Source: Phycisphaerales bacterium (GTDB lineage: Bacteria; Planctomycetota; Phycisphaerae; Phycisphaerales; SM1A02). Taken from it: a stretch of DNA of 64,000 nt. Position numbers and translations under genes: made by a program. This document shows positions 1 to 64,000 of this stretch, piece by piece (within the stretch, counting starts at the first letter, position 1; every line of letters starts with the position of its first letter). The notes beneath the pieces were generated by a model. That model did no database searches and was not told the origin of the DNA. It saw nothing but the letters and a program-made list of their open reading frames with translations. The stretch is from the NCBI GenBank assembly GCA_029247205.1, contig JAQWLT010000025.1:1-64000 (forward strand), in the 5' to 3' direction.

Positions 1-1
1 G

Positions 2-556
2 CTCGAGGAATATGGTCTCGCTGCTGTCATGTTTGGAAGTACCACGGAGTCACCAGAGTGCCTACGGCTCTGCAAGTCTGAAGGCCAGTCTCTGCCATCG
101 CAACTTGCCGCTTGGGCCTTAGATCGAGGCGGCTCAAGTATGGAACCCAATGCCACAGTCCAAATGTGGCGGACAGCACTCTCGTTGTCCAACAAAGAAC
201 GTGATGACATGCGGTCCTGCCTACAGGCAGTTGAACGCTTTCGCCAATGGGATTCTCTTGGCATCGCGCAGCGAAAGCGGCTGGTCCAAGAGGGCTGGAA
301 CACATCTTGCATAGCCATTCTGTCTGCGGAAGATCAGACAAACGCGGACCGGATTTGCCGCGAACTGGATGATCTTGCCGCAACACCGATTGCCCCGCCG
401 CGGCTGCTCACTGGCGACCAGTTGGTTGCAGACGGCATGAACGCTGGCCCCGACTTCGGTCGCGTGCTCGAGGCGGTCTACGACGCTCAACTCGAAGGCA
501 CAATTACCACCAGTGAAGCGGCCATCGCCTTGGCTCGGCAATTCGCAGGGCGTTAG
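2..556 (+). CDS. cca: CCA tRNA nucleotidyltransferase / poly(A) polymerase family, C-terminal part (truncated by window start)
   Basis: Frame open from base 2; LLTGDQLVADGMNAGPDFGRVLEAVYDAQLEG matches the C-terminal motif of the CCA-adding family. Confidence 0.8.
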   Translation, partial: LEEYGLAAVMFGSTTESPECLRLCKSEGQSLPSQLAAWALDRGGSSMEPNATVQMWRTALSLSNKERDDMRSCLQAVERFRQWDSLGIAQRKRLVQEGWNTSCIAILSAEDQTNADRICRELDDLAATPIAPPRLLTGDQLVADGMNAGPDFGRVLEAVYDAQLEGTITTSEAAIALARQFAGR

Positions 557-628
557 ACGCCTGCCCAGCGGCTATACTCAGGCCTCGGCACACAAGAACT
601 TCGCGTGCCGCACACTGGAGCCATATCT

Positions 629-1876
629 ATGCGTCGCCAACTGATGATGATCTTCGCGTGCTCGGCCGTGGCACTTGCAGCAGTCCCCACAACATCCGCC
701 CAGACCGTTGGACGATACCCCGACCTTGTGCAGGAAGCGGACTCCGACGATGCCATTGCTATTTACATCGTTCCAATGCGTGGACAAATCGGCACAGACA
801 TTCTGCCAGATTTGTACGAGCCGATCATTGAGGACATCAAAGAAATCAAGCCCGACATGATTGTCTTTCATATCGACAGCCACGACTACAAGGACGTCGA
901 TGATGAGACCGTGGACATCATGGAGAATACGGGGCGCCCTGGACAATCAGACGGTTCCTATCCAGCGCTCAAGCCGATGGCTGAGTTGCGGCAAGCGTTT
1001 CATGATGAACTTGGTGATATTGAGCAAGTGTGCTACGTCGAAGACGCCCAAAGCGTCGCGTCACTCTTGGCACTGTCATGGAAAACGATTTACATCGATC
1101 CTGATGGAGAACTCGGAGGGGCCGTTGTTCCATGGATGCGGATGGCAGCACCGGTCATGAATGACTCACAAAAATATGGCAAGTACTTGCGGGCGATCAT
1201 GGGAGATGTTCGCGGAATTGTGCAATATGGTGGATGGGACGACGCAGACAAACGCGAATTTATCAGTGCCTTAGTTGTGCCCGAAGAAATGGCCAGCACC
1301 ACGTGGCGTGGTCGTGATGCCATTTGGTATCGCGACGGACGAGGTGACTTTGTGGTCGACCCGATCAATGAGTTGCCAAGTAAGCCGACCCTTCAATCAC
1401 TGCTACAAGCAACCATCAATCTCAGCGGCGAGCAAGCCGAAAAATTGCTCGTCGTTGACGGCACTGCCTCACCGGATCGCTTCGTCAAGGACATTTTGGC
1501 CCAACTTGGCCACCGTCGCTATCAAATTGTTGGCCACGCCTCTGATCAGGTTGAAGCACACCGCACAGCGTGGCGAAAGTCAGCGAAGCGTGCTCGTGAC
1601 AACTTTATGCTGTTCACAAGAATGAACGGTGGCCAGTATATGTACCAGTTGCAGGCTGCCTTGAAAGCGATCAGTAGCTATATCTCAGCCATCAAAACTG
1701 ACCAGGCCGTAAGAACTCGGATGCAGTTAGAGCGTCTACCAACGAACACTTTACAACTCGACATGATGCGAGAGCAACTCAAAGAGACTATTCGCAGACG
1801 CAAGCAAGGCGGCGCCGGTGGTGGCGGTGGTCGCGGCGGTGGCGGCGGTGGACTTGGGGGCCCTGGCGGCATGTAG
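629..1876 (+). CDS. Secreted protein with possible ClpP/crotonase-like (NfeD-type) domain and Gly-rich C-terminal tail
   Basis: Signal peptide MRRQLMMIFACSAVALAAVPTTSAQ; YIVPMRGQIGTDI...DAQSVASLLALSWKTIYIDPDGELGGAV resembles a ClpP-class fold; tail GGAGGGGGRGGGGGGLGGPGGM. Confidence 0.6.
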   Translation: MRRQLMMIFACSAVALAAVPTTSAQTVGRYPDLVQEADSDDAIAIYIVPMRGQIGTDILPDLYEPIIEDIKEIKPDMIVFHIDSHDYKDVDDETVDIMENTGRPGQSDGSYPALKPMAELRQAFHDELGDIEQVCYVEDAQSVASLLALSWKTIYIDPDGELGGAVVPWMRMAAPVMNDSQKYGKYLRAIMGDVRGIVQYGGWDDADKREFISALVVPEEMASTTWRGRDAIWYRDGRGDFVVDPINELPSKPTLQSLLQATINLSGEQAEKLLVVDGTASPDRFVKDILAQLGHRRYQIVGHASDQVEAHRTAWRKSAKRARDNFMLFTRMNGGQYMYQLQAALKAISSYISAIKTDQAVRTRMQLERLPTNTLQLDMMREQLKETIRRRKQGGAGGGGGRGGGGGGLGGPGGM

Positions 1877-1914
1877 TCGCGGCAGCCAAAGTAGCCTGCT
1901 TGCGTGATGGATCA

Positions 1915-1931
1915 TCAACCCATGAGGTTGA
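1915..1931. terminator. Small hairpin between convergent genes, possible terminator
   Basis: tcaacc-catga-ggttga, 6-bp perfect arms between convergent CDSs ending at 1876 and 1934; no clear T-tract. Confidence 0.3.
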
Positions 1932-1933
1932 GT

Positions 1934-2233
1934 TTAGTCTTCCACGAATCGTAGAATGGCTGGGCCAATCTGCACTTCAAGACCGTTCTGAAGACGAACC
2001 TCTCCAATCGGCTGGCCACCGTGAATCGTTCCTGCAGTTGACTCCAGATCCCGCAGGTGCAAAACACCATCAATCGACTCAATGACACAGTGTTCGCGTG
2101 ACACAGTTGGCGAATCGAGACGGATGTCGCAATTCTCGTCCCGCCCGATCAAAACCTCTGCTGCATCGCCAAGGGCGAATGCTCGCATGAGCTGGCCGGT
2201 CTTGCGGCTAATGACATGCAGTTCCATCATCAT
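1934..2233 (-). CDS. FHA domain protein
   Basis: VLIGRDENCDIRLDSPTVSREHCVIESIDGVLHLRDLESTAGTIHGG is the FHA signature. Confidence 0.85.
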   Translation of the reverse strand: MMMELHVISRKTGQLMRAFALGDAAEVLIGRDENCDIRLDSPTVSREHCVIESIDGVLHLRDLESTAGTIHGGQPIGEVRLQNGLEVQIGPAILRFVED

Positions 2234-2397
2234 GAAGCGAACTCCTGAACACTGCGGGACCAACTCAGTATCCCACATCAAAGGGGGTCTGCCTTTGTAC
2301 ATTTTGGTCCCAATTCAAAGCATTTTGTCACAATTGTCCACCTATATCGCCTTTATCTTCGGTTGCAGCCTGTAGTCAGGGCTGGGACACTCCCCAC

Positions 2398-3633
2398 ATG
2401 CCTTTGCTGGTGGATGCTATTTTCGTCTTGATTGGGGTGCTTGCCGCCCCCTGGTGGCTCCCTCGCATGCTTCTTCGCGGCCGCCACCGAACCGACTGGA
2501 GTGGTCGCTTTGGCCGAACGCCTCGTCTCTGCCCTCCGCCAGTTGGTGGACGAATCGTCTTGCACGCTGTGTCAGTAGGAGAGGTGGGGGCCCTTCGCGG
2601 TCTTGTTGAGGCGATTGAAAAAGTGCCTGATCTGGATGTCGTCATCGGAAGCACAACCGACACCGGTGTTGCTCGGGCAAAAACACTCTTTGGTGATCGG
2701 CACACAGTGGTGCGATGGCCACTGGATTTCTCGTTCAGTGTGCGTCGCTTTCTGTCGGCCGTTCAACCAACGGTCGTGGGAATGGTTGAACTGGAAGTCT
2801 GGCCCAACATGACCGCGATCTGCCGCGCACGCGGCATTCGCAACGTGGTCATCACCGGACGACTCTCCGAACGAAGCTACCGTCGATACCGACTCATTCG
2901 ACCGCTCATACGCGCCATGTTTGGACGACTTGATGCGGTCGGTGCTCAGGACCGCTCAACTGCAGATCGATTTATCGACTTGGGCGTTCATTCCACCCGT
3001 GTCGATGTCACTGGAAATATGAAGTGGGATAGTGCCTGCGTGCCACTTGCAGGACCTGAGCGAAGCACCAAACTTGCTGAGCGACTTGGCATCGACAGAA
3101 ACCGTCTGTTACTGGTGGGCGGCTCGACAGCGCCGGGCGAAGAGGCCATGCTCCGCGACGCCTGCCCATCGGGCGTACAACTCCTGTGTGCGCCACGCCG
3201 CCCTGAATGGTGGGACGATGCTGCCGAAGCCTTGTCGCCATGCCAACGGCTCACCACGGTAAGCACAAGCCCATCGCCATCAGACCGATACTTACTCGAC
3301 ACCATCGGTGATCTCAGCGATGCCTACGGACTCGCGGATGTCGTCGTCGTTGGCCGGAGCTTTGGCGAGTTGCACGGATCCGATCCCATTGAACCGATTG
3401 CCCGTGGTGCTGCCACAGTCATCGGGCCTGCAGTCTCAGACTTCCGAGATGCCGTTGAGATACTCTGCCGCGGTAATGGGCTGATCCAATGCCAAGCCTC
3501 AGAACTTGCTGATGTACTCGCCGAGTTGCTTGGCAATGAGGCGGCACGCACAAGAATCGCTTCACGTGGCGCCGAGGTCATCCAATCCCAACAGGGGGCG
3601 ACAGAACGGTCCTTGCACTTGCTACTGGGATAG
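2398..3633 (+). CDS. waaA: 3-deoxy-D-manno-octulosonic acid transferase
   Basis: HAVSVGEVGALRGLVEAI, TDTGVARAK, PLDFSFSVRRFLSAVQPTVVGMVELEVWPN, TGNMKWD. Confidence 0.93.
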   Translation: MPLLVDAIFVLIGVLAAPWWLPRMLLRGRHRTDWSGRFGRTPRLCPPPVGGRIVLHAVSVGEVGALRGLVEAIEKVPDLDVVIGSTTDTGVARAKTLFGDRHTVVRWPLDFSFSVRRFLSAVQPTVVGMVELEVWPNMTAICRARGIRNVVITGRLSERSYRRYRLIRPLIRAMFGRLDAVGAQDRSTADRFIDLGVHSTRVDVTGNMKWDSACVPLAGPERSTKLAERLGIDRNRLLLVGGSTAPGEEAMLRDACPSGVQLLCAPRRPEWWDDAAEALSPCQRLTTVSTSPSPSDRYLLDTIGDLSDAYGLADVVVVGRSFGELHGSDPIEPIARGAATVIGPAVSDFRDAVEILCRGNGLIQCQASELADVLAELLGNEAARTRIASRGAEVIQSQQGATERSLHLLLG

Positions 3634-3640
3634 CAAAGTA

Positions 3641-3678
3641 CATCGCCGCCCAATCTCTACAGAGACTCGGCGGCGATG
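3641..3678. terminator. Strong stem-loop downstream of waaA (terminator or RNA processing/stability element)
   Basis: Arms catcgccgcc / ggcggcgatg (10 bp, perfect) with internal tctctacagaga secondary hairpin; begins 8 nt after the waaA stop; no U-tract. Confidence 0.6.
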
Positions 3679-3818
3679 CGGGGAGAAAGGGCTTGTTGAA
3701 AGATCGCGGATGAATAAACCACTACTCAGCGTCATACGGGCTTCGTTGCAGGGTGGTTCCACAGCAAGACTATTTCTCCCTTGAAAGCTCCCGGAACCCC
3801 CTTGCAAACCCACCTATC

Positions 3819-4760
3819 ATGGCCACCGTGCAAGAATCCGATGTACTCAAGTTGATTCAAGATCGCGTCCTGACCAAGGATCCTCGCGTGCTCCTCGGCC
3901 CAGGCGATGATTTGGCCGCCATCCGCTCGCCGGCGGGCACGCTGCTTGCTGGCGTCGATCAGATCATCGATGGGCTCCATGTGCTCGCCGATCGGGTGCC
4001 GTGGAATCGCATTGGACAGAAAGCCGTGCACCGTAGTGCGAGTGATATTGCAGCCATGGCAGGTTCACCGCTGGCGACCCTTGCATCGGTCGTGCTTCCT
4101 GCCGGGACATCCCCTGCCAATGTGGAATTGCTTTGCGCGGGCCTGCACGAAGCAGCAGAAGCGGTGGGGGCCCCCCTCGTTGGAGGTGATGTTGCTATTC
4201 ATCTCAGCAAAGACCATCCACTGACTCTTTCAGTGACCGTTCTGGGCGAGGCAACAAAGCATGGTCCAATTGAGCGTAGAGGCGCCAAGGCGGGCGATCA
4301 TCTCTACGTCACGGGCACGCTTGGGGGGAGTTTGATGCCAGACGGCACCGGCCATCATCTAGACTTTTACCCTCGCGTAGCGGAGGCACTTGAGTTGCTT
4401 GATGCTCTTGGCGACGATCTGCACGCCATGATCGATATCAGCGATGGACTAGGCCGAGACGCAGGCCGCGTTGCGTCGGCGTCGAGCCTGCAAGTGCGCA
4501 TCGATACAGCGGCTGTGCCGTGCCGAGTTGGCGCTTCAATCGAAGATGCGCTTCGCGACGGCGAGGATTACGAATTGCTGTGCGCCGTCGCCCCGAACGC
4601 CGCCGTACCGACTGATCTTGGCACTGGTGATCCGCGTTGCCCAATCTCACTCATCGGTGTCTTCTCGGCCATGCCTGATTCGGACACACGTCGAGTCCTG
4701 CTTGAGCACCCTGACGGCAGCACCACCGACGGCACCCACCTTGGATGGGATCACGGGTGA
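3819..4760 (+). CDS. thiL: Thiamine-phosphate kinase
   Basis: LLGPGDDLAAI, AGVDQIIDGLHV, SASDIAAMAGSPLA, VGGDV, DISDGLGRDAG. Confidence 0.93.
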   Translation: MATVQESDVLKLIQDRVLTKDPRVLLGPGDDLAAIRSPAGTLLAGVDQIIDGLHVLADRVPWNRIGQKAVHRSASDIAAMAGSPLATLASVVLPAGTSPANVELLCAGLHEAAEAVGAPLVGGDVAIHLSKDHPLTLSVTVLGEATKHGPIERRGAKAGDHLYVTGTLGGSLMPDGTGHHLDFYPRVAEALELLDALGDDLHAMIDISDGLGRDAGRVASASSLQVRIDTAAVPCRVGASIEDALRDGEDYELLCAVAPNAAVPTDLGTGDPRCPISLIGVFSAMPDSDTRRVLLEHPDGSTTDGTHLGWDHG

Positions 4761-5233
4761 TGGATGCTCTCTATTGCGATCTCCTTGGCCTTCAGGACAC
4801 CGTGCATCTCGGCCGGCGAATTGCCGCCTGTCTTCGTGGCAGCGATGTACTCGCCTTGCGTGGGGAACTCGGTGCTGGCAAGACGAGTTTGGTTACCTCC
4901 ATTGGTAAGTCGCTGGGCGTAGTTGATATCGCAAGCCCATCCTTTTCGTTGGCACACGAACATGTCACCAACCTCGGGTTGCGGCTGGTGCACATTGATG
5001 CATGGCGCATCACAAGTGTCGATGAACTTGCTGAATTAGGCTGGGATGACTGGATCATCGATGCCAACACCATCATCTGCATTGAATGGGCGGACCGAAT
5101 CGAAGCAGCACTGACTGGTTTATGTGTCTTAGAAATTGAATTGACGCATACGCAGGGCGGGCGTCATGCCATCTTGCAATGGGCTGATCAGTCTCGACTC
5201 TCATCGCTGGCCGCCTCAGGGGACACGCCGTAG
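4760..5233 (+). CDS. tsaE: tRNA t6A threonylcarbamoyladenosine biosynthesis protein TsaE
   Basis: LRGELGAGKTSLVTSIGKSLG...IASPSFSLAHEH...HIDAWRI...IEWADRIE. Confidence 0.92.
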   Translation: MDALYCDLLGLQDTVHLGRRIAACLRGSDVLALRGELGAGKTSLVTSIGKSLGVVDIASPSFSLAHEHVTNLGLRLVHIDAWRITSVDELAELGWDDWIIDANTIICIEWADRIEAALTGLCVLEIELTHTQGGRHAILQWADQSRLSSLAASGDTP

Positions 5234-5679
5234 ATGACAAAGCGGTGGCCGACCGTCTTCCATCCAATGCTAGTAGCGATCGAGTTGCGAAGTTCAACAA
5301 CATCATCGCAATCGAGTGCCTCAAATCGACCGGTCTTCACACACACGATGTAGTCGGATGGATCACGACCGTACACCAGCTGATAGTGGGTCACCTTGGC
5401 ATCAAGCAACATGAAGGGCGTGATGATGCCCGCGTCTTGAAGCAGTCGGAGGGTTCGATAAATTGTCGCCTTCGAGACGTCCTTGCCTTCGCCCCGTAGC
5501 CGAAGCAGGAGCGAATCTGCATCAAAAAGACCATCCACTTCCATGACAGCAACCAACACCTCCGCTCGCTCGCGTGTATACCTGAGCGACTGAGCCTTCA
5601 GGAAGCGACGAAAGACAGAGCACAAGGGTGCCAGGATAGGAGACAGTTCGCCCGTGTCTGATGAATTTGCAGACGTCAT
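5188..5679 (-). CDS. Fur-family transcriptional regulator with degenerate metal-site residues
   Basis: SLRYTRERAEVLVAVME..FDADSLLLRLRGEGKDVSKATIYRTLRLLQDAGII is a Fur winged-helix; canonical HHDH/CxxC residues not seen. Confidence 0.8.
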   Translation of the reverse strand: MTSANSSDTGELSPILAPLCSVFRRFLKAQSLRYTRERAEVLVAVMEVDGLFDADSLLLRLRGEGKDVSKATIYRTLRLLQDAGIITPFMLLDAKVTHYQLVYGRDPSDYIVCVKTGRFEALDCDDVVELRNSIATSIGWKTVGHRFVIYGVSPEAASDESRD

Positions 5680-6796
5680 AGTCAGCGATTGTACCGCAAG
5701 CGATGTTCGCATCCTTGCATTTGAAGCGTGGGATGGGGGATCGCACCGCGCGGTTCGGGAGGCGATCGAAAGACATGGTCGATTTGATTGGCACTGGCAA
5801 ACACTTGGGCCAGCGAATTGGCGGTGGCGACTGCGATTAGGGGCTGCTGATTTGATCTCCCAAGCAGCAGGAGAGGGCGTGCTGGAGCAGGGGTGGGATG
5901 TCCTCTTCGCAACATCGATGGTGTCGTTTGCTGACCTGGCTGCTCTGCTGCCCAAGCACATCGCAGGACTTCCGCGTGTCCTCTATATGCATGAGAACCA
6001 AGCTGCGTATCCACCTGCCGACGGAAGAGGGGACCCACGAGATGCGCATGCTGTGGCAACGAACCTGATGTCCATGCTTACCGCAGATTGCATCCTGTGG
6101 AATAGCCTATGGAACCGTGATTCATTTCTCGAGCAAGCTCAGGAAGTGCTCATCAAAGCAAGAGCGCCAGTGCAACGAGATGTCATCACTGAGATTGCTG
6201 AGCGATCATCTATTGCCTGGCCACCGGTTGAAGTACCCAGGGGATCGGACCGAGAAGTTTTACATAACTCGTCGCAGGCTAAGGAACGGGGGCTCACGCT
6301 GGTCGCCTGGCCGCACCGCTGGGAACATGACAAGGGGCCTGAAGAATTACTTGCGATCGATACCGAGTGCGGAGAACGCGACCAACTCGACTGGGTCTTG
6401 CTTGGAGAACAGTTCAATACAGTCCCAGAGGCATTTACTGCTTTGCAGCAACAAGCGGGCGACAGAATCATCCACGCCGGCCGGGCGCCGCGGGCACAGT
6501 ATGAGTCATGGCTTCACGCATGCGACTGGGTGCTTTCAACGGCTCGACACGAGTTCTTTGGCGTAGGCGTTGTTGAGGCGATGTTTGCTGGCTGCCTGCC
6601 GTGGCTGCCCGATCGGCTGAGTTATCCAGAGTTGGTGCCGTCGCAATACATGGGGCTGTCTCCAGCCAATCCACCTGCAAACATCGGCGTAGCCCAAGAG
6701 GCCATTCGCTCCCATTTGGCTCAGGCAGTCGCAACACAGGCAGTCCAGAACCTCGAAAAGGCCATTGGGAGGCACCTCCCCCGTGCCCGCCGATAA
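5654..6796 (+). CDS. Glycosyltransferase of the DUF3524/GTDC1 (tRNA-queuosine alpha-mannosyltransferase-like) family
   Basis: N-terminal ILAFEAWDGGSHRAVREAI..FDWHWQTLGPANWRWRLRLGA..DVLFATSMVSFADL..YMHENQAAYP plus C-terminal GT-B region. Confidence 0.82.
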   Translation: MSDEFADVIVSDCTASDVRILAFEAWDGGSHRAVREAIERHGRFDWHWQTLGPANWRWRLRLGAADLISQAAGEGVLEQGWDVLFATSMVSFADLAALLPKHIAGLPRVLYMHENQAAYPPADGRGDPRDAHAVATNLMSMLTADCILWNSLWNRDSFLEQAQEVLIKARAPVQRDVITEIAERSSIAWPPVEVPRGSDREVLHNSSQAKERGLTLVAWPHRWEHDKGPEELLAIDTECGERDQLDWVLLGEQFNTVPEAFTALQQQAGDRIIHAGRAPRAQYESWLHACDWVLSTARHEFFGVGVVEAMFAGCLPWLPDRLSYPELVPSQYMGLSPANPPANIGVAQEAIRSHLAQAVATQAVQNLEKAIGRHLPRARR

Positions 6797-6969
6797 TGAC
6801 TCTTATGTCAAATTCCCTCTCTTGGGCCTGGGAAAGGACTCTTGCGGTGGCCTAGCCAATGCCATTCGGCCACGCTGCTGATCGGCACAGACATCACCGG
6901 AACTGCATTTCGGACCGCCAGGGACAACAATCGATTGGCCTATATCCCGAATTCCGATACCGTGGAATC

Positions 6970-8757
6970 ATGATACGAATCATTACCGTCCCGTCACTTC
7001 TTACATGCTTCCTCGCGGCCTGCACGCCCGTATCCACGGGGCCTCAACTGCCACCCACAGCAGGACCCGATTGGCCCAGCGACTGGCGGCCAACCACGGG
7101 GCACCCCCGCCCAACCGATGTGCCTCACATCGATGTGACACAAGACAACGTGCCTGCAACATGGACCTGCAAGCCAAGCATCATCAACACGCATACATTT
7201 GCAAGTCAACATCAAGTGACCGACGCTTGGACCGGCCCTACCCAACGACCTGGAAAACTGCTTCGAACTCATAAGCATCTCAAGCCAGCGACGTCCATCG
7301 ACGGCCCACCGAATGACTTGCGCCCCGGCGGAATGACTCGAGGAAACGTCACTGGCAATCACACCACCTTCAATGCAATCGCCGCGACACCTTGGACGCC
7401 ACCGGACCCATCCATTGCCGTGGGCCCTGACCACGTGCTCGTCACAGTAAACATGGCCGTTGCCTGGTATGACAAAAGCGGAAACGAGCAATTCAGCGCC
7501 TATCTTGATTCCACCGGCAACCCGGGCTTCTTTGAAGAACTTGGAAGCGGCGGTTTTACATTCGACCCCAAGTGTTTTTATGACCCCATTGCAGAACGCT
7601 TTGTTGTCCTCGCGCTCGAATATTACGACGACACAGATGAATCGTGGATCACTTTTGCAGTGAGTGATGACAGCGATCCAAATGGAACCTGGTACAAGTA
7701 CCGAACATGGTCCGTCGTTTCCAATCTAAGCAGTACATACTGGGTGGATTACCCCGGCTTTGGCTTTGATGACGATGCCTACTATGTCACGGGCAATCTA
7801 TTTAACTTAACTGGTCCAAGTGGCTGGGGCGGCGTGTTATATCGCGTCATTGAAAAGTCATCCCTGCTCAGTGGCGGCACGGCAACGATTCACGACGTTC
7901 GCAAGGGCAACCATGCTTCCGCCCAATGCGCTCAGCACTATGGATCATCAGCGAACGCCTTCTTCGTCTCCCCACAAGACCAAACACGTCTCCGCGTCTC
8001 GAGAATCAACGACTACACCAACCCCACAGTGCAGACAACAAGTGTCGATGTGCCTAGCTGGAGTTCTCCATCGTCCAGTGCTCCCAATCCAGGCGGATCG
8101 ATTAGCACGCTTGATGGACGTATGCTCAATGTGCAATGGCGAGACGACACCTTGTATACATGCCATGCAATCGACGGGCCAGCCAACAATACCGTCTCGC
8201 GGTGGTACGCCTTTGATGTGCAATCACCGGGAAATCCAGTGCTACAGCAAAGCGGAAACATTGACACGCCCTCTGGCGTACATAACTTCTTCCCAGCCAT
8301 TGGCGTCAATGTCTATGGCGATGTTGCGCTTGCGATGGCCATGGCCTCGGCCAATGATGTGCCAAGCGTGCAGGTGACCGGCCGCCGGGCAGATGATCCC
8401 GCAGGGACGATGGGAGCGCTTACGGAAACACAAACCGGCACCGATGGTGCTGATGGACGATACGGGGATTACTACGACATGACCATTGATCCAGTTGATG
8501 ATGCCACATTCTGGTACGTCGGCGAATTCAGCATGGATTTTGGATGGCAAACCTGCGTAGGCAGTTTCACGATTACCCAGCCAAATACGTGCCCCGCTGA
8601 TGCGAATGGCGATGGAGAAGTTGACGTCAGCGACCTGTTAGCCGCGATTGCACAATGGGGCGGAGATGGTTCTGCTGCCGACACGGCTCCGCCGTTAGAC
8701 ATTGTCGATGTGGCCGATATTCTGGTCATGATTGATGCCTATGGGCCGTGCCTGTGA
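6970..8757 (+). CDS. Lipoprotein/secreted protein with C-terminal dockerin type I-like domain
   Basis: Lipobox CFLAAC; C-terminus CPADANGDGEVDVSDLLAAIAQWGGDG..LDIVDVADILVMIDAYGPC with two dockerin-like repeats bracketed by Cys. Confidence 0.85.
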   Translation: MIRIITVPSLLTCFLAACTPVSTGPQLPPTAGPDWPSDWRPTTGHPRPTDVPHIDVTQDNVPATWTCKPSIINTHTFASQHQVTDAWTGPTQRPGKLLRTHKHLKPATSIDGPPNDLRPGGMTRGNVTGNHTTFNAIAATPWTPPDPSIAVGPDHVLVTVNMAVAWYDKSGNEQFSAYLDSTGNPGFFEELGSGGFTFDPKCFYDPIAERFVVLALEYYDDTDESWITFAVSDDSDPNGTWYKYRTWSVVSNLSSTYWVDYPGFGFDDDAYYVTGNLFNLTGPSGWGGVLYRVIEKSSLLSGGTATIHDVRKGNHASAQCAQHYGSSANAFFVSPQDQTRLRVSRINDYTNPTVQTTSVDVPSWSSPSSSAPNPGGSISTLDGRMLNVQWRDDTLYTCHAIDGPANNTVSRWYAFDVQSPGNPVLQQSGNIDTPSGVHNFFPAIGVNVYGDVALAMAMASANDVPSVQVTGRRADDPAGTMGALTETQTGTDGADGRYGDYYDMTIDPVDDATFWYVGEFSMDFGWQTCVGSFTITQPNTCPADANGDGEVDVSDLLAAIAQWGGDGSAADTAPPLDIVDVADILVMIDAYGPCL

Positions 8758-9104
8758 CTGATAGAGTTTCGGTGATTCAGCCGCCTGAGATCGCCATGTT
8801 TTCTGGTGACACTTGCTTCTTGCAAACAACTCATTTGCATGAAAGAAACAGCAAGCCGGCAACACCGATCATCGAACAAGCACATATTGATCACTTTCAA
8901 ACGAGGACACGAACAGGCACAAAGGCTGATCCAAACATCTTTCATCCCAATTTGACTGAGATGCACCCAGACGCAGTGGACTGGCTGTACCAACAAAGCA
9001 TGTCGCCTGCCTTGGTTCATACACTGCGTGCTGAGCCCGCGAACATCAATATGCCTGAGGCCTCTATTCACTTCCAATCACACTCAATGACCATCCTCGG
9101 ATGA
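8748..9104 (+). CDS. Hypothetical small protein (uncertain) ending in ATGA overlap with the histidine kinase
   Basis: 118-aa ORF between the dockerin gene and the kinase, overlapping the kinase start by 4 nt; no recognisable domain. Confidence 0.35.
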   Translation: MPVTDRVSVIQPPEIAMFSGDTCFLQTTHLHERNSKPATPIIEQAHIDHFQTRTRTGTKADPNIFHPNLTEMHPDAVDWLYQQSMSPALVHTLRAEPANINMPEASIHFQSHSMTILG

Positions 9105-10417
9105 TCGAAACGAACCAGAATCACACGGGTAATGACACAACTGAAGCTGAGTTATTCTCACCAGAATTAACTGGCAGTTTGCAAGCTGGGATGCTTAGCG
9201 TGACCCTTGTGTGGCTCGTCCTTGTCGTACTCATCGCTGCTGTCGTTATGTCGCTCGTTGGCGAACGACAGATTCGACTACACCAGGACGCACAAGCTCA
9301 TTTCTTGGCAGAATTCATTTTCAGTCAGATTGAGCATGGGCATCAGCATGCTTCCGAAGCCGACCTGATTGAAGCAGTACGCAGTGCCACTCAGGACATC
9401 GACACGCTTCGAATATTGCCTATGGGCGTTGCCCCGAAACGCATTGCTGATGCCGGCTGGGCAGCCGTCCCCCTACCAGATGGCCGAACAATCCAAGCGA
9501 CCCTAACCTCGACAACAGGCGGACCTGCACGACTATTAAACACGATGGGTATTTTAGTCAGCCTTGGCATCCTCTTTCTCTTGATGAGTGTGTTTCTCGT
9601 TGTGGTGGTTGGCCGACTCATTGGCGGACCAATCAACGACATTGCCGAATTCACATCTAGACTTGCTGCGGGCAATCTCACAGCCAGCGTTCTAAAACGT
9701 AGAACTGGCCAGTTTGATCGAATCAACACAAGCCTCGAAACTGTTCGCCAGCACATGGCCTCAGAGTTGCAACTCAGTGAGCAGGCAAGCGAAGAAATGC
9801 AGCAAACAAACTCGCTTCAACGTTTGATGCTTCGAGAACTCAACCATCGCATTCGCAACAATCTCGCCTCACTAAGCTCGCTCATTGCAATTTCTCGAAG
9901 CCAAGACACTGATGTCGCAGAGTTTGCCTGCCGGATTGATCGCCGAGTTGAAGCAATGTCATCTGCACACAGCCTGCTCTCAGAGCGTCACTGGGCCCCA
10001 GTTACGGTCCAATCTCTCCTTGAACAGCTTGCGCCAATCGAATGCGCCGAACGAATGACCCTACGCGGTAACAATGTGGCGGTAAGTGCAAGCCAAGCAA
10101 CTCCCCTAGCAATGGTCTTACAAGAGATGTTCGCCAATGCAATGGCCCATGGCGCACTTGGTTCAGGCACCGGATGGCTCAGCGTGGAGTGGGATGTAGG
10201 CGAGGGCACCAGCGGTCAGTTGCTTGTCATCCACTGGAAGGAGACAGGAGGCACGGCACCCAACCCAAACGCCGAAGCCGGCACAGGCACCACCCTGATT
10301 AGAGGTCTTGTCGAAGGCGAGTTACGTGGCACAATTAGCTTGCAGCACGCACCTACCGGCGTCTCGCACTGCATCCGAATTCCACTGAAGTCTGGCGGAA
10401 GTATCGGCGAGGTATAG
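9101..10417 (+). CDS. HAMP-containing sensor histidine kinase (HisKA_2/HWE type)
   Basis: Two TM segments, HAMP, LMLRELNHRIRNNLASLSSLIAISRS phosphoacceptor, VLQEMFANAMAHGAL ATPase N-box. Confidence 0.88.
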   Translation: MIETNQNHTGNDTTEAELFSPELTGSLQAGMLSVTLVWLVLVVLIAAVVMSLVGERQIRLHQDAQAHFLAEFIFSQIEHGHQHASEADLIEAVRSATQDIDTLRILPMGVAPKRIADAGWAAVPLPDGRTIQATLTSTTGGPARLLNTMGILVSLGILFLLMSVFLVVVVGRLIGGPINDIAEFTSRLAAGNLTASVLKRRTGQFDRINTSLETVRQHMASELQLSEQASEEMQQTNSLQRLMLRELNHRIRNNLASLSSLIAISRSQDTDVAEFACRIDRRVEAMSSAHSLLSERHWAPVTVQSLLEQLAPIECAERMTLRGNNVAVSASQATPLAMVLQEMFANAMAHGALGSGTGWLSVEWDVGEGTSGQLLVIHWKETGGTAPNPNAEAGTGTTLIRGLVEGELRGTISLQHAPTGVSHCIRIPLKSGGSIGEV

Positions 10418-10423
10418 CGACCT

Positions 10424-11827
10424 CTACCGCGTTTTTGCAAGGAAGCGAACAAGGCCGCCTGCAGGCGCATCAGGAACAAGTTCACCCACTCCACTAATCG
10501 CCGCAGCCGCGAGATATCCACTTCGCACTGCCCCTTCCATCGTGGCTGGCCACCCACTGCGACACCAGTCTCCTGCAAGATAAAGGCCTTCAATATCGCC
10601 GCCCTGTGGGCCAACCGGACTTGGCGAAGCAGACGGACGAGAAGACTCGGCCTCCATCGTGGCAGCGAACGTAGCACGACGTTCCTTGACTGGCCGACAC
10701 AACAGAACCGACGCCTGCCGACTGCTTGGATACGCCGCGTGAATGTCGCTCAGAACAGCATCGCGTATATCGTCTGGCGAACGACCCATCCACTCATCAG
10801 CGGCACTGATTACCGCATGTAAGTGCTGGGATCCGTCGGCATCAATGCCCTTACGGAAGATCCAATGCACGCCACGACCTGGCAGTACCAGGTGTGGCTC
10901 ATCCATGACCACTCGATCAAACACAATGTGCACGCCCAAGATTGCGCTATGCCCGAGGGCTGAGAGGTCGCCGAGACGCGCATCGGTATCTCGATCTGCA
11001 TCCGTGAGAATGGCGTCCAGACGCTCCCATGGCAAGGCAGATAGCACAACATCAGCTCGTACAAATTCATCTTTGGTCTGCACACCGATCACACGACGAT
11101 GTTCAATTCCAATCGAGGTCGCGGTGCATCCAAACCGAACCTCCCCACCGGCCTGACAAATGATATCTGCTGCAGGGGCGTATAAGTCGGCGAGTGGAAT
11201 CGCTGGCACCCCCATCGTTGAATGCCAGGCGCCAGCGAGAAAACCATCTTGGAATACCTGCACAGCATGTACGGCAGCGACACGTTCGAGTGAAAGGTTG
11301 CATGCACTGAGAATAATCGGTTCCCAAAAAAGCTTGCGGACTTGCGTATCTTGGCCCCATTGATCAAGCAGATTTGAAAAGTTTTGATTTCTAAGTGTCA
11401 ACCTTCCAGACACGCCCATCCGAAGCATACGCCACATGGCGCGTCGTACTTGTCGCTTCATCGATCGATCAAGGAGCCGCATACGCCGAAGCGACCCAGC
11501 CATATGAAACGGAGCAGGTAGCCGACTCGCCCGCATGACATCACGTCCACCATCAGGCCTCAACCAATGTGTCTGGGAGTACCACTCAATTGAATCTTCA
11601 ACACCAAGCCGAGCGTAGAAGTCAAGTAAGTTGGTGCAACAACCCATTAACACATGCTGGCAATTATCTAGTGTCCGCCCGGTCGACACGTCCTCAAAGC
11701 TTGAAGCTCGCCCACCAAGCCGTCGCCGCGATTCGAGCACGATCACAGACCAGCCAGCATCCGCCAAACGAAGCGAGGCAGCTAAGCCAGCGAGACCACC
11801 GCCGAGTACGACAACTTTCCCATTCAC
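10424..11827 (-). CDS. hpnE: Hydroxysqualene dehydroxylase
   Basis: VVVLGGGLAGLAASLRLADAGWSVIVLESRRRLGGRASSF flavin motif; adjacent to hpnD and hpnC. Confidence 0.9.
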   Translation of the reverse strand: MNGKVVVLGGGLAGLAASLRLADAGWSVIVLESRRRLGGRASSFEDVSTGRTLDNCQHVLMGCCTNLLDFYARLGVEDSIEWYSQTHWLRPDGGRDVMRASRLPAPFHMAGSLRRMRLLDRSMKRQVRRAMWRMLRMGVSGRLTLRNQNFSNLLDQWGQDTQVRKLFWEPIILSACNLSLERVAAVHAVQVFQDGFLAGAWHSTMGVPAIPLADLYAPAADIICQAGGEVRFGCTATSIGIEHRRVIGVQTKDEFVRADVVLSALPWERLDAILTDADRDTDARLGDLSALGHSAILGVHIVFDRVVMDEPHLVLPGRGVHWIFRKGIDADGSQHLHAVISAADEWMGRSPDDIRDAVLSDIHAAYPSSRQASVLLCRPVKERRATFAATMEAESSRPSASPSPVGPQGGDIEGLYLAGDWCRSGWPATMEGAVRSGYLAAAAISGVGELVPDAPAGGLVRFLAKTR

Positions 11828-12696
11828 GAGGATGCCCGTCCGGCAAACAACGCAATGCGAATCTTCTTCAACTTCGACAGCGATACGCCTGGAATGCCAC
11901 AGCAGCGCCGTGGATCCTGTTCAATCTTCTCAAGCATCGCATGATAGATTCCAGTCATCGCACGAAGCGTTCGCCTGCAGTCCGCAGACACCATGGCATC
12001 AAGCGGTTGAGACTGCTCATAATGAGACGATGCGACATCAATCCAGTGGCGAATAAGTGCATGGCAGGCTTCTGGTCGGCGCCATGCAATGAGAGAAGCT
12101 TGATCGAGCCCCCGCGCCCGCAGGTCGCTCGCGGGGATATAGCACCGCCCCACAGCCGCGTCCTCGCCGACATCGCGCAAGATATTGGTCAGTTGCAGCG
12201 CAATACCACGCTTCACAGCCAACCCAGCTGCGGCGGGGTCGTCAAAGCCCCAGATGCTGATACAGAGAAGCCCAACTGTTGACGCCACACACTCGCAGTA
12301 GTCAAAAAGATCTTCACTGGACTCAATCACTCTGCCCGAAAGGTCGTCGCGCTGACCGCGGATCATGTCAATAAATGGTTGCCGCGGAAGATTCCAAGAA
12401 GATGCGGCCCACGACAGAGCTTGCCAAATAGGCTCATCCGGGACGGATCCGCCATCGAGCACTTCTAGAGTTGTGCGCTCAAATGCACCGAGTGCTTGAA
12501 TCGCTGTGGCGGGGTCATCAGCATCATCTGTGATGTCGTCAGCCCGCCGCATCCACGCATACAAGGCGTACAAGCCAGAACGACGCGGCTCGGGTAGCAG
12601 CCGAAGCCCCCAATAGAAGTTCCCAGCTCGGCGTCGCACGAGCAGCCTGCACCAGTTCAACGCTTCAGTCGGCTCGACTGTCATCATGGTACCCAT
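11824..12696 (-). CDS. hpnD: Presqualene diphosphate synthase
   Basis: Squalene/phytoene synthase motifs YALYAWMRRADDITDDADD and GIALQLTNILRDVGEDAAVGRCYIP; gene order hpnC-hpnD-hpnE. Confidence 0.9.
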   Translation of the reverse strand: MGTMMTVEPTEALNWCRLLVRRRAGNFYWGLRLLPEPRRSGLYALYAWMRRADDITDDADDPATAIQALGAFERTTLEVLDGGSVPDEPIWQALSWAASSWNLPRQPFIDMIRGQRDDLSGRVIESSEDLFDYCECVASTVGLLCISIWGFDDPAAAGLAVKRGIALQLTNILRDVGEDAAVGRCYIPASDLRARGLDQASLIAWRRPEACHALIRHWIDVASSHYEQSQPLDAMVSADCRRTLRAMTGIYHAMLEKIEQDPRRCCGIPGVSLSKLKKIRIALFAGRASS

Positions 12697-13634
12697 CAAC
12701 TCACTCGCCCCTGCCGAGATGCCCGAAGTGCAAGCCATGCCTTCTGGAACTTCGACATAGAGACCCTGTACAGCACTGTTTCATAATCGGACCTTGCAAT
12801 GAGATTGAGAATTGCTTGCCCCCCTGCTGCAAAGAGCCAAAGCATAGGTCGAACATCCGCTGAAACCGAAGCAAGCAATGGATCAATCTGTCTGAGCAAC
12901 GGAGATGTTCGCTCAAGAAGCGATCGCATGACGCCACGATAGATCTCAAGGAATTCTTGATCAGGCGCATGTCCATTTGTCGCAGTTTGTATGAGACGAC
13001 TCTGAAAGTCAGGCTCATCGGTCATTTCGTGCGGAATGTAGATTCGATCTCGCTCGACAATGTCTCTACGGACGTCCTGCCAGTGGTTGGCGAGTTGGAG
13101 ACCCGTACACACCGCGTCACTCATCTTTAGCTGCTTCTGGTCCATGGACGACCCCGCAAGTTGAAGCACTATCCGCCCCACGGGATCGGCGCTGCCACGG
13201 CAATAACCGAAGAGTTCATCCCAAGTGGCATAGCGACTGACTCGTTGATCCTGCTCGAATGCATCCAGCAAATGGTAAAAGGGAGAAGGATCTAGCGCGT
13301 GTCGTGTCAACACAGAACCGAGCGCTACAAACACTGGATGTCGAGAATCGCCGGCAACACATGCGTTCAGTTCCTCTCGCCACCATGCCAGTCGCTCCAG
13401 TGCTAAATCTTGATCCCCCGACTCATCAGAGAGATCGTCTGCCCACCTGCAATAGGCATAGACAGCGGATACCCCGTCTCTCATCCGATCTGGGACGAAC
13501 CGACTCAAGACGCTAAAATTCTCATATTGGCCGAGCGTCAGGCGCCGGCAATAGGCAATCGCGTCCTCAAGCCCAAGCGACTCGCATCGCTCAGGCCCCC
13601 ACTGTTCCAACTTGTCGATGATCTCGCTGCCCAT
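12696..13634 (-). CDS. hpnC: Squalene synthase HpnC (hydroxysqualene synthase)
   Basis: VYAYCRWADDLSDESGD and LQLANHWQDVRRDIVERDRIYIP; Trans_IPPS_HH family, operon position. Confidence 0.9.
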   Translation of the reverse strand: MGSEIIDKLEQWGPERCESLGLEDAIAYCRRLTLGQYENFSVLSRFVPDRMRDGVSAVYAYCRWADDLSDESGDQDLALERLAWWREELNACVAGDSRHPVFVALGSVLTRHALDPSPFYHLLDAFEQDQRVSRYATWDELFGYCRGSADPVGRIVLQLAGSSMDQKQLKMSDAVCTGLQLANHWQDVRRDIVERDRIYIPHEMTDEPDFQSRLIQTATNGHAPDQEFLEIYRGVMRSLLERTSPLLRQIDPLLASVSADVRPMLWLFAAGGQAILNLIARSDYETVLYRVSMSKFQKAWLALRASRQGRVS

Positions 13635-13705
13635 GGCGGGCTGCAGGCTATCATGGGGGACTATTCATGTGGCGGGCCACGGCGGCTCGAACAACAGGAG
13701 AAGGC

Positions 13706-14764
13706 ATGCGAATCTTGCTAGCCAACCCACGCGGCTTCTGTGCTGGGGTCTACATGGCGATCGATGTGGTCGAGCAATTGCTTGACTTCGTGAGCGATGA
13801 GTCAATCTACGTCTATCACGAAATTGTCCACAACAAGTATGTGGTGCAACGATTCATCGATCGGGGAGTCATCTTTGTCGAATCTATTGAGGACGTCCCA
13901 AGCGGATCGATTCTCGTCTTCAGCGCCCACGGCGTGAGCCCTGCCGTTCGGAAAGCGGCAGAACATCGATGCCTCATCGCCATCGATGCAACCTGCCCGC
14001 TGGTCACCAAGGTGCACGCCGAAGCCATTCGATACGCCAATCGAGGCTGGCAGATCTTGCTCGTGGGCCACACCGACCATCAGGAAATCATCGGCACCCG
14101 TGGCGAAGCACCAGATTCGATTCAGGTCGTTGATTCTGTAGAAGCCATCAGCACACTTCAAATTGATGACCCAACAAAGCTTATCTATCTCACGCAAACA
14201 ACACTGAGCATGGATGACGCATCGATCATTATTCGCGCACTCCGAGCAGCCTTTCCAGACATACACGAACCACCAAGCGATGATATTTGCTACGCCACCA
14301 CGAATCGCCAATTGGCTGTTCGCCAGTTAGCGACTGATTGCGATTTGGTCATCGTCGTGGGCTCTCGCAACAGTTCAAACTCACAACGGCTGCGTGAACT
14401 CGCCGAAACCACTGGCACACGTGCTGTTCTGATCGATGACAAGAAGGAGCTGACACCAAACATGCTGTCCGGCATCGAGACAGTTCTTGTGACAGCTGGC
14501 GCAAGCGCCCCCGAAGATCTTGTCCAAGATCTCCTACTGCACCTGATCAATATCTCTGGCGGCAAAGTTGAACAGCATGATGTGTTCAATGAAACCATCG
14601 AGTTCGGGCTTCCTGGCACACTCAAAAAGTTCATGCGGACGAGAGGGGTCGACCCAGAAGGGCGACGTATTACCATGGACAATATTTCCGCAACTGAAAA
14701 GTTCTTAGCTGACAACAACATTGATCATCAAGTCATTGACGTCACCATTGGCGCATCCTCTTGA
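13706..14764 (+). CDS. ispH: 4-hydroxy-3-methylbut-2-enyl diphosphate reductase
   Basis: MRILLANPRGFCAGVYMAIDVVEQLL, YVYHEIVHNKYVV, FSAHGVSPAVR, IDATCPLVTKVH, VGSRNSSNSQRL. Confidence 0.96.
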   Translation: MRILLANPRGFCAGVYMAIDVVEQLLDFVSDESIYVYHEIVHNKYVVQRFIDRGVIFVESIEDVPSGSILVFSAHGVSPAVRKAAEHRCLIAIDATCPLVTKVHAEAIRYANRGWQILLVGHTDHQEIIGTRGEAPDSIQVVDSVEAISTLQIDDPTKLIYLTQTTLSMDDASIIIRALRAAFPDIHEPPSDDICYATTNRQLAVRQLATDCDLVIVVGSRNSSNSQRLRELAETTGTRAVLIDDKKELTPNMLSGIETVLVTAGASAPEDLVQDLLLHLINISGGKVEQHDVFNETIEFGLPGTLKKFMRTRGVDPEGRRITMDNISATEKFLADNNIDHQVIDVTIGASS

Positions 14765-15828
14765 GCAAGGGACACGGATTCTTTGACCATGATCCAGACA
14801 GTCTACGCCAGTGGTGCGTCGATCACGGTCTTCCCGGACACACCGCTAATCAATTGATGGACTGGGTGTATCGCAAGCGAGTAGTTGATCCACAACAGAT
14901 GACTAATCTCTCGCGTGACCACCGTGCGCTGATCGAAGCCACACTGCCCATCGATGAAGGCAAAACAACTCGAGAGCAAACCGCAAGCGACGGAACACAA
15001 AAGCTCCTCATTGAGTGGCCAACGAAGTCAACCCAACTTCCAATCTCCGGCGCAGCACCAGCGACCGAGACTGTCATGATTCCAGTTAATGAGCGGCGAA
15101 CAGCATGTGTCTCCAGTCAGGTCGGCTGCCCCGTCGGCTGCCGCTTCTGTGCTTCTGGCATTGGCGGCCTCGAAGGAAATCTCAGTGCCGGGCGCATCGT
15201 TGAGCAGGCCCACCGTCTTGGTCGGCTCACCACAGGCCCAATAAGCAATGTCGTATTCATGGGCATGGGCGAACCACTTGCCAATTACGCCGAAGTCACC
15301 AAGGCCATCACCGCCATGAACGCCCCTTGGGGCCTCGGCATCGGCGCACGACGCATTACCGTTTCGACCGTGGGCCTTCCAGTTGCGATTCGCCGACTCG
15401 CCGAGTTCCCGATTCCCGTCACGCTCGCCCTGAGTCTTCATGCCCCAGATGATCATCTCCGGCGTGAACTTATTCCATGGGCGGAACACGCCTCCATCAA
15501 TGAGATTCTCTCGGCTTGCAATGACTACTTCAACGCTACTGGCCGCGAGATAACAATTGAATACCTGCTACTTCGTGGTGTCAATGACCGAACCAGACAT
15601 GCGAGACAACTCGCTGACCTCGCTCGTTCGCTTCGTTGCAACGTCAATCTCATCCGGTACAACGAGGTCGATGGACTCCCCTATCGGCGTCCGATCGACG
15701 AGGATGTACTCCTCTTTCAGCAGACCCTACGAGACGGCAAGGTCAACGCGCATATCCGCGCAAGCCGTGGGCGGGATATCTCAGCAGCCTGCGGACAACT
15801 CCGACGCGAAACTGCCGGGTCCAAGTAG
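14761..15828 (+). CDS. rlmN: 23S rRNA (adenine2503-C2)/tRNA methyltransferase RlmN
   Basis: CVSSQVGCPVGCRFCASGIGGLEGNLSAGRIVEQ radical-SAM motif, VVFMGMGEPLANY. Confidence 0.96.
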   Translation: MSKGHGFFDHDPDSLRQWCVDHGLPGHTANQLMDWVYRKRVVDPQQMTNLSRDHRALIEATLPIDEGKTTREQTASDGTQKLLIEWPTKSTQLPISGAAPATETVMIPVNERRTACVSSQVGCPVGCRFCASGIGGLEGNLSAGRIVEQAHRLGRLTTGPISNVVFMGMGEPLANYAEVTKAITAMNAPWGLGIGARRITVSTVGLPVAIRRLAEFPIPVTLALSLHAPDDHLRRELIPWAEHASINEILSACNDYFNATGREITIEYLLLRGVNDRTRHARQLADLARSLRCNVNLIRYNEVDGLPYRRPIDEDVLLFQQTLRDGKVNAHIRASRGRDISAACGQLRRETAGSK

Positions 15829-15835
15829 GCAGCAC

Positions 15836-18800
15836 TCAGGCCTCGCGTAACTTACGAATTTCACGCCGGAAGGCGGCAGGGCTAATGCGGCGAAGTCGGC
15901 CATCGAGCGCGATGGTATGCAACCACTCCAAAATTACCCGCCACTGTTCATACTGATCTTCACTGGCGCTCGCTGCCTGCATCACGACTTCCTGTACTTG
16001 ATCCCTGACAAGCCGCTGAGGTCGCTTGCCACGAAGTCGATGGGGCAGCACCCATCGCATTGCTGCTAAGACATGGGCCATCCAGTCGCTCGAGCGTAGA
16101 TCCACGCGAACTCGCCAACGAACCATGGTGCACTCAAGTCGAGTGAGATACCGAATAGACAGCACATCACTCCGTGCGCGCCGCACATTCAATCGCTGCC
16201 GCGTCTGTCGTCGATGCTCGCTGCCGATGGCCATCGATGCAACGTAAATTGGATCTCGGATAAGCAATGACTCGGCGAGTGGTAGCACTGCAGCCCTCGT
16301 CAACGCTCGGCCTGTCTCACCGCGGTCTGCCTTGTAAAGAGAAATAATACGATCCGCAAATCGCTCGGCAAGATCAAAGCCTCCCCATGTCACACAACGG
16401 CGAAGGGCTACGATGAAATCTCTGTGCGCATCACGACCAGGCCCAGTCTCAAGCAAACCAGGAACCTCGCCCAGTGCACGCTTAACCAAACGACGAAATC
16501 GATCGGCTCGGTCAGGACCAGACATCCTCATCTTGGCGAGCATGAGTCTGTATCTTCGAACAGACCGATCGCTCGGTTCAATTGGCCTTTCCTGCGGACG
16601 AAGTAATCGCTCTGGATCGAGCAAGGCCGCTCGGCCGTACTCAAAGGCCTCCCTCAAACGCGCCACCCCAACCGACTCTATGCGTTGCAAGGCCTGATGC
16701 ATGGCGTCAAGCGAGAGTGGGACTGCTCCAGATTGCCACGCCAGACCAAGCAACACCATGTCCGCGAGCCGCTCATTGTGAAAGCGATATCGGCAAACAC
16801 CAGTGATATCTGCCGTCACAACATGAGACTCACCACCAATTTGTAGCAGGTGCGCACCAATCGCTTCACCTTCGTCCTCAGGATCTTCAACTCGCTCGAT
16901 TTCATCTTCAAATACACCAGTATTCGCAAATACGAAAGTGCGGCCGCGAGAAACTACGCGTAGTGGCAGATCGGGGTCAACTGCATCAATCGTGGCGCCA
17001 CGGTCATACCCAAGCAAGAGCCCAGCTTCGCCCCATGGAATGACCGGCGGCACGGCAGCCTCTTCACTGTCATCTCGTGGCCGCGAGAATGCAATCTGAG
17101 CAAATGATCGCCTGCCGGGGCCAATTGATGTGGGATCTGCGCGGACCTCAACGTGATAGCCCATCACCATAGCCGCTTCTTGAAGCACACGGCCCACTAC
17201 GCCAGGAGTCATTCCTCGCAATCCAGCCAGATGCGCATACCACACCGGTTGATCGGCGTGCTGAAATTCGGGTTGTCCCGGCGACTCCTCAACTCCAGTT
17301 CCTCTCGTAGGAGCTTGCGTGCGGTGTACTTCAATCTGCTCTACCAGCGGGCGAATTCGACCACCCATATGCGGCGGCCATCGCAGCGGAATGGTTTCAA
17401 CCGCAATAGTGGAACGGCTTGATACCGCTTCATGCACTGCACGCTGATCACGTCGCCTCAGTGTTGGCGGCTGACGAATCACACAGGCACGATCTGCTGG
17501 CCACACCAGGCGTTGGCCAGTCTGATAGCCCACGCGGTCGATCTCTTCGACCCCTCGCTCCAGGGTCGCCACATCAAATCGAGCGGGTGGGCCATCCTCA
17601 ACAATCAAAACAGTGAGTCCCATTCCGGCTGCGGCGGCGTGTACATGACGAGTTACTTCTGCTGGCCCGGCGTTCTCGGGGCGATGTAGTCGCACACCCG
17701 CGCTACGCTCGGCTGGGATAACGGCCCGCACCAAACGTTCAATATCAGCCCCCGCTGGCGATGGACCTGCTGCAATCACGATCAACCACGCACCGCCGTC
17801 CGCGGAAGCTTGTCTGATCGCCGCCGCCCCACTGCGGCGAAACTCCGTACCACGCCACACTTCAGCAACAACTCGTCGCCCCTCGGCTGGACCTATACGC
17901 TCACCACCAAAGATCCACTGCAACGGGTCGGAATGTTCTCCTTCGGCCCGATCATCTTCTGGCTCAATCGACTCGAGTACAGCGGCATGAAGCGTCTGAT
18001 GCAAGTCCTCAGCCTGCCCTCGATCACCGAAAGGTGCCTTCGCCTGCCGCGACGAACAAGGCGACAGTGGTTCACTCAGCCGATCAGTCAATGGCGGGCC
18101 GGCCATGACCCGTTGTATCAGCGGAGCAAGCACCCGCGCGAGCGGGGATGGATGTGTCAAATGACTCAGCGAGTTTCCATCGGGAAGTTCGTGTCCCCAT
18201 ACAGCTGCAGGCGATTGCCCATCCATGATGAGACGCTGCGCGATGCCAGACACCACCAGTTCGATTCGTTGGCCGACTGGCTCAAGCACTACAACTGTCT
18301 CGCATCTCAACAACACTCGTTCGATTGCGGCGGCATCAAGCGGATTTGAAACCGCTAGATGCAGCGTCGGCACCCTGCCCTCTACACCAAGAATGACTTC
18401 AATACGACGCATGGATCGTTCGACTGGTCCTACCACAATGAATCCGATCGCCGAACGTTCTCCAGGACTTGGCATTGCTCGCACAGCGTTGAGTTCGAGC
18501 CGGCGAGCAATTCGTAGTGGACCACCAACTTCATCCCAGCGAAGCCCACGCCGACGAGGGGGGCCGGCAGGCGGACCAACGCCAACTCGGTTAGGCAAGA
18601 CCCGAATACTGGCCATCGATTGCAAAATCTGGCGATTGACAAGCATGACAGCGGGCACACGCGACGCGCGGCTGAGCCGAAGCGTATGCTCGATTGAATC
18701 GCGAACATCTGTGACCGACGTTGCTTCGAGCATCGGCAAACCAGCAGTTGCAAGACGTTGTCGCAAGCCTGGCCGTGTCCCCGGATCTTCTAATACAACC

Positions 18801-19177
18801 GCTAAAGCTTCCGTGTCTTGAAAGAGTTGTTCTCCACTTCGTTCAAGCTCTCGCACTGCAGAAGTGACCGTCGGACCTGTTGCCATAGCTACAACATGCC
18901 GTCCCTCTCGCGTGTCCCAGCGGGCCATTTCAAGAGCCCGGCCAGCATCATCGACTACACGGTCGACCAATCGATGTCGTCGCATGAGATCTCGAATCTC
19001 AGGAAGGCGAAGAGCATCTTGCAGTGTTCGAGACACGCGACTCTCGGTCATAATGAATCGCGACACTGCCACTTCTTGTTCGAGCACACCCTTCAGCACT
19101 GCTTCACATGCAGACATCATCGCCACGCCGTCGTGGCGCTGCAATGGATGCCCCACTTGTTCGCTGCCTCCGTTCAT
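15836..19177 (-). CDS. Indolepyruvate/2-oxoacid:acceptor oxidoreductase-like fused protein, apparently lacking Fe-S and TPP motifs
   Basis: GLPMLEATSVTDVRDSIEHTLRLSRASRVPAVMLVNRQI resembles IorA/POR domain; NERLADMVLLGLAWQSGAVPLSLDAMHQAL resembles the IorB gamma-type domain; DPIYVASMAIGSEHRRQTRQRLN C-terminal region. Confidence 0.65.
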   Translation of the reverse strand: MNGGSEQVGHPLQRHDGVAMMSACEAVLKGVLEQEVAVSRFIMTESRVSRTLQDALRLPEIRDLMRRHRLVDRVVDDAGRALEMARWDTREGRHVVAMATGPTVTSAVRELERSGEQLFQDTEALAVVLEDPGTRPGLRQRLATAGLPMLEATSVTDVRDSIEHTLRLSRASRVPAVMLVNRQILQSMASIRVLPNRVGVGPPAGPPRRRGLRWDEVGGPLRIARRLELNAVRAMPSPGERSAIGFIVVGPVERSMRRIEVILGVEGRVPTLHLAVSNPLDAAAIERVLLRCETVVVLEPVGQRIELVVSGIAQRLIMDGQSPAAVWGHELPDGNSLSHLTHPSPLARVLAPLIQRVMAGPPLTDRLSEPLSPCSSRQAKAPFGDRGQAEDLHQTLHAAVLESIEPEDDRAEGEHSDPLQWIFGGERIGPAEGRRVVAEVWRGTEFRRSGAAAIRQASADGGAWLIVIAAGPSPAGADIERLVRAVIPAERSAGVRLHRPENAGPAEVTRHVHAAAAGMGLTVLIVEDGPPARFDVATLERGVEEIDRVGYQTGQRLVWPADRACVIRQPPTLRRRDQRAVHEAVSSRSTIAVETIPLRWPPHMGGRIRPLVEQIEVHRTQAPTRGTGVEESPGQPEFQHADQPVWYAHLAGLRGMTPGVVGRVLQEAAMVMGYHVEVRADPTSIGPGRRSFAQIAFSRPRDDSEEAAVPPVIPWGEAGLLLGYDRGATIDAVDPDLPLRVVSRGRTFVFANTGVFEDEIERVEDPEDEGEAIGAHLLQIGGESHVVTADITGVCRYRFHNERLADMVLLGLAWQSGAVPLSLDAMHQALQRIESVGVARLREAFEYGRAALLDPERLLRPQERPIEPSDRSVRRYRLMLAKMRMSGPDRADRFRRLVKRALGEVPGLLETGPGRDAHRDFIVALRRCVTWGGFDLAERFADRIISLYKADRGETGRALTRAAVLPLAESLLIRDPIYVASMAIGSEHRRQTRQRLNVRRARSDVLSIRYLTRLECTMVRWRVRVDLRSSDWMAHVLAAMRWVLPHRLRGKRPQRLVRDQVQEVVMQAASASEDQYEQWRVILEWLHTIALDGRLRRISPAAFRREIRKLREA

Positions 19178-20073
19178 AGACGCGTGCCTCCCAACAAAAG
19201 CCTTCCATCCAAAAGGTCATGTATCAGATCTGCAACACCATCATGATGGTGCGATCCAGTCGTCGCATCGGAAACAGCCAAGACACGATGGTCCGCATTC
19301 TCAACGGCAACGCCAAGTCCGCACCGATCAATCAGCACGATATCATTCACACCATCACCAACTGCCGCAGTTCGTCCACAATCCACACCTCGCATTTTGC
19401 AAAGTTTTTTGAGCATTGTCCACTTGTCGGAGTCTGGATGGAAGACCTCAAGCAGGTGCACTACGGAGCCCGCTTTGGAAGAACTGGTAACCGCCTCCCA
19501 GTGCCGCGCATGAACGGCTGAGCCAAGCGAATGCTGGACATCAACAACCATCGGCTCGCACTCCTCTGGTGTTCCGGCAGCACCAATCCTGACCGTGTCG
19601 TCAGGAAATGGATCCTCCTCTATGCAATCAACCCGAGTAAAAGTGGCCGAAGTGGCTTCGAACCACCAGTCAGAGACTGGATGCATCGGCTGACGACCGA
19701 CAACTACATAGTCGACCCCACCGGTTTGAGCGCGGTCCTTAAGCAGCATCGGAACAGCGTTACGACGCAGCACGCTCCTGGCAATGATCGCAACGTCGGA
19801 ATACGGGATAACATGCCGGTCAAGGGTCTGCCCAACTCTCACATCAAGGAGCAAAGCGCCACTTGCTGCAATAAGCGGTCCATCGTAAGAAATAGCATCC
19901 AGAATCTCACCACACTCGCTGGCCGTTCGGCCAGTTGCGATGACACAGGGCAAATCCTCAGAGGCGGCCCGCTGCATTGCTTCAATATTGGCGCGAGAAA
20001 CCGTTCCGTCAGCGCTCAGCAGCGTTCCGTCGAGGTCGATCGCGAGCAAGTCGGGACGCCCCATGTCCCTCAA
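19174..20073 (-). CDS. HAD-IIB (Cof-like) hydrolase
   Basis: LLAIDLDGTLLSADGTVSRAN, VIATGRT, AAVGDGVNDIVLIDRCGLGVAVENA. Confidence 0.9.
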   Translation of the reverse strand: MRDMGRPDLLAIDLDGTLLSADGTVSRANIEAMQRAASEDLPCVIATGRTASECGEILDAISYDGPLIAASGALLLDVRVGQTLDRHVIPYSDVAIIARSVLRRNAVPMLLKDRAQTGGVDYVVVGRQPMHPVSDWWFEATSATFTRVDCIEEDPFPDDTVRIGAAGTPEECEPMVVDVQHSLGSAVHARHWEAVTSSSKAGSVVHLLEVFHPDSDKWTMLKKLCKMRGVDCGRTAAVGDGVNDIVLIDRCGLGVAVENADHRVLAVSDATTGSHHHDGVADLIHDLLDGRLLLGGTRL

Positions 20074-20165
20074 GGTAACAGGCCAGCGGTCACCGTGACT
20101 TGAAGTGTCGATACGACCGGCGTACCGTCCTTGTGCCCAAAGATACCCCTTGACGCTGAATACTC

Positions 20166-21116
20166 ATGCACCACGACCCTGCTCTTGCCAAAAACCTATT
20201 GCCCGGACTACTCAATGCCTGCAACGGCCATCTTGGAGATGTGTCCTGGTTTCGCGCCGATTGGCAGCGAGGCGGTGCGAGTACTGGCCGTGCGATGTGG
20301 ATGGCCGAGGGGCAACGACCCCGTGAAGTAGTCGTGAAGTTTCCAGTTGTGCCCAAAGAATTGTTCTGGACGAGACGTTTGCAATCAGCCGATGGATCGC
20401 ACCCAAACGTCGTTCCGCATCTCTTTGCGTCTGGCACGACGCTCGGGAACTACGACCTTGCTTGGATTGTGATTGAACGTCTTTCGTGCGGGCCTCTCGG
20501 ACTTCGCTGGCACCGCGATCACATTGACCGAGTCGCGGATGCAGCTGCACGCTTTCATCTTGAAACATCACCGTTACCCGTCGTGGACGAACAAGGACGC
20601 ACAGAAGACTGGGAACCATTACTTGAACGCGCACGCGAGGCCGTGCGCGACAATCACATTGCATCTAGAGCTAAATGGACAGATGCCATCAAGCAAGTGC
20701 AACGCATGCACACTGAACTTGTCAAGCGATGGCGAGGCCGCGACACAACGCATTGGATCCATGGCGACCTCCATCTCGCCAACGCAATGAGCAGAGACTC
20801 AGCACAATCTGGCCCAGTCGTACTGATTGATCTTGCAGAGGTTCGTCCCGGCCACTGGACTGAGGATGCTGTCTATCTCGAGCGACAACTATGGGGTCGA
20901 CCTGACCGACTTGAAGCAACCAAGCCAGTGCGAGCAGTGGCCCGCGCCCGCCGCAAACTGAACCTGGTCGCTGAGAAGGCTGGCCACGAACTTGCTGATA
21001 TTCGCCGTATTCTGATGGCAGCCACCGCACCAGCATTCCTGAAGTCAGAAGGGCATCCACGCTATCTAGCAGGGGCCCTGAAGCAACTCCATGAGGCGAT
21101 TCAGCGGCATCGATAG
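20166..21116 (+). CDS. Phosphotransferase (APH/choline kinase-like)
   Basis: HWIHGDLHLANAMSRDSAQSGPVVLIDLAEVRPGHW catalytic HxDxxxxN and D motifs. Confidence 0.75.
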   Translation: MHHDPALAKNLLPGLLNACNGHLGDVSWFRADWQRGGASTGRAMWMAEGQRPREVVVKFPVVPKELFWTRRLQSADGSHPNVVPHLFASGTTLGNYDLAWIVIERLSCGPLGLRWHRDHIDRVADAAARFHLETSPLPVVDEQGRTEDWEPLLERAREAVRDNHIASRAKWTDAIKQVQRMHTELVKRWRGRDTTHWIHGDLHLANAMSRDSAQSGPVVLIDLAEVRPGHWTEDAVYLERQLWGRPDRLEATKPVRAVARARRKLNLVAEKAGHELADIRRILMAATAPAFLKSEGHPRYLAGALKQLHEAIQRHR

Positions 21117-21216
21117 GAACCACCCCTCGCAACCAATCCTGCCTCGCGGTACCATTTCCGAATAGTAAAAACGCTCCCGAAACCCTTGAATTTACTTCTG
21201 GAAATTGATCCCACCA

Positions 21217-22029
21217 ATGGCCCGCAAAGACGAAGAACGTAAACGCCTCGCAGAGGTCCATCAGACCGATGTGGGCGAAGGCCGAATCAACGAGGACTTT
21301 GTCACCTGGCTCAAGACCAAGGGACCGACATGGCTCTTGATTTCACTGGCCTTCATCGTGGCCTATCTATGGATGGTCCGCTGGCAACAGCAGGAGGGCC
21401 GCGCCCGTGATGAGGCATGGATCGACCTCATGTCGACCGTCCAGCCAGCTTCGCTCGAAGACGTAGCGATGCGACATGCAGGAATCGATTCGATCTCCGA
21501 TCTTGCCAGATTGACTGCAGCAGACACTCTGCTGCGTGACATCCAGCGCGGCAGCACCATCGGTGACGATGGACAACAGATCATTACACTCGATGAGAGC
21601 GGCCGAGACATGCACCTCAATCAAGCAGCCCGGCTCTACCAGGCGATCGCCGCCGAAGATGATGGCACCACTGGACGAACGCTTGCAACTGTGTGCGCCC
21701 TCAACGGGCTTGCAGCTGTTTCCGAGTGCCGCGGTGATGTTGACGAAGCTGCTAAGCAATACCGACTTGCCGCAGCACGAGCTGAAGGCTGGCTCACACC
21801 ACTTGCCGCCCAAGCAACAGCGAGAGCCGAATCCACGGGTGAACTCCGTGAAGAAATCTTGTTTGCTATTCCCGCTTCACCTCCAACTCCAGCGACCAAT
21901 CCGGTCACGTTGCCCAAGGGCCTGAGTTTGCCACCGCTCAACCTTCCGCCTGCCCCACAAAAACCAGCTGCAGTGCCAGCGGAAGTTCCACCAGCGTCGC
22001 CCGCACCTGGGGCACCCAAGCCACAGTGA
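21217..22029 (+). CDS. Membrane-anchored protein with TPR-like periplasmic region and Pro-rich tail
   Basis: Single TM WLLISLAFIVAYLWMV; Ala-rich helical repeats; ATGA-type overlap with the pseudouridine synthase. Confidence 0.65.
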   Translation: MARKDEERKRLAEVHQTDVGEGRINEDFVTWLKTKGPTWLLISLAFIVAYLWMVRWQQQEGRARDEAWIDLMSTVQPASLEDVAMRHAGIDSISDLARLTAADTLLRDIQRGSTIGDDGQQIITLDESGRDMHLNQAARLYQAIAAEDDGTTGRTLATVCALNGLAAVSECRGDVDEAAKQYRLAAARAEGWLTPLAAQATARAESTGELREEILFAIPASPPTPATNPVTLPKGLSLPPLNLPPAPQKPAAVPAEVPPASPAPGAPKPQ

Positions 22030-23141
22030 CCGAGCAGCAGGGCCCGATTCGGCCCGGCGGCGCCGTCGATCCGGAATTAATACCCACAGAAGATGGGCCA
22101 GCCCACGTCACGTTCACACTTTCGCGTGATCTCAACAAACGGCTCGACCGCTATCTCGGCGATCGCATTCCTTGGCTCAGTCGGACTTCATTGCAACGTC
22201 TCATTCGGGAGGCTGCGGTAACTGTCAACGGACGCCACCCAAAGGCCTCAACAAAGCTCCGAAAGGGAGACGTCGTTGATGTCGTCCTTCCGCCCCCCCC
22301 AAGTTCAGACTTGCCAGCCGAAGAGATTCCCATCAACATTATTCATGAAGACCCTGCACTGCTCATTATCGACAAGCACGACGACATCATTGTGCACCCA
22401 GCAAGAGGTAATCAGTCGGGCACCATTATCAATGGGCTTGCATGGCACTTTCAACAGTCAGGCAGCGGAAGCCTGAGCGAAGTCGGCGCCGAGCAGGCTC
22501 GACCAGGCGTTGTACACCGACTTGATCGACACACAACCGGTGTCATGGTTGTCGCCAAGACAGAAACCGCTCACTGGAGAATTGGCAAACAGTTCGAGGA
22601 GCGACGCACAAAAAAACGGTACGTCGCACTCGTCCACGGCAACGTCGAGCCTGTTGCTGATTTGATCGATCTTCCACTTGGCAAACACCCCACTATCAAA
22701 CACTGCAATGCAGTACGCTGGGATGAAACCGGAAAATCAGCCATCACGCTCTATCGAGTGCTCGAAGGATACGGCGACTTTACGCTTCTTGAAGTCGAGT
22801 TACGCACCGGCCGAACCCACCAGATTCGCGTACACCTCTCACACCTCGGATGGCCTATTGCAGGTGATGACATGTACGGCGGAAAGCACGTAGAAGTGCG
22901 TGATGTATTGAGCCCTGATCGAAGCGAAGGTGATCGCCGCCGCATATTGCTCGGCCGCCAAGGACTGCATGCCGCTTTACTCGGGTTTACCCATCCGACT
23001 ACTGACAAACCAGTGGAGTATCGCGCACCCCTGCCAGCTGACATCAGAGGATTGATTCAGATCTTGCGTGATCGCGGGCCTGTGCATCGCCCCACCGTCA
23101 CCGGACAAGTGCTCGATGTGGACGAGCTCATGGAGACGTAG
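22026..23141 (+). CDS. RluA/RluD-family 23S rRNA pseudouridine synthase
   Basis: S4 domain (RLDRYLGDRIPWLSRTSLQRLIREAAVTVNG), GVVHRLDRHTTGVMVVAKT, RTGRTHQIRVHLSHLGWPIAGD. Confidence 0.94.
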   Translation: MTEQQGPIRPGGAVDPELIPTEDGPAHVTFTLSRDLNKRLDRYLGDRIPWLSRTSLQRLIREAAVTVNGRHPKASTKLRKGDVVDVVLPPPPSSDLPAEEIPINIIHEDPALLIIDKHDDIIVHPARGNQSGTIINGLAWHFQQSGSGSLSEVGAEQARPGVVHRLDRHTTGVMVVAKTETAHWRIGKQFEERRTKKRYVALVHGNVEPVADLIDLPLGKHPTIKHCNAVRWDETGKSAITLYRVLEGYGDFTLLEVELRTGRTHQIRVHLSHLGWPIAGDDMYGGKHVEVRDVLSPDRSEGDRRRILLGRQGLHAALLGFTHPTTDKPVEYRAPLPADIRGLIQILRDRGPVHRPTVTGQVLDVDELMET

Positions 23142-24423
23142 CAGGACTTTTTTGCAGCAGCGACTCAATCTTCGTCCTGACCTTCTTATCCATCTCCGGC
23201 AAAAAACCAGTCCATTTTTCAGCAACGGTACCGTCAGGCGAAATCAGTACTTGAGTCGGCAACGTCGTGATGCCCCATGCAGTCTGCACTGCAGCGGCTG
23301 GGCTCACAAGGGTCGGTATCGACAGTCTGCCTGCTGCCCAATACCGACTCGCCAATTCGGTGCGTTGCTCGAGACCTTCCACCCGCTCCATCACATTAAC
23401 TCCGTATACCTTTACTTGGCCTTCTCCAGCACCCGTGGCCTGAAAAACTTTGTCCATCTGCACGAGAGAACGCTGACAAGCCTTTGCCCATGTTGTCCAA
23501 AAGCAGAGCAATACAACATCACCCTTGAGTTCAGCAAGATCGACCACATCTCCCTGTAAGTCGGACAGCCGAAGCGGCGGCGCCACTTGCCCAGCAAATA
23601 TCCGATTGCGATCGATTGGGTCGAGTTGCCATCGCTCAGTCACGGGAAGCCGCTCACCAGGGTCAAATGTAATTGGCTCTGGAAGCACGTCAACAAATTG
23701 AGTGTCGGTTTCTAACTTCATAGTCCAGACCACTGGCGGCGCCCCATGTTCGACCTGAACTTTCATCGTAGCCTCGGCTGAGACAATTTTATTCTCAACA
23801 ATATGAATCGATCCCTGACCCATTGGCCCCCCAAGAAGTACTCGATGATGGGAACGTCCGTCCTCCGAATCGATGACTTCAAGCCCAGTAATCGTGGGCT
23901 CGCCGATTGCTCGCATCATCACCATGTCAAGCCACAGTTCTGGTGGCGCAGCCTCTCGCATCATCACTTCAAAACCGGCAACGAAGGGATTGCCGTACAC
24001 ACCCTCGAGCCCCGTTGATATCCCCTGCCCCAACGGCACGCGGATGTACCGATCGTAGATCGCGTGATCAAGCACGTTGAGCCATCCATCTGTCGCAACA
24101 ATGATCGAGCCGAGGCTCTTGATGACTGCTTCTCCATCGGGGCCAAAGACAGACTCAACCGTCAGCTCATTCGTGCTCCCGAGCGACTCTGTCTTTACCG
24201 TCGTACTGCATATGACTACCGGAGCATCATGAAATGCCTGTGCAACTTGAACCAACATTCCTCGTGCTTCATCAACAATGGCCTGATCAGCCGGCTCGAC
24301 TGACGGCTGTGGAATGGGCTGTATTTGCGAGGGATCGACCGACTGAGCACAAATCGACGAACTCAGAGCAGCGGCCGCCAGCAGGGCAGCCACAAAGACG
24401 CTGGGATGAGGAGTTATTTTCAT
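23128..24423 (-). CDS. Secreted TlpA-like thioredoxin-fold protein with AxxC instead of CxxC
   Basis: Signal peptide; VVLLCFWTTWAKACQRS and WGITTLPTQVLISPDG (cis-Pro loop). Confidence 0.82.
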   Translation of the reverse strand: MKITPHPSVFVAALLAAAALSSSICAQSVDPSQIQPIPQPSVEPADQAIVDEARGMLVQVAQAFHDAPVVICSTTVKTESLGSTNELTVESVFGPDGEAVIKSLGSIIVATDGWLNVLDHAIYDRYIRVPLGQGISTGLEGVYGNPFVAGFEVMMREAAPPELWLDMVMMRAIGEPTITGLEVIDSEDGRSHHRVLLGGPMGQGSIHIVENKIVSAEATMKVQVEHGAPPVVWTMKLETDTQFVDVLPEPITFDPGERLPVTERWQLDPIDRNRIFAGQVAPPLRLSDLQGDVVDLAELKGDVVLLCFWTTWAKACQRSLVQMDKVFQATGAGEGQVKVYGVNVMERVEGLEQRTELASRYWAAGRLSIPTLVSPAAAVQTAWGITTLPTQVLISPDGTVAEKWTGFLPEMDKKVRTKIESLLQKSPATSP

Positions 24424-24463
24424 GTGCTAAGCATAGCCATGAACCTTTGCCGTTGCCCAGAAG

Positions 24464-24522
24464 CTACGCGCGGCGAATCACGATCGTCTGGTCTACCTGT
24501 TCAACCGGAACGTACTGCAGTG
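24464..24522. repeat. 59-bp direct repeat, copy A
   Basis: ctacgcgcggcgaatcacgatcgtctggtctacctgttcaaccggaacgtactgcagtg; one mismatch to copy B at 26241-26299. Confidence 0.95.
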
Positions 24523-24600
24523 TTCCGTATGGACAGATCGACGGCACCTCGGTGAGGTCTTCTAGATGGTCAGGAGAGAGATCCTCCAAAAGATGTTGGA
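24464..24600 (-). pseudogene. Remnant of a CRTAC1/ASPIC-type gene 3' end
   Basis: Minus-strand frame reads LSPDHLEDLTEVPSICPYGTLQYVPVEQVDQTIVIRRA*, cf. LGEEDHLQSPLRVIWPDGALQYVPVEQVDQTIVIRRE* at the end of the 26241-28088 gene. Confidence 0.7.
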
Positions 24601-24660
24601 TGATGCGACGTCGGAACACGCGGAGGCTCGAACTTCATCTTGGCCGTCTGACCGGTTCCA

Positions 24661-26091
24661 TCAGGGTGCCATGGGGTAGTGGGCGTTCCAGATCGAAAGT
24701 AGGTTCAGGAGGTCGTGGATCTCGACCACACCGTTGAAGTTCGTGTCATGCGGTCCCGTGTCTAGTGTCCTATGCATTTCAGCGAGATCAAAGGGGTCGA
24801 TGAGGCCGTCGCCGTTGAGGTCTCCGGCAAGGACGTACGGAGGTTGCTTCGGAGAGCAACCACTTCCGCATGTCGTCCCCGAGGAGAGGCATGGCGCAGT
24901 ACTGCCTGCCCAAGTGTTGCCCTTGGCGAAGCAGTGGTAGCTGCTGAAATCATTGATCATGAAGTAGGCGTCCGGATCGAAACCGGCGTACGCCCCGGCC
25001 TTGGCCATCGCGTTGGTGCACTCGGTCATGACGTCGTTCAAGTACTGAATCCTTTTTACGGGATTGCTGTTGTAGCCAGCGGCATACATGAGGAAGCCGA
25101 AGGAAGTCTTGCGGCAGTCCGGTCCAATCGATGAGTCGGTGCCGGCTTCGATTCCGAGGCTGACGGTCTTGGTGGCGCTGATAGATCGAGCCTTCTTCAG
25201 AACCTTGTACGCGAAGAACGCCATTCCGTCTGAACCGGCGGGAGTGTCTCCGGTGCAGTCCGCCGCACTGATCGGGCAGCACACCGGCTTGGCGGGGTCG
25301 CAATTCCCTGATTTTAGGCAGTTGGCGGTGCGGTAGGCAAGCAGTGCCGTGCGATCGATGTAGTGCAGCAGGCACTCCCAGCAATCGACCTCGCTGCCGC
25401 CGACCTCCGGGCAGGGGACTTTGATGGTGTCCGCGGGCATGCCGGCGAGAGGAACCATGGTGCCGATGGTCAGGCTTGCTCCCAGCGTGGCCCTGGCATT
25501 CGGATTTCCCTGGTTGTGGGTATCGATGCGACTCCGGGCTGTCTTGAGGACCTGCTGGAGCGCCACCATGTTTGCCTTGATGGCGGACTCGCTGCCGTCG
25601 AGATCCGGTTCGAGGTCAAGAAATATTTCTATCGTTGGTTGGCCACCGGACTTGTTGGTGGTCCATGACGTGGCGCCGGAGAAGTCGGTGCTGCTCAGCA
25701 TTAGAAGAAATCGGCTCACGTTGCACAGGATGTCTGCAGTGTTGGCGTGGGTGAATTTCAGCACCGAGTACATCACTGAAAATCTGTGGCCGGCTCCGTC
25801 TACTTTGTTGATGTAGGCGTAGAAATCCGCGAAGGTACTTGCACCACCAATGCAGCCTCCATGAATGGACGCCCCGTCCTGGACGATCCTTCCCTGTTTG
25901 AGAGACGGATCGGGGCCACTGTCCATGAATGCCAGAAGATCATCCTGCAGCATTGCCGACTGCGTGCCCTCGATGATGTCCTGGCTCCATACGAACAGTC
26001 CTGTCTTCTCGGTGGCGGCTTCTGCAGTTTCTGTGCTGGTAATCAGGTGGATGCCGATTAAAAATGCAATTGCAAGCCGTTGTAATTTCAT
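24661..26091 (-). CDS. Secreted Cys-rich protein with C-terminal dockerin-like domain, unknown catalytic domain
   Basis: Signal peptide MKLQRLAIAFLIGIHLITSTETAEA; C-terminus LAGDLNGDGLIDPFDLAEMHRTLDTGPHDTNFNGVVEIHDLLNLLSIWN. Confidence 0.83.
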   Translation of the reverse strand: MKLQRLAIAFLIGIHLITSTETAEAATEKTGLFVWSQDIIEGTQSAMLQDDLLAFMDSGPDPSLKQGRIVQDGASIHGGCIGGASTFADFYAYINKVDGAGHRFSVMYSVLKFTHANTADILCNVSRFLLMLSSTDFSGATSWTTNKSGGQPTIEIFLDLEPDLDGSESAIKANMVALQQVLKTARSRIDTHNQGNPNARATLGASLTIGTMVPLAGMPADTIKVPCPEVGGSEVDCWECLLHYIDRTALLAYRTANCLKSGNCDPAKPVCCPISAADCTGDTPAGSDGMAFFAYKVLKKARSISATKTVSLGIEAGTDSSIGPDCRKTSFGFLMYAAGYNSNPVKRIQYLNDVMTECTNAMAKAGAYAGFDPDAYFMINDFSSYHCFAKGNTWAGSTAPCLSSGTTCGSGCSPKQPPYVLAGDLNGDGLIDPFDLAEMHRTLDTGPHDTNFNGVVEIHDLLNLLSIWNAHYPMAP

Positions 26092-26240
26092 GAGTTGTCC
26101 TCAGCTTCTATTGGAACTTCAGTATAAAAAGTAGCCTACTCCAATTCGGATCAGCTGGACTTCTTTGGTATGTATTCTTGTGGCCGGATCAGTCGCCGAG
26201 GGTGTACTGGACCAATGGGAAGTAGCACCCCGCCTATTCA

Positions 26241-26299
26241 CTACTCGCGGCGAATCACGATCGTCTGGTCTACCTGTTCAACCGGAACGTACTGCAGTG
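26241..26299. repeat. 59-bp direct repeat, copy B (3' end of the CRTAC1-like gene)
   Basis: 58/59 identical to 24464-24522 at an offset of 1777 bp. Confidence 0.95.
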
Positions 26300-28088
26300 C
26301 ACCATCAGGCCAAATGACCCGAAGAGGCGACTGCAGATGATCTTCCTCACCAAGGCCGAATGTAACTGGAAACTCCACTTGGGAGAGATAGGAACGTGTC
26401 GGCATCACTTGCCGACGTTGCACCACACCACCGGCCTCAAGTTCTATCCACGCCCCAATTGCATCACGATTAGCGGTCGTCGGATCAACCAGTTGCACAC
26501 GAAGCCAGTGATGACCGAGGGCTTGATCATTCCGAAGCAGTAGCGGCGGCTCACCGACTTGGGTCACGATGAAGTCCAGATCACCATCGCCATCGATGTC
26601 CGCGTACGCGGCGCCTCGACCCACGATTGGTAGAGCGAGATCACCTGCACCTTCAGACGGAACAATGCGAAAACATCGCTGGCCTCCCCCGTTCCAGAAT
26701 AGTTGCGATGGCTGACGATAGTGCTGACTGGATTGCACCTCGTTGATCTCTTCTTCGAGATGCCCATTGGTCTGGAAGAGGTCTAGGCGACCATCGAGGT
26801 CGTAGTCAACGAGCAAGAGACCAAAGGAAAGCAGTGGACGAGTGGGCGCGCCGATGCCTTCAACCACGGCCTCATCGCTAAACCACTTGCCTGGCGACTC
26901 ACACACATAGAAACTAGTCATCTCATTGGCAAAGTTGCCAATTCCTATGCCAAGCGACGCATCATTGCGGTAATGCCCAACGTCGATGCCCATGGCGCCG
27001 GTCGCCATGCCACGCTGGTCATACGCAAGACCGACATCAACGCCAGCTTCCTCGAACGTGCCGTCACCTCGGTTGCGAAAGAAGAAATTACGAGTCGTGT
27101 CATTTGCAACGATCAAGTCCATGTCACCATCGGCATCAAGGTCCACAGGGGCAACGGCAAGCGACTTTCCGACTGCAGCTCCGGTGGCGTCATTCTGAAC
27201 AACCATGCCAGATGCGGCTGAGACATCCTCGAACGTGCCGTCGCCGCGATTGAGCCAGAGGGTGGCATGCGACCCCTCGTATTGCTTCGGAGGTCCATAG
27301 GCACGATCTGTGCCATTGATCGTAAAACCGAGCGAGAGATCCTTCTCGCGTGACCACTTCACATAGTGCGGCACAAAGAGATCAAGATCCCCGTCACCAT
27401 CTACATCAACAAAGGCAGGACTTGTACTCCACGCGTCAACGTCGCCTGCAACCCCAGCGATATCTGTCACATCCTCAAACCCGTTTCCCGTGTTTCGATA
27501 CAAATGGTCTCCACCGAGCGAAGCAAGAAAGACGTCGACATGACCATCACCATCCCAGTCACCAACCGCAAGACCTGTTCCGTACACGCCATGCCCAATG
27601 TCCCAACGACCTCCATCGGCATCAAATTGGCCCGCTCCGTCGTTGAGATATCCGCGGGTGGCAGTTTCGCCGTCATGGGTAGTGTCTTCAGGCCACCAAG
27701 TGCCGCTACCAAGTAGTAGATCCTGATCTCCATCGCCATCTAGATCCACAAAGGCCGCTCCACCACCCATTGTCTCGGGCAGCAGCTTCTCTCCAGTCGC
27801 GCCAGAGACATGCGGAACCACCAGACCTGACGCTTCGGTGACATCACTGAACTGCACGGCGGGAAGCAAGGAAACATCTGCTAGGAGTGGCGCTGGTGCA
27901 ACAAGGTCCTTCTCAATCACGACTTCCTCAGGCTCACCCTGCAGCGCAACAACAGCCCATATAGCGAGCCCGAGAACAACGAGGCAACCAAATACGAGCA
28001 GCGACCACATGAAGGCCTTGCCAATGATCGCATCATCGCGGATTTCAAACTCATCGGTCTCCTCGGAGCGAGGCAAGTCCGTACTCAT
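26241..28088 (-). CDS. CRTAC1-like protein: FG-GAP/VCBS repeats plus ASPIC/UnbV domain, N-terminal TM anchor
   Basis: Repeats such as FVDLDGDGDQDLLLGSG and DWDGDGHVDVFLAS; WIELEAGGVVQRRQVMPTRSYLSQVEFPVTFGLGEEDHLQSPLRVIWPDG (ASPIC/UnbV). Confidence 0.9.
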   Translation of the reverse strand: MSTDLPRSEETDEFEIRDDAIIGKAFMWSLLVFGCLVVLGLAIWAVVALQGEPEEVVIEKDLVAPAPLLADVSLLPAVQFSDVTEASGLVVPHVSGATGEKLLPETMGGGAAFVDLDGDGDQDLLLGSGTWWPEDTTHDGETATRGYLNDGAGQFDADGGRWDIGHGVYGTGLAVGDWDGDGHVDVFLASLGGDHLYRNTGNGFEDVTDIAGVAGDVDAWSTSPAFVDVDGDGDLDLFVPHYVKWSREKDLSLGFTINGTDRAYGPPKQYEGSHATLWLNRGDGTFEDVSAASGMVVQNDATGAAVGKSLAVAPVDLDADGDMDLIVANDTTRNFFFRNRGDGTFEEAGVDVGLAYDQRGMATGAMGIDVGHYRNDASLGIGIGNFANEMTSFYVCESPGKWFSDEAVVEGIGAPTRPLLSFGLLLVDYDLDGRLDLFQTNGHLEEEINEVQSSQHYRQPSQLFWNGGGQRCFRIVPSEGAGDLALPIVGRGAAYADIDGDGDLDFIVTQVGEPPLLLRNDQALGHHWLRVQLVDPTTANRDAIGAWIELEAGGVVQRRQVMPTRSYLSQVEFPVTFGLGEEDHLQSPLRVIWPDGALQYVPVEQVDQTIVIRRE

Positions 28089-30886
28089 TCCACCACTCCC
28101 GCTGCCGTCGGCGTCAACTCGTAAATAACGACCGCTTCCGAGGCACGATTTGCCGCCGGATACCGCTGCCTCGCTTGTGAAATTGCATGGTCCTTCGCAT
28201 TGTCATCTGGTTTGTACTTGTCATGCAAGGCCTCGTGCATCGCCGCCGCTTCAACATCTCCAAGGTCGCGAAGAACCTGCATCAACCCGTAGTGGGCAGC
28301 CATACCTTCAGGATCAAGGATGAGACTTGCCTCAAACATCTCCGCTGCCTCATGAAGGTACGCAGTTCGTTCTTCGCGTCCCGCTTCGCCGCGTGCCATT
28401 CTTGCTCGCTCGTACAAGGTGCTACCAACTTCATTGAGTACACGCCAGTCCTCAGTAAAATCAAAGCCTCGGCCACTTGCCTGGGCGAATCCGCCCTCAA
28501 GGATTTGCCGATACTTGGCAATCGCTTCGTCAAGACGACCATTCTGCCGGTCAACTTGGCCACCAAACCACAGCAGGTGCCATTCGCGGGCTGCAGGCAA
28601 TGCTGCGGCACGCGAGATCGCTGCTGGGGCATCTTCGGTCACACGACCTTCCTTCAAGTAGACACGAGTCAGGTTGATCGGACCGTCTGGCTTTCCAGCG
28701 GCTTCAACCTGGCGGAATGCCTCCTCGGCCTCCTTGAGTTCGCCAGCGCCACCCTTCCGCAAGAGCGCAATTCCGTAGTCATTCCAGCGAACCCATTCGG
28801 GCACCTCTACTGGTCGAATTGCTACAGGCGCCTCCATTCCATCGAGTGGCAAAGTGACTTCATCAGTCGCGAGCACCGTGATTGGCAGGTCATTAATCCA
28901 AGCTGCGTCCTCGTGTACAAATCTCATCAGCGTCGTATCAAACTTGCGATATTTCAACTCGGCAGAAATCGTGATGGGTGCATCGCAGTCCTCCGGCACG
29001 CGGAATCGATAGTGCACAACATCTGCGGCACCCGGCGGAATCTGATTGTTGTACAGAGCGGTAAAGATGTCTTGAGCATTGCGACGCTCAATCCGATTGC
29101 CGTCACGGTCTATCACGAATGAATTCACAAAGTGTGCCCACGGATCCACAATTCCTTCGACATCCATGCCACCGCTTTGCCCGATAACAGCATCACCACA
29201 TTTGATCTGCACATCCATCCATACTTGATTGGAGTCAGCGGTGCCTTGCGTGAAGACATGACCCATTTTGACAGTTCGAACGACTGCCTCCATCAGATAT
29301 TCTTTACCCGGAACGAGCGATGGGGTCACATCAGGGCCCAATGGCCCAATCAGTTCACTTGCAATAGTGCCCCCGGGTTTGATCCCAAACAGATCAAGCC
29401 GCATCACACCCTCAAGAAACTCCTGATGCTTGGCGATAGCCTCCTCTGGCCGTGGCATGTCAACCAGTCGCGGCATGGCGGTATTTGCGGAGGGGAACAT
29501 GTGGTCATGCACTTTCAACTGCCCACTGTCATCGCGGCGTTCGGCTCCAAAGTCATCCGATGCCATCAACGGCATATGACATGCGTTGCAATTGACCTCA
29601 GCGATGGGTGGGTAATAGAAACTGGTAATGCCATGGCCAGAGACGCCGCTCAGGCGGAAGGTGTCCTGATGATCCTGCCCGCGGAGCCACTTGTAGTGAT
29701 TGAGTTCCTCAGGCAGGTGCACCTTGTGGCATGTCCCGCAGAACATCTCGGTTTTGTGCAGCGGCTTAAGGAAGGTCTTCTTGTGAAACTCAGGCTTTGC
29801 CTTGACCAACTGCTGATTCACCCACTTCAAGAGTGGACTGTCTGAGAAGGTGAAGGGATAGTGTGGTGGCTCATCAATCGTGTAGTCCGCATTGCCAAGA
29901 GGCGAGTTGACATGCGTGATGCCATGACAAACGGTACAGGTGATTCCTGCATGAGCGGTCGGATCGAACTCCATGTCATAATCAGGATCATTGAAGGCAC
30001 CGCTGAAGAACGGAACTGGGTCATGACACCCCGCACAGAACCGAGAGGCCGTCACATCTCCGTCACGTTCCATGGCAACATCGCGAGTTTCGCTGACCGC
30101 TGCCATGTAGACCGGATTATTGAATGATGAGAAACGATGCACGCTGTGCATCCATGAGTCGTGGATGTCGGCGTGGCACGTCAGGCAGTATTCGTCGTTA
30201 TCGAGCACACTGGCTGGAATGAAGTCTCCACTGACAGTGCTTGCCAGAGAAGGGAAGAAGTACTGGTCGCCCGCGGCATTCCCTTCGACGTTCCACTTGC
30301 GAGGGTCTTGTGATTGCATCGTCAGCATGACCACTGCAAAGACAGCGGAAACACCTGCCCAAGAGATCCCGACCCCCCACTTGATTCGCCGGCCAGCAAG
30401 CCGGTGCAAGATAAAGAGCCAAATGACCAGCAGCGGAACGACCACATGCAGCCACCAGGCAACACTGCGAAACGCTGGATCTCGAATGTCAATAATTCCC
30501 TCAATCCGCACCAGCACAATGCCCGTACCAAGCACAATGAGGGCGGCACTAAAGAGGGCATAGCCTGCTTTGGCAGCTCGGCGATTCGGATGATCGTGGA
30601 CGCGCCGCATGTGCAATAGCCCAAATGCGATGATCGGAAGGATGATCACAAGGCCAAGCACTAAGTGGGCGAGGAACATTGTCAGATAGAACCAGTTCTC
30701 GTACGACTCTCCAGTCGAGAGGCCAAGCACGCGAATGCCAACGAGATACACCGAATTGACAATCAATAGAGCAAAGAGACCGAAGCTTCCCCACAAAAGC
30801 ACGGCCAATCCAGCAACAGGCGCCCGCCAGCGTCGCCGGCGATCTTCGATGGTGGCAGAATCTGGCGAAACTTGAGTCATGAACAC
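28085..30886 (-). CDS. Membrane multiheme cytochrome c with C-terminal TPR-like region
   Basis: Several N-terminal TMs; five CxxCH motifs (CLTCH, CAGCH, CTVCH, CGTCH, CNACH); helical repeat C-terminus. Confidence 0.88.
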   Translation of the reverse strand: MFMTQVSPDSATIEDRRRRWRAPVAGLAVLLWGSFGLFALLIVNSVYLVGIRVLGLSTGESYENWFYLTMFLAHLVLGLVIILPIIAFGLLHMRRVHDHPNRRAAKAGYALFSAALIVLGTGIVLVRIEGIIDIRDPAFRSVAWWLHVVVPLLVIWLFILHRLAGRRIKWGVGISWAGVSAVFAVVMLTMQSQDPRKWNVEGNAAGDQYFFPSLASTVSGDFIPASVLDNDEYCLTCHADIHDSWMHSVHRFSSFNNPVYMAAVSETRDVAMERDGDVTASRFCAGCHDPVPFFSGAFNDPDYDMEFDPTAHAGITCTVCHGITHVNSPLGNADYTIDEPPHYPFTFSDSPLLKWVNQQLVKAKPEFHKKTFLKPLHKTEMFCGTCHKVHLPEELNHYKWLRGQDHQDTFRLSGVSGHGITSFYYPPIAEVNCNACHMPLMASDDFGAERRDDSGQLKVHDHMFPSANTAMPRLVDMPRPEEAIAKHQEFLEGVMRLDLFGIKPGGTIASELIGPLGPDVTPSLVPGKEYLMEAVVRTVKMGHVFTQGTADSNQVWMDVQIKCGDAVIGQSGGMDVEGIVDPWAHFVNSFVIDRDGNRIERRNAQDIFTALYNNQIPPGAADVVHYRFRVPEDCDAPITISAELKYRKFDTTLMRFVHEDAAWINDLPITVLATDEVTLPLDGMEAPVAIRPVEVPEWVRWNDYGIALLRKGGAGELKEAEEAFRQVEAAGKPDGPINLTRVYLKEGRVTEDAPAAISRAAALPAAREWHLLWFGGQVDRQNGRLDEAIAKYRQILEGGFAQASGRGFDFTEDWRVLNEVGSTLYERARMARGEAGREERTAYLHEAAEMFEASLILDPEGMAAHYGLMQVLRDLGDVEAAAMHEALHDKYKPDDNAKDHAISQARQRYPAANRASEAVVIYELTPTAAGVVE

Positions 30887-30952
30887 TTTCTCCCCCGATT
30901 AGGCTCAGTATCGGCGCATCGCACCCAGTCTGCACGCCTTTTTAGGAGTGAA

Positions 30953-33900
30953 TCAGCTGCCCGAACGATGCCGATCACGTAGCGGGGCATCCCACGGAAC
31001 CGGATCTACCGTTTCACCATCACGTGTCATCATGTCCATGTCCTTGCACCAACCTTTGACATCAAGGACTATCTGCCTGCTCCAGCCTTGTGGGAGCGAA
31101 GGGGGAGGCTCAAATCGGCAGCGAATGGCTTCGCCCGCACCAAAAACCGCAACGCTTTGATCATCTGAGGAAACAATCGACCGCACATCACCGAAGCGGG
31201 TGTACTCGCCACGCTGCGAACGAACATCCCAGAAAGGAACTCGGTCATCCCAGTCGTAGCCTGGCCTCCGCTGCGGGAGATTCAACCTCCGGGGATATCC
31301 CGGTTGCTCAAGAACCGCTGTAACTGGCAATTGTCGATCCACGCGAGCCTGTGGGCAGGGCTCAATGGCTGCGACCCGTACGGCATCGACATACAACTCG
31401 ATATCACACCGGATACGAAGTTCAGTTGACCCGCGCGGCACATCATCAAGGGGAAGCACACAAGTCCGCTGCATGCCCGCTGGAAAGCCGATGTCAGCGT
31501 GTACTACAGCCCACTGGCCATCGCTATTTCTCACTTCGATTGTGATCGGCGAATAATCCGCGCTGGCCTGCCATGCTGCGAACATCGTCTGCGAGTATGG
31601 ATACTCCACCCAACCATCAAGAACCAAGACCAACCGCTCACCAATCGAATCCAGTGGCTCAGCAAATTCCAGTTCCAGTTCCAGTGGCGACAGCACACGG
31701 CCAATAAAGCGAGTATCAATCAGCCCTGGATCCGCGGCGATGCCATCGACACTGCGCACGGCGTTCAGCACGTCTCCCCCACGGCTGGCGTGAATAGGGT
31801 GGAGGCTGCGAGATGAATACAAGAGTTCACTTGTTGGCATTGGCTCACTTGTGCCCATTCGCTCATCTGGCAGCACTTCCCAGCCTGGAGGAACATCGAT
31901 CGTCTCCAGCGCCACCGCGTCGAGATAGCAAGTTTCTTGCATGGGCTCTGCAAGCAGGATTTCGAGCATCCCACGTCTTTGTCCAAGCACCGGGCCTGGC
32001 AAGAGCACGCGTTCGCGAGGTCGTTCTGGCGCATACTCGCCTGGTGAAAGAAAGAAGCCCATGCCACCCACACCGAGGCAGTCGGTTTGAAACTGCATCG
32101 ATGTTCCATCCCACGCAAAGATCACCGGACAGGATGAAAGTTGTCGCTGGGTCTCGGTGATCTCGTGGAGGACTCCGGGCAAGAGTTGTGACTCGGTCTG
32201 CAGCACGCCGTCGGACCAATCGATCGACACGAAGTCGATGGCGTCGGCATCACCAATGCCAACAGAAACGGGCTGTAAACTCTGCCCTGGACCGGCGGTG
32301 TTGCGAATCGTTCCCGTAATCGTCCACCGATCTGCCACTCTTGCCGCGATCCCAGCGCCGATGCCGCTGCTATTAGATCGCATCGATTGGCCCATATCTG
32401 TTCTGCCCGCAAGCGTGATGTCCACAAAGGGCCACCTGCCAGTGCCCGGTGGAATGGTCGCAATGGTGCCCGACTCACCAGCAGAAACGAGCGTTGGCCC
32501 TTTGCTCTGCTTGTCATGGACCAACATCCAATGAGACTCAACCCTAAATTCCTGCAGCAACGCGCCTGTACGCGAGAGAATTTGAAGCATGGTCGAATCG
32601 CCCGTTTGCCAGCCGGATTGCAAGAGCACCTCTAGCCAACCATCGCCAGTCACATCAGCCACAGCCATCTGCCGAGGTCGGCCTGACGGGCGAGCATCGG
32701 TGGGCTTCTCGCCCACGGTTGCCAACACGGTGGCTGTCCAACCGGCCGGCCCGAATGTCCACACTCGTACCGTCTGGTCACCATCCACGGTGACCAAGTC
32801 AGTGTTGCCGTCCGCGTCCATATCTGCAGCAACAGCGGCTGCAATGTCTGTATTCAAGAGGTTTGACCACGCCTCATCGACATTCCGCCAGTGCCACAAA
32901 CGATCATTCACCCATGCATGGTGCGGGGGCGACTGACCAATGAGCAGTACATCAGTGTCGAGATCGCCGTCGAAGTCAGCGACCACAACTTGCCGGCCAC
33001 TCTCCTCCACCATAGGGAAGCCGCTCTGCTCGTCGACGACAGACTGCCACGTACCGTCGCCATTGTTATTGAGCAACTCGCACGGCGTCCCTTCATCGTT
33101 CACCACAAGTACATCAAGATCACCGTCATGATCAGCATCAAAGACGGCACCATCACGACTATTGCCGGGTGACCCTCCACTGAACCGTGGGTCGTGCTCA
33201 AAAACATGCGATCCGCGGCCAAGCCACAACTGGTTCTGGCCCGCCCTACACAGCACAACATCAATATGCCCATCGCCATCAACATCACCCCAAAGCGAGG
33301 CCTGCACCATTGAAACATCTTGCAGTTGGGGAACACCGTCCGCAGTACCCATAACTTCCGACTGCAACAAATTGCCTGCCGACCACTCATACAGGCGGCT
33401 CGCGGACTCATCGGAGATCAGCACAAGGGAATGTCCCTGATCAGTCCATCCGGCACTGAGTGAGGTAGCGATTGGACAGTGATCACAATTACTGAGGGCC
33501 ATGGCCTCTACATCAAAGAGTGATCCGCTTGGACGAGGCGATGGATCCCGTTTCATAGTTGCAATAGTGTGCAACTCAGCCTTTGGGCCCATTCGCGTGT
33601 ATTTGATTTCCGCTAGGTGCCCACGTGGATTGTGCTCCATCCGCTGGAATTCGTCGAGCCACGCGGCCGCTTGGTCGGCTTGGCCGGCACGCCGCGCTGC
33701 TTGCGAGCCAGCGTAGTAGGCACTTCGAAAGTATGGGTCAAGCGCGATGGCCTGCTCAAAGTGCGGCAACGATGACTCAATCTCGCCAAGTTGCATCATC
33801 GACTGCCCGAGGTAGTAGGCAGCGTACGCATCACTGGGGTCAGCGATCGAAACCGCGCGAAATTCCGCTCGGGCCTGTTCAATGTCGCCCGCATTGAGTC

Positions 33901-34243
33901 GAAGAATTCCCAACGTATATCGAGCACGAAGATTGTCAGGATTCGCAGCGAATACGCCCTCGAGGCGACGCAACGCCATTTGCTCATCGCCCTCCGTTTG
34001 ATTATTCAATTCGGCAATGGCAAGATCAATCTGCACATCAGCCCAGTTCGGATGCGATGCGGCCAGTGGCCTCAGAAATTCGATCGCACCCGCGTAATCA
34101 AAGGCCCCCATCGCCGCGACTGCGCGATTGTGTTCAGCAATAACAGCCAAGTCGGCCACGGGATCAACCATAGATTCGTTCTGCGAATCGCAACTTACTT
34201 GAGACGACAGCAACAAAGCAAGAACCATTCTGATCCTACTCAT
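30953..34243 (-). CDS. Large TPR + FG-GAP/VCBS + ASPIC-type protein (CRTAC1-like), secreted
   Basis: Signal-like N-terminus, TPR (PSDAYAAYYLGQSMMQLGEIESSLPHFEQAIALDPYF), DVDGDGHIDVVLCRAG repeats, SRGIGAGIAARV-like/ IDWSDGVLQTES ASPIC region. Confidence 0.85.
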   Translation of the reverse strand: MSRIRMVLALLLSSQVSCDSQNESMVDPVADLAVIAEHNRAVAAMGAFDYAGAIEFLRPLAASHPNWADVQIDLAIAELNNQTEGDEQMALRRLEGVFAANPDNLRARYTLGILRLNAGDIEQARAEFRAVSIADPSDAYAAYYLGQSMMQLGEIESSLPHFEQAIALDPYFRSAYYAGSQAARRAGQADQAAAWLDEFQRMEHNPRGHLAEIKYTRMGPKAELHTIATMKRDPSPRPSGSLFDVEAMALSNCDHCPIATSLSAGWTDQGHSLVLISDESASRLYEWSAGNLLQSEVMGTADGVPQLQDVSMVQASLWGDVDGDGHIDVVLCRAGQNQLWLGRGSHVFEHDPRFSGGSPGNSRDGAVFDADHDGDLDVLVVNDEGTPCELLNNNGDGTWQSVVDEQSGFPMVEESGRQVVVADFDGDLDTDVLLIGQSPPHHAWVNDRLWHWRNVDEAWSNLLNTDIAAAVAADMDADGNTDLVTVDGDQTVRVWTFGPAGWTATVLATVGEKPTDARPSGRPRQMAVADVTGDGWLEVLLQSGWQTGDSTMLQILSRTGALLQEFRVESHWMLVHDKQSKGPTLVSAGESGTIATIPPGTGRWPFVDITLAGRTDMGQSMRSNSSGIGAGIAARVADRWTITGTIRNTAGPGQSLQPVSVGIGDADAIDFVSIDWSDGVLQTESQLLPGVLHEITETQRQLSSCPVIFAWDGTSMQFQTDCLGVGGMGFFLSPGEYAPERPRERVLLPGPVLGQRRGMLEILLAEPMQETCYLDAVALETIDVPPGWEVLPDERMGTSEPMPTSELLYSSRSLHPIHASRGGDVLNAVRSVDGIAADPGLIDTRFIGRVLSPLELELEFAEPLDSIGERLVLVLDGWVEYPYSQTMFAAWQASADYSPITIEVRNSDGQWAVVHADIGFPAGMQRTCVLPLDDVPRGSTELRIRCDIELYVDAVRVAAIEPCPQARVDRQLPVTAVLEQPGYPRRLNLPQRRPGYDWDDRVPFWDVRSQRGEYTRFGDVRSIVSSDDQSVAVFGAGEAIRCRFEPPPSLPQGWSRQIVLDVKGWCKDMDMMTRDGETVDPVPWDAPLRDRHRSGS

Positions 34244-35229
34244 CGGCTGTTCTCCTTCGATGCAGAGATGCGGGCGCGCAAGGCCTCAATTGTGATTGGG
34301 CCGGCCATCGGCGGCAAACCAGGCTGGGATGCATAGGAATATGCTTCTGGTCGGTGATGCGATATCGTATCGTGGCCCACTCTTCTGGCACGCTCGTGTC
34401 GAAGCGCGCTGATATCAATGGGTGCTACAACCACAGTCTCCCCAGGGCCTGGATCAGCCTGCGCGAGTACGCGACCATCAAAGTCCACAACCATGCTTCC
34501 ACCCGGCCAAGAAAATGGCGGGTACTGCTCCATACTCGCCCCCTGATTAGAGGCGACGACGTAGCACATATTTTCGGCCGCCCGCGCTCTATTAAAGAGT
34601 GTCCACCAGTCCATTGGAGCTGTGGCCCCCCATGGATTCATGTACGCAGACAACCTGCACAAGACTTCGGCACCCTTGAAAGCCAACTCTCGCGTCACTT
34701 CAGGGAAGAGCCAGTCGTAGCAAATGCCCACGCCAATTCGACCAATTTCAGTATCTGCAACTGGAAAGTGATCGCCTGTTGGATCAACATCATGGGGCGA
34801 ACTATGTACTTCCCACGGAATCCATGGGTTTACCTTTCGATAGATTGACTCAACACCAGTTGGCCCAACAAGCACAGTCGTATTGAAGACCGCCCCGGGA
34901 TACTCGGCTCGACGCTCAAGGAACGTCCCCGTTTGAATCCAGCAGCCGAGGGTGCGGCACACCTCTTCATAGCGCGTGATGTGCTCGTTCGGCACTTCAA
35001 CAGCAAGCGACTGGTGCAGGCGATCTGCCGACTCATGGATAGGTACGGCGTGCGAGAATTCTGGAAAGGTGAGCAGCCGCACATCAAAGAACGGCTCATA
35101 TCCCATCACCGTCTGCTTGACCATATCGATCATTCGGTCAGTTCGAGAGCTGATATCCGATCGCTTTGTCGGCGAATCAAATGCGGTCTGACAGGCTGCA
35201 GCGTAATAGCGGAGGTCCATGGGAGGCAA
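34240..35229 (-). CDS. Nitrilase-superfamily carbon-nitrogen hydrolase
   Basis: Catalytic E (LLTFPEFSH), K (IYRKVNPWIPWE) and C (GVGICYDWLFPEV). Confidence 0.9.
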   Translation of the reverse strand: MPPMDLRYYAAACQTAFDSPTKRSDISSRTDRMIDMVKQTVMGYEPFFDVRLLTFPEFSHAVPIHESADRLHQSLAVEVPNEHITRYEEVCRTLGCWIQTGTFLERRAEYPGAVFNTTVLVGPTGVESIYRKVNPWIPWEVHSSPHDVDPTGDHFPVADTEIGRIGVGICYDWLFPEVTRELAFKGAEVLCRLSAYMNPWGATAPMDWWTLFNRARAAENMCYVVASNQGASMEQYPPFSWPGGSMVVDFDGRVLAQADPGPGETVVVAPIDISALRHERARRVGHDTISHHRPEAYSYASQPGLPPMAGPITIEALRARISASKENSR

Positions 35230-35284
35230 TGATAGGACGGGCAGCAGGGTTCAGTCAGTCAAACCCTGCCGTACAATCAATTTC

Positions 35285-36736
35285 ATGATTCAGGCGAGAC
35301 TACTTCCACTGCTGCTGATCCTGCTGCACTCCTGTGATGCCCCCACGCCAGACGTTGGCCCTCCACCATCGCCGCTACATCCAATGGTCTTTGACGGCGA
35401 GGTCATCGAATCAATCTCGACTCAGATTGACTCCATCCTTGCTGCACCAAATGACGCAGAATTAAGAAGATCACTCGGCCTGCTCTATCTGGCAAACGGT
35501 GGGCCAGCTGAGGCCACCACTGCACTTGAGCAAGCGATCATCCTCGACCCAGCTGATCCTCGCTCGTGGTGTTTTCTTGGAATGGCGAGAGAACAGTCGG
35601 GAGACCTCAACGGGGCCATCATTGCGATGGCTAATGCCCGCGAACTTGCGCCGAGCCACACGCCACTGTATTGGAGGCCAGGCTTTTGGCTTATCGAAGA
35701 GGGCCGCCCCGAAGCGGCGATGCCACTTTTCCAACAAGCGGCCGCAGAAGATGCCCGCAGTATTCGCCCGAGCCCCGATGGCGCGGCCCACCGCATTGGA
35801 CGGGCTCGCTGTCTGCTTGATCTTGATCGCCCTGCCGAGGCAATTCCTATTCTGGAAGAATTACGTGGGCTTGTCACCCACTACTACGCCGACTATCTGC
35901 TCGGCCAAGCATATCGCCGCAGCGGCCGCAGTGAAGATGCAGCACAACTCCGAATTGGAGCAACGTCGGACCCACCGAGCTTTCCAGACCCTTGGGCTGA
36001 TGCTATTTCAGCCTCGAAGCGTGGGCTCGATGGCCGACTCGCACGGATTGATGAGCTGCTTGACGTCAATCGACTGCGCGATGCAGCCAATGCAATCACC
36101 CAAGCACGAGAGACGTGGCCCAAGGAAGTGAACCTCTTGCACCGTCTTGCTCGACTGTACAGCCTGCAGGGCAATTCCACCGCATGGGTGCGTGTGCTGA
36201 AACAAGCAGCGAGAATGGATCCCGACAATGCAGCGACGCAGCACAACCTATCCATTGCCCTGACTCGTTCGGGTGAACTCAACGAAGCGCTCAACCACGC
36301 CCATCTCGCCGTTAGTGCCAACCCCAACATGGCGGAGGCATGGATGCAAATTGGTCGGCTGATCATTCGACTGCGAGGGCTAGACGGTGCTCCAGGCGAA
36401 GACGACAAAGCTGCAGCCGACGCAGCACTCGTGCCAATTGATCATGCTTTCGAATTAGGAATTCAGACACCTGGCGAGCACCTGATGTACGGACATCTAC
36501 TCCTCAGAGCAAACCGACTTGCCGATGCCCAGCGTGTGCTTCAACGGCTGATTGAACGCGGCGACGCCGATCCACAGGCTTGGTCGATTCTCAGTGAAAC
36601 ATGGTCCGCCAGTGGCGACCACCAGCAGGCACTTCGCACTGCTATTGATGGCCTCAATCGCTTCCCCTCTCAGCCTGACCTTGTTCGAATTGTTGATCGA
36701 TACAGGCGAGCAACAGGCGGAGCGCCACTCCCATGA
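35285..36736 (+). CDS. TPR-repeat lipoprotein
   Basis: N-terminus MIQARLLPLLLILLHSC; many TPR units (LGLLYLANGGPAEATTALEQAIILDPADPRSWCFLGMAREQSGDL). Confidence 0.88.
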   Translation: MIQARLLPLLLILLHSCDAPTPDVGPPPSPLHPMVFDGEVIESISTQIDSILAAPNDAELRRSLGLLYLANGGPAEATTALEQAIILDPADPRSWCFLGMAREQSGDLNGAIIAMANARELAPSHTPLYWRPGFWLIEEGRPEAAMPLFQQAAAEDARSIRPSPDGAAHRIGRARCLLDLDRPAEAIPILEELRGLVTHYYADYLLGQAYRRSGRSEDAAQLRIGATSDPPSFPDPWADAISASKRGLDGRLARIDELLDVNRLRDAANAITQARETWPKEVNLLHRLARLYSLQGNSTAWVRVLKQAARMDPDNAATQHNLSIALTRSGELNEALNHAHLAVSANPNMAEAWMQIGRLIIRLRGLDGAPGEDDKAAADAALVPIDHAFELGIQTPGEHLMYGHLLLRANRLADAQRVLQRLIERGDADPQAWSILSETWSASGDHQQALRTAIDGLNRFPSQPDLVRIVDRYRRATGGAPLP

Positions 36737-38448
36737 ATGGAACCGCTCCCACGCTCACCATTCTGACACTGTTTCTGTGCGGATGCGGAGACTCTCCCGC
36801 AGCACCATCAATCGCATCTTCAAATACGAGCGTTCCCACAAAACCATGGCTGCTCGACGTTGCCACTCAAACTGGAGTCGACTTTGTTTGGCAGTCGGGG
36901 CATAACACTGAATTCTTGATGCCCGAAATTGTCGGTGGTGGTGTTGCATTGTTTGACTACGACGCCGACGGGGATCTCGATGTGTATTTCGTGCAAGGAG
37001 GCGATCTTGCAACCAGTTGGACTGATCCACGAAGTAACACAGCCCGGAATGCGCTGTATCGCAACAATGGCGACTGGACATTCACTGATGTCACAGACAT
37101 CACGCAAGCCGGCGACAGCAGATATGGAATGGGCATCGCCGTAGGCGATACTGACGGCGACGGCGATCCAGATCTGTACATCACCAATGTTGGCCGCAAC
37201 ACGATGCTTCGTAATGACAATGGCGTGTTTACGGATATCACCGACGAGTCCGGAACCGGCGATAGCGGCTGGGGCGCAAGCGCCGCATTCTTTGATGCCG
37301 ATCTCGACGGCGATCTTGATCTGTACACCACCAACTATCTCAATTGGACACCGACCACCGAAATTACCTGCTTCAGTTCACTCGGAGGCGAAGACTACTG
37401 CTCGCCACGCAACTATCTCTCGCCGGCCAAGGATGTCTTCTATCGAAACCGCGGCGACGGGACATTCGACAACGCGACAGTAGACGCAGGCTTTGATGCT
37501 GCCAATGGGACTGGTCTGGGCGTGGTTGTCACGGATTGGAATGCTGACGGCCACCCTGACATCTTCGTTGCCAACGACGGCATGGCCGACTTGTTGTGGA
37601 TGGCCAATGGCGACGGCACATGGACGGAATCTGGCATGCAGCGTGGATGCGCCCTGGACGACGAGGGCATTGCAAAGGCTGGCATGGGCGTCGACTCGAC
37701 TGACATCGATAACGATGGGGACATGGATCTCATTGTGTGTAATCTCACCGGTGAGTCTGACTCGATCTTTCGCAATGACGGTGACTACTTTGTCGACATC
37801 ACCGGCCGTACTGGTGTGCGTGCAAGTACGCGACATGCCACACGCTTTGGCATTGGACTCGTGGACGTCAATAACGATGGCTTGCTTGACCTCTACGAAG
37901 CCAATGGCGCCGTGACTCGCGAGTCAGCGACCGCAGGGGATGATCCCTATGCTCAGCAGAACGCACTGCTCGCCGGAACACCCAACGGTCGATTTACGCC
38001 AGTAAGTCCCCGGGGCGGGACAGCCGATGCCATCACACTGACAAGCCGGGGTGCTGCATTTGGCGACCTCGATGGTGACGGTGGCCTCGACATCGTTGTC
38101 ATCAATCGCGACGAACCAGCAAGTGTGTATCGAAACATCGTTCCTTCGCGGGGCAATTGGGTACGCATCGAGGTGCTCGACTCAACCGGAAGGCCCGCGA
38201 TCGGTGCAACCGTGCACGGCCAACTGGGCGAGCGGACCATCATGCGGCCGGTACGCCGGGCCTACTCCTATATGGCCTCGAACGAACCTACCGTGCATAT
38301 TGGTCTTGGCGATGAGACTGAGCTGGACCAGTTTGTTGTGCGATGGCCAGACGGAACCCAGTCCAAACCGATGAAACTCAGCCCGAACCGGGTCTGGACG
38401 ATTCGCCATGCTCTTGGCAATGAAGAGGCCACAGCCACCGCTCTCTGA
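36733..38448 (+). CDS. CRTAC1-like lipoprotein: FG-GAP/VCBS repeats plus ASPIC/UnbV domain
   Basis: Lipobox LFLCGC; FDYDADGDLDVYFVQGGD, DTDGDGDPDLYITNVG; HGQLGERTIMRPVRRAYSYMASNEPTVHIGLGDETELDQFVVRWPDG. Confidence 0.92.
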   Translation: MNGTAPTLTILTLFLCGCGDSPAAPSIASSNTSVPTKPWLLDVATQTGVDFVWQSGHNTEFLMPEIVGGGVALFDYDADGDLDVYFVQGGDLATSWTDPRSNTARNALYRNNGDWTFTDVTDITQAGDSRYGMGIAVGDTDGDGDPDLYITNVGRNTMLRNDNGVFTDITDESGTGDSGWGASAAFFDADLDGDLDLYTTNYLNWTPTTEITCFSSLGGEDYCSPRNYLSPAKDVFYRNRGDGTFDNATVDAGFDAANGTGLGVVVTDWNADGHPDIFVANDGMADLLWMANGDGTWTESGMQRGCALDDEGIAKAGMGVDSTDIDNDGDMDLIVCNLTGESDSIFRNDGDYFVDITGRTGVRASTRHATRFGIGLVDVNNDGLLDLYEANGAVTRESATAGDDPYAQQNALLAGTPNGRFTPVSPRGGTADAITLTSRGAAFGDLDGDGGLDIVVINRDEPASVYRNIVPSRGNWVRIEVLDSTGRPAIGATVHGQLGERTIMRPVRRAYSYMASNEPTVHIGLGDETELDQFVVRWPDGTQSKPMKLSPNRVWTIRHALGNEEATATAL

Positions 38449-38487
38449 AATCGGACGTTCGAGCAAAGATTTTTTGCACCCCTATAT

Positions 38488-38600
38488 GTGGTGGGTGGCA
38501 CAGCAAGCCACCTCCCGACATGGTGGGTGCCAGACGAAAGATGGTCAGAAAACGCCTCCTAAAGGGGCCTTGCTGGGGGTGTACTCCAGTTATCAAGTCG
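38488..38600. other. Structured intergenic segment with hairpin and imperfect tandem motif (possible leader RNA, ncRNA or terminator)
   Basis: GGTGGC-acagcaa-GCCACC at 38494-38512; tggtgggtggca / tggtgggtgcca near-repeat; upstream CACCC can pair with GGGTG. Confidence 0.4.
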
Positions 38601-38653
38601 ACTGAGCAGGATCAACAAGCCGAATGGAGACCTCAGACAGAGGAGTTCCAACG

Positions 38654-38851
38654 ATGCCCGACAAAGCCAATCTGATCGACGCCATCCGGACGCACAACCC
38701 GACCGCCCCGGTCAACTGGCTTGCTGGCTTCTCTCCAGAAGCACTTCGCATGTATCTCGATCACTTACTCAGCACATTGGAACCCAAAGCTTCGGCTTGG
38801 GTCCGCCCTGGCGACACGCCAGCAATGATGACTCGATCCACGGCAGCCTGA
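38654..38851 (+). CDS. Small 65-aa hypothetical protein
   Basis: MPDKANLIDAIRTHNPTAPVNWLAGFSPEALRMYLDHLLSTLEPKASAW, coherent helical small protein with an upstream purine-rich RBS (cagaggag). Confidence 0.6.
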   Translation: MPDKANLIDAIRTHNPTAPVNWLAGFSPEALRMYLDHLLSTLEPKASAWVRPGDTPAMMTRSTAA

Positions 38852-38964
38852 AAGCTCGTCGATTCAAAGGTAAATTGATAGATGGTGACGCCGGTGCGCC
38901 CTCGAGAGAGGGATGGTGGGATCGGCGTTGCCACATTGTGCCTCAGAACAGCAAGCGGAACGGC

Positions 38965-39519
38965 TCAGCCATCACTTTCGGCCGACTCCTCGTCCTCTTG
39001 CGGTGGTGGCATGATGCGATCACCCTCATCAGTCAGCCCATCGATATCAGAAGCACGCGGACTCACTTCAGGGCCCACATGATCGCCCATTCGTTGCTGC
39101 ATTCGCAGTTCAAGCAGGCAACGTACGCGGGAAACCAGCTCGACCTTATCAACTGGCTTGGCGATAAAGTCATTGGTGCCGCACTCCACGGCTCTCTCGA
39201 AGTCCCCAACTTCGTTCAGAGCGGTGACCATGATGACGATGATGTCCCGGGTGGCCGGTTGCGCCTTGATCCTTTGGCAGACCTCAAAACCTGACATACG
39301 TGGCATCATCACATCCAGCAGTACCAAGTCTGGAGTGCACTGTTCGATGGCCTCAATTGCTGCCACTCCATCTTCAGCAGCGTGGAGGGTGCATCCGAGA
39401 TCCTCGAGATAGGCCTCCATGAGTTCGAGATTCTGCTGATTATCATCGACGAGCAGAATCGTGGCAGCCGATACATCGGCGTGAGAGGTGCTCGGGGCGG
39501 AGGTGTCTGAATGATCCAT
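38965..39519 (-). CDS. Response regulator receiver (REC) protein with acidic C-terminal extension
   Basis: ILLVDDNQQNLELMEAYLEDLGCTLHAAEDG..PDLVLLDVMMPRMSGFEVCQRIKAQ..IMVTAL..GTNDFIAKPVDKVEL. Confidence 0.93.
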   Translation of the reverse strand: MDHSDTSAPSTSHADVSAATILLVDDNQQNLELMEAYLEDLGCTLHAAEDGVAAIEAIEQCTPDLVLLDVMMPRMSGFEVCQRIKAQPATRDIIVIMVTALNEVGDFERAVECGTNDFIAKPVDKVELVSRVRCLLELRMQQRMGDHVGPEVSPRASDIDGLTDEGDRIMPPPQEDEESAESDG

Positions 39520-39596
39520 AGCGGAATGCTACCACTACCCCCCCAACCACCTCAAATCGAACCTTCGCCGGCCGCGCACGGTACACTAGACCCCCT

Positions 39597-40058
39597 ATGG
39601 CCATGACTGACAAACGATCCCCCTGGCAGGACGAGTTCAACACGCCCTCCATCGACGATCTGCGAATGGACCTTCCGGTTCCTGCTGCAGAGCTATTCGA
39701 TGCCACCCGCGACTTCCTACTTGGACACGGTGGTCTCGTTGAAGGCATGCGATGGTTTGGCGACTGCTGGTTCTGGACTGTCGCGTACTACCTCGAAAAC
39801 GAGAACACCGAAGAAGACGAGCCAGTCGCCATCATCGTTCCAGCCCCAGACAATCTCCAGGTAGCGTCCCCACTCGATCAAGAGTTTCTCAGTCAACTCA
39901 ATACTCGCCGAATGAAGCGAGCAATTCGAGATGGACTTGACTTAGCCACTGAGCCCTATTCAACGCACTGGGCTGTTTGGCCTGTCGCAGCGAAGAACAT
40001 GTTTGAGGATGTCACCAGCCTGCTTGGGCAGCGTTTGAATTGGCTCCAAGGCAGTTAA
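39597..40058 (+). CDS. Conserved-looking hypothetical protein
   Basis: 153-aa ORF in a collinear position upstream of pyrH; no recognised domain. Confidence 0.6.
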   Translation: MAMTDKRSPWQDEFNTPSIDDLRMDLPVPAAELFDATRDFLLGHGGLVEGMRWFGDCWFWTVAYYLENENTEEDEPVAIIVPAPDNLQVASPLDQEFLSQLNTRRMKRAIRDGLDLATEPYSTHWAVWPVAAKNMFEDVTSLLGQRLNWLQGS

Positions 40059-40109
40059 CTTTGACCTGTACGCCTTCGCCGCGTCCATAGCGGCAACTGC
40101 GAGGACACT

Positions 40110-40853
40110 ATGACCGCCCAATCTCCGTACCAACGAGTATTGTTGAAGATCAGTGGCGAAAGTTTCTCGAAGCCGGGCGAGGGCGGCATCAATAGCGACG
40201 AATTACAGAACATCGCGTCCGAGATTGTTGAGGCGATGAAATCCGGCATCGGTATGGCCGTCGTTGTTGGCGGCGGCAATATGATTCGTGGGGCCAATCT
40301 AGCCCGCGAACTCAGCATTGACCAATCAACCGCAGATTACATGGGCATGCTTGGGACGGTCATGAACGGCATGGCCCTTAAAGAGGCACTTGAACATCTC
40401 GGACAACCGGCACGCCTCATGACGGCCATCAACATGCCATCGATTGCAGAACCATTCATTCGCAAACGTGCCATGCGACACATGGAACGAGGCCGCTGCA
40501 TCATCCTTGCGGCAGGCACTGGGAACCCATTCTTTACAACTGACACGTGCGCTTCGCTACGAGCGACCGAACTCAATTGCGATGTCGTCCTGAAAGCCAC
40601 GAAGGTTGACGGAGTGTATGAGTGTGACCCCGCCCTGAATCCAGACGCCAAACGCTTTGACGAGTTGACATTTGCCACAGCGATTGAAGATCGCCTCGGC
40701 GTCATGGACCTCACCGCCCTCTCCATGTGCATGGAACATGGCCTACCCGTGATTGTCTTCGACTTCAAAGAGCCTGGCAATATTGCTCGAGTCGTAGGTG
40801 GTGCCCAGATCGGAACACTGATTCACAACCACACGCCAAGCGGGACTGCCTGA
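40110..40853 (+). CDS. pyrH: UMP kinase
   Basis: YQRVLLKISGESFSKPGEGGIN, VVVGGGNMIRGAN, AAGTGNPFFTTDTCASLRATELNCDVVLKATKVDGVY. Confidence 0.97.
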   Translation: MTAQSPYQRVLLKISGESFSKPGEGGINSDELQNIASEIVEAMKSGIGMAVVVGGGNMIRGANLARELSIDQSTADYMGMLGTVMNGMALKEALEHLGQPARLMTAINMPSIAEPFIRKRAMRHMERGRCIILAAGTGNPFFTTDTCASLRATELNCDVVLKATKVDGVYECDPALNPDAKRFDELTFATAIEDRLGVMDLTALSMCMEHGLPVIVFDFKEPGNIARVVGGAQIGTLIHNHTPSGTA

Positions 40854-40875
40854 AGGCCTCACAGGAGCGAATGTC

Positions 40876-41439
40876 ATGAGCGATGCCATTACCAAGGCCA
40901 TGCAGGCCAACATGGCCAAATCCATTGAGTACTTCCAAAAGGAACTCCGAGGCATCCGCACAGGCCGGGCAAGCACCGCTCTGCTGGAGTTTCTCAAGGT
41001 TGAAGCCTATGGCGGCATGGTCGACTTGCGAGATGTCGCTGCGATTTCTGTGCCCGAAGCAACCCAACTACTCGTCAAACCCTTCGATCCAACACTGAAG
41101 AATGGTCTCGCGAAGTCAATTGAAGGAGCGGACCTGGGGCTGAATCCTCAGGTCGAAGGCGAATCCATTCGTATACACCTTCCGCCGCCATCAGCAGACC
41201 GACGAAAGCAACTCGTCAATCAGGTTGGAAAGCTTGCGGAAGAAACGCGGATCGCCGTTCGCAACGACCGCCGGGATGCAATGAAACAAATCGACGCACT
41301 CATCAAAGACAAAGGCAACTCGCTATCCGAAGACCAGGGCAAGGATCTCAAGAGCGAGGCCGACAATTTGACCAAGTCGAGTATTGCCACGATCGACACG
41401 CTTGCCAAGAACAAGACGGCCGAAGTCGAATCGATATAA
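40876..41439 (+). CDS. frr: Ribosome recycling factor
   Basis: SIEYFQKELRGIRTGRASTALLEFLKVEAYGGMVDLRDVAAISVPEA; pyrH-frr order. Confidence 0.97.
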   Translation: MSDAITKAMQANMAKSIEYFQKELRGIRTGRASTALLEFLKVEAYGGMVDLRDVAAISVPEATQLLVKPFDPTLKNGLAKSIEGADLGLNPQVEGESIRIHLPPPSADRRKQLVNQVGKLAEETRIAVRNDRRDAMKQIDALIKDKGNSLSEDQGKDLKSEADNLTKSSIATIDTLAKNKTAEVESI

Positions 41440-41448
41440 CTAAGTAAC

Positions 41449-42969
41449 TCAGTACGTTTTTCGCAGACGCGCTGGGGGAATACCCATTTGCTGCCGGTAC
41501 TTGACGACTGTTCGACGGGCTATCTCGACACCCCGCTCGCGAAGTTCTGAAACGATCGCCTCATCTCCAAACGGTTTGGAGGGGTCTTCTGCAGCCACGA
41601 TGTCTCGCAGCATCGCCTTGACAGCCGCCCACGACATATTTTCGCCACTACTGGTCTCGGTGCCACCTGAAAAGAACTTGCGGAGCGGCACAATGCCCCG
41701 TGGCGTCTGCATCCACTTCTCAGAGACCGAGCGGCTGACGGTAGCGACGTGAACCCCAAGAAGTTCGGCAACTTCGGTCATGGGTAGTGGCTTCAACGCA
41801 CGAGGACCTTGATCAAACCACCCACGCTGTCGCTCGAGCACAATTTGAACCACCCGGAGCACTGCGTTTGATCGCTGATTGATTGACTCGATCAACCACT
41901 TTGCATTGCCCACATTCTTACTGAGGAATGCTCGTGTATCTGCGTCGACTCCCTTGTCCGCAGCCATCTCCGCATAACGAGGCGAGACTCGCAAGGGTGG
42001 AATGACCCCATCCCATAAAGCCGCCACGTATAAATCTTGCTCGGGGTCATACTCGACAATGACGTCGGGGACTACTGGTGGCACATGTTCATCGACCACT
42101 TCTCGACCAGGCGAAAGGCTCAGTCGATGCATCAATTGCATCGCGCCCTTGATCTGATCAATGTCCAGACTGGTGGCCTTGGCGATGATCGGCAACCGGT
42201 TCTGAACAAGATCGTCAAGGTGGTCAGCTATCAACGCTGACACACGATCCCATGCTTCGCTGTCTTCGCCCTCTCTGCTTCGCCATGATTCGACTTGCAG
42301 AAGCAAGCACTCCTGAATAGTCAACGCGGCAATGCCGCTTGGTTCAACCAAGGACTGCAGTACCTGCTTCGCCTCTTCTAGTTGTTCAGCCGTGACACCG
42401 CTTCCATCCTCTTGCTCCTGATCAAGAATGTCCTTGAACGGAGTATCAATCAGGCCATCATCATTGAGATTAGCAATGAGCACCTTGCCGGCAGCCGCGA
42501 CTTCGTCCGAGACATCTGCAAATGACCATTGGTGCAAGATCTGCTCAACCAAATTCTCATCGCCAGCGCTGATGCTGGCCATCGCGTCCATCTTTCGGTC
42601 ACGCTCTCCGGCCATTCTCGCAGCAGACCAACTCGACGATGAATATTCATTGTCAAAGGCTTCGCTATAAGTACGTTCCATGGTTGCGAGTCGCTCAAAG
42701 TCGTCAGCACCATCGCCGGCCGTGTCGGACTCGCCGACAATAAGTTCTTCGTCCTCGATTTCCGCCTCTGCAGGCTGCTCACCACTGGCAAGATGCTCAT
42801 CGACTTCGAGGGCAATATTCGATTCAAGTTCGTGATCGATGCGTTCATGCAGTGCCTGTATAGGCATCTGCAGAATCTCCATCGACTGAATCATTCTCGG
42901 GCTGAGCTTCTGCTGCTGCGAAAGCCCTGCCTGCTGACGTGCTTCAAATCCCATACCCATAGAACACAA
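41449..42969 (-). CDS. rpoN: RNA polymerase sigma-54 factor
   Basis: Region I QKLSPRMIQSMEILQMPIQAL and RpoN box ARRTVVKYRQQMGIPPARLRK. Confidence 0.95.
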   Translation of the reverse strand: MCSMGMGFEARQQAGLSQQQKLSPRMIQSMEILQMPIQALHERIDHELESNIALEVDEHLASGEQPAEAEIEDEELIVGESDTAGDGADDFERLATMERTYSEAFDNEYSSSSWSAARMAGERDRKMDAMASISAGDENLVEQILHQWSFADVSDEVAAAGKVLIANLNDDGLIDTPFKDILDQEQEDGSGVTAEQLEEAKQVLQSLVEPSGIAALTIQECLLLQVESWRSREGEDSEAWDRVSALIADHLDDLVQNRLPIIAKATSLDIDQIKGAMQLMHRLSLSPGREVVDEHVPPVVPDVIVEYDPEQDLYVAALWDGVIPPLRVSPRYAEMAADKGVDADTRAFLSKNVGNAKWLIESINQRSNAVLRVVQIVLERQRGWFDQGPRALKPLPMTEVAELLGVHVATVSRSVSEKWMQTPRGIVPLRKFFSGGTETSSGENMSWAAVKAMLRDIVAAEDPSKPFGDEAIVSELRERGVEIARRTVVKYRQQMGIPPARLRKTY

Positions 42970-42999
42970 TTGTACGGGCCATCGCCACGCAGGGTTGAA

Positions 43000-43629
43000 T
43001 CAGGCTGAAGTGCGACCAAGCAACGCATCAGCCAGAACAGCGGGCGTTGCAAATTCCAGGGCCGAACCTGATGGAAGGCCTCGAGCGAGCCGCGTCACAT
43101 GCACCCCTCGCGAGGCCAAACACTCACTGAGATAGTGCGCGGTCGTATCACCCTCGAGTGTTGGGCTCAACCCGAGAATGATCTCTTCCACTACAACACC
43201 TCGAGCGTTTCGGTCGGGCCGATCAATTCGCTCTAAGAGTGAGGCGATCGTGATGTCGTCGGGGCCAATTCCACCAAGTGGGTCAAGCCGACCGGTCAAG
43301 ACGTGGTACACACCACGGTGGAGACCCGTTGCTTCAATGCTCATGAGTTCACGTGGCTGCTCCAATACAAGAATGCAGCCTGCATGTCGATCTGGATCGT
43401 TGCAAATATGACAGGGCTGCACATCGGTGAGCTGCCAACAAATCTGACAACACGCAACATGCCGCTTGACGTCCAGCATAGCCGATGCCAATGCTTCGCC
43501 CTCTTCGGCTGGCGCCTTAAGCAGATGAAAAGCGAGTCGGCTCGCTGTTCGCCGACCAATGCCAGGCAGTCTCTGCAGCCTTTCAATCAACCGCTCGACA
43601 GGCTCAGGATAGCCACCAGATTTTGCCAC
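43000..43629 (-). CDS. recR: Recombination protein RecR
   Basis: LIERLQRLPGIGRRTASRLAFHLL, CxxC zinc motif and Toprim VVEEIILGLSPTLEGDTTAHYL. Confidence 0.95.
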   Translation of the reverse strand: MAKSGGYPEPVERLIERLQRLPGIGRRTASRLAFHLLKAPAEEGEALASAMLDVKRHVACCQICWQLTDVQPCHICNDPDRHAGCILVLEQPRELMSIEATGLHRGVYHVLTGRLDPLGGIGPDDITIASLLERIDRPDRNARGVVVEEIILGLSPTLEGDTTAHYLSECLASRGVHVTRLARGLPSGSALEFATPAVLADALLGRTSA

Positions 43630-43973
43630 TACATGCCTCCGGGGAGACCGAGTCCACCGGGAGGAAGAGGCAGACCCAAATCTTGGGCCGCTGCCTGCAA
43701 CAGACGCTGTGCTTCCTGACGAGACATTGTCAATACCGTATTGATCGTGTCTCGAATTTCGCCAGCAAGTACTGCGTCGGCACCTTCATCAATTGCCAGT
43801 TCGATGAGCTGACCAGTGCCGTCAGCAACAGCTCGCACTCGGTTATCAAGACTGCTGGCCTCGACTCGAACATCAACAAGTGAAGCCTTCACGGCCTCCA
43901 TTTGTGCCTGTAATCTGGGCAAGTCTTTGAGCAGCGAAGCCATCCCAGCCATGTTGCGAAGTCCATCAAACAT
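43629..43973 (-). CDS. YbaB/EbfC-family nucleoid-associated protein
   Basis: Position between dnaX and recR; 114-aa YbaB-like sequence with Gly/Pro-rich end. Confidence 0.85.
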   Translation of the reverse strand: MFDGLRNMAGMASLLKDLPRLQAQMEAVKASLVDVRVEASSLDNRVRAVADGTGQLIELAIDEGADAVLAGEIRDTINTVLTMSRQEAQRLLQAAAQDLGLPLPPGGLGLPGGM

Positions 43974-45595
43974 CAGGCACTCTCTCCCTTGTTATTGGTC
44001 CCACCTCGGACTTGAATGACCGTCGCGTCAAAGAGGTCTTTCACCAGCTCCACACAGGGATCACCAGCAGCATCCTGCGGGGACAGTGCGGGCGGGCCTT
44101 CGTCCAGAGGCGAGTCGGACTGCACCCGAATACGTCTGCCTGCAGCGTCAGAAAGTTTGGTCTCAATTCGTTCAAGAAGCATCGCGGGGACAGCGCCACC
44201 ATCTGAGCGAATCACCACAATATCGCCATCGAACTTGATGGCTTGTATGCCCTCAAAAGCAGCCTTTGCTGCCTGACTCGTTGCGCTTGACACGAGTTGC
44301 TTCCAGATCGTTTCCAGCGAATCAGCTCCATCTACTGGCAACACCGGAGTTGGCTTTGCCGGCACTGATTTCTTCGAAACCGCCGGTTTATCCCGCTTCG
44401 ACTTTGGCTTTGGCTTTGGCTTTGCATGCTTCTTCGTTGGTGTTTCATTCGATTCCACCGCAATTCTTTTGGGCGTCGCCATGACGGGCGCCGCGGCCAA
44501 TTTGCTTGGGTCAATCAGATCTCCGGCAAGTGCAAGCCGTACGAGCCCCGCATCAAAAACAGCGCGTGCTGATGCGCCGAGTCGGCCCTGCCTCGCCACA
44601 GCTTCGCATACTGCAATGGCATGCACAAGTGAGGGCGGGTCGAACTGAGCAGCTCGCTCGGCAATCCCCTCCCGCTGCTCGCATGAGAGGTCAAGCACTT
44701 CTGTGTCAATCCCACACGTAGACACGATCAACATACGACGAAAGTACTCAATCAAAGACCCAAGAGCTTGATCAATACTGGTTCCGGCGGCCAACAACTT
44801 TTCTGCCGAGCGAAGCGTGTCGCCTGCTGAGCACGACGCAATTCCATCTATGACATCATTAATCAGTGCTGCTTCCGGCAGCCCAAGAGTCACCTCGACT
44901 TCCTCAAGCGTGATCGAGGCATCTCCTCCAGCAAGCAACCGATCCATGACACTCAGCGCATCACGCATCGAACCATTACCCAATTCCGCCACACGCGACA
45001 AGGCGGCTTCCTCAACCTCGACGCCCTCGCGAGTAACAATGTCTCGCAAGTGATCAGCAATCAATTTGCTTGGGATTGGCTTAAAATCAAACCGCTGACA
45101 ACGACTCTGGATGGTCGCCAAGACTTTATGGGGTTCGGTGGTGCACAAAATGAACTTCACATGCTCCGGTGGCTCCTCCATTGTCTTGAGCAAGGTGTTG
45201 AACGACTCAGTCGTCAACATATGCACTTCGTCAATGATGTAAATTCGGGAGCGGCATCTCGCGGGAGAAAGACCTGCGCCGGCAATGAGATCTCTCGCCT
45301 CTTGCACGCCACGATTGGAAGCGCCATCAATCTCGATCACGTCAAGATCATCGCCACGCATGATGGCCTCTGCAATCAACTCAGCATCCTGCAAGTCATC
45401 ACTGACATTCATAGCCCGAGCAAAGATACGAGCCATCGTTGTCTTGCCAACACCGCGTGTTCCACAGAACAGATACGCATGAGCGGTGCGGTCTTGCTCG
45501 ACAGCACGCTGCAGCGTGCGGGCAATGGCCGCCTGACCGATCACTTCATCAAAGTCACGGCTTCGGTATCGTCGCGCTAGAACCGTATAACTCAC
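43973..45595 (-). CDS. dnaX: DNA polymerase III subunit gamma/tau
   Basis: FCGTRGVGKTTMARIFARAMN, DVIEIDGASNRGVQEARDL, YIIDEVHMLTTESFNTLLKTMEEPP. Confidence 0.95.
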   Translation of the reverse strand: MSYTVLARRYRSRDFDEVIGQAAIARTLQRAVEQDRTAHAYLFCGTRGVGKTTMARIFARAMNVSDDLQDAELIAEAIMRGDDLDVIEIDGASNRGVQEARDLIAGAGLSPARCRSRIYIIDEVHMLTTESFNTLLKTMEEPPEHVKFILCTTEPHKVLATIQSRCQRFDFKPIPSKLIADHLRDIVTREGVEVEEAALSRVAELGNGSMRDALSVMDRLLAGGDASITLEEVEVTLGLPEAALINDVIDGIASCSAGDTLRSAEKLLAAGTSIDQALGSLIEYFRRMLIVSTCGIDTEVLDLSCEQREGIAERAAQFDPPSLVHAIAVCEAVARQGRLGASARAVFDAGLVRLALAGDLIDPSKLAAAPVMATPKRIAVESNETPTKKHAKPKPKPKSKRDKPAVSKKSVPAKPTPVLPVDGADSLETIWKQLVSSATSQAAKAAFEGIQAIKFDGDIVVIRSDGGAVPAMLLERIETKLSDAAGRRIRVQSDSPLDEGPPALSPQDAAGDPCVELVKDLFDATVIQVRGGTNNKGESA

Positions 45596-45809
45596 GTTGG
45601 ACTACCTTCTCTGAAATCAACGCGCTGGGCTTCAAACAGGGGGCGTGGGAGGCGGCCAGGGAGCCAATGGCACGGACCGCGACATTTATGGCTGCTGCGA
45701 TCAAGCCCTGACCAGGTTCACGAGCCGACCGCCCAAAGGACCCGGCCGCCTACCACGCCCCCGCAAGTGGCATCGTATCGCGCCCGATGGCACTGGTACA
45801 CTCGCCTCG

Positions 45810-46988
45810 ATGATTGACTCAAACCAACCACCATCAATATCCACGCCCCATGTTCCAGAGGCCAGGGATGACCCCCCATTTCTCCTCACAGCAGTGCGGA
45901 TTCTCTACCTCGGCCTGATGCTCGCCGCAGCATCGATTCCTGTCATCAATTCGCCGCCTGGCGGCAATCCGCTCATTGACTTTGTCATGCCCATCTCCGC
46001 GACTCTCGCAGTCGTGGTCATTGTCGTACTACTTGATATCCGCACGCCAAACAAACGCATTTCCAATGTGGTGGGCGTGTACCTCGCAATTGTCGCAGGC
46101 CTATTTGCCTCGCTCGCTGTGGGCGTGCTCATCGATCTCATCGCAGAAGCATGGGAGCTCTCTGGCGATGAGGCCGCACTGAAGTATATGACTCTTCTGA
46201 AACTCGCCGTCGGCCTTACGCTTTGTTACGTCGCAGTCTCAGTGGTGCTATCGACCCGCGACAGCATTCGATTGCTCATCCCCTATGTGGAGTTCTCACG
46301 ACAAGTGCGAGGCATTCGGCCAATGCTGCTTGATACATCTTCACTCATCGATGGCCGCATGAACAGCTTCACATCCACCGGCTTCCTTGATGCACCGCTC
46401 ATTGTTCCTCAATTCGTCATCAACGAGCTCCATACCCTCGCTGACTCAAATGATCGGCTCAAACGCGAGCGAGGACGCCGGGGCATGGCCAACCTTGAAC
46501 TGCTGCAAGACACCACTGGACTGACTGTTGACATCGAACAAATCGAGACAGCACAAGACATGGATGTGGACACCATGTTGATTGACTTGGCATCAGAAAA
46601 GAATCTTCGAATTGTCACAACGGATGCCAACTTAGCCCGCGTTGCAGAGATTCGCGGAGCCGCGACTCTCAATCTGCATGATCTTGGGGATGTACTGCGT
46701 GATCCAGCCATTCCTGGCGAGCATCTTCGGATCACTATCCAGAGAGCAGGCGATGGCCCAAATCAGGGCATCGGCTACCTACCAGATGGAACCATGGTGG
46801 TCGTGGAGGACGCTGAGGCACGGATTGATTCGGAGATTGAAGTCGTCATTACAAACGCCGTGCAAACCAGTGCCGGGCGGCTTGTGTTTGCAAAAGTATC
46901 TCCGCAGCAGCCTGCCAATCTTGGAGATTCTGCCACCCAACAAGCCCGCCATACAGGCCCGGGACCCAATCATCCCCCGTCCTCATAG
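45810..46988 (+). CDS. PIN/TRAM domain membrane protein (YacL-like)
   Basis: N-terminal TMs, PIN motif MLLDTSSLIDGRM, TRAM-like IGYLPDGTMVVVEDAEARIDSEIEVVITNAVQTSAGRLVFAKV. Confidence 0.9.
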   Translation: MIDSNQPPSISTPHVPEARDDPPFLLTAVRILYLGLMLAAASIPVINSPPGGNPLIDFVMPISATLAVVVIVVLLDIRTPNKRISNVVGVYLAIVAGLFASLAVGVLIDLIAEAWELSGDEAALKYMTLLKLAVGLTLCYVAVSVVLSTRDSIRLLIPYVEFSRQVRGIRPMLLDTSSLIDGRMNSFTSTGFLDAPLIVPQFVINELHTLADSNDRLKRERGRRGMANLELLQDTTGLTVDIEQIETAQDMDVDTMLIDLASEKNLRIVTTDANLARVAEIRGAATLNLHDLGDVLRDPAIPGEHLRITIQRAGDGPNQGIGYLPDGTMVVVEDAEARIDSEIEVVITNAVQTSAGRLVFAKVSPQQPANLGDSATQQARHTGPGPNHPPSS

Positions 46989-47007
46989 AAGAACTGAGTG
47001 GGCACAG

Positions 47008-47023
47008 ATGCTTTGCAGCATCA
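47008..47023. terminator. Hairpin between convergent genes
   Basis: gatgct-ttgc-agcatc, perfect 6-bp arms between the stops at 46988 and 47067. Confidence 0.4.
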
Positions 47024-47066
47024 TCTTCTCAGGATCGCAACAGAACCTCGCATGCCTTGGCGAACA

Positions 47067-48659
47067 TCACTCCCACTCAATCGTCGCTGGCGGCTTGCTG
47101 GAGATGTCATAGACAACGCGATTGACACCCTGCACTTCGTTAATGATTCGATTACTTATCGTGGCAAGCACATCGAATGGAATTCGAGCCCAATCTGCGG
47201 TCATGAAGTCCTGTGTCTCTACGGCGCGCACAGCAACAACCGAATCGTACGTCCGACCATCGCCCATCACACCGACGCTCTTTACCGGAAGAAGAACGGC
47301 AAAAACTTGATTGGTACTTCGATACAGATTGGCTGAAATGATTTCATCAAGCACAATTTCATCGCAATCCCGCAGCACTTTCAATTTTTGCTCTGTGACT
47401 TCGCCAAGCACACGAACGGCAAGTCCCGGCCCTGGGAACGGATGCCGCCAGACCACATGACTTGGCAAACCCAAGACCTCACCAAGAGATCGCACTTCAT
47501 CCTTGAAGAGATCGCGAAGAGGCTCAATCAATTCGAAGCCGAGTTCTTCAGGAAGACCGCCTACATTGTGATGTAACTTGATATTGGCCGCTGTTCCAGC
47601 ATGCCCTTGACCAGATTCGATCACATCTGGATACAGCGTTCCCTGTGCCAGAAAATGAACAGGAGGCCCTCCGCTCTCGGCAACCTCATCGGCCGAAGCC
47701 CGAAAGACGTCAATAAAGCGATGGCCGATGAGGCGACGCTTTTCCTGTGGATCTTCGATGCCTGCGAGGTCATCAAGAAACTGCTTCGACGCATCAACAA
47801 CTCGAAGATCCACATCGAAGTGATCCCGAAAGGTGGTATCAACAAGATCACGTTCATTCTTGCGAAGCAGACCATTGTCAACAAAGATGCATGTGAGTCG
47901 GTCGCCAATGGCTCGGTGCAATAGAGCAGCAACGACTGACGAGTCAACGCCCCCACTCAGGCCACAAATGACTCGGCGGTCACCCACGAGATCTGACACC
48001 GTCTTGCACTGCGACTCCAAGAAGTCGGCCATTCGCCAGGTGCCCCGCACTCGACATATCTCGTAGAGGAAGTTGCGAAGAAGATCGACACCATGGGGCG
48101 TATGAGTGACTTCAGGATGGAACTGCAGACCGTAAAAGGATCGCTCCTTGTGGACGATTGCTGCTGCTGGGCATGTATTGGTATGGGCAAGGACGTCAAA
48201 ATGATCTGGTAAGCATGTGACCTGATCTCCATGGCTCATCCAAACAGTCAATTCCTCCGGAAGGCCAGCAAAGAGACCCCCTCCCTTGACGTCGGTTACC
48301 AATTTAGCGCGACCGTATTCTCGGTGCTCAGCCCGCTCAACACTTGCCCCAAGCATATGGCAACCAAGTTGCATGCCGTAACAAATGCCAAGAACTGGAA
48401 TGCCAAGCTCGAAGATGTCGGGATCACATCTCGGAGCACCCGGCTCATCAATACTGGCAGGACCGCCCGAAAGAATGATGCCTGCGGGATTGAGGGAGCG
48501 AAGATGCTCCATACTCACATCGGGCGCAACAAGCACGCTGAAAGCGCCTGCCTCGCGAACGCGGCGGGCAATTAACTGAGCATATTGACTTCCAAAGTCA
48601 ATAATTGGAATGGTCTCCACCCCTTCAGGGCGAGTGGATCCAACAACTGGTGCGGCCAT
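47067..48659 (-). CDS. guaA: GMP synthase (glutamine-hydrolysing)
   Basis: [60 protein letters not shown]-terminal PPATIEWE. Confidence 0.97.
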
Positions 48660-48780
48660 GGCTAAGGGGCTCCTGAGAAGGCGGAGAGTCTACCCACCAC
48701 TGGCCACATACGTGCTGCAAGGAAAGGAGCCGAGGACTCCAGTACAGGCCCCTCTCTGTGTCGTAGGGCTCTATCTCTGT

Positions 48781-49275
48781 ATGATCGCCGCCAAAGCCAT
48801 GCCAGAATTTCCATATCATGACCCTGACTTTGTGCTCGACCTCGATGCGAGACCTGACCTCCTTTGTGTCGCCCGATCCATGATCGATGCATGGTGCCTT
48901 CGAGCAGAGATAGATCGAACTCGTGCAGATCGCATCTGCCTAGCGGTTGACGAGGCTGCCACGAACATCATGCGGCACGCATACGACAACGGTCCGGGGC
49001 GTATTCGCATGCGATGCGCCCGCGGCACCCACGACAGGCAGCCCGTGCTATTGATTCAACTTGAAGACGACGGCCAGCAAGTCCCACTTGACACCATACG
49101 CCCGCGAGATCTTGATGACGTCCGCCCAGGCGGACTCGGCGTACACCTTATTCAAGACGTCGCTGATGAGGCTGTCTGGTCCCACCGGCCCACAGGAGGC
49201 ACCTTGCTCACACTTCGCATTTCCGTGCGTGGCCTTACTGTCACAGCAGACCATAGGGGAGATCCACATGCCTGA
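48781..49275 (+). CDS. ATP-binding RsbW-like anti-sigma factor / serine kinase
   Basis: ICLAVDEAATNIMRHAYDNGPG N-box and VRPGGLGVHLIQDVADEAVW G-box of the HATPase_c_2 family. Confidence 0.85.
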   Translation: MIAAKAMPEFPYHDPDFVLDLDARPDLLCVARSMIDAWCLRAEIDRTRADRICLAVDEAATNIMRHAYDNGPGRIRMRCARGTHDRQPVLLIQLEDDGQQVPLDTIRPRDLDDVRPGGLGVHLIQDVADEAVWSHRPTGGTLLTLRISVRGLTVTADHRGDPHA

Positions 49276-49603
49276 TGCTCACGGCCTCTCAATCGACATA
49301 GACCCAAGCGATGAGCGGCTGCTCATTACTCCACGAGGAGAAGTCGATCTATCTAGTTCACCTTCGCTTCGGAGCGCCTTAAAATCGGCTCTACTTGAGG
49401 GCAACTGCGATGTACACATCAACCTTTCGAAAGTGCCGTATATGGATTCGTCTGGCGTCGCTACCTTGGTCGAGGCCTTGCAAATCTGCAAGCGACAGCA
49501 ACGTGATTTGATCCTTGTACAGCCATCGAGCCGCGTCGCATCAATCTTCAAGATCTCCAAACTCGACACCGTCTTTACTATCTGCGAAGAACCCTTGAAC
49601 TAA
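49268..49603 (+). CDS. STAS-domain anti-sigma factor antagonist (RsbV/MlaB-like)
   Basis: RGEVDLSSSPSLRSALKSAL..VHINLSKVPYMDSSGVATLVEAL. Confidence 0.9.
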   Translation: MPDAHGLSIDIDPSDERLLITPRGEVDLSSSPSLRSALKSALLEGNCDVHINLSKVPYMDSSGVATLVEALQICKRQQRDLILVQPSSRVASIFKISKLDTVFTICEEPLN

Positions 49604-50436
49604 TGGCCCGCGGCGAGCAACGCAACTCGGCAGTCATCGGAGGGCTCGGTCATCTTGGCCGGGCGTCCCTTGGCCTATTCACACTCATCGGCGGCACAAC
49701 CCGGCTGACCGGCTTAGTTGGCCGTTGGTATTGGCGATCATCCGCTGGATCGGGCATACGGCTTGGCTGGCCAGCCGTCGTCGCGCAGATCGTGAGAGTC
49801 GGCGTCCGTTCAACCGCAATCGTCCTGCTCGTAAGCTCCTGCATCGGCCTCATTTTGGCCATCTCGATGTACCCGCCACTTGCTGAACTCGGTCAAGCGA
49901 ACAAAATCGCCAATATTGTCGGCATCGCTGTCTTTCGAGAAATGGGACCAATCATCTCGGCGGTTGTGCTCACTGGCTACGCCGGAGCATCTATTGCCGC
50001 TGAGATCGGAACGATGGTGGTAGGCGAAGAAATTGAAGCGCTCGAAGCGCATGCGCTTGACCCTGTTCGCTTTCTCGTCCTGCCCCGCCTTACAGCGACA
50101 GCCATCAGTTTGGTCCTGCTCACCATTCTTGCCGATGTCGCTGCCGTTGCCTGCAGTTGCGCTGTCTCGGTCGGGTTCTTTGACATCAGCCTGAATGTCT
50201 ATATTGACAACACCCTGGCACAACTCAGCGCCACCGACTTCTTCACCGGCCTACTCAAGGCCGCCACCTTTGGCATCATGCTTGGCGCGATAGCGTGCTA
50301 CAACGGGCTCAAAGTCAGTGGTGGCGCCGCCGGCGTAGGTAAGGCGACGACCGATACCGTCGTGCAGACCATTGTCGCTGTCATTATCAGCGACTTGATC
50401 TACGGGGCGGTATTCCTCCAACTGGGCTGGACCTAA
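49603..50436 (+). CDS. MlaE-family ABC transporter permease
   Basis: FREMGPIISAVVLTGYAGASIAAEIGTMVVGEEIEALEAHALDPVRFLVLPRLTATAI is the MlaE signature. Confidence 0.94.
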   Translation: MARGEQRNSAVIGGLGHLGRASLGLFTLIGGTTRLTGLVGRWYWRSSAGSGIRLGWPAVVAQIVRVGVRSTAIVLLVSSCIGLILAISMYPPLAELGQANKIANIVGIAVFREMGPIISAVVLTGYAGASIAAEIGTMVVGEEIEALEAHALDPVRFLVLPRLTATAISLVLLTILADVAAVACSCAVSVGFFDISLNVYIDNTLAQLSATDFFTGLLKAATFGIMLGAIACYNGLKVSGGAAGVGKATTDTVVQTIVAVIISDLIYGAVFLQLGWT

Positions 50437-50449
50437 GCGATGAAGCAAC

Positions 50450-52222
50450 TTACTTCGGGGAAGTAAAGACAACACCCTTTGCGCGAAACCCATCGCTCGA
50501 AGATTTGACCCACCATCCGGCCGCCCCAAGTGATTCGGTGAGCTTGCTCAAACGCTTGAGTTCAGCGCTGCGATCTTCGTCAATAAGTTCGCCCTTGATC
50601 TCTTCCCATAGTTCCGGGTCATCCGACTTCATCTTGTCTTCCAACTGCTTGATGCGGAGCCGATCAATTTCGGCCATGGCCGTCATCGTCTCTGGCAAGT
50701 CCCAACCGCCCCAGGCAGCGAGCGGCTCATCCGGAAGCCAACCGAGCACACGTTGCAGCCATACGGGCTCGCCGCCATCTCGCGATGACAAGCCTCGCAA
50801 AACCGACTCAACCGCCGCATCACTACCAGCAAGAACGCTTCCGCCCGCCACCGATACACTTAAACTGCCACCACCAATTCCGGGAACTGGCATGATCTCA
50901 CTGAGATCAAGTGACCAGATTTGGTGCCCTTGAAACTCACGCGGCTCCATATTCGCCTTCGGCGCAGAAGCAGCAATGGAGTCAGCGAGCGACTGTGTGT
51001 CGGAACACTCAATGACCTGCACACTTTGCAAACTATCTACTGTGATCGGCCTTGATAACGTTTCAACCATCTGCATGCGCCGGCCAAGAGGGCCGAGCAT
51101 CGCCCGCATCTCTGGCTCCGCTTGATCGAGCATTTGCCCAACACCCATCAACATCGGGTTGGACGAAACAACGCTACGGAGCCAATCAGGAATATGCTTG
51201 AACGACATGTTCAACCGCGACATGGCCACGACATCTGGGCCAACCCAACTCGGCAAGGCTGCCCGCGGGGTGTTGACTGAGAGCAACTGCAAGAGCCCTC
51301 CCTGGCCCTCTGGCATCCACAAGCCTGCAGACCATTCCAGAAGCATGTCAGAGTGCTCCAAGTCCTCTGAAGCAGCCACAGGGCCGCCTGCGAGTGCCAC
51401 CGCACGAACTGGACCAATCGCTGCGTCATACGACGCCTGAACCATAGAACTAACACCCATTGAGTCAAACAGCGCTCCAGCCTCAAAGACCCGCTCAATA
51501 AACGCTGCCATCAGCATCGACTGTGGTCCGTCCAACATGGAATGGACGCCTGACCATGCGTCAGAATCTTCAAGTGTGTCATCCAACTCGGTTCCATCTA
51601 CTGCGTCCAGAAGCCGCTCCATCGCAAGCCGAGAATTGCCCATCAGAATGAGCTGTTTTTCTCGCACATGCCATAGCGTTGCTGGCATTCGGCCTCCATC
51701 ATCATCCGCACTGGACTCGCCAATGCGATCAGCCTCTCGACCAAGCACTGTCTCGGTGACGACATCTGGAGATTCTCGGATCTTTGTCCACGCGGAATCG
51801 AGCGTCGGAGCGAGCACCTCGAAGGACTCTCCCAAGTCGATCCAACCAGCGATGACGATTTGCCCCTTCTCCCTTTCTGATCGATCAACCCACGCAACAA
51901 CACCGAGTGAAAGAGACGACAACACATCAATAGGGTCGCGTTCGTCCATCAGTGCATTCCATGGGGAAGCCACGCCAGATGGCAAGCCTTCCACCATCTC
52001 ACGCAGGTACGCTGCTAGATCTTCACGCTCACTCTCAAGAAGCAATTCGTGCATCTGAAGCGTGTCGAGCATCTTGGCTACATCGGTCACTTGGAATACG
52101 CCGATGGCCGAGGCGGGCGCGACCTGCTCAACACGCAATGCTGTGGCTGCGGCAGTGCCACAAACCCAAGTGAGCAGTACTGCTGAAGCGACTGAAATCC
52201 AACGTGCAGAGATAAGCATCAT
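50450..52222 (-). CDS. Secreted hypothetical protein
   Basis: Signal peptide (WISVASAVLLTWVCGTAAATA), long coherent ORF, no recognised domain; ATGA overlap with the protease gene. Confidence 0.75.
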   Translation of the reverse strand: MMLISARWISVASAVLLTWVCGTAAATALRVEQVAPASAIGVFQVTDVAKMLDTLQMHELLLESEREDLAAYLREMVEGLPSGVASPWNALMDERDPIDVLSSLSLGVVAWVDRSEREKGQIVIAGWIDLGESFEVLAPTLDSAWTKIRESPDVVTETVLGREADRIGESSADDDGGRMPATLWHVREKQLILMGNSRLAMERLLDAVDGTELDDTLEDSDAWSGVHSMLDGPQSMLMAAFIERVFEAGALFDSMGVSSMVQASYDAAIGPVRAVALAGGPVAASEDLEHSDMLLEWSAGLWMPEGQGGLLQLLSVNTPRAALPSWVGPDVVAMSRLNMSFKHIPDWLRSVVSSNPMLMGVGQMLDQAEPEMRAMLGPLGRRMQMVETLSRPITVDSLQSVQVIECSDTQSLADSIAASAPKANMEPREFQGHQIWSLDLSEIMPVPGIGGGSLSVSVAGGSVLAGSDAAVESVLRGLSSRDGGEPVWLQRVLGWLPDEPLAAWGGWDLPETMTAMAEIDRLRIKQLEDKMKSDDPELWEEIKGELIDEDRSAELKRLSKLTESLGAAGWWVKSSSDGFRAKGVVFTSPK

Positions 52223-53214
52223 GGTGACTTCTCCAGTGCAGGTGCCGTACCTCTTTGCAATCGGGGCGGTGGCGAGTGATAGCGATGACCAGTATTTGGA
52301 TTCGAAGCGTCATAGGCGAAGGCTTCGCGATTTCTCAGAAAATCCTTGACATAGCGGGTTGGAATGGCGAAGCCAAGTGCTTCACCGCCAAGAATGCCCA
52401 TGTTGGTAATGCCGATCACTTCACCGCCCACATTAAAGAGTGGGCCACCAGAATTACCTGGGTTGATCGCAGCATCGGTCTGAATATAACTCAGGCCATC
52501 AAAGCTCCGCTGTGTTGTAGATACCACGCCCTGACTTGTGGTCTGCTCAAGGCCAAGTGGATTACCGATTGCAAAGACCGGCTGGCCGACTTTAATCGAC
52601 TCCCATGCCTCCAGTGGCACCCACGGATATGTCTGCCCTTCGTCCACAGGCAACTTCAATAGTGCTAAGTCGAGATGATTGTTTACGGCAACAATTTCGA
52701 TATCGACAATCGTTCGCCTCGCCAGGGTTCCATCTTCCTTTGGTGTCCAAATCACCAGCCGAAGATCTTTCTCACCTTGAATCACGTGAGCATTGGTCAC
52801 TACGTGCCCAAACTCATTCACAATCACACCCGAACCAGTGCCAGAGGGCGTCTTTACCAACACAACCGATGGCTTCACCCGCGCTGCCTGCTGCGGGATG
52901 CTCAGTTCAGGCGCCTGGGATACGGTGTGAAAGACTGAATCACCGCTCGTCAAAGGTGTCACTTCGGGGGCAGCAACGAGCCGGACATCAACAACATCAT
53001 TGTTATCGATCTTGATGATGGTCGGGCCCACATCAATCCAGAGACTCCGTTCATCCTGCTTGATGACACTGCCATGCAGTTCGCCGCCATCTTCGAGAAT
53101 CACGATATCTCCCTGTGCAGATACCACTGCAACCAGCGCACAGACCCATGAAAGTGACTGATACTTCATTGATGCAATCTCCTCGCCGCGGGGATTGCGT
53201 GCCCGCAGATTCAC
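52219..53214 (-). CDS. Trypsin-like/HtrA-type serine protease without a visible PDZ domain
   Basis: GTGSGVIVNEFGHVVTNAHVIQG, NHLDLALLKLP, INPGNSGGPLFNVGGEVIGITN; ends soon after the protease domain. Confidence 0.9.
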   Translation of the reverse strand: MNLRARNPRGEEIASMKYQSLSWVCALVAVVSAQGDIVILEDGGELHGSVIKQDERSLWIDVGPTIIKIDNNDVVDVRLVAAPEVTPLTSGDSVFHTVSQAPELSIPQQAARVKPSVVLVKTPSGTGSGVIVNEFGHVVTNAHVIQGEKDLRLVIWTPKEDGTLARRTIVDIEIVAVNNHLDLALLKLPVDEGQTYPWVPLEAWESIKVGQPVFAIGNPLGLEQTTSQGVVSTTQRSFDGLSYIQTDAAINPGNSGGPLFNVGGEVIGITNMGILGGEALGFAIPTRYVKDFLRNREAFAYDASNPNTGHRYHSPPPRLQRGTAPALEKSP

Positions 53215-53277
53215 CAGTGTAGGGCATGCCCACAGAGAGCACCACGGCTACCATGCTCACTCGCAGGAGACTGATAC

Positions 53278-55557
53278 ATGACGCCACTGATCATCATGCT
53301 TGTGCTGCTTGCCGCACCAGCCGCCGACGATTCCACCACACTCGCTGACTACTTTGGCTTCGATGAGCTCGAAGTATTGCCCATTGGCAAATCGCCAGGG
53401 CCGATGGTCGTCACTGATATGAATGGTGACGGCCTCCAGGACATCATCGTCGCCAACAACCACCGCAGCCGCATTGAAATTCTGCAGCAGCGATTGGGCA
53501 CCACGCCAGATGAGCCCATTCAGTCACCACGCGACATCAATGAGTTTCCTGATCATTGGCGGTTTAAACGCATCCTCGTCCCTGTATCCGATGTGGTCGC
53601 CGCCATCGCTGCCCACGATCTTGACGGGGATGGCAATAAGGATCTCATCACCGCTGGCCCACCCGGACGCATCGTATTTCTCCGCCAAACACAACCAGGT
53701 AAGTTTGCAGTCGAAATGCGACGTGACATCCGCAAGCTTGCTGCCTCCTCCGCCGCATTTACGCTGACTGATATTTCAGGCAACGGCCAACCCGAACTGG
53801 TGTCGGTCATCGGCGGCGAACCGGCCATCTGGCCAATCGACAAGTTCACCCTCGGCCCCGTTCAAAAGTATCCAGCAGGAGCCTCAATCGTCGGCGTAGT
53901 TGTTTCTGACTACGACGGCGACGGCATGCAAGACCTCGCTGGAATCAGCCCAGATGATGCTGCTCCAGTGAGAATTTGGTTTGGCCGAAAGGGCGAATCA
54001 GGCGTTGCGCCAGGCCCGCAGACAATCTTTGAAATGCCGCCAATCATCGAGTTTCAAGCCGTTGGCCGCCAAGGAAGTACTGCCAGCAGAATGGCCGTGA
54101 TCGAACGCAACGCTCGGCGAATTGTCCTCTACGACCTTGAACTTGAGGCAGTAGATGGAAAAGGAGACCGGGACGCCTCATTCACCGTCCACGGCTTCCC
54201 AGATCCCGGACAGAGAAATCGCGCTTGGGCAGTGGTCGATGTCAATGGAGATGGGCGAAGCGATGTCATCGCCGCCGACACACGATCCAATGCGCTCGCC
54301 GTATTCCTTCAATCTCCTGATGGTGATCTTGTCGCGTCCGAGTCGTCCCCGAGTTTGTCGGACATTGATTCGATCGCAGCTGTGCCAGCGTCTGACGGAC
54401 ACCCGGCAGAGTTACTCGTGCTTTCTTCGGAGGAAGGCATCGTGGGTCGCACCCCACTTGGCCCAGGCGAACTCCCGTTCCCAACGCCGGTCCCTGTGAC
54501 TGCTGGCTTCGAGCCCGTCGCAATGAATGTGGTCACTCTTGGGGAGCGTCCTCATGCGGCCGTCATCGCCAATAACAAACGCGACTACACCCTCGATTTA
54601 CTCGATCTACACTCAGGGGAATCTGAGTCGATTGAACTTGGTTCACTCAGTCGAAAGCCCGACCATGTGCAGTCGGTGGACGTCGACCAAGACGGCCGAG
54701 AGGACATCCTCATTCTCACACCAGAGCGACCGATGATTCTGTTGCTCGCAGATGAAAACGGTGGCTTCGAGAAGCTTGAGAAACGAGAAATGGGCCAATA
54801 TGGATTGGTCGATGGTGCACAATCGGACACAACTGCCACCCTCGATGTCAATAGCGATGGCACTCAGGAGTTGCTTGTCGCAAGTGGCAACTTCGTTCGC
54901 GCCCTTCGCTTTGAGCGTGGCGATGGCGGCGGGTGGCGTGTTGTTCGACAATTCAATGCCGACGACCCAGACAGCAGCTTGGTTTCGGTCGCAACACTCA
55001 ATGATAAACTCGTTGCGGCCGACGCAGACAACGATCGCATTCTTATCTTCGAACCATCGAAAGACGGCGAGCGATGGACACAATCAGAGTCGCTACGAAC
55101 ACGAGGGTTCACGCCGGGGCCACTAGCAACCGGTAATTTCTCGAGCAATATTCCCGGAATCGTCACGGTTGGCGAGGATGGGTTTGCAATCGTTCCACTT
55201 GGCGGACAACGACGTACGCTTCAGGAAGCGTCATCCTGGAAGAGCACACTCGACGGCCATGTGCCCCACCGGCTCGCGGTTGGCGATGTCAATGCAGATG
55301 GCTATGGCGACATGGTCGCCCTCGATGCAGGCGAGCAGATGATCGAGATCTTTACATTTGACCAAGGCGGCGAGATGTTGCACGCTACTGGCTTTCAGAT
55401 CTTCGAAACACAACTATTCCATAGTGGCGACACGCGTGAGTATCAGCCACGACAAGTAGTCATTGCTGACATCACGGGAGATGGCGCCCATGATGTGGTC
55501 ATGCTCTGCCACGACCGCGTGCTGCTCTATCCGCAGCCCGCGGCAAGCGGCGAGTAG
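53278..55557 (+). CDS. Secreted FG-GAP/VCBS repeat protein
   Basis: Signal peptide; repeats VTDMNGDGLQDIIVANN, HDLDGDGNKDLITAG, DVNGDGRSDVIAAD, DVNADGYGDMVALD. Confidence 0.88.
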   Translation: MTPLIIMLVLLAAPAADDSTTLADYFGFDELEVLPIGKSPGPMVVTDMNGDGLQDIIVANNHRSRIEILQQRLGTTPDEPIQSPRDINEFPDHWRFKRILVPVSDVVAAIAAHDLDGDGNKDLITAGPPGRIVFLRQTQPGKFAVEMRRDIRKLAASSAAFTLTDISGNGQPELVSVIGGEPAIWPIDKFTLGPVQKYPAGASIVGVVVSDYDGDGMQDLAGISPDDAAPVRIWFGRKGESGVAPGPQTIFEMPPIIEFQAVGRQGSTASRMAVIERNARRIVLYDLELEAVDGKGDRDASFTVHGFPDPGQRNRAWAVVDVNGDGRSDVIAADTRSNALAVFLQSPDGDLVASESSPSLSDIDSIAAVPASDGHPAELLVLSSEEGIVGRTPLGPGELPFPTPVPVTAGFEPVAMNVVTLGERPHAAVIANNKRDYTLDLLDLHSGESESIELGSLSRKPDHVQSVDVDQDGREDILILTPERPMILLLADENGGFEKLEKREMGQYGLVDGAQSDTTATLDVNSDGTQELLVASGNFVRALRFERGDGGGWRVVRQFNADDPDSSLVSVATLNDKLVAADADNDRILIFEPSKDGERWTQSESLRTRGFTPGPLATGNFSSNIPGIVTVGEDGFAIVPLGGQRRTLQEASSWKSTLDGHVPHRLAVGDVNADGYGDMVALDAGEQMIEIFTFDQGGEMLHATGFQIFETQLFHSGDTREYQPRQVVIADITGDGAHDVVMLCHDRVLLYPQPAASGE

Positions 55558-55562
55558 CGAAT

Positions 55563-56705
55563 TCAGCGATCGGCAATCGCCGTGTAGTCGGCAGCATGTG
55601 GACCTGTGTATTGGCAACGTGGGCGAATGAGCCGATTGTCCTCAAGACGCTCAATTGCGTGAGCAGCCCAACCTGCATTACGACTCATCGCAAAGATTGG
55701 CGTAAAGAGATCGATCGCCAAACCAAGTGAGAAGTAGGTGCTTGCCGAGTAGAAGTCGACATTGGGATGAATTCCCTTGGCGCCGACTTGTGACTCCATA
55801 ATCTCTTCGATCTTTCGACTCATCTGAAAGAGTTCGATATTGCCAGTTTCAGCAGCAATCGACTCCGCAAAGGTTTTGAGATAGGTCGCCCGAGGATCGA
55901 TGGCTTTGTACACGCGATGACCGAAACCAGGAACCTTTTCTTTGCGAGCAAGTCGACCGAGCACAAACTCCTCGATGGCACCGATGTCGCCGATTTCCTG
56001 AAGCATATTCATCACGCGCTCATTCGCACCACCGTGCAGTGGCCCGCGGAGCGTGCCAATGGCGGCGGTGATGGCTGAGTACATATCGCTTTCGGTCCCA
56101 ACCACGACCATGGTTGCGAATGTCGAAGCATTGATGCCGTGGTCAGCATGAAGCACCAGACAAACGTCCAGCGCTTTCGCGCTGGCCTCACCTGGCTTTG
56201 TCCCATTGAGCATTCTCAGAAAGCTCGTGGCCACATTGTCATTTGCATCGGGACGCACGAATGACTCGCCTCGACGAAGGCGATCGAAGTTTGCAATGAT
56301 CGCCGGGGTCGCAGCAAGAATGCGAATCGCCTTCTCCTCTTCGGCCACAAGGCTCTGATCGTCACAGTCGGGGTCCTCGAGCGCCAGCATCGCCACCATC
56401 GTCTGAAGCACATGCATCGGCGCCGCCGAAAGTGGAATCGCCTTGAGAGCTGCCCACATGTACTCAGAAAGGTCGTACTGGCTTCGAATACGTGCTGTAA
56501 AGGCTTCGAGTTCCGCGGGCGTGGGCAATCGATCATTCAACAGGAGGTAACAGGTCTCTTCGAATGTCGAGTTTCGAGCGAGCGAGTCGATATCGATGCC
56601 CACATACTCAAGCACACCCTTCTGGCCGTCAATGAAGGACTTGGTCGACTCACCGATGATCGTGTGGTCAAGACCCTTGTCCATAGTCATAGTCGCTTCG
56701 GACAT
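55563..56705 (-). CDS. gltA: Citrate synthase
   Basis: VLHADHGINASTFATMVVVGTESDMYSAITAAIGTLRGPLHGGANERVM and VPGFGHRVYKAIDPRA. Confidence 0.94.
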   Translation of the reverse strand: MSEATMTMDKGLDHTIIGESTKSFIDGQKGVLEYVGIDIDSLARNSTFEETCYLLLNDRLPTPAELEAFTARIRSQYDLSEYMWAALKAIPLSAAPMHVLQTMVAMLALEDPDCDDQSLVAEEEKAIRILAATPAIIANFDRLRRGESFVRPDANDNVATSFLRMLNGTKPGEASAKALDVCLVLHADHGINASTFATMVVVGTESDMYSAITAAIGTLRGPLHGGANERVMNMLQEIGDIGAIEEFVLGRLARKEKVPGFGHRVYKAIDPRATYLKTFAESIAAETGNIELFQMSRKIEEIMESQVGAKGIHPNVDFYSASTYFSLGLAIDLFTPIFAMSRNAGWAAHAIERLEDNRLIRPRCQYTGPHAADYTAIADR

Positions 56706-56833
56706 TCGATTCGCTCCAGAGAGGTGGTTTGTGGCTCCACGGCCGGACATCGACAGCGGGCCCAAGATTGTACCTCCTCCCGACCTTCACGTGGTTCGAT
56801 GCTCAATCGCCATGATGTCTACCATGGCCCACT

Positions 56834-57988
56834 ATGTTCATACTGCTGGGGACCGACCTGCGGCCCGATCGCCGACCTGTTGTGACTGAGACACTCATCA
56901 TCCTCATGATGGCGGCCTATCTCGCCGTACTGATGATTGGGTTGCGGAATCCAGACCTCGCCACCACAACGGTCAATAGCATGATGCTCTCATCCACAGA
57001 CTTTCACTGGTGGCAGTTGATCACCTACCAATTCGCGCATGACAGTCCGCTGCTCAGTGGCGACGGGCACCCACTGGTGCGGCTCTTACACCTCGGGCTC
57101 AATCTGATGTATTTGTGGGTGTTTGGCGCTGCCATCGAAGGCAGAATGGGCCGACTCAGTTTTGCATTATTCGCAATCATCGGCGGCATGGTTGCCGGCG
57201 GCGCCCACATGATGGCCTCGCCATCCCCCGTCCTTGGCGCCAGCGGAATGGTGGGTGCACTGGCCGGCGCGTTCCTCGTTCTGAGCCCCCGCTGCCGTGT
57301 TCGTGTGCTGGTTGTATTCATTCTCATTCGCATCTGGATGATTCCGGCGCTTTGGATTATTGCATTCTTTGTCATCATGGACCTCGCTGGCTGGGCCGGC
57401 CTTCGAGGTGAGCAAGTCTCGTATGCCGCCCACCTCGGCGGCTATGCATGGGGAATCGGAATCGCGTTGCTACTGATGACAACACCCCTCATCAGCCGAA
57501 CCGATGCCGACTTCTTCTCACTCTTCAAACAATGGCGGAGACGGCAAGAATTTCGCCGCGTCGTTCAAACGACACCCGACCAACGCATTCAGGCTGCACG
57601 AATAAGCAAGCCATCACCTCCCTTCCTCGCTGAAGTACGATCTCACATGCAGTCAAACGACATGGACGCTGCCGCAACACTGTGGATGCAGTCGGCTGGC
57701 AAACATCCAGAAGCGACGCTCGCGGCCACACCCCAACTCACACTTGCCAATCATCTTCAAGCTTCTGGCGAACAAGCCGCTGCGGCCGAAGCATATGAAC
57801 GATATTTGGTTCGCCATGGCCACTCACATAAGGCCAATGAGGTACGCCTACTTCTGGCACTCTTATTCGTTCGCTCACTTGAAAAACGCACAGCAGCTGT
57901 TCCGCTACTGAACCATGTCTTGGCAGGCAATATGGACCAACACCGCCGCACGCTCGCCGAGTCGCTCTTGCAGGAGGCTACGGCATGA
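56834..57988 (+). CDS. Rhomboid family intramembrane serine protease with C-terminal helical/TPR-like extension
   Basis: Catalytic GASGMVGALAGA Ser and AHLGGYAWGIGIALL His; multiple TMs. Confidence 0.9.
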   Translation: MFILLGTDLRPDRRPVVTETLIILMMAAYLAVLMIGLRNPDLATTTVNSMMLSSTDFHWWQLITYQFAHDSPLLSGDGHPLVRLLHLGLNLMYLWVFGAAIEGRMGRLSFALFAIIGGMVAGGAHMMASPSPVLGASGMVGALAGAFLVLSPRCRVRVLVVFILIRIWMIPALWIIAFFVIMDLAGWAGLRGEQVSYAAHLGGYAWGIGIALLLMTTPLISRTDADFFSLFKQWRRRQEFRRVVQTTPDQRIQAARISKPSPPFLAEVRSHMQSNDMDAAATLWMQSAGKHPEATLAATPQLTLANHLQASGEQAAAAEAYERYLVRHGHSHKANEVRLLLALLFVRSLEKRTAAVPLLNHVLAGNMDQHRRTLAESLLQEATA

Positions 57989-58632
57989 GTGCCCTCCACA
58001 ACAGATGGCCCAGCACCGAGACCGGCCCAACCCGCATCAAGATCTGCGGCATCACCACTTTCGAGCAGATCGACGAGGCCGCCGCTGCAGGAGCCGACGC
58101 GATCGGACTCGTGCAAGTAGCAGGATCGCCCAGGGAAGTCTCGCCAACGCTTGCGGCAGAACTGTGCGCAGCAACACCCACTGAAGTGACGCCGATCACG
58201 TTGCTCGTCAATGCTGCCGAGCCAGCCGTGCAAGATCGACCCTGCGACTGGGTGCAACTGCACGGCGATGAAGATGGGGCTGCCACGAAACAAGCCGCTA
58301 GGCGTGGACCGGTCATCCGCGCGATCTCGTTTGAGAACCGTGATGCAATCTTAAAATGGGACCGCTGCGAAGCCGTCACGCGGCTCTTGATCGACAGCCA
58401 CCACGGCGGAAGTGGCGTCGCCTTCGACCATGCAGCCTTTGCTGAATTTGCCGACTCTCTCCGTACGCCATGGATCCTCGCTGGGGGACTGACTCCCGAG
58501 ACGGTGGCAGATGCAATTACATGCTTACACCCTTGGGGGGTCGATGTCAGCAGCGGCGTCGAATCGAGTCGCGGCGTGAAAGACCTTGCGAAGATTGCTG
58601 CGTTCTGCGAAGCCGTCCGAACAGCCTATTAA
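57985..58632 (+). CDS. trpF: Phosphoribosylanthranilate isomerase
   Basis: IKICGITTFEQIDEAAAAGADAIGLV, VQLHGDE, ILAGGLTPETVADAI, GVDVSSGVESSRGVKD. Confidence 0.95.
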   Translation: MSALHNRWPSTETGPTRIKICGITTFEQIDEAAAAGADAIGLVQVAGSPREVSPTLAAELCAATPTEVTPITLLVNAAEPAVQDRPCDWVQLHGDEDGAATKQAARRGPVIRAISFENRDAILKWDRCEAVTRLLIDSHHGGSGVAFDHAAFAEFADSLRTPWILAGGLTPETVADAITCLHPWGVDVSSGVESSRGVKDLAKIAAFCEAVRTAY

Positions 58633-59090
58633 GCCAAGGGCGGCTTCTCTTTCAGCACCAAACGGGTGCCGTCAATGCGAAGATCATCGTCGATGGCCTT
58701 GGTCATATCCCAGAGCGTCAAGGCCGCCACGGTCGCCGCAGTGAGTGCTTCCATTTCAACTCCGGTTTTGGCCGTCACTGCAGCTGACGCCTCGATACGA
58801 ATTGCCCCATCCTCACTTCGTTCAAATGAAACCTCAACATGATCAAGCGGCAACGTATGACAGAGCGGGATCAAAACATCGACTCGCTTGGCAGCTTGAA
58901 TACCAGCAAGCCTTGCGACCGCCAATGCCTCGCCTTTGGGCAAGTCGCCACACATGATGCGGTCGAGCGTGTCCTGCTTGGCACGCAAGAGTGCTTCCGC
59001 AACAGCACGGCGACGCACAACTGGCTTGCCAGAGACATCCACCATTTGTGCGCGGCCTTGTTCATCCAAATGCGTTAGTCGTTCACTCAT
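58629..59090 (-). CDS. moaC: Cyclic pyranopterin monophosphate synthase
   Basis: MVDVSGKPVVRRRAVAEALL, KGEALAVARLAGIQAAKRVDVLIPLCHTLPLDHVEV, KTGVEMEALTAATVAALTLWDMTKAID. Confidence 0.96.
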   Translation of the reverse strand: MSERLTHLDEQGRAQMVDVSGKPVVRRRAVAEALLRAKQDTLDRIMCGDLPKGEALAVARLAGIQAAKRVDVLIPLCHTLPLDHVEVSFERSEDGAIRIEASAAVTAKTGVEMEALTAATVAALTLWDMTKAIDDDLRIDGTRLVLKEKPPLA

Positions 59091-60634
59091 GCCGATATGC
59101 TCCTCTTCGAACGATCCTCTTGTGGCCACTCCCCAGCGAGAAGTGTCCCAGCAACGACGGTCGCTTGCACGCTCGCAGCATGAATATTGTCAAAGGGGTC
59201 GCCGGACCAAACGACGAAGTCAGCATCCGCTCCAACTCGAAGTGGCGGATCAAACCCACAGACCTCAGCAGCTTCGTAGGTGTGGGCATACATAGCTGCA
59301 CTGGGTGAAATCGCCTGGTCACTGTAGAAAGGCTGCCCACAGTCGTCCTCGCCAGTGATGGCAGCTCGAAGCGTTGCAACTGGATCAACCGAAACAATGG
59401 GCCAGTCGGTGCCGAAAGAGAGTCTTGCGCCAGCTGCTTGCATATCGCGAAGCGGGAGCAAGCGGCACGCTCGCTCACCAAGCCTTGCATTGGCCATATG
59501 TGCATCAGCTGCCCGATGAGCTGGCTGCACACTCAGACGCATACCGCCCATGGCAGCCAGTTCGGATGGGCCCACCAACTGCGCATGCTCGAGTGTCGGG
59601 CGGATGTCAATCGGGCACGTACGGAATAACTCCAGGGCTCGCAAGACAGCGGCATCGCCAATGGCATGGACGACTGGGGCAAGGCCAGCTTCACACACTT
59701 GTTGGCACCACGCTCCGTCCAAACGCTCATTGGCACGTTCTACCCATAAACCGCGAGTATGTGGCGCATCGGCATAAGGCGTATGCAGCCGAGCAGTGCG
59801 GGACCCGAGCGTGCCATCAAAAAATGCCTTGCAGCCTGTCAGACGAAGTCGATCAGTCCATGGCATATTCGCATGCCACCCTGTGTCGAGTGGAAGTTCA
59901 CGATCAAGTTGTACGACCGAGAGACGCACGGGGAGTTCCCCGGCAAGTGGCGATAGAAACTGCTCGATGTCAGCCCGATACTCCATCGTTCTCGCCATCG
60001 TGATGCCATGGGCGAGAAGATGCTGCATCGCTCGATCACGTGACTGCATGCGATCTGCTTCAGGCATTGGCGGCACCATCGGATTGACCAGTTCCCATGC
60101 GGCGGCTTCCGCAAGCAAGCCCGTTGGATTGCCTGATGCATCACGTCCGACATGCCCACCAGTGATGTCTTGCGAAAGATCTACTCTCTCAAGCACCGCA
60201 TCGTTCACGAGCACAGCATGCCAATCACATCGCCAGCAGACGACCGGTCGCGATCCAGCGACGGCAAGCCAAGATCTGTCTGGCGGTTCGTTGCAAGACC
60301 ACAATGTTTCATTCCATCCAGAAGCCACCAACCACCGATCAGATGGCAGTGATGCTGCGGCCTGCTCAATTTTTGCCTCAAACGATTCGCGGTCTGTGAC
60401 CTGGGAAAGATCCACATGGCGCATCGTCTCACCGCCAAGCATCAAGTGAAGATGCGCATCGACCAGGCCGGGCGTCACAACGCTGCCCCGCACATCAATT
60501 GTTTGGACATCGAGCGCCACATCAGCGGCGGCGATCTCCACGACACGCCCCTGCCGGAGAATTAATGATGCCGCTCGCGGCAATGGGTCGGTTCCGTCCC
60601 AGAGGCGAGCATTTTGAATGACAAGGTCAACCAT
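59087..60634 (-). CDS. YtcJ-like metal-dependent amidohydrolase
   Basis: VVTPGLVDAHLHLMLGGETM, HAIGDAAVLRALELF, LSFGTDWPIVSVDPVATLRAAI. Confidence 0.9.
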   Translation of the reverse strand: MVDLVIQNARLWDGTDPLPRAASLILRQGRVVEIAAADVALDVQTIDVRGSVVTPGLVDAHLHLMLGGETMRHVDLSQVTDRESFEAKIEQAAASLPSDRWLVASGWNETLWSCNEPPDRSWLAVAGSRPVVCWRCDWHAVLVNDAVLERVDLSQDITGGHVGRDASGNPTGLLAEAAAWELVNPMVPPMPEADRMQSRDRAMQHLLAHGITMARTMEYRADIEQFLSPLAGELPVRLSVVQLDRELPLDTGWHANMPWTDRLRLTGCKAFFDGTLGSRTARLHTPYADAPHTRGLWVERANERLDGAWCQQVCEAGLAPVVHAIGDAAVLRALELFRTCPIDIRPTLEHAQLVGPSELAAMGGMRLSVQPAHRAADAHMANARLGERACRLLPLRDMQAAGARLSFGTDWPIVSVDPVATLRAAITGEDDCGQPFYSDQAISPSAAMYAHTYEAAEVCGFDPPLRVGADADFVVWSGDPFDNIHAASVQATVVAGTLLAGEWPQEDRSKRSISA

Positions 60635-60700
60635 ATGACTGCTTCAAATCAGACGAACAAGCGACACTAGTACGAGCTGCTCATATGCTATCGTGAGGCG

Positions 60701-61375
60701 ATGAGCATGACTTCATTAGCGATTCTTCTGAGCGGCGCTGCAATGTGTGCAATTGCATGCGAAAAGAGCACTCCTCCCCCGCCACCACCCGGCCCGGCAG
60801 CCACTACAACTCAGACTTCACCGCAACAGACCACACCAAAGCGAGGCCTACTCGCTGTCGACAGTGGTAAATCAATGCCCAAAAGTACAGTGAGCCCACC
60901 TGAGGATCCAGGCCTTGCAATATTTTTGGGCTATGAAGCTCCGACGGACATCACGTGGCGATGGGAACCTCCCCGAAACTCTATGCGACTCATGAACTGG
61001 GTCATCCCATCGCCTCCTGGGGCCGAACCCGCCGAATTGACGATCGCACACTTCCCTGAAGCCGCTGGCAACACACGAGACGCAAACATCCGCCGCTGGA
61101 CCAGTCAATTTCGCGGCGACGACTTAGCCCCGCAGCCAAAGGTCACATCGTTGACGATCTCTGACATGCCCGTCACCATGGTTGAACTTCAGGGCGAGTA
61201 CCTCGGCATGGGTGGGGGCTGGCACAAGGCCGACTACATCATGCTTGTAGCGATGGTTGAATCACCCAAGGGATCGATCTTTATGAAGATGCTCGGCTCT
61301 TCGCAAACCGTCGATGCAGCACGACCTGCATTCATGGCAATGATCAAGGGCCTTCGCCCAACCAAGATCTGGTAG
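60701..61375 (+). CDS. Hypothetical lipoprotein
   Basis: Lipobox CAIAC followed by Pro-rich linker. Confidence 0.75.
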   Translation: MSMTSLAILLSGAAMCAIACEKSTPPPPPPGPAATTTQTSPQQTTPKRGLLAVDSGKSMPKSTVSPPEDPGLAIFLGYEAPTDITWRWEPPRNSMRLMNWVIPSPPGAEPAELTIAHFPEAAGNTRDANIRRWTSQFRGDDLAPQPKVTSLTISDMPVTMVELQGEYLGMGGGWHKADYIMLVAMVESPKGSIFMKMLGSSQTVDAARPAFMAMIKGLRPTKIW

Positions 61376-61783
61376 TCAGCTCGCCTGCCACATCGCGCCC
61401 GAGCGAACGTGAAAGTTCACGAGGTCGCCCTCTTGCAACGAAGCCGCCTCTTCTGGCGTCTCAAGTTGCACACACATCGGCACCACTGATTGAACCACGA
61501 TGGCCCCAGCATCCCGATCAATCGACTCAACTCTTCCAGCCACAATGCGAGGCTCGCCGCTGATCGGCTCTATGAATAATCCTCCAGCTGTTGCCACATG
61601 CACACGAAGGCCACACGCGTTGATTGCGCCCATGACTCGCTCACCCACCGATACATCTACAGGCTCATCCACAGCCAAACGTAGGCGGTAACTGGATCCG
61701 GAGACACCAATGACGATGGTTCCAGTGTCAAGGGATTCAACCAGACCGCGGAAGGCGTACTGCGTACTCGAAGTGCTCATCAT
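61376..61783 (-). CDS. Small hypothetical protein, possibly two-repeat beta-barrel
   Basis: 135-aa ORF overlapping the pabA/trpG stop; repeated FRGLVESLDTGTIVIGV / IVAGRVESIDRDAGAIVV pattern. Confidence 0.65.
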   Translation of the reverse strand: MMSTSSTQYAFRGLVESLDTGTIVIGVSGSSYRLRLAVDEPVDVSVGERVMGAINACGLRVHVATAGGLFIEPISGEPRIVAGRVESIDRDAGAIVVQSVVPMCVQLETPEEAASLQEGDLVNFHVRSGAMWQAS

Positions 61784-62409
61784 GGCAGTGTAGACGCTTC
61801 ATCCACCCAACCGGCGATTGACTGAGACAGAAAAGTCCGCACAAGATCGGGGCCTTTCACACTCATGAAACTCTCTGGATGAAACTGAACACCGGTCATC
61901 GAAGCTTCTTTGCCGCTAGGCCATCCTCCTCGCCACCGCAAACCCATCACATCACCCTCCTGGGTCCATGCTGAGACTTCAAAGTCTGAGGGCACCGATT
62001 CGCGGCGAACAATGAGCGAGTGGTATCGCGTCGCTTCAAATGGATCGGAAATACCTGCAAAGATGCCCTTGCCGTCGTGATAGATCGGCGAAGTCTTTCC
62101 GTGCATCGGCCGTTCGTGCCGCACAACATCCATTCCATACACATCAGCAATGACCTGATGCCCAAGACAAACGCCGAGCAATGGAACTTTGCCTCGAACC
62201 GTCCGCACTACGTCAGCGCAGACACCGGCCTCAGCTGGGGTACAGGGACCGGGCGACAGCACCACATGAGTTGGGGCCATCTCTACGACATCCACTGCCG
62301 TCACTTCGTCATGACGCACGACGCGAATGTCGATCGATGGATCGATCACGCCAATGCAGTGAACGAGATTCCATGTAAAGGAGTCGTAGTTGTCGATGAG
62401 CAGTAGCAC
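61780..62409 (-). CDS. Anthranilate/aminodeoxychorismate synthase glutamine amidotransferase
   Basis: LLIDNYDSFTWNLVHCIG, VLSPGPCTPAEAGVC, LLGVCLGHQVIADVYG, GVQFHPESFMS. Confidence 0.94.
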   Translation of the reverse strand: MLLLIDNYDSFTWNLVHCIGVIDPSIDIRVVRHDEVTAVDVVEMAPTHVVLSPGPCTPAEAGVCADVVRTVRGKVPLLGVCLGHQVIADVYGMDVVRHERPMHGKTSPIYHDGKGIFAGISDPFEATRYHSLIVRRESVPSDFEVSAWTQEGDVMGLRWRGGWPSGKEASMTGVQFHPESFMSVKGPDLVRTFLSQSIAGWVDEASTLP

Positions 62410-62470
62410 GATTGCAGGTTACAAGGCAAATGGCATGACCGCGCTGCTGATCAGCAAATGAGGCCGCCTA

Positions 62471-63307
62471 CTACGCAGCCCGTTCGGTCCCGGCGATGCC
62501 ATCTTGCGTGACGACAAAAAGTTCATTTGTAATCGGGTATGGAAGTCGCTTGAAGTCGCGATCGACCCTGCTTTGCACGCGATCGATGAAGTCACCTGGC
62601 CCCTGAGAGATGGCCAAGAAGATGTCTCGAGCTGGCGCAGCCACATAGAAGTCGCCATGAAGCTTTGGAGCAAGTCGCCCGTGGAGTGATTGCATCAACA
62701 ACCGAGCAGCGTCGTAACCGTCTTGAACCGACAGAATAGCCACGCGGCCGCCCTCGGTGGACTCAACCAATTTGACTTCAACGGACGACGCATAACTTGA
62801 GAGATTCCGCCTCGCCTGTGCCTCAACTTCATCGATCGTCAGTCCCCATCGAACAACCTGCTCAAGCGTGATGCTGATGGTCATGCGAGGAAGATCGATC
62901 ACATACACGATAGATGTGCCATTCACCCAAGGCGTGTGCGCCACTTGCTCACGATCAAGATGATCAAAAAGTGAATTTGGCTGAATACGAGGCATGATGC
63001 GAGCACGGGCGAGCGAGAGTGGCATCGGGCCCGATGCAATGGCGTCACCCTCAATGATGCGAGAGAGAAAGTCCTCGACGATCTGCAGTCCATTTTTCGG
63101 GTCACAATTGACCATTCGGAAGAGGTTCGCCAAGGCGAGATGACGCCCGTCAATCACCAAATCCATTACCCCCACCAACTCGATGGATTGCATTGGATAC
63201 TGACGTTTCAGCATGTGCACGATTGCTTCGGAGAAGGCTTCCGGTTCGCGGGGCAGTTCTGGCATAGATCTCAAGGCCTCCAAGGGGTAAGCGGCACGAT
63301 TCGCCAT
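62471..63307 (-). CDS. DUF1444-like hypothetical protein
   Basis: PRIQPNSLFDHLDREQVAHTPWVNGTSIVYVIDLPRMTISITLEQVVRWGLTIDEVEAQARRNL resembles DUF1444 proteins. Confidence 0.65.
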   Translation of the reverse strand: MANRAAYPLEALRSMPELPREPEAFSEAIVHMLKRQYPMQSIELVGVMDLVIDGRHLALANLFRMVNCDPKNGLQIVEDFLSRIIEGDAIASGPMPLSLARARIMPRIQPNSLFDHLDREQVAHTPWVNGTSIVYVIDLPRMTISITLEQVVRWGLTIDEVEAQARRNLSSYASSVEVKLVESTEGGRVAILSVQDGYDAARLLMQSLHGRLAPKLHGDFYVAAPARDIFLAISQGPGDFIDRVQSRVDRDFKRLPYPITNELFVVTQDGIAGTERAA

Positions 63308-63512
63308 GACAGCGATCAAGAGTGATCCACCCCACCTACACAGGATCGACCCTCTCGCGACCAATCTTGACCCCAATTGAGGCCAAGGCACCTTTGAATT
63401 TCCAAACCACCCCAGAATCTTTGGTGACGATGCGGCACAACCCTTGTTTCCCGGACCCACCCAATGGGCAAGTTTCGGGCAGAGACCCTCTGTGGCCTGT
63501 TATTGTGTCCTT

Positions 63513-64000
63513 ATGGCTTCAACCCTTGCAATCGGCCAGCACCAAGTCGGCCCTGGGGCCGATCTCCTGATCATCGCCGGCCCCTGTGTGCTCGAAGAGG
63601 ACGCAGTGCAAGATGCCGTCGCTGTCATGCTTGCTCGCGTATGTGGAGAATTAGGCCTCCCATGGGTTTTTAAGGGGAGCTTTGACAAAGCAAATCGCAC
63701 CAGTCTCGCATCGCATCGCGGGCCTGGCCTTCAGGCAGGCCTTGCCGCACTCGCTGCGATTCAACAACGCTTTGATGTTCCAGTTACAACCGATGTCCAC
63801 GAACCTGGACAAGCTGCCGCAATCGCTGAAGTTGTAGATCTGCTTCAAATTCCAGCTTTCTTGTGCCGGCAGACGGCATTGCTTGAAGCCTGCGGCAAAA
63901 CTGGGCTACCAGTCAATATCAAGAAGGGTCAGTTTCTTGCCCCTGCCGATATGCGGCATGCTGCAGAGAAGGCGATTCAAGCAGGTGCCGGTGGCATCAT
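63513..64000 (+). CDS. kdsA: 3-deoxy-8-phosphooctulonate synthase (truncated by window end)
   Basis: LLIIAGPCVLEE, WVFKGSFDKANRTSLASHRGPGLQAGL, VPVTTDVHEPGQA, FLCRQTALL, PVNIKKGQFLAP. Confidence 0.95.
   Translation, partial: MASTLAIGQHQVGPGADLLIIAGPCVLEEDAVQDAVAVMLARVCGELGLPWVFKGSFDKANRTSLASHRGPGLQAGLAALAAIQQRFDVPVTTDVHEPGQAAAIAEVVDLLQIPAFLCRQTALLEACGKTGLPVNIKKGQFLAPADMRHAAEKAIQAGAGGI

Follow-up and report, generated by a model that had tools for sequence, protein, structure and literature searches.

The locus described here raises the question of how a single secreted gene came to lie between two nearly identical copies of the 3' end of another gene. In the window (the whole stretch of DNA analysed, 64,000 nucleotides) a pair of 59-base direct repeats brackets this gene, here called the cargo, and separates a CRTAC1-like gene from a tlpA-like gene. 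The genome that carries it (G000) is a draft of a planctomycete of Phycisphaerales type (86% complete, 70 contigs), and the named genomes nearest to it were assembled from marine metagenomes (Phycisphaerales from ALOHA, the Arabian Sea and similar sources). A sequence-only reading of the locus had offered two explanations, either an insertion that regenerated the CRTAC1 gene end as integrative elements do or the collapse of two tandem paralogues around the cargo, and had proposed looking for an empty site in relatives, for deviating codon usage in the cargo and for the 59-mer elsewhere in the genome. Our analysis identifies the locus as a case of horizontal gene insertion in which 59 bases of target were duplicated and the source locus can still be read, and neither as an integrative element nor as a pair of collapsed paralogues. 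Its features are as follows.

23128..24423, minus strand: tlpA-like gene of the thioredoxin fold, which originally lay next downstream of the CRTAC1 gene (Pfam AhpC-TSA/Redoxin; directly after CRTAC1 in G003 and G008)
24424..24463, minus strand: native 40-base spacer ahead of tlpA; a conserved -10-like TATGCT closely precedes the ATG (TATNCT also in relatives)
24464..24522, minus strand: left 59-base copy, a CRTAC1 3' end still in its former place next to tlpA (agrees with the right copy at 58/59; position as in the G003 and G008 empty sites)
24523..24621, no strand: filler of about 99 bases, from the left copy to the fmdB scrap (no significant match, no Pfam)
24622..24651, plus strand: 3'-end scrap of an fmdB-like gene, with a reading like GGSNFILAV and stop (profile of fmdB 3' ends)
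24661..26091, minus strand: cargo, an intact gene for a secreted protein of 476 aa whose C-terminus bears a weak dockerin-like/EF-hand motif (Dockerin_1, 20.4 bits)
26092..26188, minus strand: 97-base stretch that arrived together with the cargo and corresponds to the spacer between tsf and the dockerin gene in the donor locus (partly alignable with the 105-base spacer of G015)
26189..26236, minus strand: 3'-end scrap of tsf (EF-Ts), ending in GCYFPLVQYTLGD and stop (tsf 3'-end profile; 27/32 to G015 tsf)
26241..26299, minus strand: right 59-base copy, the functional 3' end of the CRTAC1-like gene (repeat comparison)
26241..28088, minus strand: CRTAC1-like gene, intact, with FG-GAP repeats and ASPIC/UnbV (Pfam)

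The repeat pair and the original site

The coordinates and the identity of the repeat had been read correctly from the sequence: the copies agree at 58/59 positions, with an exact run of 54 bases and a sole mismatch (24468 G, 26245 T), a match far above chance level. Both code for a protein end of LQYVPVEQVDQTIVIRR followed by E or A and the stop. In a survey of contigs C32 and C39 of G000 (261.6 kb; threshold of at least 20 exact bases, spacing of at most 6 kb) this was the only direct repeat found, and a DNA search of the whole assembly gave no third copy. Outside the repeat the identity declines from 9/16 through 15/40 to 26/80, and when the next 80 bases are aligned locally, 53% of shuffles score as well or better. 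Similarity ends at the repeat edge, and the sequences outside are unrelated rather than diverged copies. The weak upstream similarity that had been seen between PDHLEDL and EDHLQSP is hence a matter of chance, and the suggestion that gene conversion had kept the repeat alike against diverged flanks loses its support.

An empty site of the kind sought is present in two genomes of the same genus, G003 and G008, where the tlpA-like gene begins 33 and 36 bases past the CRTAC1 stop with nothing between. The distance from the left repeat copy to tlpA in the window is 40 bases, and the -10-like TATGCT near the tlpA start recurs as TATCCT or TATGCT in G001, G002, G003, G005 and G008. This conservation of TATNCT very near the tlpA ATG, seen in six species, suggests that the tlpA-like gene possesses its own promoter and a very short leader. 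Because of the empty sites, and because the left copy adjoins the conserved promoter-like sequence of tlpA, the left copy represents the old CRTAC1-tlpA junction and 24523-26240 is the insert; the ancestor of G000 carried the CRTAC1-like gene followed by tlpA within about 40 bases. The insert comprises 1718 bases and a single gene, the cargo. Both neighbours are whole, CRTAC1 with a full 3' end provided by the right copy and tlpA with its upstream region including the left copy, and the host DNA gained 59 bases and lost none. The intact neighbours may be a reason why the insertion was tolerated.

The same interval holds other genes in other members of the family. In G001, G002 and G005 a convergent gene of about 900 aa lies between CRTAC1 and tlpA. 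G015 and G012 likewise have a homologue of it behind CRTAC1, which makes five relatives in all; in G003, G008 and G000 it is missing behind CRTAC1. Its presence in G015 and G012 indicates that this gene was probably the older occupant of the site, lost in G003, G008 and G000; the CRTAC1 tree groups G003 with G008 and does not settle the position of G000. Dockerin-like genes are found behind CRTAC1 in further family members too, and together with the variable gene of about 900 aa they show that the gene content at this spot turns over. None of the relatives with other genes at the site has a duplicated CRTAC1 end, and CRTAC1 3' ends are poorly conserved even within the genus.

The cargo gene and its source locus

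The cargo has a signal-peptide-like N-terminus and is probably a secreted or surface-displayed protein, as predicted from its sequence. The name 'dockerin gene' is loose, since its Dockerin_1 score of 20.4 bits lies under the Pfam cut-off of 22.9, no match was found in NCBIfam, and the single-sequence fold (pLDDT 36.5) is too low to use. Codon usage at 24661-26091 does deviate, as the sequence-only reading had thought worth checking: the GC3 of 0.717 ranks first among 182 ORFs of the C32 and C39 sample (mean 0.581, sd 0.044), and is shifted towards the value of 0.80 of the homologue in G015. This homologue, on contig C32 of a genome that belongs to a different genus of the same family, is the best relative of the cargo, with 40-43% identity. 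No closer relative was detected in 181 family genomes or in 397 genomes drawn from the class, and nothing resembling the cargo appeared in 72,556 plasmids, in viral contigs or in a GTDB 220 contig scan. A near-identical donor was accordingly not among the sequences searched and, given that the best relative is only about 40% identical, the donor is distant from G015.

The G015 homologue sits between a same-direction tsf (EF-Ts) gene and a convergent fmdB-like zinc-ribbon gene, and members of the cargo's family with 27-29% identity occupy the same position in G001 and G008, so the order tsf-dockerin-fmdB occurs in three relatives. Relatives of the protein within the genus of G000 thus reach just 27-29% identity, less than the 40-43% of G015 from another genus. 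Remnants of both these neighbours are found at the ends of the insert. For the tsf scrap, a profile built from the last 27 bases of tsf in nine genomes and run over about 128,000 positions gave 28.6 bits, against 14.7 for the next best site (27.4 against 14.8 bits with G015 left out of the profile). It lies 97 bases upstream of the cargo start, where the corresponding spacer in G015 has 105 bases, and it matches G015 tsf at 27/32 positions, with a weaker match beyond 26218. The fmdB scrap lies 9 bases past the cargo stop, compared with 12 in G015, and in a profile of fmdB 3' ends over about 128,000 positions it is the top site at widths 21, 24 and 30 (20.2 against 14.0 bits at 30) and ranks fourth at width 18; this scrap is short, and its identification is less strong than that of the tsf scrap.

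We also considered whether the cargo had moved from the tsf-fmdB site of G000 itself, where both genes are intact on contig C32, 96 bases apart and with nothing between them. This was rejected, because the tsf scrap is nearer to G015 tsf than to the tsf of G000. As a separate observation, pyrH is followed at once by an frr-like reading frame at 40110-41440 of the window, whereas tsf lies elsewhere, next to fmdB (G000:C32:12929-13711); the location of tsf on another contig than pyrH and the frr-like frame means that the common bacterial order tsf-pyrH-frr is broken in this genome.

The scraps, the empty native site, the GC3 and the closest relative in another genus together point to horizontal transfer from an unsampled relative that had the gene between tsf and fmdB. 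We infer from these sequence features that the source was nearer to G015 at the tsf-fmdB locus, and horizontal transfer with a 59-base target duplication is very likely.

Between the fmdB scrap and the left copy lies the filler (24523-24621), for which neither the assembly itself nor the 181 family genomes nor the CRTAC1-tlpA loci of relatives gave a significant match. The family genomes gave only 19-31-base matches, in unrelated genes; there was no Pfam match, and the peptide reading gave nothing. The idea that the filler is debris of the gene of about 900 aa found at this site in relatives received no support.

Joining of the insert to the chromosome

The filler at one junction and the duplication at the joint fit illegitimate joining, and a single template-switching event would yield a piece that has scraps at its two ends, filler on one side and a duplicated stretch of target. 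The explanation that probably accounts best for the whole locus is that a foreign piece with its donor scraps was joined by illegitimate recombination between CRTAC1 and tlpA, most simply through template switching. A growing strand would have left the chromosome just past CRTAC1, copied in order the tsf end, the dockerin gene, the fmdB end and the filler from foreign DNA, and rejoined the chromosome at a point 59 bases upstream of where it had left, so that these 59 bases would have been copied twice. This template-switch step is an inferred one, to which we give slightly less than even chances. The foreign DNA could have entered by transformation, which is a guess; an uptake protein of the ComEC type was detected. 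A search of nine genomes of the genus, G000 among them, gave no Ku, a result that rests mainly on the eight relatives, G000 being a draft (86%). Moreover, the insert and the neighbours tested with Pfam contain no recombinase, integrase or transposase, the insert ends have no terminal inverted repeats, and neither a tRNA nor a known RNA (Rfam) lies beside them. A comparison of the insert ends with the CRTAC1-tlpA region of relatives revealed no resemblance at either end, the donor being unsampled.

The nearest alternative to template switching is the capture of the foreign piece at a staggered break, in which nicks 59 bases apart, filled-in overhangs and ligation would duplicate the target without any element. 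It predicts the same product, with an intact target copy on each side, and filler DNA is common in end joining; however, the search for Ku, negative in G000 and in eight other genomes of the genus, makes classical end joining unlikely and leaves the route with no known machinery for ligation here, and 59 bases is long for a natural overhang, so we consider this route rather unlikely. Another route would be a Campbell-type single crossover with a circle, or recombination with donor DNA, in which the dockerin cassette was already fused to a CRTAC1 3' end. With 59 bases of homology a circle would produce the same direct repeat and a foreign flank upstream of the left copy. Such a near-identical end is hardly expected in a foreign donor when CRTAC1 3' ends are poorly conserved within the genus, and the first joining event would merely be shifted elsewhere, which leaves this route improbable. 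The possibility that the assembly of a metagenome-derived genome produced the arrangement has to be weighed as well, because the draft is in 70 contigs and the assembly of a metagenome can link sequences of different organisms where short repeats occur. Such an error, however, would change organism a single time and would not yield a foreign piece between two copies of one host sequence; furthermore, the copies differ by one base and their neighbours differ on both sides, so each junction needs its own reads. An artefact is thus barely credible.

The two explanations offered by the sequence-only reading fare differently. Its view of the locus as an insertion that regenerated the CRTAC1 end fits, in agreement with the empty sites, the foreign composition and the donor scraps, and the geometry also fits site-specific integration by a tyrosine or serine recombinase with the CRTAC1 3' end as attachment site, since the right copy regenerates the gene end and the displaced end lies at the far side. 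The analogy with integrative elements is not sustained, as the insert carries a single gene and no integrase, none is found in the Pfam-tested neighbours, terminal inverted repeats and a tRNA are missing, the att-like core has no third copy and is not conserved in relatives, and the insert ends are scraps of housekeeping genes; this mechanism is very improbable. That two tandem CRTAC1 paralogues collapsed or decayed around a trapped dockerin gene, while gene conversion kept their ends alike, is the reading to which we attach almost no weight. CRTAC1-like paralogues are indeed common in these genomes, but similarity stops at the repeat edge with an alignment beyond it no better than shuffles, none of the relatives examined has tandem CRTAC1 genes at the site, and the insert ends belong to tsf and fmdB.

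Known systems and the surrounding genes

Homology-facilitated illegitimate recombination (HFIR) in transformable bacteria integrates about 1 kb of foreign DNA with at least one illegitimate joint, requires homology at one end and usually deletes host DNA of about the size of the insert (PMC3240628). The insert described here has the illegitimate joint in common with HFIR, but host DNA was duplicated instead of deleted and no homology between donor and host is visible, the donor being unsampled. Transposons and insertion sequences likewise lie between direct copies of their target; here neither a transposase nor a terminal inverted repeat is present, and 59 bases is much longer than their usual target-site duplication. 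Integrative elements at gene 3' ends resemble the locus in that the insert side restores the gene end and the former end comes to lie at the far side, and they differ from it in the recombinase and the conserved core, both absent here, and in the origin of the insert ends from housekeeping genes. Template switching of the FoSTeS/MMBIR type predicts insertion, filler and local duplication from one event, as seen at this locus; in the literature found, such events are described mostly in eukaryotes.

The locus is a clear and unusually legible case of an ordinary process, horizontal gene transfer. Gene acquisitions without an element usually leave no readable scar; here the scar gives both the target, as the 59 duplicated bases, and the address of the source, as the tsf and fmdB scraps, and thereby leaves a few testable models for the mode of joining in this uncultured lineage, in which no Ku was detected. 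The locus also shows that, in this family, genes come and go behind CRTAC1 and behind tsf and that the genes next to them remain intact. We regard it as very unlikely that a recurrent process free of any element moves secreted dockerin-like genes between spots behind conserved genes such as tsf and CRTAC1 and duplicates the gene end on arrival; if true, a set of surface proteins would circulate in marine Phycisphaerales without transposase or integrase.

Other features were observed around these genes. The window at 26241-38448 holds two genes of CRTAC1/ASPIC type, a third FG-GAP/TPR protein, a multihaem-cytochrome-like protein with TPR repeats and another TPR protein, and the pairing of CRTAC1 with the multihaem gene is conserved across many genomes of planctomycetes, verrucomicrobia and acidobacteria. 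Downstream of tlpA in G008 (contig C45, locus L025) there is a direct repeat of 428 bases, 424 of them identical, with copies about 2.7 kb apart at reverse-complement positions 4739 and 7443.
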